Positions 1 to 40,208 of a DNA stretch of 40,208 bases are shown piece after piece. Within the stretch, counting starts at the first letter, position 1; each line of letters opens with the position of its first letter. Source of the DNA: Paraclostridium ghonii. GTDB lineage: Bacteria > Bacillota > Clostridia > Peptostreptococcales > Peptostreptococcaceae. The notes beneath the pieces were generated by a model. That model was not told the origin of the DNA and searched no databases. It saw only the letters and a program-made list of their open reading frames with translations. The DNA lies in assembly GCF_023653455.1 (NCBI RefSeq), contig NZ_JAKEDR010000008.1:1-40208 (forward strand). The letters are read 5' to 3'. Position numbers and translations under genes: made by a program.

Positions 1-228
1 ATTTTCAAAACTACAATTTAAAAATTCTATATTTTCAAATTGTATATCTTTTAACTTTTTATTTTCAAATTTAGAGTTTTTTACAGTCTTTAAATCTAAA
101 ATTTTATCTATTTTTATGTATTTATTAAATTCATATAAATTTATATCTTTTAAATTATTATCATTTAGTCGATTATTAACTTCTTTATTTGCAATTTTTC
201 TTAATTTATTAAATTCAATAGTTCTCAT
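1..228 (-). CDS. Pentapeptide-repeat protein, N-terminal fragment
   Basis: Only the first 76 codons are inside the window; the frame stays open through position 1, so the gene continues to the left. The start is an ATG at 228-226 preceded by a GAGGA ribosome binding site about six bases away. The first 50 residues are polar and charged with no signal peptide. From about residue 52 a strict five-residue periodicity appears, with the central bulky residue at F54, L59, F64, F69 and F74 and an N or D usually two positions later. That is the signature of a pentapeptide-repeat right-handed beta helix. Family members do varied jobs, including shielding DNA gyrase, and no specific function can be given from this fragment. 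The 156 bases to the divergent gene at 385 must hold promoters for both directions, but I could not pick either with confidence. Confidence 0.7.
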   Translation of the reverse strand, partial: MRTIEFNKLRKIANKEVNNRLNDNNLKDINLYEFNKYIKIDKILDLKTVKNSKFENKKLKDIQFENIEFLNCSFEN

Positions 229-384
229 AATATTCCTCACATAAATATTTTCATAATACTAATTATTTCGTTTTAATGTTTTGTTAATCCTTTGAAATAA
301 ATATTTTGTCATATTATTTTTATCATAATACTAGAATTTTTTTAATATACTTGTACAAATAACTATTTTGGGGAGGATAAATTT

Positions 385-813
385 ATGAATACAAAGATAC
401 TAGTTTTAGAAGAAAAACTACCGAAAAAATGTTGCTCATACTGTAGTCATCTTTCTTTAGAGGGTCCTAATGATGATTTTACTTATGATATTAAATGTGT
501 GCTTTCAAATAGTACTCCTTTAAATGGAGATACATGTGAAAATTTTGATCCTGAATATACTAATTTAAACAATATAGATTTAAATACATTATACCTAAAA
601 TTTTTAGAAGCAAATATTAGAGTTGACTATACATCTTACTTAAAATCTTTACATTGGCAGATATTTAGAGAAAAGGCTTTAGATTACTATGATTATGAAT
701 GTACTAAGTGCGGATGTAATAAAAACTTAGATGTATATCATATAAACGATAACTTTGGACGCGAAACTTATGATGATGTAAATGTGCTTTGTGAAAACTG
801 TTTAAAAAATTAA
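385..813 (+). CDS. Small cysteine-rich protein with HNH-like C-terminus
   Basis: A 142-residue protein with a strong GGGGAGGA ribosome binding site before the ATG. Two cysteine clusters are visible. The N-terminal one has C16/C17, C20, C38 and C51 and could bind zinc. The C-terminal one has C106-x2-C109, H119 and C136-x2-C139 and follows the layout of HNH endonuclease zinc fingers: a CxxC pair, a YHI segment, then 'NVLCENC'. The usual HH pair is HI here and the final histidine after the last CxxC is missing, so nuclease activity is doubtful. It could be a degenerate HNH fold or a plain double zinc ribbon. There is no signal peptide or membrane segment. A strong hairpin follows the stop codon, so it is probably monocistronic or only partly co-transcribed with the DUF1540 gene. 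Confidence 0.65.
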   Translation: MNTKILVLEEKLPKKCCSYCSHLSLEGPNDDFTYDIKCVLSNSTPLNGDTCENFDPEYTNLNNIDLNTLYLKFLEANIRVDYTSYLKSLHWQIFREKALDYYDYECTKCGCNKNLDVYHINDNFGRETYDDVNVLCENCLKN

Positions 814-851
814 ATTTATATACTACTAATATTTTTTCTAAATAAACAGAT

Positions 852-893
852 AATAAATTCATAGTCAAAGTGACTATGAATTTATTTTATTTT
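852..893 (+). terminator. Perfect 16-bp hairpin after the HNH-like gene
   Basis: Bases 852-867 are the exact reverse complement of 871-886, with a three-base loop and a T-rich tail. This fits an intrinsic terminator for the gene ending at 813. Its 3' arm ends only about eight bases before the ribosome binding site (894-898) of the next gene, so it could also act as a 5'-UTR element of that gene. Confidence 0.75.
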
Positions 894-905
894 GGAGGTA
901 ATTAT

Positions 906-1211
906 ATGTCAAATCCTATAAACTGTTCAGCTTCAAGTTGTGCATATAACAATGGTGGCGGATGTTATGCATCTGGAATACAAGTAAAAGGTTCTAGAGC
1001 AAATACAACAGCTCAAACAAACTGTGCAACTTACCAAGATAAAGCATCAAGTTCATTTACTAACTGTTCAGATGAATGTACTTGTGCTAAAACTAATTCT
1101 ATATCTTGTGCTGCTCATAACTGTGAGCACAACAATAACGGATGCTGTAAAGCTGAGTCTGTTAAAATAAACATGCAAGATGCATCTTGTGAAACTTTTG
1201 TAACTAAATAG
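906..1211 (+). CDS. Two-domain DUF1540 protein
   Basis: 101 residues. The chosen ATG at 906 has a GGAGG site at 894-898. An in-frame codon further upstream lies inside the preceding hairpin and is rejected. The protein consists of two copies of the DUF1540 pattern: cysteines in a CxxxxCxYN / G-x-C / T-x-C-x-(T/F) arrangement, repeated with a short serine-rich linker (first copy about residues 6-46, second about 66-99). DUF1540 proteins are small cysteine-rich proteins common in Clostridia and Bacilli. Their function is unknown to me, although the conserved cysteines suggest metal binding. There is no signal peptide. It is followed by a long nested hairpin and the convergent buk gene. Confidence 0.85.
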   Translation: MSNPINCSASSCAYNNGGGCYASGIQVKGSRANTTAQTNCATYQDKASSSFTNCSDECTCAKTNSISCAAHNCEHNNNGCCKAESVKINMQDASCETFVTK

Positions 1212-1238
1212 TCCCACACTATATTATTTACAAAATAA

Positions 1239-1385
1239 AATAGAACTGACTAAAAACAAGCAGTGAAAAAGATAAATAGGGTATACATATGTGTTTTAGT
1301 GACTTTTTTAAAGTTTTTTTTAGATTTCAAGGAGTAAAACACATACGTATACCCGAAATTTACTACTATTTTAGTCAGCTATTTT
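1239..1385. terminator. Long nested inverted repeat between convergent genes
   Basis: The inner stem is 1279-1298 pairing with 1335-1354 (20 bp, one G-U) around a 36-base loop. An outer stem of about ten pairs (about 1246-1255 with 1369-1378) encloses it, and T-rich tails are present in both directions. It lies between the DUF1540 gene (+) and buk (-), so bidirectional termination is the simplest role. The stem is much longer than a termination hairpin needs to be. Confidence 0.6.
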
Positions 1386-1389
1386 TATT

Positions 1390-2481
1390 TTAATTGAAAT
1401 TTAAATCTTCAACTACTTCTTTATATTCGCTACAACTTTCTTCACCTTTTAAAATTCTTAAAGTTCCATAAGAAAGAGCTTCTAATTCATTTTCTCCTGC
1501 TAATACGTTTACAGGTGCTATAAATCTAATTTTGTCACTTAAGTTTTTAGTTAAGTTTTTAGAATAAGCAATTCCTCCTGTTAAAATTATTGCATCCACG
1601 TCTCCCTCTAAAACTGTAGATAACTCTCCTATACCCTTTGCAACTTGATAAATTAAAGCATCATATATTAATTTAGCCTTTTCATCACCATTTTCTATCA
1701 TTTTTTCAACTTCTCTTATATCTACAGTTTTTAAATGACCTACTATTCCACCTTTTCCTCTAATTTTTTTGAGCATCTCTTTGTGAGTATATTTACCACT
1801 ATAACACATGTCTACAACTTTTTTTACAGGTATTCTTCCACTTCTTTCTGGTGAAAATGGTCCTTCATCATCAGAAACTACATCTACCATTTGACCATTT
1901 TTATGTGCTGCTATAGTTATTCCACCTCCAAGATGTGCTACTATTAAGTTCATATCCTTGTAATCTCTATCCTTTTCTTTTGCAAATTTAATAGCCATAG
2001 CTCTTGAATTTAATGCATGACTTAAACAAGTTCTCTTTATTTCAGGAATACCTAAAACTCTAGCTACATCAATTAATTCATCAACAGCTACACTATCGTA
2101 AATATATGCGTTTACACCTATTTCTTTTGCTATTTCATAAGATATAAGTGCGCCTAAATTTGATGCATGTTCTATTATAGGTCTATTTTTTAATCTATCT
2201 ACCATAACCTCATTTACTAAATAAGCACCAGGTTTTACAGGAGGTAATATACCACCCCTTCCAACTATAGCACTTAAGTCATTTTTTTTAAAATCGTTTT
2301 CCTGAAGGGTATTTAAAACTTTTTCTTTTCTCATTTCAAATTGGTCTGTTATGCTTTTGTAATTTTCCAATTCACTTGCGCTGTGATTTATACTTTTTGA
2401 AAAAAGCATATTTTCATCTTCATATACTGCAATTTTAGTAGATGTCGAACCTGGATTAATCGCTAATATTTTATATCCCAT
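1390..2481 (-). CDS. buk: Butyrate kinase family acid kinase
   Basis: 363 residues, the usual length for butyrate kinase. The ASKHA-fold phosphate motif 'AINPGSTSTKIAVYEDE' is at residues 6-22, and 'VGRGGILPPVKPGAYLVNE' and 'IVAHLGGGITIAAHKNG' match the family well. The enzyme interconverts an acyl phosphate plus ADP with the free acid plus ATP (butyrate, and branched-chain or other acids in relatives), in the cytosol. It is the last gene of the operon aminotransferase-iorA-iorB-buk. Its ribosome binding site (AAGGGGAG) overlaps the iorB stop codon and only three bases separate the two genes, which implies translational coupling. The context suggests it recovers ATP from acyl-CoA made by the Ior enzyme, but no phosphotransacylase gene is beside it. 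The substrate is inference. Confidence 0.9.
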   Translation of the reverse strand: MGYKILAINPGSTSTKIAVYEDENMLFSKSINHSASELENYKSITDQFEMRKEKVLNTLQENDFKKNDLSAIVGRGGILPPVKPGAYLVNEVMVDRLKNRPIIEHASNLGALISYEIAKEIGVNAYIYDSVAVDELIDVARVLGIPEIKRTCLSHALNSRAMAIKFAKEKDRDYKDMNLIVAHLGGGITIAAHKNGQMVDVVSDDEGPFSPERSGRIPVKKVVDMCYSGKYTHKEMLKKIRGKGGIVGHLKTVDIREVEKMIENGDEKAKLIYDALIYQVAKGIGELSTVLEGDVDAIILTGGIAYSKNLTKNLSDKIRFIAPVNVLAGENELEALSYGTLRILKGEESCSEYKEVVEDLNFN

Positions 2482-2484
2482 AAA

Positions 2485-3063
2485 CTACTCCCCTTTGACT
2501 AAATTCATTCCTAATTTAAATGCCTCTATATTTACGTCTATAAACTCCTTTTTTACATTATTACTTATAATTTTATTCCAGTCAATATGTTCAAGGTTCA
2601 TAGATTTAACTAAACTTCCAAGTAATATTACATTCATAGTCTTTTGATTTCCAAGTTTAATAGCACTATCTGATGCTTTTATTAGTTTAGCTTTAACTCT
2701 TAATAGCTCTTTACTTATTTCTTCATCTTTATATTCAGCTTTTCCAGTAAGTATTGGCATTGAATTTATTTTATAATCATTGACTATTATCTTTCCATCT
2801 TCTTTTAAATAATTTAACCATCTTAATGCTTCCATTTTTTCAAATGAAACTAAAATATCAGCTCCTCCTTTTTCTATAACTGGAGAATACACTTTATCAC
2901 CATATCTAACTTGAGAAGATACTGATCCGCCCCTTTGACTCATCCCATGAATTTCACTCATTTTTACATCATATCCAGATTCCATAAGACCAATTGTTAG
3001 AAGTTTACTTGCCAGTATAGTCCCTTGTCCCCCTACTCCAACTAAAAGCACACTCTTTGTCAT
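2485..3063 (-). CDS. iorB: Indolepyruvate:ferredoxin oxidoreductase, beta subunit
   Basis: 192 residues. The start is the ATG at 3063, one base after the iorA stop codon (TAA-A-ATG), with an AGGGGGC site inside the iorA end. An upstream in-frame start would overlap the iorA ferredoxin domain and is rejected. The N-terminus 'VLLVGVGGQGTILASKLL' is the gamma-domain signature of 2-oxoacid:ferredoxin oxidoreductases, and 'SEIHGMSQRGGSV' is typical of IorB. With IorA it decarboxylates aryl pyruvates (indolepyruvate, phenylpyruvate and similar) to aryl-acetyl-CoA while reducing ferredoxin, in the cytosol. It is transcribed between iorA and buk with near-zero gaps. Confidence 0.93.
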   Translation of the reverse strand: MTKSVLLVGVGGQGTILASKLLTIGLMESGYDVKMSEIHGMSQRGGSVSSQVRYGDKVYSPVIEKGGADILVSFEKMEALRWLNYLKEDGKIIVNDYKINSMPILTGKAEYKDEEISKELLRVKAKLIKASDSAIKLGNQKTMNVILLGSLVKSMNLEHIDWNKIISNNVKKEFIDVNIEAFKLGMNLVKGE

Positions 3064-3064
3064 T

Positions 3065-4849
3065 TTATTTGCCCCCTTTATATATAGCTTGTTTTGGACA
3101 CATTTGTGAACACACTTCACATCCTACGCAACTAGTTTTATCAATACATACTTTTTTATTTTCTTTATCAAAAGATATAGATGGACATCCAGATTTTATG
3201 CATAACTTGCATCCTATACATAAATTTTTATCTACATTACACTTTTGTTTGAATGCATCTTTAAATTCTTCTTTATCTTCCTTAGAAAATTTCTTAAGAA
3301 CACATGGCCATCTTGTTATTATTACACTGGCTTCATCTAATGATAATGCCCAATCTAGTGCACTATTTACTTCCTTTAAATCGTTTGGATTTATAGTTTT
3401 TACATGTTCTATTCCACATGCTAAAACTAATTTCTCTATATCAATTTCTTTAACTTCTTTACCTTGTAATGTGTATCCTGTTCCAGGGTTTTGTTGATGT
3501 CCTGTCATACCAGTAATTCTATTATCTAGTATGACTGATATCGCATTACTTTGATTGTAAGCTATATCTAAAAGTGAGTTTATTCCAGTATGGAAAAATG
3601 TAGAATCTCCTAAAATCCCAATAGTCCTCATCTTGTTGTTTTCTTTCATATTAAATACTTGTTGTGCTCCATGTCCTATACTTAAGCTTGAGCCCATACA
3701 TACTATTGAATCTAATGCATTATAGGGGCTTGCAAATGCTAGTGAGTAGCATCCAATATCTCCTGATATCATAATATTTTTTCTTTTTCCTATTTCATAG
3801 AAAAATCCTCTATGAGGACATCCTGAACATAGTGTAGGAGGTCTTCCAACTACTAAATCCTCATTATATTCTATAGTTTTTATATTTTCTCCTAGCATAA
3901 CTTCTCTTATTACATCAGGAGTCATTTCTCCTGTATATGGGAATATAGCTTTCCCTATTACCTCTATTCCCATAGCTTTTACTTGATCTTCTATAAATTT
4001 ATCATTTTCTTCTATTACATATATCCTTTTAACTTTGCTCGCAAATTCTTTTATTTTTATATCTGGTAGTGGATTTGTAAATCCTAATTTTAAATATGAT
4101 ACATTATCTTTAAAAACTTCTTTTGCATAGTTATAACAAACTCCACTAGCTATTATTCCTATATCTTTACTATTTAGCTCTATAAAGTTAAGGTCTGTTT
4201 TGTTTGAGTAATCACTTAACTTGTTTAACCTTTCTTCTACTTTTATTCTAAGTACCCTAGAATACGCTGGGATAGCAACTCTATTTTGAACATCTTTTTC
4301 ATAATCTAATATCTTAACTTCTTCTCTTTCTATGCAATCTACTGTTCCTTTTGAATGGCATAATCTAGTTGTAACTCTATATAAAACTGGAGTATTATAT
4401 TCTTCGCTTACTCTATAGGCTTCTTTTAGCATATCCTTAGCTTCTTGGCTAGTTGATGGTTCAAATAAAGCTATTTTAGCAAATTTAGCATAGTTTCTGT
4501 TATCTTGTTCATTTTGAGATGAATGCATTCCAGGCTCATCAGCTGAAACCAATACCATACCTCCATTTACACCTGTGTATGCTAAAGTGAATAGTGGGTC
4601 TGCTGCTACATTAACCCCTACATGTTTCATACATGCTAAAGTCCTAGCTCCTGCCATAGAACCACCTATAGTTGCTTCAAGTGCTACTTTTTCATTAGGT
4701 GCCCATTCTGCTAGTATGCTGTCTTTATATGTAGCTACATTCTCTAATATTTCAGTACTTGGAGTCCCTGGATATGCAGATGCATATTTAACTCCAGCTT
4801 CATAAGCCCCTCTAGCTATTGCTTCATTTCCTGTCATTAATAATTTCAT
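3065..4849 (-). CDS. iorA: Indolepyruvate:ferredoxin oxidoreductase, alpha subunit
   Basis: 594 residues, full length. The N-terminal pyrimidine-binding domain begins 'MKLLMTGNEAIARGAYEAGV', with 'SAYPGTPSTEIL' following. A CSGCPHRG motif lies at about 341-348. The thiamine-diphosphate site is GDS at 414-416 with N443 about 28 residues later. The C-terminus is a two-cluster ferredoxin domain: C544, C547, C550, C555 and C574, C577, C580, C584. It binds ThDP and passes electrons to ferredoxin during oxidative decarboxylation of aromatic 2-oxo acids to acyl-CoA. AGGGGGA precedes the ATG. The aminotransferase gene 46 bases upstream would supply the 2-oxo acid substrate. Confidence 0.95.
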   Translation of the reverse strand: MKLLMTGNEAIARGAYEAGVKYASAYPGTPSTEILENVATYKDSILAEWAPNEKVALEATIGGSMAGARTLACMKHVGVNVAADPLFTLAYTGVNGGMVLVSADEPGMHSSQNEQDNRNYAKFAKIALFEPSTSQEAKDMLKEAYRVSEEYNTPVLYRVTTRLCHSKGTVDCIEREEVKILDYEKDVQNRVAIPAYSRVLRIKVEERLNKLSDYSNKTDLNFIELNSKDIGIIASGVCYNYAKEVFKDNVSYLKLGFTNPLPDIKIKEFASKVKRIYVIEENDKFIEDQVKAMGIEVIGKAIFPYTGEMTPDVIREVMLGENIKTIEYNEDLVVGRPPTLCSGCPHRGFFYEIGKRKNIMISGDIGCYSLAFASPYNALDSIVCMGSSLSIGHGAQQVFNMKENNKMRTIGILGDSTFFHTGINSLLDIAYNQSNAISVILDNRITGMTGHQQNPGTGYTLQGKEVKEIDIEKLVLACGIEHVKTINPNDLKEVNSALDWALSLDEASVIITRWPCVLKKFSKEDKEEFKDAFKQKCNVDKNLCIGCKLCIKSGCPSISFDKENKKVCIDKTSCVGCEVCSQMCPKQAIYKGGK

Positions 4850-4895
4850 TTTTATCCCCCTATTTTTATAATCTTTAAGTTTTTCTATTTTAAAT

Positions 4896-6143
4896 TTAAT
4901 CTACTAAATCAATTGCTTCTTTTATAATCTTAGGTGCTATTTTACACTTTTCTTTATTTACGGCACATACGGCAAATCTTATTCCCATTTTTAAAGGTAT
5001 TGTATATAACTTACTTTCTATTGCTTTTTCACATACTTTCATAGGATTTTTGCAAGGTATGCTTATAAAGAATCCATCTCTATAAGGAAGTATATTTAAC
5101 CCTATGTCTTTAGCCTCATCTACAAATATTTGAGCTCTTTCTTTTAATACTGATTTATATGAATTTTTTTCTTCTTCATATCTTTTTAATTTTTCTTCAT
5201 CATTTATTATTGTTGATAGTAATTCCATTGCCCCTCTATTGCAGTTAGACCAATTTGCTCTTGCAGAATGGGAACATGAGTAGTAAAATTCATCAGCTAT
5301 ATCCTTATCTTTTGATATACATAAACAAGCTCCACTTCTCATTCCGTATGCAGTATATCCTTTTGACATACTAAATCCTACAATTACTAATATATTTTCA
5401 GGTAAGTTTTCAAACTTTTTAAAAAAGCTTCTAGTATCATTTCCATCTTTACCGGAAAAATCTATGTATGCTACGTCTATAAATAAAGTTATTTTCTTAC
5501 TAATATCTTTGCTACTTTCTTTACAAAGATTTAATATTTTGTCCCATTCATCATCGGATATTGTATATCCCGTTGGATTGTGGGCAGGTGTATTAAATAT
5601 AGAAAAAACTCTTTCTTGTTTTTTTAATAAATATATAAATTGATCTTTAAATGATTCAAAGTTAAAATTCCCTTCTTTGTTAAATAATTCATAATTTGTA
5701 ATTTTTCTGTCTATCTCTTCACTAATAACTTTGTATGGCCCCCAGTACCAATCTGGAACAAGTATAGACTCCTCTTTTTCTGTATAGTTAAATACTGCTA
5801 ACTTTATAGATCCAGATCCTCCTGGAGATGCAACTACTCTTATATTACTATTTGGCATGTACTCTTTAAAGCAAGCTTTTTTAACAGCCTCCTTATAATC
5901 GTTTTGCCCTGCAATTTGAGCATATGCTGCAATTTGTGTATTATCTAATTTTTTATATTCATCATAAACAGATTTTAAAGTTATAAGATTTCCTTCATCA
6001 TCCATAATTGCTCCTATAGTAGCATTTATAACATTTTTTTTGCCATTTTCTTTCTCATCTATTTGAGCCCTTTTAGATAAGCTAAATATTATATCTTCTT
6101 CTTTTGGCCAAATTGCATGCTTGGCCGCCATTGACTTAATCAT
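4896..6143 (-). CDS. PLP-dependent class I/II aminotransferase
   Basis: 415 residues, fold-type I. The PLP lysine sits in 'GFSMSKGYTAYGMRSG' and the Asn-Pro motif in 'NTPAHNPTGYTISDDEW'; the aspartate that contacts the pyridine ring is likely in 'FIDVAYIDFSG'. AGGAGGG precedes the ATG. It heads the operon aminotransferase-iorA-iorB-buk, so it probably converts an aromatic or aspartate-type amino acid to the 2-oxo acid used by Ior. Its exact amino-acid preference cannot be read from sequence. The upstream 109 bases hold the codY terminator and must also hold this operon's promoter. A TTGAAA followed 17 bases later by TTAAAT is present, but the -10 is weak and I do not annotate it. Confidence 0.88.
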   Translation of the reverse strand: MIKSMAAKHAIWPKEEDIIFSLSKRAQIDEKENGKKNVINATIGAIMDDEGNLITLKSVYDEYKKLDNTQIAAYAQIAGQNDYKEAVKKACFKEYMPNSNIRVVASPGGSGSIKLAVFNYTEKEESILVPDWYWGPYKVISEEIDRKITNYELFNKEGNFNFESFKDQFIYLLKKQERVFSIFNTPAHNPTGYTISDDEWDKILNLCKESSKDISKKITLFIDVAYIDFSGKDGNDTRSFFKKFENLPENILVIVGFSMSKGYTAYGMRSGACLCISKDKDIADEFYYSCSHSARANWSNCNRGAMELLSTIINDEEKLKRYEEEKNSYKSVLKERAQIFVDEAKDIGLNILPYRDGFFISIPCKNPMKVCEKAIESKLYTIPLKMGIRFAVCAVNKEKCKIAPKIIKEAIDLVD

Positions 6144-6208
6144 AAAATCCCTCCTAAATATTTATATATTAATACATATTACATTTAATTGAATTTAATG
6201 ATTGTTTT

Positions 6209-6245
6209 CAAAAAAAAATAAGACATCCTTATGGATGTCCTATTT
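6209..6245 (-). terminator. Intrinsic terminator of codY
   Basis: On the minus strand a stem GGACATCC / GGATGTC(T) with a four-base ATAA loop is followed by a run of eight or more T. It starts a few bases after the codY stop codon. Confidence 0.9.
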
Positions 6246-6252
6246 CTTATAG

Positions 6253-7035
6253 TTAATTAGACTTTATCTTCTCTAATTCGTCTATTAATTTGTCGTTAAG
6301 AACTTTTATGTGAGTTCCTTTCATTCCTAGTGATCTAGATTCTATAACCCCTGCACTTTCAAACTTCCTTAGTGCATTTACTATTACAGATCTTGTTATT
6401 CCTACTCTGTCAGCAATTTTACTTGCAACAAGTAATCCTTCTCTACCACTTAATTCTTCAAATATATGCTCTACAGCTTCTAATTCAGAATATGATAATG
6501 TTCCAATAGCCATTTGTACTACAGCTTTCTTTCTCATTTCTTCTTCTAATTCTTCACCTATAGCTCTTAATATTTCAAGTCCTATAACTGTTGCGCTATA
6601 TTCTGCTATTACTAGATCGTCATCTGTAAATTTTTGATTGTATCTTGCAAGTATTAATGTCCCTAATCTTTGTCCACTACATAGTATTGGAACTATTGTT
6701 AAGTATTTTTCTTTTCTATCTACCTCATATGGAAGAAGTTCTACCAGTTCTTCCCCAGTTAAGTTTTCTTTAGTTTCGTTTATTTTTAATATACTCTTTG
6801 AATATGCTTCTGGAAACATTTTTTTATGTGTTTTTTCATCTTCTATAACTGAACTGTCTTTTTCAACATTAAGATAAAGTCCTAATATTTTCCCTTTAGT
6901 ACTTACAACATAAGCATTTGAGCTTAAAACCTCACCTAATGCTTCAGCTAATAAATTAAATGATACATTACTCCCACCACTAGTTTGTAATGTTTTGTTT
7001 ATTTTCCTTGTTTTTTGTAGCATTTCACTTGCCAT
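6253..7035 (-). CDS. codY: Global transcriptional regulator CodY
   Basis: 260 residues, the usual CodY length. The N-terminal GAF domain (about 1-155) binds branched-chain amino acids. The C-terminal winged helix-turn-helix includes '[19 protein letters not shown]' at about 204-222, the DNA-recognition region conserved across Firmicutes. CodY represses nutrient-scavenging, transport and (in clostridia) toxin or sporulation genes when GTP and branched-chain amino acids are plentiful. It is last in the minus-strand run yraN-comM-dprA-topA-codY. No terminator is visible between topA and codY, so read-through is likely in addition to its own promoter. GAGGAG lies ten bases before the ATG. A likely target in this window is brnQ. 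Confidence 0.97.
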
Positions 7036-7120
7036 CTATTATCATCTCCTCATGAAGTTGGCCACTTTTATACCCTTAATACATTTATTATTATTTTAAC
7101 GTTCTTACTTTAGCACTGTC

Positions 7121-7149
7121 ATATTATCATAATTTCAAATCTTTTTCAA
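7121..7149 (-). promoter_or_regulatory. Possible codY promoter
   Basis: On the minus strand TTGAAA (7149-7144) lies 17 bases from TAATAT (7126-7121), and a TG one base upstream of the -10 gives an extended -10. It sits in the 148-base topA-codY gap, about 85 bases before the codY ATG. The -10 matches only four of six consensus bases, in AT-rich DNA. Confidence 0.45.
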
Positions 7150-7183
7150 TACTATAAATTGGTTTTTGATACATTATTTCCTA

Positions 7184-9277
7184 TTATTCATTGCTTTTAT
7201 CATTATTTTCTAAATTTTTCTCTTTTTTACACTCTTTATTAGAGCAAATTATTTTAGTTCCTGATTTTGTAATTTTTTCGATTAAATATGAGTTACATTC
7301 ACTACATAATTCTCCAGTTGGCTTGTTCCATGATATAAAATCACACTCTGGATAGTTTGAACATCCATAAAAGGCCTTACCTTTTTTTGACTTTCTAAGA
7401 ATTATATCGCCTTTACTACATTTAGGGCATGTTACTCCTACTTTATTTACTAGTGGCTTAGTAGTCTTGCATTCAGGATAATTTTTACAAGCTATAAACT
7501 TACCAAATCTACCATACTTAATAACCATATTTGATCCACAATTTTCACAAATTTCATCTGTTTCTTCATCCATGTTTATTTTCTCAATATTTTCAATTGC
7601 TATTTCTATAGCTTCTTTTAATGGAGCATATACATCAGCTACAACTTCTTTCCAATATGTATCTCCCTCTGCTACATTATCTAGCATATTTTCCATTTGT
7701 GCTGTAAAATCAACATCAACAAACTTTTGGAAGTTATCTTCTAATATATTAGTTACTATCTTCCCTAATTCTGTTGGACATAAACTAGATGCATTTTTCT
7801 CAACATATTCTCTATTTAATATAGTTGCTATTGTTGGTGCATAAGTAGACGGTCTTCCTATTCCTAACTCTTCTAAAGTTTTTACTAAGCTAGCCTCAGT
7901 GTATCTAGCAGGAGGTTGAGTAAAATGTTGAGTTGGCTCTATTTTTTGTGAAGATAGCTTATCCTCTTCATGAACAGTTGGAAGAATTTTATCTTCTCTA
8001 TCTGTAAAATTATATACTCTAGTGTAACCATCAAATTTTAACTTTGACCCTGTTGCTTTGAATGTTACATTATCTACTTTGCAAGTTAAATTTAAAATAT
8101 CAAATACTGAGTCTTCCATCTGACTTGATACAAATCTTCTCCATATTAAATCATATAATTTATATTGATCCTTACTTAAAGATGCTTTAATTTTATTTGG
8201 AGTTCTATCTACAGATGTAGGCCTTATAGCTTCATGTGCATCTTGAACTTTTTTAGATTCAACTTTAGCTTTTTTATTTTCCTCAAATTTATAATATTCG
8301 TTACTATATTGATCTAAAATAAACTCTTTAGCTTTTCCTTTAGCCTCTTCTGATATTCTCTTTGAGTCAGTTCTTATATATGAAATTAAACCTAAAGTTC
8401 CTTCACCTTCTATATCTATACCTTCATATAGTTCTTGTGCTACCATCATAGTTTTTTTAGTTGTAAAACCAAGTTTATTTGCAGCTTCTTGCTGTAACAT
8501 ACTTGTTGTAAATGGTTTTGGAGCTGATTTTCTTCTTGATTTTGATTCTATACTCTCTACTACTAAGTCTTTATCTTTTATTCTATTTAGTATTTCTTTT
8601 ACTTGATCTTCACTTTCAAGTTCTATCTTTTTACCATTCTCTCCATAGAATTTTAAAGTGAGTTCTTTTCCTTCTTTTGTCTTAGCTTCTAATTCTATTG
8701 TCCAATACTCTTTTGGTTCAAAAGCTTCTATTTCTTTTTCTCTGTCGCATATTAATTTTGTAGTAACAGATTGAACTCTACCTGCACTAAGTCCCTTTCT
8801 AACTTTTTGCCAAAGTATAGGACTTATTTGATATCCTAATAATCTATCTAAAACACGTCTTGCCTGCTGAGCATCCACTAAATCTAAGTTAATATTTCTA
8901 GGACTTTTTATAGCTTTTTTTATAGCATCTTTAGTTATTTCATTAAATTCAATTCTACAATCTTGAGTTTCATTTAATGATAATATGTGTGCTAAATGCC
9001 AAGATATAGCTTCTCCTTCTCTATCGGGGTCAGTTGCTAGAAAAACTTGCTTTGCTTTTTTAGCTTCTTTTTTTAATTCCTTTATTACGTCCCCTTTCCC
9101 TCTTATATTTATATATTGAGGATCGAAATTGTTCTCTATATCTACTCCTAATTTACTCTTAGGCAAATCTCTTATATGCCCTACAGACGCCTTTACTGTA
9201 TAATGACTTTTTCCTAAAAATTTTTCTATGGTTTTAGCTTTTGCAGGCGACTCAACGATAACTAAGCTTTTTGCCAT
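7184..9277 (-). CDS. topA: DNA topoisomerase I
   Basis: 697 residues. The ATG at 9277 is chosen because GGGGGTG lies seven bases upstream and the protein then begins 'MAKSLVIVESPAKAKTIEKF', the family's standard start; a longer in-frame start includes the ribosome site itself. A Toprim domain with 'ATDPDREGEAISWHL' (acidic Mg site) is followed by the type IA core, with the catalytic tyrosine in 'GLISYIRTDSKRIS'. The C-terminus carries three four-cysteine zinc ribbons (CENC, CPKC and CSECN starts). It relaxes negative supercoils through a 5'-phosphotyrosine intermediate. The dprA stop is 21 bases upstream, in the dprA-topA-codY order. Confidence 0.97.
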   Translation of the reverse strand: MAKSLVIVESPAKAKTIEKFLGKSHYTVKASVGHIRDLPKSKLGVDIENNFDPQYINIRGKGDVIKELKKEAKKAKQVFLATDPDREGEAISWHLAHILSLNETQDCRIEFNEITKDAIKKAIKSPRNINLDLVDAQQARRVLDRLLGYQISPILWQKVRKGLSAGRVQSVTTKLICDREKEIEAFEPKEYWTIELEAKTKEGKELTLKFYGENGKKIELESEDQVKEILNRIKDKDLVVESIESKSRRKSAPKPFTTSMLQQEAANKLGFTTKKTMMVAQELYEGIDIEGEGTLGLISYIRTDSKRISEEAKGKAKEFILDQYSNEYYKFEENKKAKVESKKVQDAHEAIRPTSVDRTPNKIKASLSKDQYKLYDLIWRRFVSSQMEDSVFDILNLTCKVDNVTFKATGSKLKFDGYTRVYNFTDREDKILPTVHEEDKLSSQKIEPTQHFTQPPARYTEASLVKTLEELGIGRPSTYAPTIATILNREYVEKNASSLCPTELGKIVTNILEDNFQKFVDVDFTAQMENMLDNVAEGDTYWKEVVADVYAPLKEAIEIAIENIEKINMDEETDEICENCGSNMVIKYGRFGKFIACKNYPECKTTKPLVNKVGVTCPKCSKGDIILRKSKKGKAFYGCSNYPECDFISWNKPTGELCSECNSYLIEKITKSGTKIICSNKECKKEKNLENNDKSNE

Positions 9278-9298
9278 ATATTTACACCCCCACAATTT

Positions 9299-10387
9299 TT
9301 ATTTTATACTGTATATCTGGTTTCGCATTTCTATTACCTTACCTTCTATTTCAAGCATATTTAAAATGCAATTTATATCTTGTATATTCATATTAGTATA
9401 ATCACAAATTCTATCTATATGCAAGCTTCCTTTACTTTTAATAATATCAAAAATGCTTTGTTGTACATAGGTTAATACATTGGTATTACTATTATTAGCT
9501 ATTTTATTTATTTTTTTAAAATTATATTCATTTATTATGTCTTCTATATCATCAACAAGCTTTGCACCTTCTTTTATTATCATGTGACAACCTTTACTCA
9601 TATCTGAGTTAATATTGCCTGGTACGGCAAAAACGTTTTTGCCTTGTTCTAGTGCAAAATCAACAGTTATTAAAGCCCCACTTTTCTTTGTAGCTTCTAC
9701 TACTATCACTCCATCGCTTAATCCACTTATAATTCTATTTCTAGCTGGATAGTTTGAAGGGGATACTGGGTGGCCTACATTGTATTCTGATATTAAAAGC
9801 CCTCCATCTTCTAAAATTTTATTAGATAGTTTGATATTTTTCTTAGGAAGAGGATTCTCAACACCAGAGCCTAAAACTGCTATAGTCTTTGAAGATCCTT
9901 TGATACATCCTTTATGTGAGTATTCATCTATACCCATAGCCATACCACTTACTATATTTATATCATAGTTGGATAATTTTTCACTTAGACTTTGAGCACA
10001 CCATATTCCATACGGTGTAGGTTTTCTAGATCCTACAATTGCTAATGATAGGTTGTTTAATTGATTTATATCTCCTTTATAAAAAAGTATACTAGGAGAG
10101 TTATAAATATGTTTTAATTTAGAAGGATATACACTTTCATTCTTTCCTATATAGCCTACATCATGTTTATAAAGCTTTTCCTTTAATTCATCTATATAAG
10201 CGCGACTTTTATATTTTACTATATTCTGTTTAATATTTAAATTCAAATTTTCAATTTTTAAAATATCTTTATCCGAAAAGTCTATAAGCTGTTCAATATC
10301 TCCTATATTGTTTTCTATTTTTTCTATAGTTTTATTACCTATACCTCCTATAGATAATAGCCATAAATATATATCTTTTTTATCCAT
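9299..10387 (-). CDS. dprA: DNA processing protein DprA
   Basis: 362 residues. An N-terminal helix-hairpin-helix/SAM-like region is followed by the Rossmann-like DprA core, with 'AIVGSRKPTPYG', 'IVSGMAMGIDEYSHKG', 'TIAVLGSGVENPLP' and 'SNYPARNRIISGLSDG'. A C-terminal winged-helix domain spans about 295-362. In competent bacteria DprA binds incoming single-stranded DNA and loads RecA; many Clostridia keep the gene although natural transformation is not demonstrated. AGAGGTGA precedes the ATG. It lies 25 bases after comM and 21 bases before topA, so the genes are almost certainly co-transcribed. Confidence 0.95.
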   Translation of the reverse strand: MDKKDIYLWLLSIGGIGNKTIEKIENNIGDIEQLIDFSDKDILKIENLNLNIKQNIVKYKSRAYIDELKEKLYKHDVGYIGKNESVYPSKLKHIYNSPSILFYKGDINQLNNLSLAIVGSRKPTPYGIWCAQSLSEKLSNYDINIVSGMAMGIDEYSHKGCIKGSSKTIAVLGSGVENPLPKKNIKLSNKILEDGGLLISEYNVGHPVSPSNYPARNRIISGLSDGVIVVEATKKSGALITVDFALEQGKNVFAVPGNINSDMSKGCHMIIKEGAKLVDDIEDIINEYNFKKINKIANNSNTNVLTYVQQSIFDIIKSKGSLHIDRICDYTNMNIQDINCILNMLEIEGKVIEMRNQIYSIK

Positions 10388-10412
10388 GATTCACCTCTAA
10401 ATTAAAACATAT

Positions 10413-11939
10413 TTACTCATTCATAAAGTAGTTATAATAAGCTTTCCTAAATGAAAACGCTTCTAATATATGATTCTTTTCAATCAATTCTTTACTCTCT
10501 AAGTCAGCTATAGTTCTAGCAGTTTTTATTAATTTTGTATAGCTTCTATTTCCTAATCTGTATTTGTTAAATATTAATTTTAACATCTCTTCAGCTTCAT
10601 CATTTAGCACACAATATAAATTTAATTTAGAAGACTTTATCTCATTGTTAAAATTTATGATATCATTCTTAAATCTATCGTTTTGAATTTTTCTTGCATT
10701 CTCAACCCTTAATTTTATATCTATTGAACTTTCTTCTTTTTTATTACTGTTGAATTCTTCATAAGGTATAGAGTTTACTTCTATAAATATATCAAATCTA
10801 TCTAATAGTGGTCCTGATATCTTATTTAAATATCGATTTATTTCATTTGTTCTACATTTACATTCCGTTTCTGACATATAGTATCCACAAGGACATGGAT
10901 TCATCGCCCCTATAAACATAGTATTACATGGATATCTTAAATTCATTTTCACTCTAGATACATTTATATATTTATCTTCTATTGGCTGTCTTAATGTCTC
11001 TAATATCTTTCTGTCAAATTCAGCTATTTCATCTAAAAATAGTATGCCTCTGTGTGCTAAGACTACTTCTCCAGGTTTTGCATCAACACCGCCTCCTATT
11101 AAAGCTTGTTTAGTTGCAGTGTGGTGTGGAGATCTAAATGGTCTATTTGTAACAATCCCTTCCTCTGATTTTAAAAGCCCTGCTGCACTATATATTTTAC
11201 TTACTTCTAGCATTTCTTCTTCATTAATATTTGGAAGTATCGTTCTCATTCGCTTTGCTATCATTGTCTTTCCTGACCCAGGAGGCCCTATCATAAGAAA
11301 ACTATGATTTCCTGCTGCAGCTATTTCTGCACCTCTTTTAACAAAGTAATTCCCTCTTATATCTGAAAAATCTTCATCATAATTTTCTCTACTTTGAATT
11401 AATTTTACTTTTTCTTTCTTTATGTCTATTTCTTTATTAATGAAGTTTATACATTCGCATAATGTTTTAACCGGTATAATTTCTATTCCTTTTATAAATA
11501 AAGCTTCTTTTTCATTTTCTTTAGGTAAAAATACTCTCTTTATGCCCTTATTTTTAGCATTTATAACTAATGATAATATTCCATTTACTTTTCTTAATTT
11601 TCCATCTAGTGAAAGTTCTCCTATAAATAAGCTGTCATTTAAGTATTCATCATTTTCCTTTATAAAACTTCTTAATATTCCTATAGATATAGATAAATCA
11701 AAATACGCACCTTCTTTTTTCATATCAGCTGGTGATAAATTTACAACTATTCTTGAGTTAGGGAACTTATATCCACTGTTTAATATTGAAGATTTAACTC
11801 TTTCTCTAGACTCTTTTATGGATGCTCCTGCTAATCCAACAATATTAAAACTTGGTATTCCATTAGTTATATCTACCTCTACTTTTACTATTATCCCTTC
11901 AATACCTACCAAAGTACTTGAGTTTATAATACTTAACAT
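10413..11939 (-). CDS. comM: YifB/ComM family Mg-chelatase-like AAA+ ATPase
   Basis: 508 residues. The N-terminal domain ('PSFNIVGLAGASIKESRERV', 'VVNLSPADMKKEGAYFDL') is characteristic of YifB/ComM. The AAA+ core has Walker A 'GPPGSGKTMIAKR', Walker B 'ILFLDEIAEF', and the insert 'RPFRSPHHTATKQALIGGG'. A cysteine set 'CPCGY...CKC' and a C-terminal helical domain follow. In Gram-negatives ComM is a branch-migration helicase used in transformation; the role in Clostridia is inferred from homology and from its place beside dprA. GAGGTAA precedes the ATG, and yraN ends 24 bases upstream. Confidence 0.93.
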   Translation of the reverse strand: MLSIINSSTLVGIEGIIVKVEVDITNGIPSFNIVGLAGASIKESRERVKSSILNSGYKFPNSRIVVNLSPADMKKEGAYFDLSISIGILRSFIKENDEYLNDSLFIGELSLDGKLRKVNGILSLVINAKNKGIKRVFLPKENEKEALFIKGIEIIPVKTLCECINFINKEIDIKKEKVKLIQSRENYDEDFSDIRGNYFVKRGAEIAAAGNHSFLMIGPPGSGKTMIAKRMRTILPNINEEEMLEVSKIYSAAGLLKSEEGIVTNRPFRSPHHTATKQALIGGGVDAKPGEVVLAHRGILFLDEIAEFDRKILETLRQPIEDKYINVSRVKMNLRYPCNTMFIGAMNPCPCGYYMSETECKCRTNEINRYLNKISGPLLDRFDIFIEVNSIPYEEFNSNKKEESSIDIKLRVENARKIQNDRFKNDIINFNNEIKSSKLNLYCVLNDEAEEMLKLIFNKYRLGNRSYTKLIKTARTIADLESKELIEKNHILEAFSFRKAYYNYFMNE

Positions 11940-11963
11940 TTCATTACCTCATTTTTATTACTA

Positions 11964-12308
11964 TTAAAAAGCATTTTCAATATGGTTTATTTCGCTATTT
12001 CTTAAGTATATTTCAATAACATCAAACCTTACTGGAACTTTTTCTAATTTATTTTTTAAAATATAATATTTAGCAACATTTGTTATTTTCATTCTCTTTT
12101 TATAATTTACAGCTTCACATGGATACCCAAAGTTTACATTGCTTCTTGACTTAACTTCTACAAAGACTAATTCTTCATCTAATTTTGCTATTATATCAAT
12201 TTCTCCGAATTTTACTTTATAATTATTTTCTAATATATATGCTCCTTTTGATCTTAAATAATTTGTTGCTATTTCTTCTCCTAAATTACCTTTTTGTATA
12301 TTATTCAT
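11964..12308 (-). CDS. yraN: UPF0102 (YraN) family endonuclease-like protein
   Basis: 114 residues from the ATG at 12308, which has AAAGGTAA upstream; an earlier in-frame start has no ribosome site and gives a non-conserved leader. It starts 'MNNIQKGNLGEEIATNYL' and contains the PD-(D/E)XK-like core 'GEIDIIAKLDEELVFVEVKS', with the expected E, D and E-x-K residues. Family length is 110-125 residues. The biochemical function is unproven, though the fold suggests a Holliday-junction-resolvase-like nuclease. It is the first gene of the yraN-comM-dprA-topA-codY run and is divergent from the CapA-family gene. Confidence 0.9.
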   Translation of the reverse strand: MNNIQKGNLGEEIATNYLRSKGAYILENNYKVKFGEIDIIAKLDEELVFVEVKSRSNVNFGYPCEAVNYKKRMKITNVAKYYILKNKLEKVPVRFDVIEIYLRNSEINHIENAF

Positions 12309-12395
12309 AAAAATTACCTTTATTTTGATTTTTTTATAAAGTATCGTCAATACTTTTATTTAGTATACAATTTTTTAAATGTAACTTTTTAAGCC

Positions 12396-12424
12396 TTGAT
12401 AATTATTTTTTATAAGATTATTAT
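12396..12424 (+). promoter_or_regulatory. Sigma-A promoter of the CapA-family gene
   Basis: TTGATA (12396-12401) and TATTAT (12419-12424) are separated by 17 bases, each one mismatch from consensus, and lie 34 bases before the ATG. Confidence 0.65.
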
Positions 12425-12458
12425 TAATAGGTATTAATTTTTGGCATTTGGAGGAAGT

Positions 12459-13721
12459 ATGAAAAAATTATTAAAGAAACACAACTTAAAAGATAAACAA
12501 AATGAAATTATTTTAGTATCTGCTATCTCATTATGTTTATTTTTTATCATAACAGTTTTAGGGGTAAATATATTTAATGGTAAAGTTTTTGAAATAAACG
12601 CAACAAAAATTGCAAATGGCGATGATAGCGTAAAAAATATAACTATAACTGCAATAGGTGATATAATGGCTCATGATGATCAATTAAAAGCACAGTTTGA
12701 TAAAAAGAGTAAAACATATTCATTTGATAATAATTTCAAATATGTTAAACCATATATATCTAATTCGGATTTAGCTATAGGAAATCTAGAAACAACTTTA
12801 GCTGGACCTAAAGCTAAATATAGTTCGTTTCCTAGATTCAACTCACCTGATGAGTTGGCTGATGCAATAAAAAATAGTGGAGTTGATGTTGTATCTACTA
12901 TAAATAACCATACATATGATAGAGGTTCTGAAGGGGTATATAGAACATTGGATGTGTTAAATTCTAAAGGTTTAGAGACTGTAGGTACAAAGAAAAGCAA
13001 TTCAGATAAAAACTTTATAATAAAAGATGTACAAGGTGTAAAGTTAGGTATAACATCTTATTCATATGGACAAATATATGGAAGTACTACAGCTCTAAAT
13101 GGTCTACCTATACATAATAGTGATTTAAATAATTTAAATATATTCAGTTCAAGTTATGTTGATCTAGCATTTAATGAAATTAAAGATACTTTAGATACCA
13201 TGAATAATGAAAAAACAGATCTTCAAGTAGTTGTTATTCACTGGGGTGATGAGTACACAAGATACCCTAATAAATTTCAAATAGAGCTTACAAAAAAATT
13301 ATGTGATTATGGAGTAGATGTAATTATAGGTTCTCACCCTCATATGGTACAACCTATTGAGATTGTTAAATCTGAAGAAAATAATAATGAAACTTTAGTT
13401 ATATATTCACTTGGTAACTTTTTAAGTAACCAAAGAAATGAAATTTTAAATAAAAAATATACTGAAGATGGGGTTATAGTAAATATAAACATAAGTAAAA
13501 ACTTTGATACTGAAGAGACTAAAATTTCTAGTGTAGATTACATACCTACATGGGTTAACAAATATAATAAAAACGGTAAACTAACCTATGAAATAATACC
13601 TTTAATAAACAAAGAACAATTTTCTAAAATTGATAATTTACCATTAGCTAAAGCTCAAAGATCATATGATAATACTACATCTATAATTGGCTCTTCTCCT
13701 ATGATAAATGTAGCTAAATAA
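12459..13721 (+). CDS. CapA family membrane-anchored metallophosphatase-like protein
   Basis: 420 residues from the ATG at 12459 with GGAGG eight bases upstream; a TTG further upstream would place the ribosome site in the coding region. One N-terminal membrane segment (about 16-39) anchors the rest outside the cell. The ectodomain has the CapA/PGA-capsule metallophosphoesterase motifs in order: 'AIGDIMAHDD' (D68, H72), 'IGNLETTLAG', 'STINNHTYDRGS', 'VVIHWGDEYTRY', 'IGSHPHMVQPIE' and 'YSLGNFLSNQ'. Family members act in poly-gamma-glutamate capsule synthesis, but no capB/capC genes are nearby, so a specific role cannot be claimed. It is the only plus-strand gene between 1211 and the right end, with its own promoter and a long hairpin after the stop. 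Confidence 0.88.
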   Translation: MKKLLKKHNLKDKQNEIILVSAISLCLFFIITVLGVNIFNGKVFEINATKIANGDDSVKNITITAIGDIMAHDDQLKAQFDKKSKTYSFDNNFKYVKPYISNSDLAIGNLETTLAGPKAKYSSFPRFNSPDELADAIKNSGVDVVSTINNHTYDRGSEGVYRTLDVLNSKGLETVGTKKSNSDKNFIIKDVQGVKLGITSYSYGQIYGSTTALNGLPIHNSDLNNLNIFSSSYVDLAFNEIKDTLDTMNNEKTDLQVVVIHWGDEYTRYPNKFQIELTKKLCDYGVDVIIGSHPHMVQPIEIVKSEENNNETLVIYSLGNFLSNQRNEILNKKYTEDGVIVNINISKNFDTEETKISSVDYIPTWVNKYNKNGKLTYEIIPLINKEQFSKIDNLPLAKAQRSYDNTTSIIGSSPMINVAK

Positions 13722-13860
13722 AAAACTATATTAAAATTTTGAGTATAGAAGGGTTTTATATAAGGTTTAGAGCCTTTTAAAGCATCTTTACAGCTTTAGG
13801 GATCAAAGCTTATATAATAACCCTTCTATCATCTCCATATTTTTTAATATAGCTTTTATT
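13722..13860. terminator. Long nested hairpin between convergent genes
   Basis: The outer stem is 13725-13736 with about 13842-13852 (11 bp). The inner stem is 13745-13764 with 13809-13829 (about 20 bp, one bulge). The apical region of about 44 bases contains small five-base-pair hairpins such as AAAGC/GCTTT. T runs are present at both outer ends, so it can terminate the CapA gene (+) and the FMN dehydrogenase gene (-). Its layout resembles the elements at 1239 and 15791. Confidence 0.6.
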
Positions 13861-13867
13861 TTATAAT

Positions 13868-14890
13868 TTATGCTTTTTTAAATATTACTTTTTCATCTAT
13901 ATCTTTTATAGTTTGACATCCTGTTAAAATCATAGTAGATTCAATCTCATTTATAACTTTTTTTACATACGTATCTACACCTTCACTAAACCCTCCAAAT
14001 GAAGCTGTTACAAATGGTCTTCCTATTAATACTCCATCAGCTCCAAGGCCTAGCATCTTAACTACATCTACACCACTTCTTACTCCTCCATCTGCAAATA
14101 CTATAACCTTGCCTTTAACAGCTGTTGCTATATCTTTAAGTACATCACAAACTCCTGGAGTATGATCTAATACTCTTCCACCATGGTTTGACACAACTAT
14201 AGCATCTACACCAGCTTCTACAGCCATTAATGCATCTTCTTTAGTCATTATACCTTTTAATATGAACGGCAAGTTCGTAGATGCTTTTAAATCCTTTATA
14301 TCCTCAATTGACTTTGGCTCTACAGTTTTTCCATGCATAGATAAGGTAACTAATCCACATGCATCTATATCTACTCCTATTGCAAATGCTCCAGCTTCTT
14401 CTGCTAATTTAATTTTTCTCTTTATATCTGAGTTTTCCCAAGGTTTTATAAATACTATTCCATTTCCATCAAACTCTTTTATTACTTTTAAATTTTCTAT
14501 TAAAAATTCATCTACCGCAGTATCTCCAACCATAGGATAAACTTCATTTTTTAAACATCCATCTACAACACTAGTTATATATTCTCTCTCGTTTAATTTC
14601 CCACCCATATTAAGTGTAGTTCCTGTTATAGGTGCTGCAAAAACAGGTGCTTTCATCTTCTTCCCAAACATTTCTATTGTTGTATCTGGATTTTTTACAT
14701 TGTGTATAACTCTCATATTTAATTTTATCTTATCTAGGCTTTCATAGTTTTCTGTAAATGCACTTCCAGTTCCCTTTCCTCCCATTCCAGGAACTTCACT
14801 TGCACAAACTACTCCATTGCAAACTTTGCATACTCTACAACTTCCATTTAAATTTTCTCTTGCTTGTTTTAACATTTCTTTGTAGTCCAT
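13868..14890 (-). CDS. FMN-dependent alpha-hydroxy-acid dehydrogenase with N-terminal cysteine cluster
   Basis: 340 residues, TIM-barrel family of lactate oxidase, L-lactate dehydrogenase and glycolate oxidase. The active-site and FMN motifs are clear: 'LKGIMTKEDALMAVEAG', 'DAIVVSNHGGRVLDHTPG' (catalytic His and Arg) and 'VIVFADGGVRSGVDVVK'. The N-terminus carries C18-x2-C21-x2-C24-x4-C29, a spacing that could hold an iron-sulfur cluster and is not part of the classic lactate oxidase. That suggests electron transfer to a redox partner rather than to oxygen, which suits an anaerobe (inference). GGGAGAG precedes the ATG. It lies 42 bases after rnhB and is probably co-transcribed. The substrate is unknown. 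Confidence 0.85.
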   Translation of the reverse strand: MDYKEMLKQARENLNGSCRVCKVCNGVVCASEVPGMGGKGTGSAFTENYESLDKIKLNMRVIHNVKNPDTTIEMFGKKMKAPVFAAPITGTTLNMGGKLNEREYITSVVDGCLKNEVYPMVGDTAVDEFLIENLKVIKEFDGNGIVFIKPWENSDIKRKIKLAEEAGAFAIGVDIDACGLVTLSMHGKTVEPKSIEDIKDLKASTNLPFILKGIMTKEDALMAVEAGVDAIVVSNHGGRVLDHTPGVCDVLKDIATAVKGKVIVFADGGVRSGVDVVKMLGLGADGVLIGRPFVTASFGGFSEGVDTYVKKVINEIESTMILTGCQTIKDIDEKVIFKKA

Positions 14891-14932
14891 AAAAATCTCT
14901 CCCTTAGTATAATTTATAATTAATTTATATCT

Positions 14933-15706
14933 CTATAATATATTTTTTAAAAAGCTTCTTCTATGTATAGTTGTTATACCATGCTCTCTAATTGCTTTAT
15001 AGTGTTGATCTGTTCCATATCCTTTATGAGATGCAAATCCATACTCAGGGTACATCTTATCATATTCATACATTATACTATCCCTTGTTACCTTTGCTAA
15101 TATGCTAGCTGCAGCTATAGATATAGATTTAGAATCTCCTTTTATAATGGATTTTTGCTCTATACTTACACCAGGTATATGTGCTGCATCAACCAGTAAA
15201 TAATCTGGTGTGTTCTTTAAACAATTTATAGCTTTTTTCATAGCCATATAAGTTGCATTTAATATATTATACTCATCTATTTCTTCTCTTTGGACTATTC
15301 CTATTCCATAATCAAGTGCTTGTTCTTTTATTATATCAAATAATTCGTCTCTTTTAGATTCACTTAGCTTTTTAGAGTCATTTATACCTTCTATCTTAGT
15401 TCCTGGTTTAAAAACCACCACAGCTGCAACAACAGGCCCTGCTAAAGGTCCTCTTCCTGCCTCATCTATTCCTCCTATATATGTATATCCATTTTTATAT
15501 CCTTCATTTTCAAATGTATTTATCATTTCTAGTCTTTCATTTTCTACTCTTATTTTATCTAATTTTTTAGCCAATTTTATAGCTATATTTTTTACTGACT
15601 TTCTTTCATCAGCTTTTAATATATCTATATACCTTAAATACTCATCTGGACTTAACGATTCAATAATAGTATTTATTTCCTTAACACTTTTATCTTTCAT
15701 CTTCAT
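14933..15706 (-). CDS. rnhB: Ribonuclease HII
   Basis: 257 residues, including a roughly 70-residue N-terminal extension like that of Bacillus RNase HII. The catalytic domain starts at 'YIGGIDEAGRGPLAGPVVAA' (D81, E82), with D173 in 'YLLVDAAHI' and D209 in 'KVTRDS' completing the acidic site. 'ASHKGYGTDQHYKAIREHG' is the family motif. It removes ribonucleotides and RNA-DNA hybrids. Two in-frame ATGs (15706 and 15700) follow AAGGAG at spacings of four and ten bases, so the exact start is uncertain by two codons. A hairpin with a T run precedes the gene, separating it from brnQ transcription. Confidence 0.95.
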   Translation of the reverse strand: MKMKDKSVKEINTIIESLSPDEYLRYIDILKADERKSVKNIAIKLAKKLDKIRVENERLEMINTFENEGYKNGYTYIGGIDEAGRGPLAGPVVAAVVVFKPGTKIEGINDSKKLSESKRDELFDIIKEQALDYGIGIVQREEIDEYNILNATYMAMKKAINCLKNTPDYLLVDAAHIPGVSIEQKSIIKGDSKSISIAAASILAKVTRDSIMYEYDKMYPEYGFASHKGYGTDQHYKAIREHGITTIHRRSFLKNIL

Positions 15707-15743
15707 TATACTCCTTATTTTTTTATCTTTATTTTATATTTTA

Positions 15744-15787
15744 GCAAAAAATTAAAGTGCTTAATATAAAATTTAAGCACTTTAATT
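15744..15787 (-). terminator. Intrinsic terminator between brnQ and rnhB
   Basis: A perfect 15-bp stem (15750-15764 with 15773-15787, core AAAGTGCTTAA) is followed on the minus strand by six T. It would end transcripts coming from brnQ, or act as an attenuator before rnhB. Confidence 0.8.
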
Positions 15788-15790
15788 TAA

Positions 15791-15912
15791 AATTTAATTA
15801 ATAATAGTAAAACAAAAGAGAGAGAGATTATATTTTAGCTACATTTCAAGCATCTCTTCAGCTTGATAGTAAATATACTCTCTCTCCATATGTTTTTATA
15901 ATTAAATTAATA
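15791..15912. other. Nested hairpin with purine/pyrimidine stem after brnQ
   Basis: A GAGAGAGAG tract (15818-15826) pairs with CTCTCTCTC (15878-15886) and extends into AT pairs. The apex contains a CAAGC/GCTTG hairpin (15847-15851 with 15861-15865). AT-rich flanks (about 15791-15800 with 15899-15910) can form an outer stem. It sits just 3' of the brnQ stop and upstream of a clear terminator, so termination alone does not explain it. Confidence 0.5.
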
Positions 15913-15931
15913 AAGCGTATCGATTTTTATA

Positions 15932-17263
15932 TTAACCTGCTTTATTAACTTCTACACTTACACAGTCATTCGTTTTTATAAAGTTTCCTAATATTCCACC
16001 TACTATTGCAGGTACTATCCAGTTAAATCCAATTTTATAAAATGGTAATGCTGCTAAGAAAGACATATCTAATGCTAATCCATATGTTTTAGCTAATGAA
16101 TTAACTACACCTAATACACTTATTATTAAAGTTACATATGCTGCACCTTTTATCGCATTATCATTTTTAATTTGATTTTTAAATAATGTTGTTATTACTA
16201 ATAGTATAGTTACTGGGTAAATTATTTCAAGTATTGGTGCTGAGAATTTTATTATAGTATCAACTCCGAAGTTAGATACTATGGCACTGAATATACATAC
16301 AACAACAACTACTACTTCATATTTTAATTTGTTATTAGTAAGCTTAGTGAAATATTGTCCTGTAGCTGATGTTAACCCTATAGCTGTTGTTAAACAAGCT
16401 AGAGCTACTATTAATCCTAATATAGCTTTACCTGGATATCCAAGTAATTGTTCTGTTATTCCAACTATTAATGAAGCTTGAGATATAGTGCTTACATCTT
16501 GGCCTGCAAAGCTTTGAGATATAGTTGCTCCTAGGAATGTAAGTCCTCCATAAACAAAACATAAAGCTATTCCTGCTACTAAACCTGCTTTTATTGTTAA
16601 ACTTACTTTTTCTGATTCACTTTTATATCCTTTATTGTGTAAAGATGCAATTATTATAGTTGAAAGTGCAACTGCTCCTAATGCATCCATTGTTTGATAT
16701 CCTTGTGATACTCCATTTGAAAATACGTTATCTACTAGAGTGTCAGGGCTTATTTGTCCTAAAGGTGATATTATACCTTTTATTATTAAAATTGATAATG
16801 CAACAAGTAATGCTGGTGTTAATACTTTTCCTATTATATCTACAACCTTAGATGGTCTTATTGTAAGTAATAATACTATTGCAAAGAATATTATAGAGAA
16901 TATTACTGGAGATATAACACTTCCTATTACAGGTTGTACTCCCATTTCAAATGTTGTAGCTGCTGTTCTAGGTATTGCTAATAAAGGTCCTAGACAAATC
17001 ATTATAGATATCCCTATAACTGTTGCTAAAGTTTTACCTGCTCTACCTAAAATTTTATTAACTTCTCCTCCACATTTTGCTGCTGCTGCTATAGCTAGTA
17101 ATGCTAATCCTACGTCAGCTAATATAAATCCTGTAAAACCTATCTTCCAACTTTCACCAGATATAAGTCCTAAAAATGGTGGGAAGATAAGATTTCCTGC
17201 TCCAAAGAACATAGCAAAAAGTGCAAATCCCACTATAATTACATCTTTGTTCGTATTTTTCAT
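15932..17263 (-). CDS. brnQ: Branched-chain amino acid transporter (LIVCS family)
   Basis: 443 residues from the ATG at 17263, chosen because AGGGGGGC lies just upstream. A longer in-frame start at 17374 would begin upstream of the promoter. The protein begins 'MKNTNKDVIIVGFALFAMFF' and continues 'GAGNLIFPPFLG', typical of BrnQ, and is hydrophobic throughout with about twelve membrane segments. BrnQ carriers import leucine, isoleucine and valine by Na+ or H+ symport. The promoter is consensus and a CodY box overlaps the downstream edge of its -10, so repression by CodY under branched-chain amino acid plenty is likely. It is a single-gene transcript with hairpins on the 3' side. Confidence 0.95.
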   Translation of the reverse strand: MKNTNKDVIIVGFALFAMFFGAGNLIFPPFLGLISGESWKIGFTGFILADVGLALLAIAAAAKCGGEVNKILGRAGKTLATVIGISIMICLGPLLAIPRTAATTFEMGVQPVIGSVISPVIFSIIFFAIVLLLTIRPSKVVDIIGKVLTPALLVALSILIIKGIISPLGQISPDTLVDNVFSNGVSQGYQTMDALGAVALSTIIIASLHNKGYKSESEKVSLTIKAGLVAGIALCFVYGGLTFLGATISQSFAGQDVSTISQASLIVGITEQLLGYPGKAILGLIVALACLTTAIGLTSATGQYFTKLTNNKLKYEVVVVVVCIFSAIVSNFGVDTIIKFSAPILEIIYPVTILLVITTLFKNQIKNDNAIKGAAYVTLIISVLGVVNSLAKTYGLALDMSFLAALPFYKIGFNWIVPAIVGGILGNFIKTNDCVSVEVNKAG

Positions 17264-17301
17264 ATTAAAGCCCCCTAAAAAATTTCTTTTTATTAAGATT
17301 A

Positions 17302-17316
17302 AATATTCTGAAAATA
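17302..17316 (-). promoter_or_regulatory. CodY box at brnQ
   Basis: TATTTTCAGAATATT on the minus strand matches 13 of 15 positions of the known CodY consensus AATTTTCWGAAAATT, and also 13 of 15 read the other way. It begins at the last base of the -10 and covers the expected transcription start, the right place for repression. Confidence 0.82.
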
Positions 17317-17344
17317 TTATATAATACTTTTTTCTAACTGTCAA
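17316..17344 (-). promoter_or_regulatory. Consensus sigma-A promoter of brnQ
   Basis: TTGACA (17344-17339), a 17-base spacer and TATAAT (17321-17316) on the minus strand: six of six at both boxes. A second TTGACA lies 12 bases further upstream (17356-17351). Confidence 0.92.
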
Positions 17345-17472
17345 TAATATTGTCAATATACACAATAATTGCAATCTTCAGTAAATACCGGTAAATTTCT
17401 CAAAGCAAGGTGTTTCAAATACGAGCGCTTAAAAGTTAATTTTTTGTCATAAAAAAATTTTTTTATAACTTC

Positions 17473-17570
17473 AAAAAAAAAGAAATTAGACTTACTTAAA
17501 ACAGACCCTTTATAGTGAAATTTCTAACTTTAAGGCATTCTATTTTTTTTAGTCTAATCTCTTTTTTTAA
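17473..17570 (-). terminator. Long-stem terminator after rbgA
   Basis: An 18-bp stem (17475-17492 with 17551-17568, one G-U on the minus strand, core AGTCTAAT) with a 58-base loop ends in a long T run on the minus strand, just after rbgA. The rest of the 325-base gap to brnQ (17264-17588) holds the brnQ promoter and CodY box and a slightly GC-richer patch at 17385-17433 with a TACCGGTA palindrome (17386-17393), but no gene. Confidence 0.75.
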
Positions 17571-17588
17571 CTTATTTTTAACATATTC

Positions 17589-18494
17589 TTAACATTCAAT
17601 CATATCTTTAGGCGTTTCTAAAGTTATTCTTCCTATCTTTCCATCTCTAAATTCATTTAGAACTGTTGTAGCTATTCTTGTATAATCTAATTCATTCTTT
17701 CTTAAGATAAGGCCTCTTTTAATCCCTATTTTATCCATAATCTCTATAGGTGTCTCTCCTAATTCATCTAACTTGAATCTCTCTTTCAATTTTTCTGGCT
17801 CAATTTCCATTAATTTTTCTATTAATTTAAGCCCTAATGTATCTACATCTAAAACTTCATCTTTTATAGCTCTACAAAACGCTAACTTTAAAGCTACTTT
17901 CTCGTCTTCAAACTTAGGCCATAGTATCCCTGGAGTGTCTAATAGCTCTAAGTTTCCTTTTAACTTAACCCATTGTTTACCTTTAGTTACACCTGGCTTA
18001 TCTCCTGTTTGAGTGCTTTTTCTTCCTGTAAGCTTATTTATAAGAGAAGATTTACCTACATTAGGTATTCCAACTATCATGATTCTTATAGGTCTTTCTA
18101 TTCTTCCCTTTTTAACTAAAGCTTCCATTTTTTCTTTAGTTTCATTTTTACATTCTTCTATTATTTTATTTACACCTTTACCTTTTAAAGTATCTACTGG
18201 TATGGCTTTTATACCTCTTTTTTTATAATAATCAACCCATTGGTTTAATTTATTTGGATCTGAGATATCACTTTTATTTAAAACTACTACTCTCGGTTTA
18301 TCCCCAACAAATCTATCTATATCAGGATTTCTACTACTAAATGGTATTCTTGCATCTAAAAGTTCTACAACAACATCCACTAGTTTTAAATTGGTTTTTA
18401 CTAATTCTTTAGTTTTTTTCATATGCCCTGGATACCAGTTTATATGTAAACTATCATCTTTTAAATATTCATCTGTCATTCTTTGTATTTTCAT
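17589..18494 (-). CDS. rbgA: Ribosome biogenesis GTPase RbgA (YlqF)
   Basis: 301 residues. It is a circularly permuted GTPase: G4 'NKSD' at 73-76 comes before G1 'GIPNVGKSS' at 142-150, followed by G3 'DTPG' at 186-189. 'INWYPGHMKKT' near the N-terminus is the family signature, and a C-terminal helical RNA-binding domain follows. RbgA assists late assembly of the 50S subunit, promoting incorporation of proteins such as L16. AAGGAG lies about eight bases before the ATG. It follows rplS after a strong terminator and has its own promoter. Confidence 0.96.
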   Translation of the reverse strand: MKIQRMTDEYLKDDSLHINWYPGHMKKTKELVKTNLKLVDVVVELLDARIPFSSRNPDIDRFVGDKPRVVVLNKSDISDPNKLNQWVDYYKKRGIKAIPVDTLKGKGVNKIIEECKNETKEKMEALVKKGRIERPIRIMIVGIPNVGKSSLINKLTGRKSTQTGDKPGVTKGKQWVKLKGNLELLDTPGILWPKFEDEKVALKLAFCRAIKDEVLDVDTLGLKLIEKLMEIEPEKLKERFKLDELGETPIEIMDKIGIKRGLILRKNELDYTRIATTVLNEFRDGKIGRITLETPKDMIEC

Positions 18495-18556
18495 ATTTTT
18501 TCTCCTTTTTATAATATTAAAAACACAAATTATTTTATCTAAACTTATAATTTATA

Positions 18557-18585
18557 TTTATAAAAATCTATTTTACTTTTTACAA
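18557..18585 (-). promoter_or_regulatory. Likely promoter of rbgA
   Basis: On the minus strand TTGTAA (18585-18580) and TATAAA (18562-18557) are 17 bases apart, between the rplS terminator and the rbgA start. Confidence 0.55.
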
Positions 18586-18616
18586 AATACTTTGTATAAC
18601 TTAATTTCTTAATGAT

Positions 18617-18644
18617 AAAAAAGGAGACTGAAATCTCAGTCCCC
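18617..18644 (-). terminator. Intrinsic terminator of rplS
   Basis: A GGGGACTGA / TCAGTCTCC stem (one G-U) with a GATT loop is followed by six T on the minus strand, 16 bases past the rplS stop. Confidence 0.93.
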
Positions 18645-18660
18645 TGTATAGTAAAGTTTA

Positions 18661-19005
18661 TTATCTAGCTTCTTTTATCTTAGCAGCTTTACCTACTCTA
18701 CCTCTTAAGTAGTTTAGTTTAGCTCTTCTTACTTTACCTTTTCTAGTTACTTCTATCTTCTCTAATTTTGGAGAATGAACAGGGAATGTTCTTTCTACTC
18801 CAACGTTGAAAGATATTTTTCTTACAGTGAAAGTTTCTCTAGCTCCTCCACCTTGTCTCTTTAATACAACACCTTCGAATATTTGTATTCTTTCTCTTTT
18901 TCCTTCAACTATTCTAACGTGTACTTTAACACTGTCCCCAGGTCCAAAGTTAGGAACATCGTTCTTTAATTGATCTTGCTCTAATGATCTTAATATTTCG
19001 TTCAT
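18661..19005 (-). CDS. rplS: 50S ribosomal protein L19
   Basis: 114 residues from the ATG at 19005, with AGGAGGA upstream; an in-frame earlier start would translate the ribosome site. It contains the L19 motifs '[20 protein letters not shown]', '[20 protein letters not shown]' and '[18 protein letters not shown]'. L19 lies at the 30S-50S interface. It is last of the 30S/50S maturation run rimM-trmD-rplS, but also has a promoter overlapping the trmD end and an untranslated leader of about 80 bases. Confidence 0.98.
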
Positions 19006-19087
19006 TTGTAATCCTCCTGGTATCATAGACGCTCTTAATTACTTGACCATGTGTAAAAAGAGGAACGCCCGTTTTATTTTTACAACA
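19006..19087 (-). promoter_or_regulatory. Structured leader of rplS, possibly an L19 leader
   Basis: Between the promoter -10 and the rplS ATG lies a leader with a perfect TGTAAAAA/TTTTTACA stem (19084-19077 with 19059-19052) enclosing a GC-rich GGGCG segment. A TGGT...ACCA pairing close to the ribosome site is possible. Autoregulatory L19 leaders are known in Firmicutes, but I cannot confirm that this matches their consensus. Confidence 0.4.
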
Positions 19088-19093
19088 GATTTT

Positions 19094-19122
19094 ATTATAC
19101 TATATGTCCTATTTATTTACAA
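19094..19122 (-). promoter_or_regulatory. Promoter of rplS inside the end of trmD
   Basis: On the minus strand TTGTAA (19122-19117), 17 bases, then TATAAT (19099-19094). The -35 lies in the last codons of trmD. Confidence 0.7.
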
Positions 19123-19805
19123 GCTTTTTTGTATAAATCAGGACGTCTTTCTTTAGTTATTTCAATAGATTTATCATGTCTCCACGCATCTATGTTTTTA
19201 TGATTTCCAGACAGTAAAACTTGAGGAACTTCCATTCCCATAAATTCTCTAGGTCTAGTATAATGAGGGTACTCCAATAGATTATCCTTAAATGATTCTT
19301 CTTCAAAAGATTCATTTTGACTTAATACACCAGGTATAAGTCTTGAAATAGAGTCTATAAGTATTAATGCAGGAAGTTCGCCTCCAGTTAATACATAATC
19401 TCCTATAGATATTTCATCCGTTACTATAGAGTCAATAATTCTTTGATCTATGCCTTCGTAATGTCCACATAAAAGTATTACATCTTCGAATGTTGACATT
19501 TCACTAGCTATATCTTGATTATGGACTTTTCCTTTAGGAGTTAAATATATAACTCTAGGATCTTTTATTTCAAACTTGTCTACAATATATTTATATGTCT
19601 CATATATTGGTTGTGGGGTCATTACCATGCCTGCTCCACCCCCAAAAGGATAGTCATCTACCTTTTTATGTTTATTAGTAGAAAAGTCTCTTATGTTGTA
19701 TATATTTACTTCAATAATTCCTTTTTCTACTCCTCTTTTCATTATACTTTCATTCATATAAGAATTAAAAATATCTGGAAACAGTGTCATTATATGAAAT
19801 CTCAT
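19113..19805 (-). CDS. trmD: tRNA (guanine-N1)-methyltransferase
   Basis: 230 residues. The SPOUT trefoil-knot domain shows 'LFPDIFNSYMNESIMKRG', 'DDYPFGGGAGMVMTPQPI', 'VILLCGHYEGIDQRI' and 'ISIGDYVLTGGELPAL', the AdoMet- and tRNA-binding knot. It methylates G37 next to the anticodon in tRNAs reading CNN codons and prevents +1 frameshifting. AAGGTGAT precedes the ATG. It lies 15 bases after rimM and is co-transcribed with it. The rplS promoter overlaps its 3' end. Confidence 0.98.
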   Translation of the reverse strand: MRFHIMTLFPDIFNSYMNESIMKRGVEKGIIEVNIYNIRDFSTNKHKKVDDYPFGGGAGMVMTPQPIYETYKYIVDKFEIKDPRVIYLTPKGKVHNQDIASEMSTFEDVILLCGHYEGIDQRIIDSIVTDEISIGDYVLTGGELPALILIDSISRLIPGVLSQNESFEEESFKDNLLEYPHYTRPREFMGMEVPQVLLSGNHKNIDAWRHDKSIEITKERRPDLYKKACK

Positions 19806-19820
19806 AATATCACCTTAAAA

Positions 19821-20336
19821 TTAATCTAACATTCCCTTTATAGGGTCTATTATCATTTTTCTTTCTTCTATATCTATCTCAGGAACAAATTTCATAACAG
19901 CTGGTATAAGATACTCCTTATTATTTTCTCCTTTTACCACGTAAACATCATTAGCTGCATATTGTAAAACATCTTCTAATACACCTACATGATCATTATC
20001 AACTGTATAAACGTCCATTCCTATCATATCAGCTATAAAGAATTCATCATCTTCAAGCTCTTTTGATTCTTCTCTAGACACATATAGATTTTTATTTACT
20101 AACTTCTCAGCCATCTCTACGCTATCTATACCTTTTATTTTCATTATAACTAAGTTACCTTTGTATCTAACTTTTTCAACGGTATAATCTGTGTTAAGAT
20201 CTTTACCTATGTAAAAAGTCTCCAATTCATCATATCTATATATATCATCAGTTGTAGAGAAAATTCTAACTTCGCCTTTTAATCCTTGTGTTTTTACTAT
20301 TTTTCCTATTTTAAAATGAGTTAATTTATTTTCCAT
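19821..20336 (-). CDS. rimM: 16S rRNA processing protein RimM
   Basis: 171 residues. The N-terminal RimM domain starts 'FKIGKIVKTQGLKGEVRIFS' and the C-terminal PRC-barrel includes 'EFFIADMIGMDVYTVD' and 'EYLIPAVMKFVPEIDIEERK'. RimM binds S19 and assists maturation of the 30S head. AAGGTGAG precedes the ATG. A terminator separates it from khpA, so rimM-trmD(-rplS) form a transcription unit fed by read-through or by an unseen promoter in the 87-base gap. Confidence 0.97.
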   Translation of the reverse strand: MENKLTHFKIGKIVKTQGLKGEVRIFSTTDDIYRYDELETFYIGKDLNTDYTVEKVRYKGNLVIMKIKGIDSVEMAEKLVNKNLYVSREESKELEDDEFFIADMIGMDVYTVDNDHVGVLEDVLQYAANDVYVVKGENNKEYLIPAVMKFVPEIDIEERKMIIDPIKGMLD

Positions 20337-20394
20337 AATCTCACCTTCTTTAAAAATTATGCTTTATCTTTCCTTAATATATACAAAGTATATA

Positions 20395-20424
20395 CAAAAA
20401 GGATTAGGTTAATACCTAATCCTT
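20395..20424 (-). terminator. Terminator after khpA
   Basis: A GGATTAGG / CCTAATCC stem begins at the khpA stop codon, with a short loop and five T on the minus strand. It separates ylxM-ffh-rpsP-khpA from rimM-trmD-rplS. Confidence 0.88.
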
Positions 20425-20651
20425 TATATTATTTCAAGAGTAACCTTTTTGCGGTCTCTATTTGAAGCAGATTTTATAACAGTTCTTATAGCTTTAGCTA
20501 TTCTACCCTGCTTACCGATAACCTTACCCATGTCATCAGGGGCAACTTTTAATTTTAAGATAGTCTCTTCTCCATTAAAAGTTTCCTCTACTTCAACTGC
20601 TTCTGGATTATCGACAAGAGCCTTTGCTATATCTAGTACTAGCTCTTTCAT
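20424..20651 (-). CDS. khpA: KH-domain RNA-binding protein KhpA (YlqC)
   Basis: 75 residues, a single type-II-like KH domain with the RNA-contacting GxxG loop in 'VIGKQGRIAKAIRTVI'. It lies between rpsP and rimM, where KhpA/YlqC is found in most Firmicutes. KhpA works with KhpB (Jag) as an RNA chaperone affecting cell division and envelope genes; khpB is not in this window. AGGAGTG precedes the ATG, and rpsP ends 23 bases upstream. Confidence 0.95.
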   Translation of the reverse strand: MKELVLDIAKALVDNPEAVEVEETFNGEETILKLKVAPDDMGKVIGKQGRIAKAIRTVIKSASNRDRKKVTLEII

Positions 20652-20674
20652 ATCAATTCACTCCTAACAGAAAT

Positions 20675-20947
20675 TTACTTAGCTTGCTTAGAAGCTTCGA
20701 ACTTTTCCATTACTCCGTTGTTAGCGAATAAAGTTTTAACTGTATCAGTTGGTTGTGCTCCACATCCTAACCATTTAACAGCTTTCTCATCGTTTATTTT
20801 AACTTGCTTTGGTTGAGATATTGGATTGTAGAATCCTATTTCTTCTATGAACTTTCCATCTCTTGGAGATCTAGAATCTGCTACTACTATTCTGTAGAAA
20901 GGTTTTTTGTTTGATCCCATTCTTTTTAATCTTATTTTAACTGCCAT
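20675..20947 (-). CDS. rpsP: 30S ribosomal protein S16
   Basis: 90 residues beginning '[20 protein letters not shown]', with '[20 protein letters not shown]' following directly; a complete S16. Its ribosome site is GGAGGTG. It lies 38 bases after ffh in the ylxM-ffh-rpsP-khpA unit, the normal Firmicutes order. Confidence 0.98.
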
Positions 20948-20985
20948 ATCGACACCTCCGAAAAATTTTATCTTTTTGTTTTCTA

Positions 20986-22338
20986 TTATTTAAAGAAAGG
21001 TAAACCGGCAAAGCCTCCCCTTTTCTTCATACTTTTTTGAGTTCCTGTAAACATCTTCATCATTTTTTTCATTTCATCAAATTGTTTTATAAGTCTGTTT
21101 ACATCTTGAACACTAGTACCACTACCTCTTGCTATTCTTTTCTTTCTTGAAGCGTTTAGTAGACTAGGATTTCTTCTTTCTTCTATTGTCATAGACTGTA
21201 TTATTGCCTTAGTCTTAACAATTTCTTTATTATTCATATCCATGTCACCAAGCTGGTCTTTCATTTGTCCCATACCAGGTATCATTTCAATTACTTTATT
21301 TAAAGGACCCATCTTTTGGATCTGTTCCATTTGCTCTAAGAAATCTTCAAAATCAAGTTCTTGCTTTTTGATTTTACTTTCTAATTCCTTAGCTTTTTCT
21401 AAATCTATATTTTCTTGAGCCTTTTCTATTAAGCTTAAGATATCTCCCATACCTAATATTCTAGATGCCATTCTATCTGGATGGAAAGGCTCTAAGTCAT
21501 CTAGCTTTTCTCCCATACCTATAAATTTTATAGGCTTTTGTGTTACAGCTCTTATTGAAAGTGCTGCTCCACCTCTAGTATCACCATCAAGTTTAGTTAA
21601 AACTACTCCATCAACTCCAAGTGCATCATTGAAATTTTGAGCAACATTTACTGCATCTTGCCCCGTCATAGAGTCTACAACTAATAGTATTTCATGTGGT
21701 TTAACTTCACATTTTATGTTTTGTAGCTCTTCCATTAATGTTTCATCTATATGAAGTCTACCAGCAGTATCTATTATAACTAAATCATGATTATTTTTTA
21801 TTGCATGATTATATCCAGCTTTAGCAATATTTACTGGGCTTTCTTTATCTCCCATACTAAATACTGGTATATCTAATTTTTCACCTACAACTTGTAATTG
21901 CTTTATTGCTGCAGGTCTGTATATATCACAAGCCACTAATAAAGGCTTTTTACCTTGCTTTTTAAAGTACCCTCCAAGCTTTCCAGATGTAGTTGTCTTC
22001 CCTGCACCTTGTAAACCTGCCATCATTATAACTGTTGGAGGCTTTGGTGATATCATTATTTTACTTTGAACATCACCCATTAAGCTTGTAAGTTCTTCAT
22101 TAACTATTTTTATAACATGTTGTGCTGGAGTCAAACTTTCCATAACGTCTTGACCTACAGCTCTTTCTTGAACTTTCTTAACAAAATCTTTAACTACTTT
22201 GAAGTTAACATCTGCTTCTAGTAAAGCTAGCTTAACTTCTCTCATAGCATCTTTAACATCTTTTTCAGTAAGCTTTCCTTTAGATTTTAATTTTCCTAAA
22301 GCGCCCTGTAGTTTATCTGCTAATCCTTCAAATATCAT
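20986..22338 (-). CDS. ffh: Signal recognition particle protein Ffh
   Basis: 450 residues. The NG GTPase domain has the P-loop '[15 protein letters not shown]' at about 108-122, '[13 protein letters not shown]', '[11 protein letters not shown]' and '[10 protein letters not shown]'. The methionine-rich M domain from about 300 onward binds the 4.5S RNA and signal peptides. Ffh delivers membrane and secretory proteins to FtsY, which is encoded two genes upstream. The ATG overlaps the ylxM stop as ATGA, with AGGGAG upstream, so translation is coupled to the regulator-like ylxM. Confidence 0.98.
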
Positions 22339-22706
22339 TTTAACATCTCCCTACATAAATCTTCTATATTTTCTAACTTAGGGATTAAATTAGCACAATC
22401 TCTATTTTGCAATAAATCTTGTTTAATGTCAACAACTTTATTATATATGTCTTGTGTAATCTTTTCACGTTCTTTTGACTTTTTAACTAAGCCTAATTTA
22501 GCTTCATAATCTTTTAAAATCTTCTCAGAACGTTTTAATGTATCATATATTCCTTGTCTTGAAACATTTAAATTTTCACTGATTTCTCCAAGAGAATAAT
22601 CTTCATTATAATAAAGTGATACAATTTCTCTTTGTTTATCAGTTAGAAGCATTTTGTATTGTTCAAATAACAATCCAATCTCTACTAATTTTTCTAGATT
22701 CATCAT
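22335..22706 (-). CDS. ylxM: UPF0122 helix-turn-helix protein YlxM
   Basis: 123 residues. The sigma-70 region 4-like HTH is seen in 'QREIVSLYYNEDYSLGEISE' and 'NLNVSRQGIYDTLKRSEKIL'. YlxM proteins are thought to modulate SRP function in Gram-positives. Two adjacent ATGs (22706, 22703) follow AGGAAG; the second has the better spacing, so the start is uncertain by one codon. It is first in the ffh operon, overlaps ffh by four bases, and has its own promoter and a short leader hairpin. Confidence 0.93.
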   Translation of the reverse strand: MMNLEKLVEIGLLFEQYKMLLTDKQREIVSLYYNEDYSLGEISENLNVSRQGIYDTLKRSEKILKDYEAKLGLVKKSKEREKITQDIYNKVVDIKQDLLQNRDCANLIPKLENIEDLCREMLK

Positions 22707-22728
22707 TACACTTCCTACTTACTATACT

Positions 22729-22748
22729 GTAAAGGTTAATCCCTTTAC
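22729..22748 (-). promoter_or_regulatory. Leader hairpin of the ylxM-ffh operon
   Basis: A GTAAAGG/CCTTTAC stem with a six-base loop lies immediately downstream of the promoter and 23-26 bases before the two candidate start codons. No T run follows, so it is not a terminator. Confidence 0.4.
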
Positions 22749-22755
22749 ACATTGT

Positions 22756-22784
22756 ATTTTATATCATACTAATAAAGTTGTCAA
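22756..22784 (-). promoter_or_regulatory. Sigma-A promoter of ylxM-ffh-rpsP-khpA
   Basis: On the minus strand TTGACA (22784-22779), 17 bases, TAAAAT (22761-22756): six of six and five of six. It lies in the ftsY-ylxM gap. Confidence 0.82.
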
Positions 22785-22804
22785 CAGTTATTTTAAAAAG
22801 CTAA

Positions 22805-24001
22805 TTAGTTCCCAAATAATGCATCTATAAATGCTTTTGAATCAAAATCTTGTAAGTCTTCTACTTTTTCTCCAACACCTATAAGTTTCACAGGAACATC
22901 AACTTCAGATTTAACAGCTAACACAACTCCACCTTTTGCTGTTCCATCTAATTTAGTTAAAACTATTCCTGTTATATCAGCAACCTCTTTAAATGTTTTG
23001 GCTTGAGATACTGCATTTTGACCAGTTGTAGCGTCTACAACTAATAAAACTTCTTTTTGTGCCTCTGGGTACTCTCTATCTACTATTTTAAATACTTTTC
23101 CTAACTCATTCATTAAGTTTGTTTTGTTGTGAAGTCTTCCAGCTGTATCACATATTAATACATCTGCTTTTCTAGCCTTAGCAGCTTTTACAGCATCAAA
23201 TATTACAGCTCCTGGATCAGCACCTTCTTGATGTTTTATTATACTTACATTACTTCTGTTAGCCCATACTTCTAATTGTTCTATAGCTGCTGCTCTAAAT
23301 GTATCTCCTGCTGCAAGCATTACATTTTTACCTTCTTTAGTATATCTATTAGCTAGTTTTCCTATTGTAGTAGTCTTTCCAACTCCATTTACTCCGACCA
23401 TTAATATTATGGTTGGTCCCGGTTCTATATTCAATTTAGAATCTTCTTCTCCTAGCATATTGCAGATTATAGATTTTAACTCATCTCTTACTTCCAAAGG
23501 ATCTTTAATACCTTTAGACTTTATAACATCTCTTAGTCCATCTATCATTTCCATAGTAGTATTTACACCTACATCTGCTGTTATTAATATTTCTTCAAGT
23601 TCTTCAAGAAGGTCTTCGTCGATTGTCGTATAAGAATTTAAAACAGCATCAATTTTATCTGTTATTCCTTGCTTAGCTTTAGTAAGCCCTTGCTTAAGCC
23701 TAGCAAATAAACCTTCATTTGTAATTTCTTCTTCTAAATCATTTTTTTCTATTGTCTCTTCATTGTCAATATCTAAGTTATCTTCTTTAACTTCTATTTC
23801 TTCATCTAAAGATATATTTTCTTCTAATTTAAAATCTACTGCTTCAACTACATTTTCTTCTTCTTTAGATTCTACTATTTCTTCGTCGTCTTTTACATCT
23901 TCACTTGAAACTACTTCTTCTTCAATTAGTTGCATTTGACTGTCTTCTTCAACTATATTTTCTTCTTCTTTTTTTCCAAATTTGAATAACTTTTTAAACA
24001 T
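22805..24001 (-). CDS. ftsY: Signal recognition particle receptor FtsY
   Basis: 398 residues. The first ~95 residues are a highly acidic, Glu-rich region typical of the FtsY A domain, and the NG domain follows ('GLFARLKQGLTKAKQGITD' marks its start). The P-loop is 'GVNGVGKTTTIGKLANRY', with 'DTFRAAAIEQLEVW', 'DTAGRLHNKTNLMNEL' and 'LTKLDGTAKGGV'. It docks the SRP-ribosome complex at the membrane. AAGGAGG precedes the ATG. The smc stop is nine bases upstream, in the conserved rnc-(radical SAM)-smc-ftsY order. Confidence 0.98.
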   Translation of the reverse strand: MFKKLFKFGKKEEENIVEEDSQMQLIEEEVVSSEDVKDDEEIVESKEEENVVEAVDFKLEENISLDEEIEVKEDNLDIDNEETIEKNDLEEEITNEGLFARLKQGLTKAKQGITDKIDAVLNSYTTIDEDLLEELEEILITADVGVNTTMEMIDGLRDVIKSKGIKDPLEVRDELKSIICNMLGEEDSKLNIEPGPTIILMVGVNGVGKTTTIGKLANRYTKEGKNVMLAAGDTFRAAAIEQLEVWANRSNVSIIKHQEGADPGAVIFDAVKAAKARKADVLICDTAGRLHNKTNLMNELGKVFKIVDREYPEAQKEVLLVVDATTGQNAVSQAKTFKEVADITGIVLTKLDGTAKGGVVLAVKSEVDVPVKLIGVGEKVEDLQDFDSKAFIDALFGN

Positions 24002-24010
24002 TTTGCCTCC

Positions 24011-27000
24011 TTATATTATATCTTCTGTTAATTTTTTAGCTTCTTTTAAATCAAGGCTTATTACTTTAGAGATTGCCTTTTCTTGCATTGTAACTCCATA
24101 TATATAATCTGCAACCTCCATAGTACCTCTTCTATGTGTTATAGATATAAATTGGGTATCTTTAGATAGTTCTTTTAAAAACTCTCCAAATCTATATATA
24201 TTTGCATCATCTAGTGGAGCTTCTATCTCATCTAAGATACAAAACGGAGTAGGTTTAGCTAATAGTATAGAAAACAATATACTTATTGCAGTAAGTGCTT
24301 TTTCTCCTCCTGATAAAAGGTTTAAGTTTTTCATCTTCTTACCAGGCGGTTGAGCTACTATTTCTATATCACTTTCTAGAATGCTACCTTTATCTACTAT
24401 CCTAAGTTCTCCGTTGCCTCCACCAAATAATTTTTTATATACAATTTTAAAGTTTTCATTTATCAAAGTAAAGTTTTCATTAAACTCTCTTTTCATATTG
24501 TCTTCAAGCTCTTTTATAAGCTTATATATTAAATCTATAGATTCTTCTAAGTCTTTTTTTTGCTCACTATAAAAATCATATCTTTCTTTTATTTCCTCAT
24601 ATTCTTTTATAGAATCCAGGTTAACATTTCCAAGGTTTTTTATTTGTCTTTTTAAGCTTTCTAATTCTTTCTTATCAATAACTATAGATACATCTTTTAA
24701 TAATCTTGCTTCTTCTAGACTTAATTCATATTCTTCTATCAATTTAGATGTATAATTTTGCTTAGATGCTTTTAATCTTTCTATTTTATTTTCTATTTTA
24801 AATAGACTTTCATTAACTTCAATGTATTGTCTATCTACATTTTTAGATTCACCAGTTATTCTATCTCTATTTTTCTTTATAGAATGTTTTTGTTCTTTTT
24901 GAAGATTTAATTTTTTATTTTCATCTATAATTTGATTTTCTAAGTTTTCTTTTTCTGATGTTTCTATTGTAATTTGTTCTTGTATTTTTATTTTATCTTC
25001 TTTGCTTTTTTCAAGCTGTTCTGTTGTAGTTTTAAGCACACTATTTTGTAGCTCTATTTCTTTTTCTATTCTTTCTATATCTTTTATTATAGTTTGATAA
25101 ATTTGATTTAATTTAGCATGTTCTATATTTAAATCATCAAACTTATTTTTATCAACTTCATAACCATCATTAAATCCTTTTAACTTTAAGCCTATTTTCT
25201 CTATTTCATTTTTATTTAGTAAATGTTTTTGTTCTATAGAGTCTATTTTTTCTTTTAAAGAAGATGTTTTAGTTAATGTATACTCTAGATTCTCACCTAA
25301 ACTTTTCTTTTCATTTTCAAATTTATGCAAACTATTTTTTAAGTTTAAAAGTTCATCAGTTGTACTTTTTATATTAGCATTTATAATTACAACTTCTTTA
25401 TCATTTTCTCTTAAGTGACTATTTATTACTTCTATTTTTTCCAGATTTGAGTTTATATAATGTTTTAAATCTATTTTATTTTTTTCTAGTACGCTTAAGT
25501 GTTCTCTTTCTTTTACTATTTTTTCTTGAAACTCTTCTATAAGTCTTTTTCTTGAAAGTATATTTCCATTTGTTCTTACTGTACCTCCAGTTAAAGACCC
25601 ACCTGGATTTAGAATCTCTCCATCTAAAGTTACAACCTTATATCTATAATTTGTTTCTCTAGCAAACTTTATAGCTTCATCCATATTGCTTATAACTATA
25701 GTTCTACCTAATACATTTTCAATTATATTTTTATACTTTTCATCAAACTTAACTAATTCACTAGCTATGCCTATGTATTTAGTGCTACTTTTTATTGAAT
25801 TTTTATCTATTTTATTAGCTTTAATTATATTTAAAGGCAAGAATGTAACTCTTCCTAAATTATTTTGCTTTAAATAGTTTATAGCTTTTTTCGCACTATT
25901 TTCATCTTTAGTTATTATATTTTGCATATAATTTCCAAGCGAGGCTTCTAATGCTTTTTCATATTCTTTAGATGATGATATAACTTGTCCTAACGCTCCA
26001 TATATACCTTCTAAGTTTTTATTTTTTAGTACTTCTTTTACACCTTTATTAAATCCTTCGTAGTGCTTTTCCATATCTATGTATATATTTAATTTAGAAT
26101 TATATTCATTTAGCTTAAGTTTTGCACCTTGTATATCACTAACCATTTTTTCGAATTCTATTTTAAACGAATTTCCTTTTTTATTAATATCTTCGTATTC
26201 TTTTCTTAATTTTTCTATTAAATTTAATTTTTCTTGCTTTTTACAATCATAATTTAAGATTTCTTGATTTTTATTAGATATAGTTTTTTGTATTGTATTT
26301 ATATCTACATCTACGGTGCTAGTTCTATTTTCTATATTTTCTATATTGGCATTTAAAGTAGATAATTTATTGGCACTATTTTGTTTAGCATCTAATAAAC
26401 TTATTATTTCATCTTTTAAATCTTCAATTTCTTGACTTAATTGAGTTATATTTTCTTTTTTGTTTTTGTTTGTTACATCAACTTCGTTAATCTCTTTTTC
26501 TATACCTTCTAAATTATTAAAAGCACTTTCTTTGTTTTCATTTAAATTCTTTAATTCTTTATTGTCATCATTTATTTTTTTAGTAATATAACTTATTTCA
26601 TTTGTATATCTTTGTATATCATTATTACAATTTTTTATTTTTTCATTAAGAACACTAAGCTCTGAGTATTTTTTATTTATTACTCCTTTTATAGTGTTTA
26701 TATACTCCATAGTTTTATTGATGTTACTATCAATTTCTTCAAGTTCTTCATCACAATCATTTATAGATTTTTCTAATATTTCTTTTTTTGACTTTACTGA
26801 ATCCATTTGGTCTTTTAAAATTTTATCGTGTTTTAAAGATTCTTCCACTTGTTTATCTAAGTCCTCTATTTCACTTATATAACTATTTACTTCTAATTTC
26901 TTTAATTCTTCTTTTATTTCTAAATACTTTATAGCTTTTCTCTGTTGATTTTCTAAAGGTTTTAATTGATTTTCTATTTCAACATATATATCTTCTATTC

Positions 27001-27568
27001 TATTTAAGTTTTCTTTTGTGTTTTTCAAATTTCTTTCTGCTTCTTGCTTTTTATATCTATATTTTGATATGCCACAAGCTTCATCAAATACTTTCCTTCT
27101 ATTTGCAGGATTATTACTTAAAATCTCATCTACTTTTCCTTGTTCTATTATAGAATATCCATCTTTACCTATTCCAGTATCTAATAATAATTCTTTTATA
27201 TCTTTTAATCTACATGATTTGTTATTTAAGAAAAACTCACTTTCCCCACTTCTGTAAGCTCTTCTTTTTATTGTAATTTCACTATATGCTATATCTAAGT
27301 TTCTATCACTATTATCTATAGTTAATGCAACTTCACAATAATTCATTGCCTTTTTTGTATCTGTTCCCGCAAATACAACATCTTCTAATTTATCTCCCCT
27401 TAAACTCTTTATGCTTTGTTCTCCTAATACCCACCTAACTGCATCTGATATATTACTTTTCCCACTACCATTTGGCCCAACTATAGCTGTTATACCTTCA
27501 TTAAAAAGCACGTCTGTTTTAGTTGGAAAGGATTTAAATCCTTTAAGTTCTAATCTTTTTAAATACAA
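24011..27568 (-). CDS. smc: Chromosome segregation protein SMC
   Basis: 1185 residues. The Walker A head motif is at 31-39 ('GPNGSGKSN'). Long coiled coils (about 170-500 and 660-1000) flank a hinge (about 515-650, with 'GALGQVISS' and 'LTGGTVRTNG'), and the C-terminal head has the signature 'NLLSGGEKALTAISILFS' and Walker B 'CILDEIEAPLDDAN'. It compacts and segregates the chromosome with ScpAB. The start is TTG at 27568: the protein then begins with the conserved 'MYLKRLELKGFKSF', and AGGGAGAG lies upstream. It is 26 bases after the radical SAM gene. Confidence 0.97.
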   Translation of the reverse strand: MYLKRLELKGFKSFPTKTDVLFNEGITAIVGPNGSGKSNISDAVRWVLGEQSIKSLRGDKLEDVVFAGTDTKKAMNYCEVALTIDNSDRNLDIAYSEITIKRRAYRSGESEFFLNNKSCRLKDIKELLLDTGIGKDGYSIIEQGKVDEILSNNPANRRKVFDEACGISKYRYKKQEAERNLKNTKENLNRIEDIYVEIENQLKPLENQQRKAIKYLEIKEELKKLEVNSYISEIEDLDKQVEESLKHDKILKDQMDSVKSKKEILEKSINDCDEELEEIDSNINKTMEYINTIKGVINKKYSELSVLNEKIKNCNNDIQRYTNEISYITKKINDDNKELKNLNENKESAFNNLEGIEKEINEVDVTNKNKKENITQLSQEIEDLKDEIISLLDAKQNSANKLSTLNANIENIENRTSTVDVDINTIQKTISNKNQEILNYDCKKQEKLNLIEKLRKEYEDINKKGNSFKIEFEKMVSDIQGAKLKLNEYNSKLNIYIDMEKHYEGFNKGVKEVLKNKNLEGIYGALGQVISSSKEYEKALEASLGNYMQNIITKDENSAKKAINYLKQNNLGRVTFLPLNIIKANKIDKNSIKSSTKYIGIASELVKFDEKYKNIIENVLGRTIVISNMDEAIKFARETNYRYKVVTLDGEILNPGGSLTGGTVRTNGNILSRKRLIEEFQEKIVKEREHLSVLEKNKIDLKHYINSNLEKIEVINSHLRENDKEVVIINANIKSTTDELLNLKNSLHKFENEKKSLGENLEYTLTKTSSLKEKIDSIEQKHLLNKNEIEKIGLKLKGFNDGYEVDKNKFDDLNIEHAKLNQIYQTIIKDIERIEKEIELQNSVLKTTTEQLEKSKEDKIKIQEQITIETSEKENLENQIIDENKKLNLQKEQKHSIKKNRDRITGESKNVDRQYIEVNESLFKIENKIERLKASKQNYTSKLIEEYELSLEEARLLKDVSIVIDKKELESLKRQIKNLGNVNLDSIKEYEEIKERYDFYSEQKKDLEESIDLIYKLIKELEDNMKREFNENFTLINENFKIVYKKLFGGGNGELRIVDKGSILESDIEIVAQPPGKKMKNLNLLSGGEKALTAISILFSILLAKPTPFCILDEIEAPLDDANIYRFGEFLKELSKDTQFISITHRRGTMEVADYIYGVTMQEKAISKVISLDLKEAKKLTEDII

Positions 27569-27594
27569 TACCTTTCTCTCCCTTCAAAATAAAA

Positions 27595-28665
27595 CTAAAG
27601 GCTGTATATATCTTTTAATCTCATATATATATCATTAACATCAAAATTTATAACTTTTTCATTATCTATTATAAATCCTAGTTCATTTATATTTAAATTA
27701 TCTTCCTTAGTTTTCAATAAAATATTATACTTTTCTTTTATTTTTTTAACATTAGATTTTTTATTTCCTAATATTCTAGATACATTTTTTTTATTAACTA
27801 ATACTACTACATCTTTTTTTGCACCATATTTTTCAATTAAATATTCAATGTAATCTCCATACATCTTACTTTCAACTAGTTCTCTATAAGCTGGGTGATA
27901 AGGCCCTGCAAGTACTTCTTTTCCTATAGCGATATCTTCTGTTGCTTGTAATCCTACTCTAATTACGTTTATATTGTTTATATAAAACAATACTAAAACC
28001 TTCTTCACTATATCTATACTTTTTTCTAGTGTAAATGAGTTGTATTTCCCTTCGTTCAATAGTTTTTCAAGACCCGTTTCTTTAACTACTAAAGTAGGGT
28101 ATACCCTTACACAATCTGGTTTTAATTCTATAAATTTATTTGCTGTTTTTATACATTTCTCTTCTGTATCTGATGGCAACCCAACCATCATTTGTAGTCC
28201 CAATTTTATACCGTATTCTTTTATTAGTTTGGAACTTTTAAAAACATCTTCATCACTATGACCCCTTACGCTGTCTATTAGCACCTTTTCGTCTAGTGAT
28301 TGAACTCCAAGTTCTATAATACTAACTTTGTATTCTTTTAACATAGTTAATATTTCATCATTTATACAATCCGGTCTTGTAGACATCCTTATGTCATCTA
28401 CTATATTTCTATCTACATATTCCTTTGCTACAGAAAGTAAATCTCTTTGAATATCCATGTCTATAGCAGTGAAACTTCCTCCAAAAAAGGCTATTTCAAT
28501 ACTTGCATCTTTATCTATTGTAGTTAAATATTCGTCAATTATATTTCTTACATTTTCACTTTTAATATCTGTGCTTACTCCAGTAATTTTCTTTTGGTTG
28601 CAAAATATACAATCGTGAGGGCAACCCCTATGAGGCACAAATATAGGTATAATTCTCTTTTTCAT
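27595..28665 (-). CDS. Radical SAM protein of the Elp3-like/YhcC group
   Basis: 356 residues. The CX3CX2C iron-sulfur motif is at C15, C19 and C22 ('RGCPHDCIFCNQKK'), followed by 'IAFFGGSFTAID' (SAM-binding strand) and the Elp3/coproporphyrinogen-oxidase-like segment 'VSIIELGVQSLDEKVL'. Homologues sit between rnc and smc in many Clostridia. The reaction is not established; a role in tRNA modification is sometimes inferred from Elp3 similarity. The ribosome site lies inside the end of rnc and the ATG follows the rnc stop by one base, so it is tightly coupled to rnc. Confidence 0.88.
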   Translation of the reverse strand: MKKRIIPIFVPHRGCPHDCIFCNQKKITGVSTDIKSENVRNIIDEYLTTIDKDASIEIAFFGGSFTAIDMDIQRDLLSVAKEYVDRNIVDDIRMSTRPDCINDEILTMLKEYKVSIIELGVQSLDEKVLIDSVRGHSDEDVFKSSKLIKEYGIKLGLQMMVGLPSDTEEKCIKTANKFIELKPDCVRVYPTLVVKETGLEKLLNEGKYNSFTLEKSIDIVKKVLVLFYINNINVIRVGLQATEDIAIGKEVLAGPYHPAYRELVESKMYGDYIEYLIEKYGAKKDVVVLVNKKNVSRILGNKKSNVKKIKEKYNILLKTKEDNLNINELGFIIDNEKVINFDVNDIYMRLKDIYSL

Positions 28666-28666
28666 A

Positions 28667-29368
28667 TTAAATCATCCTTCTTAATGCTTGTTTTGCAGCT
28701 GATTGTTCTGCCTCTTTTTTGCTCTTGCCTTCTCCTCTTCCCAATGCTTTATCATCTAAGCTAACTTCCATTACAAATCTTTTATTGTGATCCGGTCCAA
28801 TTTCTTCTACTAAATTATATGATATAACACTTTCACCTTTACTTTGTACGACCTCTTGTAAATGAGTCTTATAGTCTCTGAAGATTCTTCCTTTTATAGA
28901 GTCTTGAATTATGCTTTCCATATGATCTAATATAAATTCTTTTGCATTTTCAACTCCACCATCTAGGTAAATAGCTGCTATTACAGCCTCAAATGCGTCT
29001 GCTAATATTGATATACGATCTCTACCTCCTGTTGCTTCTTCTCCTCTACCTAAAAGAATGTGTTTTCCTAAATTTATTTCTTTAGCAACATCACTTAAAG
29101 ACTCTTCACAAACTATATTGGCTCTTAATTTTGTTAATTCACCTTCAGGCAAATCTTGTTCATTTTGAAATAAATAATCACTTATTACGATTCCTAGTAC
29201 AGAATCTCCTAAAAATTCTAACCTCTCATTGAACGAATATGATTTATTTTCATTAGAGTATGAACTATGTGTTAACGCCTCTAGTATAAATTTTTTATTT
29301 TTAAACTTATATTTAATAATATCTTCAAATTTTGATATATTAACTAATATACTTGACTTTATTTTCAT
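28667..29368 (-). CDS. rnc: Ribonuclease III
   Basis: 233 residues. The RNase III signature 'NERLEFLGDSVLGIVISDYL' carries the catalytic acidic residues, and a second acidic site is near 'ILADAFEAVIAAIYLDGG'. The C-terminal double-stranded RNA-binding domain ends 'GEGKSKKEAEQSAAKQAL'. It processes rRNA precursors and structured mRNAs. GGAGGTAA precedes the ATG. It heads the rnc-radical SAM-smc-ftsY unit, separated from the upstream zinc-ribbon gene by a terminator. Confidence 0.97.
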   Translation of the reverse strand: MKIKSSILVNISKFEDIIKYKFKNKKFILEALTHSSYSNENKSYSFNERLEFLGDSVLGIVISDYLFQNEQDLPEGELTKLRANIVCEESLSDVAKEINLGKHILLGRGEEATGGRDRISILADAFEAVIAAIYLDGGVENAKEFILDHMESIIQDSIKGRIFRDYKTHLQEVVQSKGESVISYNLVEEIGPDHNKRFVMEVSLDDKALGRGEGKSKKEAEQSAAKQALRRMI

Positions 29369-29401
29369 TTATTTACCTCCATTTAAATCTCTATAGACTA
29401 T

Positions 29402-29430
29402 AGTGTACTATTTTTCTAAAATTATTGCAA
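29402..29430 (-). promoter_or_regulatory. Possible promoter of rnc
   Basis: On the minus strand TTGCAA (29430-29425), 17 bases, TACACT (29407-29402): four of six at each box, placed after the upstream terminator and 33 bases before the rnc ATG. Weak on its own. Confidence 0.35.
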
Positions 29431-29455
29431 AACATAAATATAAAATTCGATTTCC

Positions 29456-29494
29456 TTAAACATCCATGCCTTCAACCCACTCCGTATTACTCAT
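29456..29494 (-). other. Twelve-codon ORF upstream of rnc
   Basis: ATG to TAA encoding MSNTEWVEGMDV, between the preceding terminator and rnc. An AAAGG lies only two bases before the ATG, a poor spacing. It includes Trp, Gly and Thr codons unusual in random AT-rich spacer DNA. It could be a leader peptide or a relic of a lost gene; not recognised. Confidence 0.2.
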
Positions 29495-29513
29495 AACCTT
29501 TAATCTTAAGCGT

Positions 29514-29549
29514 AAAAAAGCCTATGAATCTTATATAACTTCATAGGCT
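29514..29549 (-). terminator. Terminator of the zinc-ribbon gene
   Basis: A perfect AGCCTATGAA/TTCATAGGCT stem is followed by six T on the minus strand, 24 bases after the stop codon at 29574. Confidence 0.93.
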
Positions 29550-29573
29550 CTATAAATTCTTTACTATATAGTT

Positions 29574-30002
29574 TTATTTTTCGTCATCATAATCACATAT
29601 ACATTCACCTTCACAGTTACATTCATCTTCTGCTGATAATATGATCGCTTGACAATTTGGGCATACTATATCTATTGCTTCATCATATAATAACTCCTCA
29701 TCTATCTCTACGAAATCATTACAATTTGGGCATTCCATTTCTATGTAGTTAAATTCATCATCTTCATCATCTTCGTCTTCTTCGTATATATCATCTTCTA
29801 CATCTGATAAGTCTTCATCTATAGACTCAACATATTCTATAAGCTCTATTTGTTCTTCTTCTAACTCTACTATTGCATCTGCAAAACTTTCCAATACATC
29901 AACTATCTTGTTTATTATTTTGCCTTCTTTTGTTTCTTTACTTATTTCTAATCCCTCTGCAAGACCTTTTAAGTATGCAACTTCTTCATATAAATATTTC
30001 AT
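29574..30002 (-). CDS. Acidic zinc-ribbon protein (CD1247-type, function unknown)
   Basis: 142 residues. Residues 1-45 are helical; 46-87 form a strongly acidic stretch of Glu and Asp; a zinc ribbon follows with C91-x2-C94 and C114-x2-C117; and the tail has C128, C130, C134 and C136 in a CNCEGECIC arrangement that could bind another metal. Proteins of this layout are conserved next to efp in Clostridia (from memory, no search). Function is not known; an RNA- or RNA-polymerase-related role is only a guess from the acidic-plus-ribbon layout. GAGGGG precedes the ATG. It lies 91 bases downstream of efp, after a hairpin, and is followed by a strong terminator. Confidence 0.7.
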   Translation of the reverse strand: MKYLYEEVAYLKGLAEGLEISKETKEGKIINKIVDVLESFADAIVELEEEQIELIEYVESIDEDLSDVEDDIYEEDEDDEDDEFNYIEMECPNCNDFVEIDEELLYDEAIDIVCPNCQAIILSAEDECNCEGECICDYDDEK

Positions 30003-30035
30003 TTAAACCCCTCACTTTCTATAATTTTTTTGTAT

Positions 30036-30076
30036 AAATTTAAAAGCCCATATATCTATTATTAGATATATAAGCT
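30036..30076 (-). terminator. Terminator after efp
   Basis: A 14-bp stem with two G-U pairs (30045-30058 with 30063-30076) and a four-base loop, then TTTTAAATTT on the minus strand, starts 17 bases past the efp stop. It is AT-rich, so partial read-through to the zinc-ribbon gene is plausible. Confidence 0.72.
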
Positions 30077-30093
30077 TTTATATACATAAATTA

Positions 30094-30651
30094 TTAAACT
30101 CTTGATAAATATTCTCCAGTTCTTGTATCTATCTTTATTCTATCTCCTATATTTATGAATAAAGGTACTTGAACTACTGCACCAGTTTCAACTGTAGCTG
30201 ATTTAGTAACGTTACTTGCAGTGTCTCCTTTGATTCCTGGCTCTGTTTCAACTATTTCAAGTTCTGCAAAGTTTGGAGCTTCTACTTGGAATGGTTGTCC
30301 TTGGTAGAATCTTATTGTTGCAGTTTCATTTTCTTTTAAGAATTTGATTGCATCTTCAACTTTTTCATAGTCTAGTGGTATTTGTTCGAATGTTTCGTTA
30401 TCCATGAAGTAGTATAACTCACCATCATTGTATAAATATTGCATTTGTCTAGTGTCTATATGAGCTTTTGGGAACTTGTCACTTGGGTTGAAAGCTTCTT
30501 CTCTTATTGCTCCTGTTTTTAAGTTTCTGTACTTAGTTCTAACGAACGCAGCTCCTTTTCCCGGTTTAACATGTTGGAAGTCAACTATTAAACATGGTTG
30601 TCCATCTTTCTCAAATGTTATACCTTTTCTAAAATCACCTGCTGTTACCAT
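30094..30651 (-). CDS. efp: Elongation factor P
   Basis: 185 residues, complete three-domain EF-P starting '[20 protein letters not shown]'. The tip loop that reaches the peptidyl-transferase centre is '[18 protein letters not shown]', with a lysine at the position that can be modified. The C-terminal S1-like domain has '[20 protein letters not shown]'. EF-P relieves ribosome stalling at polyproline. GGAGGG precedes the ATG. It lies 22 bases after the Xaa-Pro peptidase gene, the usual pepQ-efp pair. Confidence 0.98.
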
Positions 30652-30673
30652 ATGTGTCCCTCCATAATTATAC

Positions 30674-31741
30674 TTAAAATTCTAGTTCTATTAATTCTTT
30701 TGGTGATGAATTTATTACTTCACATCCATCTTGTGTTATTATAAGTAAATCTTCAATTCTTACGCCACCAAAATCTTCTATGTATATACCTGGCTCATCA
30801 CTTATAACCATATTAGGCTTTAATATCTTTTCTCCCAGTACATTAACATTTGGAAGTTCATGTATATCAAGGCCTATTCCGTGCCCTAAGCCATGACCAA
30901 ATTTATCACCATATCCTTTTTCAATTATATATTGTCTTGCGATATTGTCAAGTTCTACTCCACTCATATTAGCCTTTGCAGCTTCTATAACCTTTAATTG
31001 AGATTCTAATACTATATTGTATATTTCTTTTTGCTTTTCATTAGCTTTTCCTACAACTACAGTTCTTGTCATATCTGAACAATATCCATTGTATATGCAT
31101 CCAAAGTCAATTGTTACAAAATCTCCTACTTCTATTACTTTATCACTAGCAACTCCATGAGGCATAGATGATCTTTTTCCTGATGCTACTATAAAATCAA
31201 ATGACGCTCCTGTTGCACCTTGTTTTCTCATAAAGAATTCAAGTTCTAAAGCCAATTCACTTTCCTTTACTCCTGGTTTTATGAAGTCTAAAATATATTT
31301 AAACCCATTGTCTGCAATTTTAGAAGCTTGTCTTATAGTTTGTAATTCTTGTTCATCCTTTACAGCTCTTAAATCTAACATTAATCCTTTTAATGGAATC
31401 ATTTCTGTACTAGATAGAACTTCTTTATAGTTTGAGTATGTTGAAAAACTCATCTTATCATCTTCAAACCCTAATTTTTTTATATCCATTTCTTTTAAGA
31501 AATTAGTTATAGGATTTGTTTTAGATATTTCAACTATTTCAAAATTTTCTGTTTGGTTTTTAGCTTGTTGTGTATATCTAAAATCTGTAAATAATATATT
31601 TTTTTCTTTAGTTATTATTATAGACCCAGCAGTTCCTGTAAATCCAGATACATATCTTTTATTGTTAGATTCTTCAATTAAAACTGCATCTAAATTTAAC
31701 TTATCCATCTGTTCTCTTAATCTTAAAACTCTATTTTTCAC
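30674..31741 (-). CDS. Xaa-Pro aminopeptidase/dipeptidase (M24 family)
   Basis: 355 residues. An N-terminal creatinase-like domain is followed by the pita-bread metallopeptidase fold. The five metal ligands are visible: Asp in '[12 protein letters not shown]', Asp in 'CSDMTRTV', His in '[15 protein letters not shown]', Glu in '[10 protein letters not shown]' and Glu in '[10 protein letters not shown]'. It removes residues N-terminal to proline in the cytosol. The start is GTG at 31741, overlapping the aroQ end by 11 bases, with GAGGTG about seven bases upstream. Gene order aroQ-pepP/Q-efp is common in Clostridia. Confidence 0.93.
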
Positions 31742-32183
31742 CTATACCCACCTCACAATTTATTATAGCATTTACACCTAATATATAACCATAAAATCCA
31801 AATCCAGTAATTTGTCCTATGCATGCACTTGCTGTAACACTTTTTTGTCTAAATTCTTCTCTTTTGTATACATTGGATATATGTACTTCTATAACTTTAG
31901 TGCTTATAGACCTTATAGCATCAGCTATAGCATAGCTATAATGTGTAAATGCTCCAGGATTTATAATAATCCCGTCAAAATTACAATTAGCTTCATGTAA
32001 TTTATCTATTATACACCCTTCATGATTACTTTGAAAAAATTCAAATTCAATAGTATCTTTAAATGTTTGTTTTATGTCATATTCTAAATCTTCTAATGTA
32101 TTTTTTCCATATACATCAGGTTCCCTTTTGCCTAACATATTTAAGTTTGGTCCATTGATTATTAATACTTTTATAGCATCCAC
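31731..32183 (-). CDS. aroQ: 3-dehydroquinate dehydratase, type II
   Basis: About 150 residues with the type II signatures 'VLIINGPNLNMLGKREPDVY' (active-site Asn, Tyr and Arg), 'NHEGCIIDKLHEA', 'IIINPGAFTHYSYAIADAI' and 'VIEVHISNVYKREEFR'. It dehydrates 3-dehydroquinate in the shikimate pathway; aroE and aroK lie upstream. The start is uncertain. There is no in-frame ATG near the conserved N-terminus: the options are GTG at 32183 or TTG at 32186, both too close to the AAAAAAGG that would serve as ribosome site. It is also preceded by a hairpin with a T run. Function is secure, the start is not. Confidence 0.93.
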   Translation of the reverse strand: MDAIKVLIINGPNLNMLGKREPDVYGKNTLEDLEYDIKQTFKDTIEFEFFQSNHEGCIIDKLHEANCNFDGIIINPGAFTHYSYAIADAIRSISTKVIEVHISNVYKREEFRQKSVTASACIGQITGFGFYGYILGVNAIINCEVGIGEK

Positions 32184-32196
32184 CAACCTTTTTTAG

Positions 32197-32247
32197 AAAA
32201 AAACTCGTTTATATTTTATATAATAACATATTTTGTTAAATATAAAC
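32197..32247 (-). terminator. AT-rich hairpin with T run between aroK and aroQ
   Basis: GTTTATATTT (ending in the aroK stop region, 32247-32238) pairs with AAATATAAAC (32216-32207), followed on the minus strand by seven T. It may be a partial terminator inside the aro cluster. Confidence 0.55.
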
Positions 32248-32742
32248 AAGTATCTCACTAACTACTTGACTTATATTTTTATTATCGATATCTATTTTTA
32301 TATTTGAACATTTTATATATCTATCATATCTTTGTTTTAATAGTTCTTCGATATAGGTTTTTAAATCTTTTAAATCTTTTAATTTTGGTCTGTTATTAAT
32401 TTCATTTTGTATATTGTTTATTATAGTATTAACATCTCCATCTAACCATATTACATTATTTGTATTCTCTAAAAGTTCAACATTATTTTCATTCTCTATA
32501 ATTCCACCACCAGTAGATATTATAGTATTTTCTAAATTGCATATATTTTTAAATAACTTTTCTTCTTTTTTTCTAAAATATAGTTCCCCATGTTCTTTAA
32601 ATATTTGATTTATAGTTTTATTTTCTAACTTTTCAATTTCTAAGTCCATATCTATAAAATCCATATTTTTATATTTAGCTAATTCTTTACCAACGCTAGT
32701 TTTTCCAGTTCCCATAAACCCAATTAGTATTATATTTTTCAT
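32236..32742 (-). CDS. aroK: Shikimate kinase
   Basis: 168 residues from the ATG at 32742; an ATG six bases upstream is rejected because the GGGAGA site touches it, whereas spacing to this one is normal. Walker A is 'GFMGTGKTSVGKELA'. The shikimate-binding region has 'DFIDMDLEIE' and 'ELYFRKKEEKLF', then 'ISTGGGIIE'; the lid has 'RPKLKDL'. It phosphorylates shikimate at the 3-hydroxyl. The ATG overlaps the upstream pseudopilin stop (ATGA), so its translation is coupled to the pilin genes. Confidence 0.95.
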   Translation of the reverse strand: MKNIILIGFMGTGKTSVGKELAKYKNMDFIDMDLEIEKLENKTINQIFKEHGELYFRKKEEKLFKNICNLENTIISTGGGIIENENNVELLENTNNVIWLDGDVNTIINNIQNEINNRPKLKDLKDLKTYIEELLKQRYDRYIKCSNIKIDIDNKNISQVVSEILVYI

Positions 32743-33266
32743 ATACATTCTCCCATATCATCTTTATATATTGAAAACTCAATACAATGATTTTGTTTAT
32801 TTTTAGATAGTTCTAATTTTATATTAACAATTTTACCATCTTTTTCTTTACCTATATATATGTTATCTAAATAATCACCTATCTCATATCCTGATTTGTA
32901 CCCTCGTCTTTTTATAAAAATCTTTTTAGTTTTTTTATTTAAAAATAACTCATCAGGCTCATTATAATCTAAGTTCACTTTAGATTTATAATAAATTGAT
33001 TTTGTATTAGTTAAATCAAAGTTTTTATCATTTGTTATTTTATTGTCTTCTGTTTTAATATTGGTTATTTCAATATCTTCTCTAAGTTCATTTTCTATAT
33101 GCCTTTGAATTTCTAATCCTTGTTGTTGTATTTCTATACTACTATAAATTTTTTGATACATACTTATTGATGATAACAAAAGACCATATAATATTGTCAA
33201 TAATATGCTAGTTATTATTATAGATACTGAAATTTCTAGTATAAAATACCCTTTTTTACGCTTCAT
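32739..33266 (-). CDS. Type IV pilin-like protein, GspJ/PilW-like
   Basis: 175 residues from the ATG at 33266 (AGAGGA upstream; the ATG two codons earlier sits on the ribosome site). It begins 'MKRKKGYFILEISVSIIITS': a short basic leader, prepilin peptidase site G6^Y7 and Glu at +5, then a hydrophobic helix of about 20 residues. The large C-terminal region is polar. Length and position as the last of four pseudopilins fit GspJ/PilW-type minor pilins that cap a pilus or pseudopilus tip. It overlaps the preceding pseudopilin by 11 bases and aroK by four. No assembly ATPase, inner-membrane protein or prepilin peptidase lies in the window. The exact class is inference. Confidence 0.78.
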   Translation of the reverse strand: MKRKKGYFILEISVSIIITSILLTILYGLLLSSISMYQKIYSSIEIQQQGLEIQRHIENELREDIEITNIKTEDNKITNDKNFDLTNTKSIYYKSKVNLDYNEPDELFLNKKTKKIFIKRRGYKSGYEIGDYLDNIYIGKEKDGKIVNIKLELSKNKQNHCIEFSIYKDDMGECI

Positions 33267-33695
33267 ATTCATCCTCTTTTAATAAAACCCTTCCACTAAA
33301 AGGTATTATCGTTATTTTAATTTTTTTGTCTTTTGAGTTAATTAATATCGTTTCTCCTTTTGAACTTAGTGTACCATCAGATTTGAATTTTATTGTTGAT
33401 GATGGATATGATAAGTTTGAGTTTTTGGGAAGGTATACTGTTTTTACTATACTAGCATTCTCTTTTATTACATATCTTGGTTGATCTTGTGAATTAATAT
33501 TTTCTAAACAAAAACTAAGATTTCCATTTAAGTTCATACTTCTAACATACCTTATATCTCCTACTAATTGCCTCGCAAATGAATCTACCTCATATTTTTG
33601 TGATTTTTCTTTTGGAAAGCTTATAACTAAAATAGCCATGATTATTCCAATTCCTATTACAAGTTCAACTAAAGTCACATTCCTTCTCTTTTCAT
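33256..33695 (-). CDS. Type IV pilin-like protein, GspH/FimT-like, frameshifted at its start
   Basis: The body 'NVTLVELVIGIGIIMAILVI' onward (about 142 residues) is a GspH/FimT-like pseudopilin with Glu at +5 of the mature form and a later 'SSTIKFKSDGTLSSKGETI' segment typical of this group. The only good ribosome site (AAGGAG, inside the end of the upstream gene) leads to an ATG at 33695, but that frame reads MKREGM and stops at 33677-33675. The pilin body is in the -1 frame. Adding one A to the run at 33692-33689 would give MKKRRN-VTLVELV, a normal prepilin leader. An in-frame ATG at 33747 exists but has no ribosome site and overlaps the upstream gene by 50 bases. So this is a point frameshift, an assembly error, or programmed slippage. 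Asn rather than Gly would be at -1. Confidence 0.65.
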
Positions 33696-33697
33696 AG

Positions 33698-34210
33698 TTA
33701 AATCTCCTTATAGTTATATTTATATACTCTTTTTTTATTTTCTTCATTTAAATTTATATTTATTTTAAATGAACACCTTGCAATTTTTTTAATTTTTTTA
33801 TTTTCTTTCCTACATTCTAAATCCAACTTTATATAGTTATCATCTAAGTAAATATCATTATTTACTACAAATATCTTTAAGTCGTCAACCTCTAAGTCTT
33901 CTATAGATTTTATAACATTTATTTTGTTATTTCCTAAAAAATAATCTTTGAATTTATCCTCTATATTTTCTTCTAAATCCTTACTTCCTAAAACGTTATT
34001 AACTAAAACGTTATTAACTTCTTCTAATATTTTGCTATAGCCTAAGTTTATACCTCCTTTTACATCATACTCTAGCTTCGTTGCATTTTCATGAGTACAT
34101 ACTATATCGTTATTTGTTTTAATAAGCTCTATACAAGCTAAACATATACAGCTTAATATAAAACAGCACAAAAGGGTTATAACCATTACTGATCCATTTT
34201 TTCTTTTCAA
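33698..34210 (-). CDS. Type IV pilin-like protein, GspK/PilX-like
   Basis: 170 residues starting with TTG at 34210, which overlaps the upstream stop (TTGA). It begins 'MKRKNGSVMVITLLCCFILS': basic leader, peptidase site G6^S7, hydrophobic helix, but no Glu at +5, a feature shared with GspK/PilX-type tip pilins. The rest is charged and Asn/Lys/Glu-rich, with no recognised fold beyond this. GGTGAG lies a few bases before the start. It is second in the four-gene pseudopilin run, and its 3' end contains the ribosome site for the next pseudopilin. Confidence 0.72.
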   Translation of the reverse strand: MKRKNGSVMVITLLCCFILSCICLACIELIKTNNDIVCTHENATKLEYDVKGGINLGYSKILEEVNNVLVNNVLGSKDLEENIEDKFKDYFLGNNKINVIKSIEDLEVDDLKIFVVNNDIYLDDNYIKLDLECRKENKKIKKIARCSFKININLNEENKKRVYKYNYKEI

Positions 34211-34575
34211 TTTCTCACCACATAACTATCTATTATTATTTCTTTTTCATAATACTTTACGCTAACTGATACTTTATAACATTCATAGTAATCTTGATTT
34301 TTTATTATTTTTGAATTTATAGAATATTCATCAATAGTTTTACTAGCATTTTCATATAAATTTTCTTCATTGTTGTTTTGCATTTTATATTCTATATTAC
34401 TCATTTCATTTTTTGCTAAATTAATCATTTGGTTGGTTTGTTGGTTTTTTTTCAAATTAAAAACACTAGTTGAAAATACGCTTACAACTAGTGATGATAT
34501 TATTCCTATTAAACTTAAAGCTACTATATTTTCTAAAATAAAATATCCTTTTTTCTTATTTTTATCTTTATACAT
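34207..34575 (-). CDS. Type IV pilin-like protein, GspI/PilV-like
   Basis: 122 residues. 'MYKDKNKKKGYFILENIVAL' has a ten-residue basic leader, peptidase site G10^Y11 and Glu at +5, then a hydrophobic helix to about residue 32. The short polar C-terminal domain and its position first in the run fit GspI/PilV. The ATG overlaps the aroE stop by eight bases, and the nearest AAAGGA is about 12 bases away, so translation probably depends on coupling to aroE. It overlaps the next pilin by four bases. Confidence 0.75.
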   Translation of the reverse strand: MYKDKNKKKGYFILENIVALSLIGIISSLVVSVFSTSVFNLKKNQQTNQMINLAKNEMSNIEYKMQNNNEENLYENASKTIDEYSINSKIIKNQDYYECYKVSVSVKYYEKEIIIDSYVVRN

Positions 34576-35419
34576 TTTTTAATATATCCTTTAAATTTCC
34601 ATTCTCATTTACATAAATACCTGTCCATATATAAAATCCTTGTATAGCTTGATTTATAAGCATATCTATTCCATAAACAATATCAAGATTATTTTTTTTA
34701 CCCCAAGAGATAAATCTCGTTTCCTGTGGATTATATACAATATCGCATAAAAGTATGTCTTTTTTTATTAAATATATACTTTCATCAATTGGGCAATTAT
34801 CTTTATCTTTATCCATTCCAATAGGAGTTGTATTTATAATTATATCTATATTTTCTAAATCTTCTTTAGTTATAATCTCTGTTGAATATTTTGAATTTAC
34901 GTTGAAATTTCCATTTATAATATCACATATTTCTTTTGCATTTTTTTTACTTCTATTTCTTATTTCTATTTCTTTAACACCATTTGATGCCATTTCTACA
35001 GCTATACTTCTAGCAGCTCCACCAGCTCCTATTATTAAAATTTTTTTATTATAAATGTCATGCCCTTTATCTATTATAGATTTAACAAACCCAATCCCAT
35101 CTGTATTGTATCCAATTAACTTTCCATTATCATTTTTGATAGTGTTTACTGCACCTATCAATAATGCGTTTTTTTCAACTTCATCTAAATACTTCATTAT
35201 ATCTACTTTATGAGGAATAGTTACATTACAACCTTTTATTCCTAAAGCTTTAATTCCTTTTACAGCATTTCCTAAATCATCACTTTTTACATCAAAGCAT
35301 ACATATTTCATATTTAGATTATTTTTATTTATTAAATAGTTATGTATATTAGGTGAAAAACTATGTTCAACTGGGCTTCCTAATAGACATAGTAAATTGG
35401 TTTTTGAATTTATATCCAT
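34568..35419 (-). CDS. aroE: Shikimate dehydrogenase
   Basis: 283 residues. The substrate domain has 'LLGSPVEHSFSPNIHNYL' and 'KGCNVTIPHKVDIMKYLDEV' (catalytic Lys), then 'AVNTIKNDNGKLIGYNTDGI'. The NADP-binding glycine loop is 'ILIIGAGGAARSIAVEMA', and 'NTTPIGM' and 'YGIDMLINQAIQGFYIWTG' follow. It reduces 3-dehydroshikimate to shikimate. AAGGAGGT precedes the ATG and a TATAAT lies about 40 bases upstream, so it heads the aroE-pilins-aroK-aroQ unit. Confidence 0.97.
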   Translation of the reverse strand: MDINSKTNLLCLLGSPVEHSFSPNIHNYLINKNNLNMKYVCFDVKSDDLGNAVKGIKALGIKGCNVTIPHKVDIMKYLDEVEKNALLIGAVNTIKNDNGKLIGYNTDGIGFVKSIIDKGHDIYNKKILIIGAGGAARSIAVEMASNGVKEIEIRNRSKKNAKEICDIINGNFNVNSKYSTEIITKEDLENIDIIINTTPIGMDKDKDNCPIDESIYLIKKDILLCDIVYNPQETRFISWGKKNNLDIVYGIDMLINQAIQGFYIWTGIYVNENGNLKDILKNV

Positions 35420-35459
35420 AATTACCTCCTTTTAACTTTTATTTCCATTTGTCATATAT

Positions 35460-35465
35460 ATTATA
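35460..35465 (-). promoter_or_regulatory. -10 element of the aroE-pilin-aroK unit
   Basis: TATAAT on the minus strand, 40 bases before the aroE ATG. The base set 17 bases upstream (TTAAAA) is a weak -35. The -10 is exact. Confidence 0.55.
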
Positions 35466-35492
35466 CAGCTTTATTTGCGCTTTTTTAAATTC

Positions 35493-35534
35493 AAAATAGG
35501 ATATCTCAAAATAAATTTTGAGATATCCTATTTT
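35493..35534. terminator. Perfect 19-bp hairpin upstream of aroE
   Basis: Bases 35493-35511 are the exact reverse complement of 35516-35534, loop TAAA. It ends in TATTTT on both strands and lies after the kinase genes, so it is a likely terminator for them. Confidence 0.75.
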
Positions 35535-35543
35535 AGATACTAA

Positions 35544-35584
35544 GGTATTATAAATTATCTAATTTGTAGATAAGTTATAATACC
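35544..35584. other. 18-bp imperfect hairpin next to the terminator
   Basis: GGTATTATAA...TTATAATACC arms (35544-35561 with 35567-35584) pair at 17 of 18 positions around a five-base loop. It lies between the terminator hairpin and a GC-rich block and lacks its own T run. Confidence 0.6.
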
Positions 35585-35672
35585 AACTGCTAAACTTAAG
35601 CAACGGACCGCATTTTCAAGGTTGTTAGCGACATGAAGTGGTTCGCCGACATAGTCTCTCAAGCAAAGCGAA
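35585..35672. other. GC-rich non-coding block, possible structured RNA or repeat
   Basis: About 88 bases right after the downstream kinase gene are clearly richer in G and C than everything around them (segments such as CAACGGACCGC and GGTTCGCCGAC). They carry no ORF of note and several short complementary segments: GCGA/TCGC near 35627 and GCAAC/GTTGT near 35599 and 35621. A hexamer ATGTCG repeats on the minus strand with similar flanks. Direction is unknown and I do not recognise a riboswitch or a known RNA. Confidence 0.4.
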
Positions 35673-35675
35673 TTT

Positions 35676-37958
35676 TTATAATGCATTAATCATAGAATAT
35701 TCAGCGTAAATGGATTCTTTATTTAATATGCAAATTTTCTTTTCATCATAATCGATTTTTTCTTTTATATTGATATTTATTTCTACCTCTATACTATTTG
35801 TATTTTCTAGTACATTGATTGATCCTCCATATATTTTAACTATAGATTTCGCAACTTCTAAATTCATATTTATATTTTCTTTTGATTGATTGTTTAAATA
35901 CGCATCTTTATCATGTCCACCTATGTTTTTGATATATATATTTAAACCCTTTATGTTATCTATAATTTCAACATATATAGTACTATTTTGTATTGATTGT
36001 TTTATCAACTTACTAAATAATAATAACATAATTCGCTCTATATCATAAGGATCTACTCTTATTAATTTTTCTTCTATATTTGTATCAAATATAAATTCTA
36101 TTTTATCGTCTATAGAGTATTTATTTATTTCAATTATTATGTCTTCAATCATACTTACAACATCATAACAATCTACCTTCGGCTTATAAAAATCTGCTTC
36201 TAATTTAGTCAATGTTATTATGTTTTCTATAAGTCTTAGTGATATATAACTTTGTTTTTGTACTGATTTGGTTACATTTGTTATAAGCCCATTTTTATTA
36301 TTTGATATTTCATCTTTAAAAACAGATTGTATTAATTGATTAGATGACATTATCAAGTTTAATGGTGTTTTTAGCTCATGTGACATGTTTATAAAAAAAT
36401 GATTTTTTTGCTTATATTCTAATTTTTTCTTAGCAATTTCTCTCTCTATTTTTTCTGCTTTTATCTTTTCAGTTATATCATTCATTATTCCTATACATGT
36501 CATTTTATTATTTATTTCCAGGGTAATTCCCCCTAATTCTACATCTATGTATTTACCTTTCTTATTTTGTATCTTATGTCGTATAAATTTGACATCTTGA
36601 CCAAATTTATTTAAAACCCAAGAAATATCTTCAATGATATGGCTATTGTTAAATTCACCTAAGTTTTCAAATCCACACATATTCAAAAGCACTTCATTTA
36701 CATAGGTAGTTTTTTTAGTCTCAAAATCATATATATATATTCCTTGTGGAATAGCACTTACTAGAGATATATAATTTTTAGCACTTTGCTCTATGCTTTT
36801 TAAAAGTAAATTATACTCTGTAACATCTCTTATTATAGCTATTTCTTTTTGTATATTATTTTCTTTGAAACTTGCTTTGTCCATATTTAAATACTTATTA
36901 TTATATTTATTTATATTTCCTACAAAACTTCCTTTTTCTTTTGTACTTAATATAAACTCTTTTAAACTGCTATCATATATATCTATTTCTAAATTGTTAT
37001 TGTTATTGTAAATAATTTCGCTGTTTTTTGTTACAACAATAGTATGAGGTATAGTCTCTACAGTTTTTTTGTATTTAATCTTATTATAATCAATAATTTT
37101 TTGCGAATATTTTTTATAAGTTATATCAGTCATTATACATATAACTCCCATTATTTTATTATTGACTTTTAAGGGTGTATACTCACAATCAAAGTATCTA
37201 TTGTCTTTGCTTATGACCTCTCTATTAATTTTAATACCTATATCATATACTTGTTGTAAATCTAATAATACTTCTGTGCTATTTTCTACGCTTTTGTTTA
37301 AGAACTGTGAGAACTTTATTTTGTAATTGCAATATGCATATTCTTTCCAAACATTTGAAAAACTACTGTCTTCATTTGAGATATAACCATATTTATCTAT
37401 TAAAATTACACACTTATTATTTTGTTCTAATATTATGTTTAGAATTTCTTTTTTATTATTTAATATTTCTAATAAGCTTTTTGTATCTTCTTTAATGCAT
37501 TTTAAATTATCAATTTTATTTTTAAGTTTATTTTTTAATATTTTCAATTCAACTACTATGATTTTGTTTTTCTCTGTATTCTTTTTAATGTATTTTCTTA
37601 AAGTTGTATATAATACTCCTAAGTCTATAGACAAATTGATAACAATATTTAGCTCTAAGAAATGCTTGTTAAAAAATATTATTAATAAAAATAACAAACA
37701 CAAAGAACCTATTTTAAGCTCTCTGTATTTATATTTTCTTATATTTGAATTATACACAGTGTGTATGATTATAAAACAAATAATCCATGATATAACATAC
37801 AAATGAGGTAATTGACTAAAATTAAAAAAGTTTAAAACTATAGATATTGCAACCATTCCAGTCAGAACAATTTTATTTTTACTAGCATAAGAAAAAACAC
37901 AAAATCCACTAACTAGCAAAATCGATATATTTAGTATATATATCAACTTATATCCCAT
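35676..37958 (-). CDS. Membrane PAS sensor kinase with intact histidine but degenerate ATP-binding domain
   Basis: 760 residues. About four membrane segments lie in residues 4-100; a coiled coil follows at 125-175; then three PAS-like regions (about 175-285, 295-385, 393-497), each ending near a 'DIT' or 'DVT' motif. The dimerisation/phosphoacceptor domain is normal: 'FFINMSHELKTPLNLIM' with H527. The catalytic domain is not. In the N box both asparagines are replaced (L646 and K650 in 'IMLLLFSKLIKQS'). G1 reads 'KNIGGHDKD' instead of DxGxG, the F box is absent, and G2 reads 'ENINMNLEVAK' in place of GxGxGL, although 'SIVKIYGGSI' after it still aligns. It therefore probably cannot bind ATP and would have to be phosphorylated in trans. 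GGGGGC precedes the ATG; the partner kinase gene ends 31 bases upstream. No response regulator is in the window. Confidence 0.88.
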   Translation of the reverse strand: MGYKLIYILNISILLVSGFCVFSYASKNKIVLTGMVAISIVLNFFNFSQLPHLYVISWIICFIIIHTVYNSNIRKYKYRELKIGSLCLLFLLIIFFNKHFLELNIVINLSIDLGVLYTTLRKYIKKNTEKNKIIVVELKILKNKLKNKIDNLKCIKEDTKSLLEILNNKKEILNIILEQNNKCVILIDKYGYISNEDSSFSNVWKEYAYCNYKIKFSQFLNKSVENSTEVLLDLQQVYDIGIKINREVISKDNRYFDCEYTPLKVNNKIMGVICIMTDITYKKYSQKIIDYNKIKYKKTVETIPHTIVVTKNSEIIYNNNNNLEIDIYDSSLKEFILSTKEKGSFVGNINKYNNKYLNMDKASFKENNIQKEIAIIRDVTEYNLLLKSIEQSAKNYISLVSAIPQGIYIYDFETKKTTYVNEVLLNMCGFENLGEFNNSHIIEDISWVLNKFGQDVKFIRHKIQNKKGKYIDVELGGITLEINNKMTCIGIMNDITEKIKAEKIEREIAKKKLEYKQKNHFFINMSHELKTPLNLIMSSNQLIQSVFKDEISNNKNGLITNVTKSVQKQSYISLRLIENIITLTKLEADFYKPKVDCYDVVSMIEDIIIEINKYSIDDKIEFIFDTNIEEKLIRVDPYDIERIMLLLFSKLIKQSIQNSTIYVEIIDNIKGLNIYIKNIGGHDKDAYLNNQSKENINMNLEVAKSIVKIYGGSINVLENTNSIEVEININIKEKIDYDEKKICILNKESIYAEYSMINAL

Positions 37959-37989
37959 AACCTACGCCCCCTATGTATTTATGGCTATT

Positions 37990-40208
37990 TTAGAAATATA
38001 TATCAGCAAATTCTATATACATTTTTTCAAATATAGATGTTCTTAAATCCTTTATATTTACTAAGTTTCTATCATCTATATTTTCATATTCTTTTAATGA
38101 GATTATAAATTCACTGCCTTTACCTTCCTCACTATTTACTTTTATGTTTCCATCTTGCAAGTCTAAAAAAGCTTTTACCAAAGCTAATCCAACTCCACAT
38201 CCTTCTGTATTTCTAGATAGTGTTTTATCTACTTGTCCAAATTTAGTAAATATAAATTTCAGTCTATCTTTAGGAATCCCTACCCCATAGTCTTTAATCC
38301 CTATATTTATAAAATCATTCTCTTTATACATATATACTTCTATCAAGCTTCCAATTTCACTAAATTTTATAGCATTAGATATTAAATTCAAAACTATTCT
38401 TTGAATTTTATCTAAATCTATTTTTAAAATACTGGAATCTATATCACTTTTAAACTTAATATACACCCCTTTATCGTGTAAATACTCATTTACACAATCT
38501 ACTATATTGTTTGTAAGTTTAACAATGTCACAATATACAAATTCAACACAACATACTCCATTTTCTACATCTACAACTTCATTCATGTTATTTATTAACC
38601 TTTGTAATCTATAGCAGTTTCGTTTAACTAGTTTTGTATAATTTTCTATATGTTTGGAATTAAATTTAGACTTATTGTTTTCTAATATCTTATTCATATT
38701 AGCTATATTATTTATAGGATCTTTTAGTAATTTAGATGTGTTTATTAAAAACTCATTTTTTACATGGTGTTGAACATTCACTAAATCGAGTTCTTTTATA
38801 GCTTCTAAAACTCGTTCTTCATTTTCTAGAAGTCTTACTATAGCTAATAGTTGTTGTTCTTCTTTTCTATCTATTATAGTAATACTTACAAAACAACTTT
38901 TACTTTTATCTATTTCATACCTTTTATTTTCTCCATAGCATGCACTGGAAATATAATCATTTATAAATTTATTTATGCTGTCTATTTTAACTTTCTTTAA
39001 AATTTTTATCATAGACTTATTTTGGTATATATATTCTTTACTTTTTTTATCTATAACCACAATACCATCTGGCAAATTTTGCGCTAATGCTCTGTATGTT
39101 TTTTGATTTGCTTCTAATTGTTTAAGAGCTTCTTCCATTTCTGTTATATCTACGATTATACTTAGTAAAATATCACATTCCCCAGTTTCTATCTTCGTAG
39201 TTATGACTTCTATATAAGTTTCATCTATAGTTTTAAACTTATTAATTATTTTATTTACTTTTCCCTTTCTAACTTCTTCTAAACTTTCATTTAATAATTT
39301 CCTTTCATCTTTTTGTATTTTATCTTTTATTCTTTCCAGACTAACTTCTTTTTCACTTTTATCAATCTTAAAAATTTCAAATACTGAATCATTTATATAT
39401 TTAATCGCCTCCATATCATGAATTATAACTCCATCAGTTAATACATCCATAAGTTTTCTATACTTTTCTTCACTATCATTTAATTGCTTTTGAATTACTG
39501 TACTTTGAGTTATATCATTGAATATACATATTTTAATTTCTTTATTTTCCCTGATTTCCTTTGTGCATATAAACCTATATACCTTATCTTCATTATCATA
39601 TAAATTTATAGATTTATAACTATTTATGTCTATTTTATTTATCATTTTTATGCATTCTTTTCCATTTTTAAAATTTTTAATTAGATAATTCAAAATATTA
39701 ACTTTGTTTAAATTGATATTTCTCCAAGAATGTTGATTACAATAAATTATGTTATTTTTTTCATTTAACATTACTATAGGCATATCTGACTCTTCAATTG
39801 ATTTATTTATATTTTTCTCTATTTTCAATATATCATCTTTGTATTCACATTGAATTATTGTCTCATTTTTTACATTTGAATTTAGTGTGTTTATATTTTC
39901 ATTTACTTTGTCTATTTTTTTTCTATTTTCATCAAATTTGCTTTTTTTCAATTTCATATTGTCTATTATAAAAAACTTGCATATAAATATATTTAGTAAA
40001 ATATTTAAAGCAAAATATACATTTAAATTAAAACCTAAATATATTAAACTTGCTGTATTTAGTGTTATTAAAGCTATAAGCTGAATGTTTTTAAGCTTTA
40101 ACTTATGCCTTACAGCATAAAAATAAATAGATTTTATAAATGTATATATTGCTAATATATACATATCTATTTTCGAAATTTTATAATTACTAGAAAGAAT
40201 ATATATAT
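37990..40208 (-). CDS. Membrane PAS sensor kinase with intact ATP site but no phosphoacceptor histidine (partial)
   Basis: At least 724 residues from an ATG at 40164. That ATG has no ribosome site and the frame stays open to the right edge, so the true start is probably outside and more membrane segments may be missing. Visible are hydrophobic segments around residues 28-68, a polar coiled region, and three PAS-like regions (about 118-222, 232-345, 355-450). The H-box region aligns as 'KNEFLINTSKLLKDPINNI': Lys (K478) replaces His and Leu replaces Glu. The catalytic domain is intact: N box 'NLISNAIKF' (593-601), G1 'DYGVGIP' (625-631), F box 'KFGQVDKT', G2 'GCGVGLALVK' (655-664). It should bind ATP but cannot accept phosphate at the usual place. 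It is 31 bases upstream of the complementary kinase gene. Confidence 0.85.
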   Translation of the reverse strand, partial: IYILSSNYKISKIDMYILAIYTFIKSIYFYAVRHKLKLKNIQLIALITLNTASLIYLGFNLNVYFALNILLNIFICKFFIIDNMKLKKSKFDENRKKIDKVNENINTLNSNVKNETIIQCEYKDDILKIEKNINKSIEESDMPIVMLNEKNNIIYCNQHSWRNINLNKVNILNYLIKNFKNGKECIKMINKIDINSYKSINLYDNEDKVYRFICTKEIRENKEIKICIFNDITQSTVIQKQLNDSEEKYRKLMDVLTDGVIIHDMEAIKYINDSVFEIFKIDKSEKEVSLERIKDKIQKDERKLLNESLEEVRKGKVNKIINKFKTIDETYIEVITTKIETGECDILLSIIVDITEMEEALKQLEANQKTYRALAQNLPDGIVVIDKKSKEYIYQNKSMIKILKKVKIDSINKFINDYISSACYGENKRYEIDKSKSCFVSITIIDRKEEQQLLAIVRLLENEERVLEAIKELDLVNVQHHVKNEFLINTSKLLKDPINNIANMNKILENNKSKFNSKHIENYTKLVKRNCYRLQRLINNMNEVVDVENGVCCVEFVYCDIVKLTNNIVDCVNEYLHDKGVYIKFKSDIDSSILKIDLDKIQRIVLNLISNAIKFSEIGSLIEVYMYKENDFINIGIKDYGVGIPKDRLKFIFTKFGQVDKTLSRNTEGCGVGLALVKAFLDLQDGNIKVNSEEGKGSEFIISLKEYENIDDRNLVNIKDLRTSIFEKMYIEFADIYF

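Follow-up and report, generated by a model that had tools for sequence, protein, structure and literature searches.

Two adjacent membrane/PAS histidine kinases with reciprocally lost catalytic residues form a putative split sensor kinase in Peptostreptococcaceae

The DNA analyzed here (the window, 40,208 nucleotides) is the whole of contig C353 in the 3.53-Mb genome of Paraclostridium ghonii (G000 in our genome set). Near its right end, two histidine kinase genes, here called HKu and HKd, lie 31 nt apart on the minus strand (Table 1). HKu is truncated by the contig end, which leaves 738 aa with the reading open at the N-terminus. The ATG at 40164 was ruled out as its true start, as orthologues have 748-822 aa (one interrupted copy aside), and this start is also contradicted by another contig of the same genome (C32), on which sigK is followed by an HKu-like N-terminus. 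Contig C32 begins with ~105 bases (L243:1-105) that are purine-rich, of low complexity and unlike the gene that follows; they probably arose as an artefact of assembly where HKu is broken between contigs.

Table 1. Coordinates of HKu, HKd, their domains and the downstream neighbour in the window.
Feature	Coordinates	Strand	Description	Basis
HKu	37990..40208 (contig end)	-	Membrane/PAS histidine kinase, ATP site intact, without His	ORF, Pfam
HKu, three PAS-like domains	38827..39786	-	Residues 141-460 (738-aa numbering)	AlphaFold reading; PAS_8 54.8 bits
HKu, His-less DHp domain	38551..38772	-	Residues 479-552	HisKA 17.5 bits, below cut-off (26.9)
HKu, K492 (= K478 counted from ATG 40164)	38731..38733	-	Replaces His	No H in 29/29 copies
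HKu, intact CA (ATP-binding) domain	38083..38550	-	Residues 553-708	HATPase_c 78.7 bits (cut-off 26.4)
HKd	35676..37958	-	760-aa membrane/PAS histidine kinase, phospho-acceptor His kept, without ATP site	ORF, Pfam, orthologues
HKd, N-terminal membrane helices and long helix	37419..37958	-	Residues 1-180	Reading of AlphaFold secondary structure
HKd, three PAS-like domains	36477..37418	-	Residues 181-494	AlphaFold reading; weak PAS_8/PAS_4/PAS_9 matches
HKd, DHp domain	36183..36422	-	Residues 513-592	HisKA match 518-588, 32.9 bits (cut-off 26.9)
HKd, H527	36378..36380	-	Phospho-acceptor in SHELKTP, HExxT phosphatase-type motif	H/E/T/P kept in 31/31 copies
HKd, degenerate CA-like domain	35760..36182	-	Residues 593-733	N/G1/G2 boxes lost, ~13 residues of the G1-lid region deleted
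aroE	34568..35419	-	Downstream neighbour (context)	Shikimate_dh_N 106.5 bits

In the genome G002 the gene order at this locus is pdp, yceG, O-methyltransferase, peptidase U32, udk, PBP, sigK, HKu, HKd, aroE. The pair is thus flanked by sigK upstream, as seen in relatives, and by aroE downstream, and no response regulator was found among the neighbours on either side, in agreement with the initial annotation of the window. In each of the 20 genomes of the distance analysis described below, the retrieved stretch contained the marker genes of the neighbourhood; in G019 and G022, judged by lengths only, no gene of aroE size follows HKd. In G002, the surroundings of the pair gave 54 promoter matches, which does not exceed the number in shuffled sequence (mean 59.8). 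A terminator-like site lies within the start of HKd, on the HKd strand, in the same genome (two sites in the region vs 0.6 in shuffles), and counts against the explanation favoured below. Four small prepilin-like ORFs with hydrophobic N-termini of the type GYFILE..., NVTLVELVIGIGII, were observed between a shikimate kinase-like gene and aroE (32739-34575); two relatives of these ORFs in G002 had no Pfam match.

HKu and HKd are homologous, with 26% identity over 443 columns. Read from AlphaFold secondary structure, both appear to consist of a membrane part, three PAS-like domains and a kinase core, which is the layout first described for them; Pfam matches to the PAS domains of HKd are weak. 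The profile comparison called for at that stage gave a complementary result, in which HKd matches HisKA with no HATPase_c match, HKu matches HATPase_c with its HisKA match below the cut-off, and neither protein has both domains above the Pfam cut-offs. A CA fold is still predicted for HKd, with a pLDDT of 79-91 for the block of residues 601-730 and a pTM of just 0.32 for the whole model. The layout is that of orphan sporulation kinases (membrane part, PAS and HisKA, no adjacent regulator), with the HisKA match of HKu below the cut-off. HPt/P1 and CheW-like domains, as expected of CheA-type kinases, were absent by Pfam from the window proteins, and none is listed for the A1 and A2 members.

The initial annotation had drawn attention to a reciprocal loss of catalytic residues, and this observation was confirmed. 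In HKd of the window, H527 stands in a canonical H box, the two N-box columns hold leucine and lysine (L646 and K650), and neither a G1 nor a G2 motif is left; in HKu the N, G1, F and G2 boxes are intact and the H-box histidine is replaced by lysine. Residues were then counted in a single alignment of 29 HKu and 31 HKd copies (32 HKd rows, with the copy of G054 in two pieces). None of the 29 HKu copies has histidine at the H-box position, which is instead occupied by seven different replacements (N in eight copies, K in six, Y, S and D in four each, E in two and R in one), and all 29 keep both N-box Asn, the Asp and both Gly of G1, the F-box residue, the lid Arg and the three Gly of G2. Of the H box, H, E, T and P are present in every one of the 31 HKd copies; neither N-box Asn nor the G1 Asp is found in any of them, and the second G1 Gly is deleted in all. 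At E<=0.01, HisKA was matched by 19/19 HKd and 12/20 HKu members, and HATPase_c by 2/19 HKd and 20/20 HKu members. The reciprocal pattern is more than chance, because it is fixed in 29/29 HKu and 31/31 HKd copies. Orthologues with both halves intact had been set beforehand as evidence against the idea, and none was found among these copies. Recent decay or an assembly error was ruled out by the fixation of the pattern in all copies from 12 genera. The ATP-binding catalytic domain and the phospho-acceptor histidine accordingly lie on separate proteins, as expected of a split kinase. Some ATP-site letters remain in HKd, namely the first G1 Gly (19/31), F in the F box (three copies, with Y in 23) and a Gly in the last G2 column (12 copies); the G1 and G2 glycines and the two HATPase_c matches count against the split-kinase reading.

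Among 71 Peptostreptococcaceae genomes, HKu (threshold E<=1e-60) was found in 29 and HKd in 31, and both genes together in 29. The expectation that the genes co-occur was borne out, since neither was found alone save for HKd in G001 and G068, where it lies at a contig end. Within the genus of the window, the pair is present in four of six genomes, and the three relatives are 80, 66 and 56% identical; of the remaining two, G001 has HKd alone at contig ends and G005 (75% complete) has neither gene. HKu precedes HKd in 28 genomes, while in G021 they are on different contigs, and wherever both share one contig they directly follow sigK in this order. The gap between them is 8-49 nt in 23 of the 26 relatives measured, the others being G047 (2 nt), G004 (-20 nt) and G017 (589 nt). 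Frame interruptions were seen in four of the 31 genomes, affecting HKd in G017, G019 and G054 and HKu in G047. The one in G017 is likely a draft error, because sigK is also split there, while the G019 assembly is a single contig, which weighs against a draft error in that case. In G070, which belongs to a pair-bearing genus, and in G008, aroE comes directly after sigK and both kinases are missing (L240 and L242); these sites are useful to date the gain or loss of the pair.

Profile searches at E<=1e-70, in which the two best candidates per genome were scored, gave no HKd outside the family: matches were obtained in 44 of 393 genomes of an order sample and in three of 391 genomes of a class sample, all of them in family f1. 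The 44 comprise 31 with HKd and 13 with a lower-scoring homologue only; eight of the latter were fetched and proved to be P1, a paralogue described below. Of the 80 matches listed in a contig scan, one is near full length (Paraclostridium tenue, L115) and the other 79 cover mostly the C-terminal kinase region.

Rates of change were estimated by domain for a single genome pair (G000 vs G002), which gave dN 0.042 and dS 0.404 for the DHp domain of HKu, 0.068 and 0.628 for its CA domain, 0.059 and 0.953 for the DHp domain of HKd, and 0.095 and 0.617 for its CA-like domain. Every domain of both proteins, including the His-less DHp domain of HKu, is thus under purifying selection in this comparison, and the relaxed selection expected of a pseudogene pair was not seen, with dN/dS well below 1 throughout. 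Fixation across 12 genera and purifying selection on both genes in this one genome pair support the complementary loss proposed in the initial annotation, as an old and maintained state and not a recent decay. The DHp domain, although it has lost its sole phospho-acceptor, is the most conserved domain of HKu by dN, which fits a retained role in dimerisation. The distance matrices of HKu and HKd over 20 genomes have a correlation of 0.962; after subtraction of the neighbour-gene mean, a partial correlation of 0.775 is left, the highest of 36 gene pairs. This co-variation could partly come from similarly fast rates and linkage.

The paralogues P1 (902-965 aa) and P2 (932-943 aa) form a second tandem in five genomes (G008, G050, G051, G056 and G058). 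In this other orphan-kinase tandem (L225, L226, L227, L233 and L298), a PtpB-like P1 is followed by P2, and the catalytic motifs are complete except in P1 of G056, which has Asn for the G1 Asp. The histidine and the N, G1, F and G2 residues are kept in 13 P1 and four P2 paralogues, and kinases of the PtpA, PtpC, Q and R types also retain both halves. Kinases of genus g4 match PtpB, PtpA and PtpC of Clostridioides difficile in length (912, 915/916 and 618 aa), as compared with Table 1 of a review (PMC11210211). The first two of these lengths, with family membership, suggest that P1 is PtpB and are likewise the basis for naming the PtpA type.

HKu, HKd, P1 and P2 each fall on one side of a branch in our trees. 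HKu and HKd as sisters gave p-AU values of 0.312 and 0.165 in the first and second tree sets; the best trees of both sets place HKu beside the intact, PtpB-like P1 with weak support (61/87 and 53/33). A block duplication of an intact P1-P2 tandem was also considered, given the shared gene order; HKd with P2 was not rejected (p-AU 0.463). The tandem duplication from which the initial annotation derived the pair is, on these sequences, neither shown nor rejected. HKu and P1 have in common a lid of the QVDKTLSRNTEG-like form. The motif SSNQL follows the H box in 10/13 HKd rows and 11/12 P1/PtpB-like rows, and in 0/20 rows of the P2, PtpA, PtpC, Q and R types and 0/13 HKu rows.

We propose that HKu and HKd probably make up a single split bifunctional sensor histidine kinase, each contributing one half, and that the ATP domain of HKu phosphorylates H527 of HKd. 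The two proteins would pair via their DHp helices, on both of which selection still acts, and a dimer would then contain a single working ATP domain (from HKu) and a single histidine (from HKd). Once phosphorylated by the ATP-binding domain of HKu, HKd would in turn phosphorylate a regulator, with Spo0A the most likely one, and its HELKT motif could dephosphorylate the same regulator when HKu is not phosphorylating HKd. Kinase output would then need both sets of membrane/PAS inputs. The heterodimer, the direction of transfer, the AND-gate logic and the target are all parts of this model that we infer.

Spo0A is a plausible and probable target of HKd, because the H box resembles that of PtpB-like orphan kinases, the pair lies in a sigK neighbourhood and no regulator is adjacent. 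When 16 kinases of G000 caught by one H-box pattern (L244-L259) were compared, the eight with a Pfam-confirmed adjacent regulator had T or A at H+7, six had N at H+7 and no regulator among the neighbours checked by Pfam, and the other two had A and T with no regulator found. HKd has N at this position in 13/13 rows. A Spo0A_C match was obtained in 59 of the 71 family genomes, including 30 of the 31 with HKd; the exception is G001, a 370-contig assembly. The spo0A gene and the pair are separated by 17-18 kb in most cases, by 13 kb in G019 and G020 and by 31 kb in G058. This linkage to the locus also holds in G070, which has no pair, and so speaks against a special association. Many Spo0A-bearing genomes of the family, among them all eight of g4, lack the pair, which is therefore not a universal sporulation switch. 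All 31 genomes with HKd carry sigK (in two pieces in G017), and the pair is found in none of the 16 family genomes without a SigK/SigE-type match, which are related and do not count as independent cases. Partial sigK matches, often broken near profile position 143-145, were observed in G010, G012, G013, G015, G027 and G059-G064, and suggest an interrupting element. These genomes lack the pair, and the pair genomes have sigK whole, apart from G017 with its probable draft errors.

Spo0B is short and is not known to carry sensor domains. We consider it unlikely that HKd is a phosphotransferase of the Spo0B kind that receives phosphate from other, complete kinases, with HKu an ATP-sensing pseudokinase that regulates by contact and transfers no phosphate. 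The DHp domain and lid-less CA-like fold of HKd do resemble Spo0B, in that the histidine is carried on a DHp domain next to a degenerate CA domain whose fold is predicted, and the six G000 kinases with N at H+7 and no regulator among the neighbours checked would fit this reading. HKd is not a short, sensor-less protein, however, but has 760 aa with its own N-terminal helices and three PAS-like domains, and HKu retains each of the catalytic N-, G1-, F- and G2-box residues checked in 29/29 copies, which goes beyond what bare ATP sensing needs. Spo0B was not found among the structure matches listed, which carries no weight against this reading. A classical phosphorelay is described as absent from Peptostreptococcaceae in excerpts of the review (PMC11210211).

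The pair might instead be a hetero-oligomeric phosphatase that mainly dephosphorylates Spo0A~P and represses sporulation, with HKu-bound ATP as a conformational co-factor. H, E and T of the HExxT motif are kept in 31/31 HKd copies, and PtpA and PtpB are mostly Spo0A phosphatases according to parts of the same review (PMC11210211). The same motif and histidine also serve kinase transfer, however, and all checked catalytic residues of HKu are conserved, which makes a predominantly phosphatase role rather improbable. That both genes are degenerate kinases drifting to loss, as the interrupted frames in four of 31 genomes and the missing pair in G070 might indicate, is strongly disfavoured by the dN/dS values of every domain (G000 vs G002) and by complementary residues invariant across 12 genera.

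A split kinase of HKu and HKd would have several counterparts among known systems. HK1/HK2-TcrA of Mycobacterium tuberculosis is a natural HisKA-type split kinase encoded by neighbouring genes, but HK1 and HK2 are short proteins with one domain each, whereas HKu and HKd keep whole layouts and are conserved family-wide. DivL carries a conserved tyrosine at the H site, and the partners RetS and GacS are not known to be reciprocal halves. Both systems were among the structure matches listed: RetS-GacS (PDB 7n0e) likewise joins two HisKA-type kinases in one hetero-complex, and DivL (PDB 4q20) is, like HKu, a histidine kinase relative without the histidine and with a CA domain. HKu as a DivL-like tyrosine pseudokinase was ruled out, as it differs from DivL in having seven different residues at the H site, with tyrosine in 4/29 copies only.

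CheA3/CheA4 of Rhodobacter sphaeroides is described in passages of one study (PMC3591291) as having the ATP domain and the phospho-accepting histidine on separate proteins, neither of which autophosphorylates alone. HKu and HKd share this division, and no lone autophosphorylation is predicted for either; they are HisKA-type, full-length membrane/PAS paralogues, whereas CheA3/CheA4 are CheA-type, with P1/P5 domains, and belong to a cytoplasmic chemotaxis cluster. Hik36/Hik43 of Synechocystis is a split kinase with two-hybrid support, but there a CheA homologue is divided between an HPt and a catalytic part with unlinked genes, as stated in excerpts of its description (PMC7656254). The passages of PMC3591291 also count 1556 proteins without HATPase among 42417 with HisKA, 711 of them with an HE/DxxN/T motif, as possible split kinases, and the HELKT of HKd fits this motif class. 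Split kinases are thus already known; the conserved full-length membrane/PAS form of HKu and HKd did not turn up in searches of an open-licence library.

By analogy, the nearest functional parallel is PtpA/PtpB of C. difficile. In the review passages (PMC11210211), the histidine of PtpA is essential and that of PtpB dispensable, a hetero-oligomer is proposed, and the pair is proposed to remove phosphate from Spo0A. HKu and HKd are similarly orphan genes with a membrane, PAS and HisKA layout, and in both cases two proteins are proposed to act together on Spo0A; the intact PtpB-like P1 also adjoins HKu in the weakly supported best trees. PtpA- and PtpB-type proteins, in contrast, each have a complete catalytic core and are encoded apart in g4, whereas the division of labour in HKu and HKd is fixed in the sequence itself. 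The pair looks like a sequence-fixed form of a PtpA/PtpB-like division. Tentatively, and as a more ambitious suggestion, the pair may be a natural obligate-heterodimer kinase that arose when two full-length receptors degenerated reciprocally, acts as a two-input AND gate on Spo0A and sporulation across the family, and represents a fixed end-point of the partnership seen in PtpA and PtpB.

The identity of the Spo0A-phosphorylating factor of C. difficile is described as unsolved in parts of the review (PMC11210211), and a relay among several histidine kinases is held in one literature passage to be an open possibility for clostridia without a classical phosphorelay. HKu and HKd, from the same family as C. 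difficile, make this idea testable with two proteins. They also offer a natural experiment in heterodimeric kinase logic, with reciprocal residues, 29 genomes that have both genes, and intact paralogues as controls. Models of split bifunctional kinases give ultrasensitivity and possibly bistability, according to passages of PMC3591291. Such behaviour would be fitting for an all-or-none switch like sporulation. The two genes likely work only together, because opposite halves of the enzyme are kept in every copy examined, and they would help to decide when spores form.
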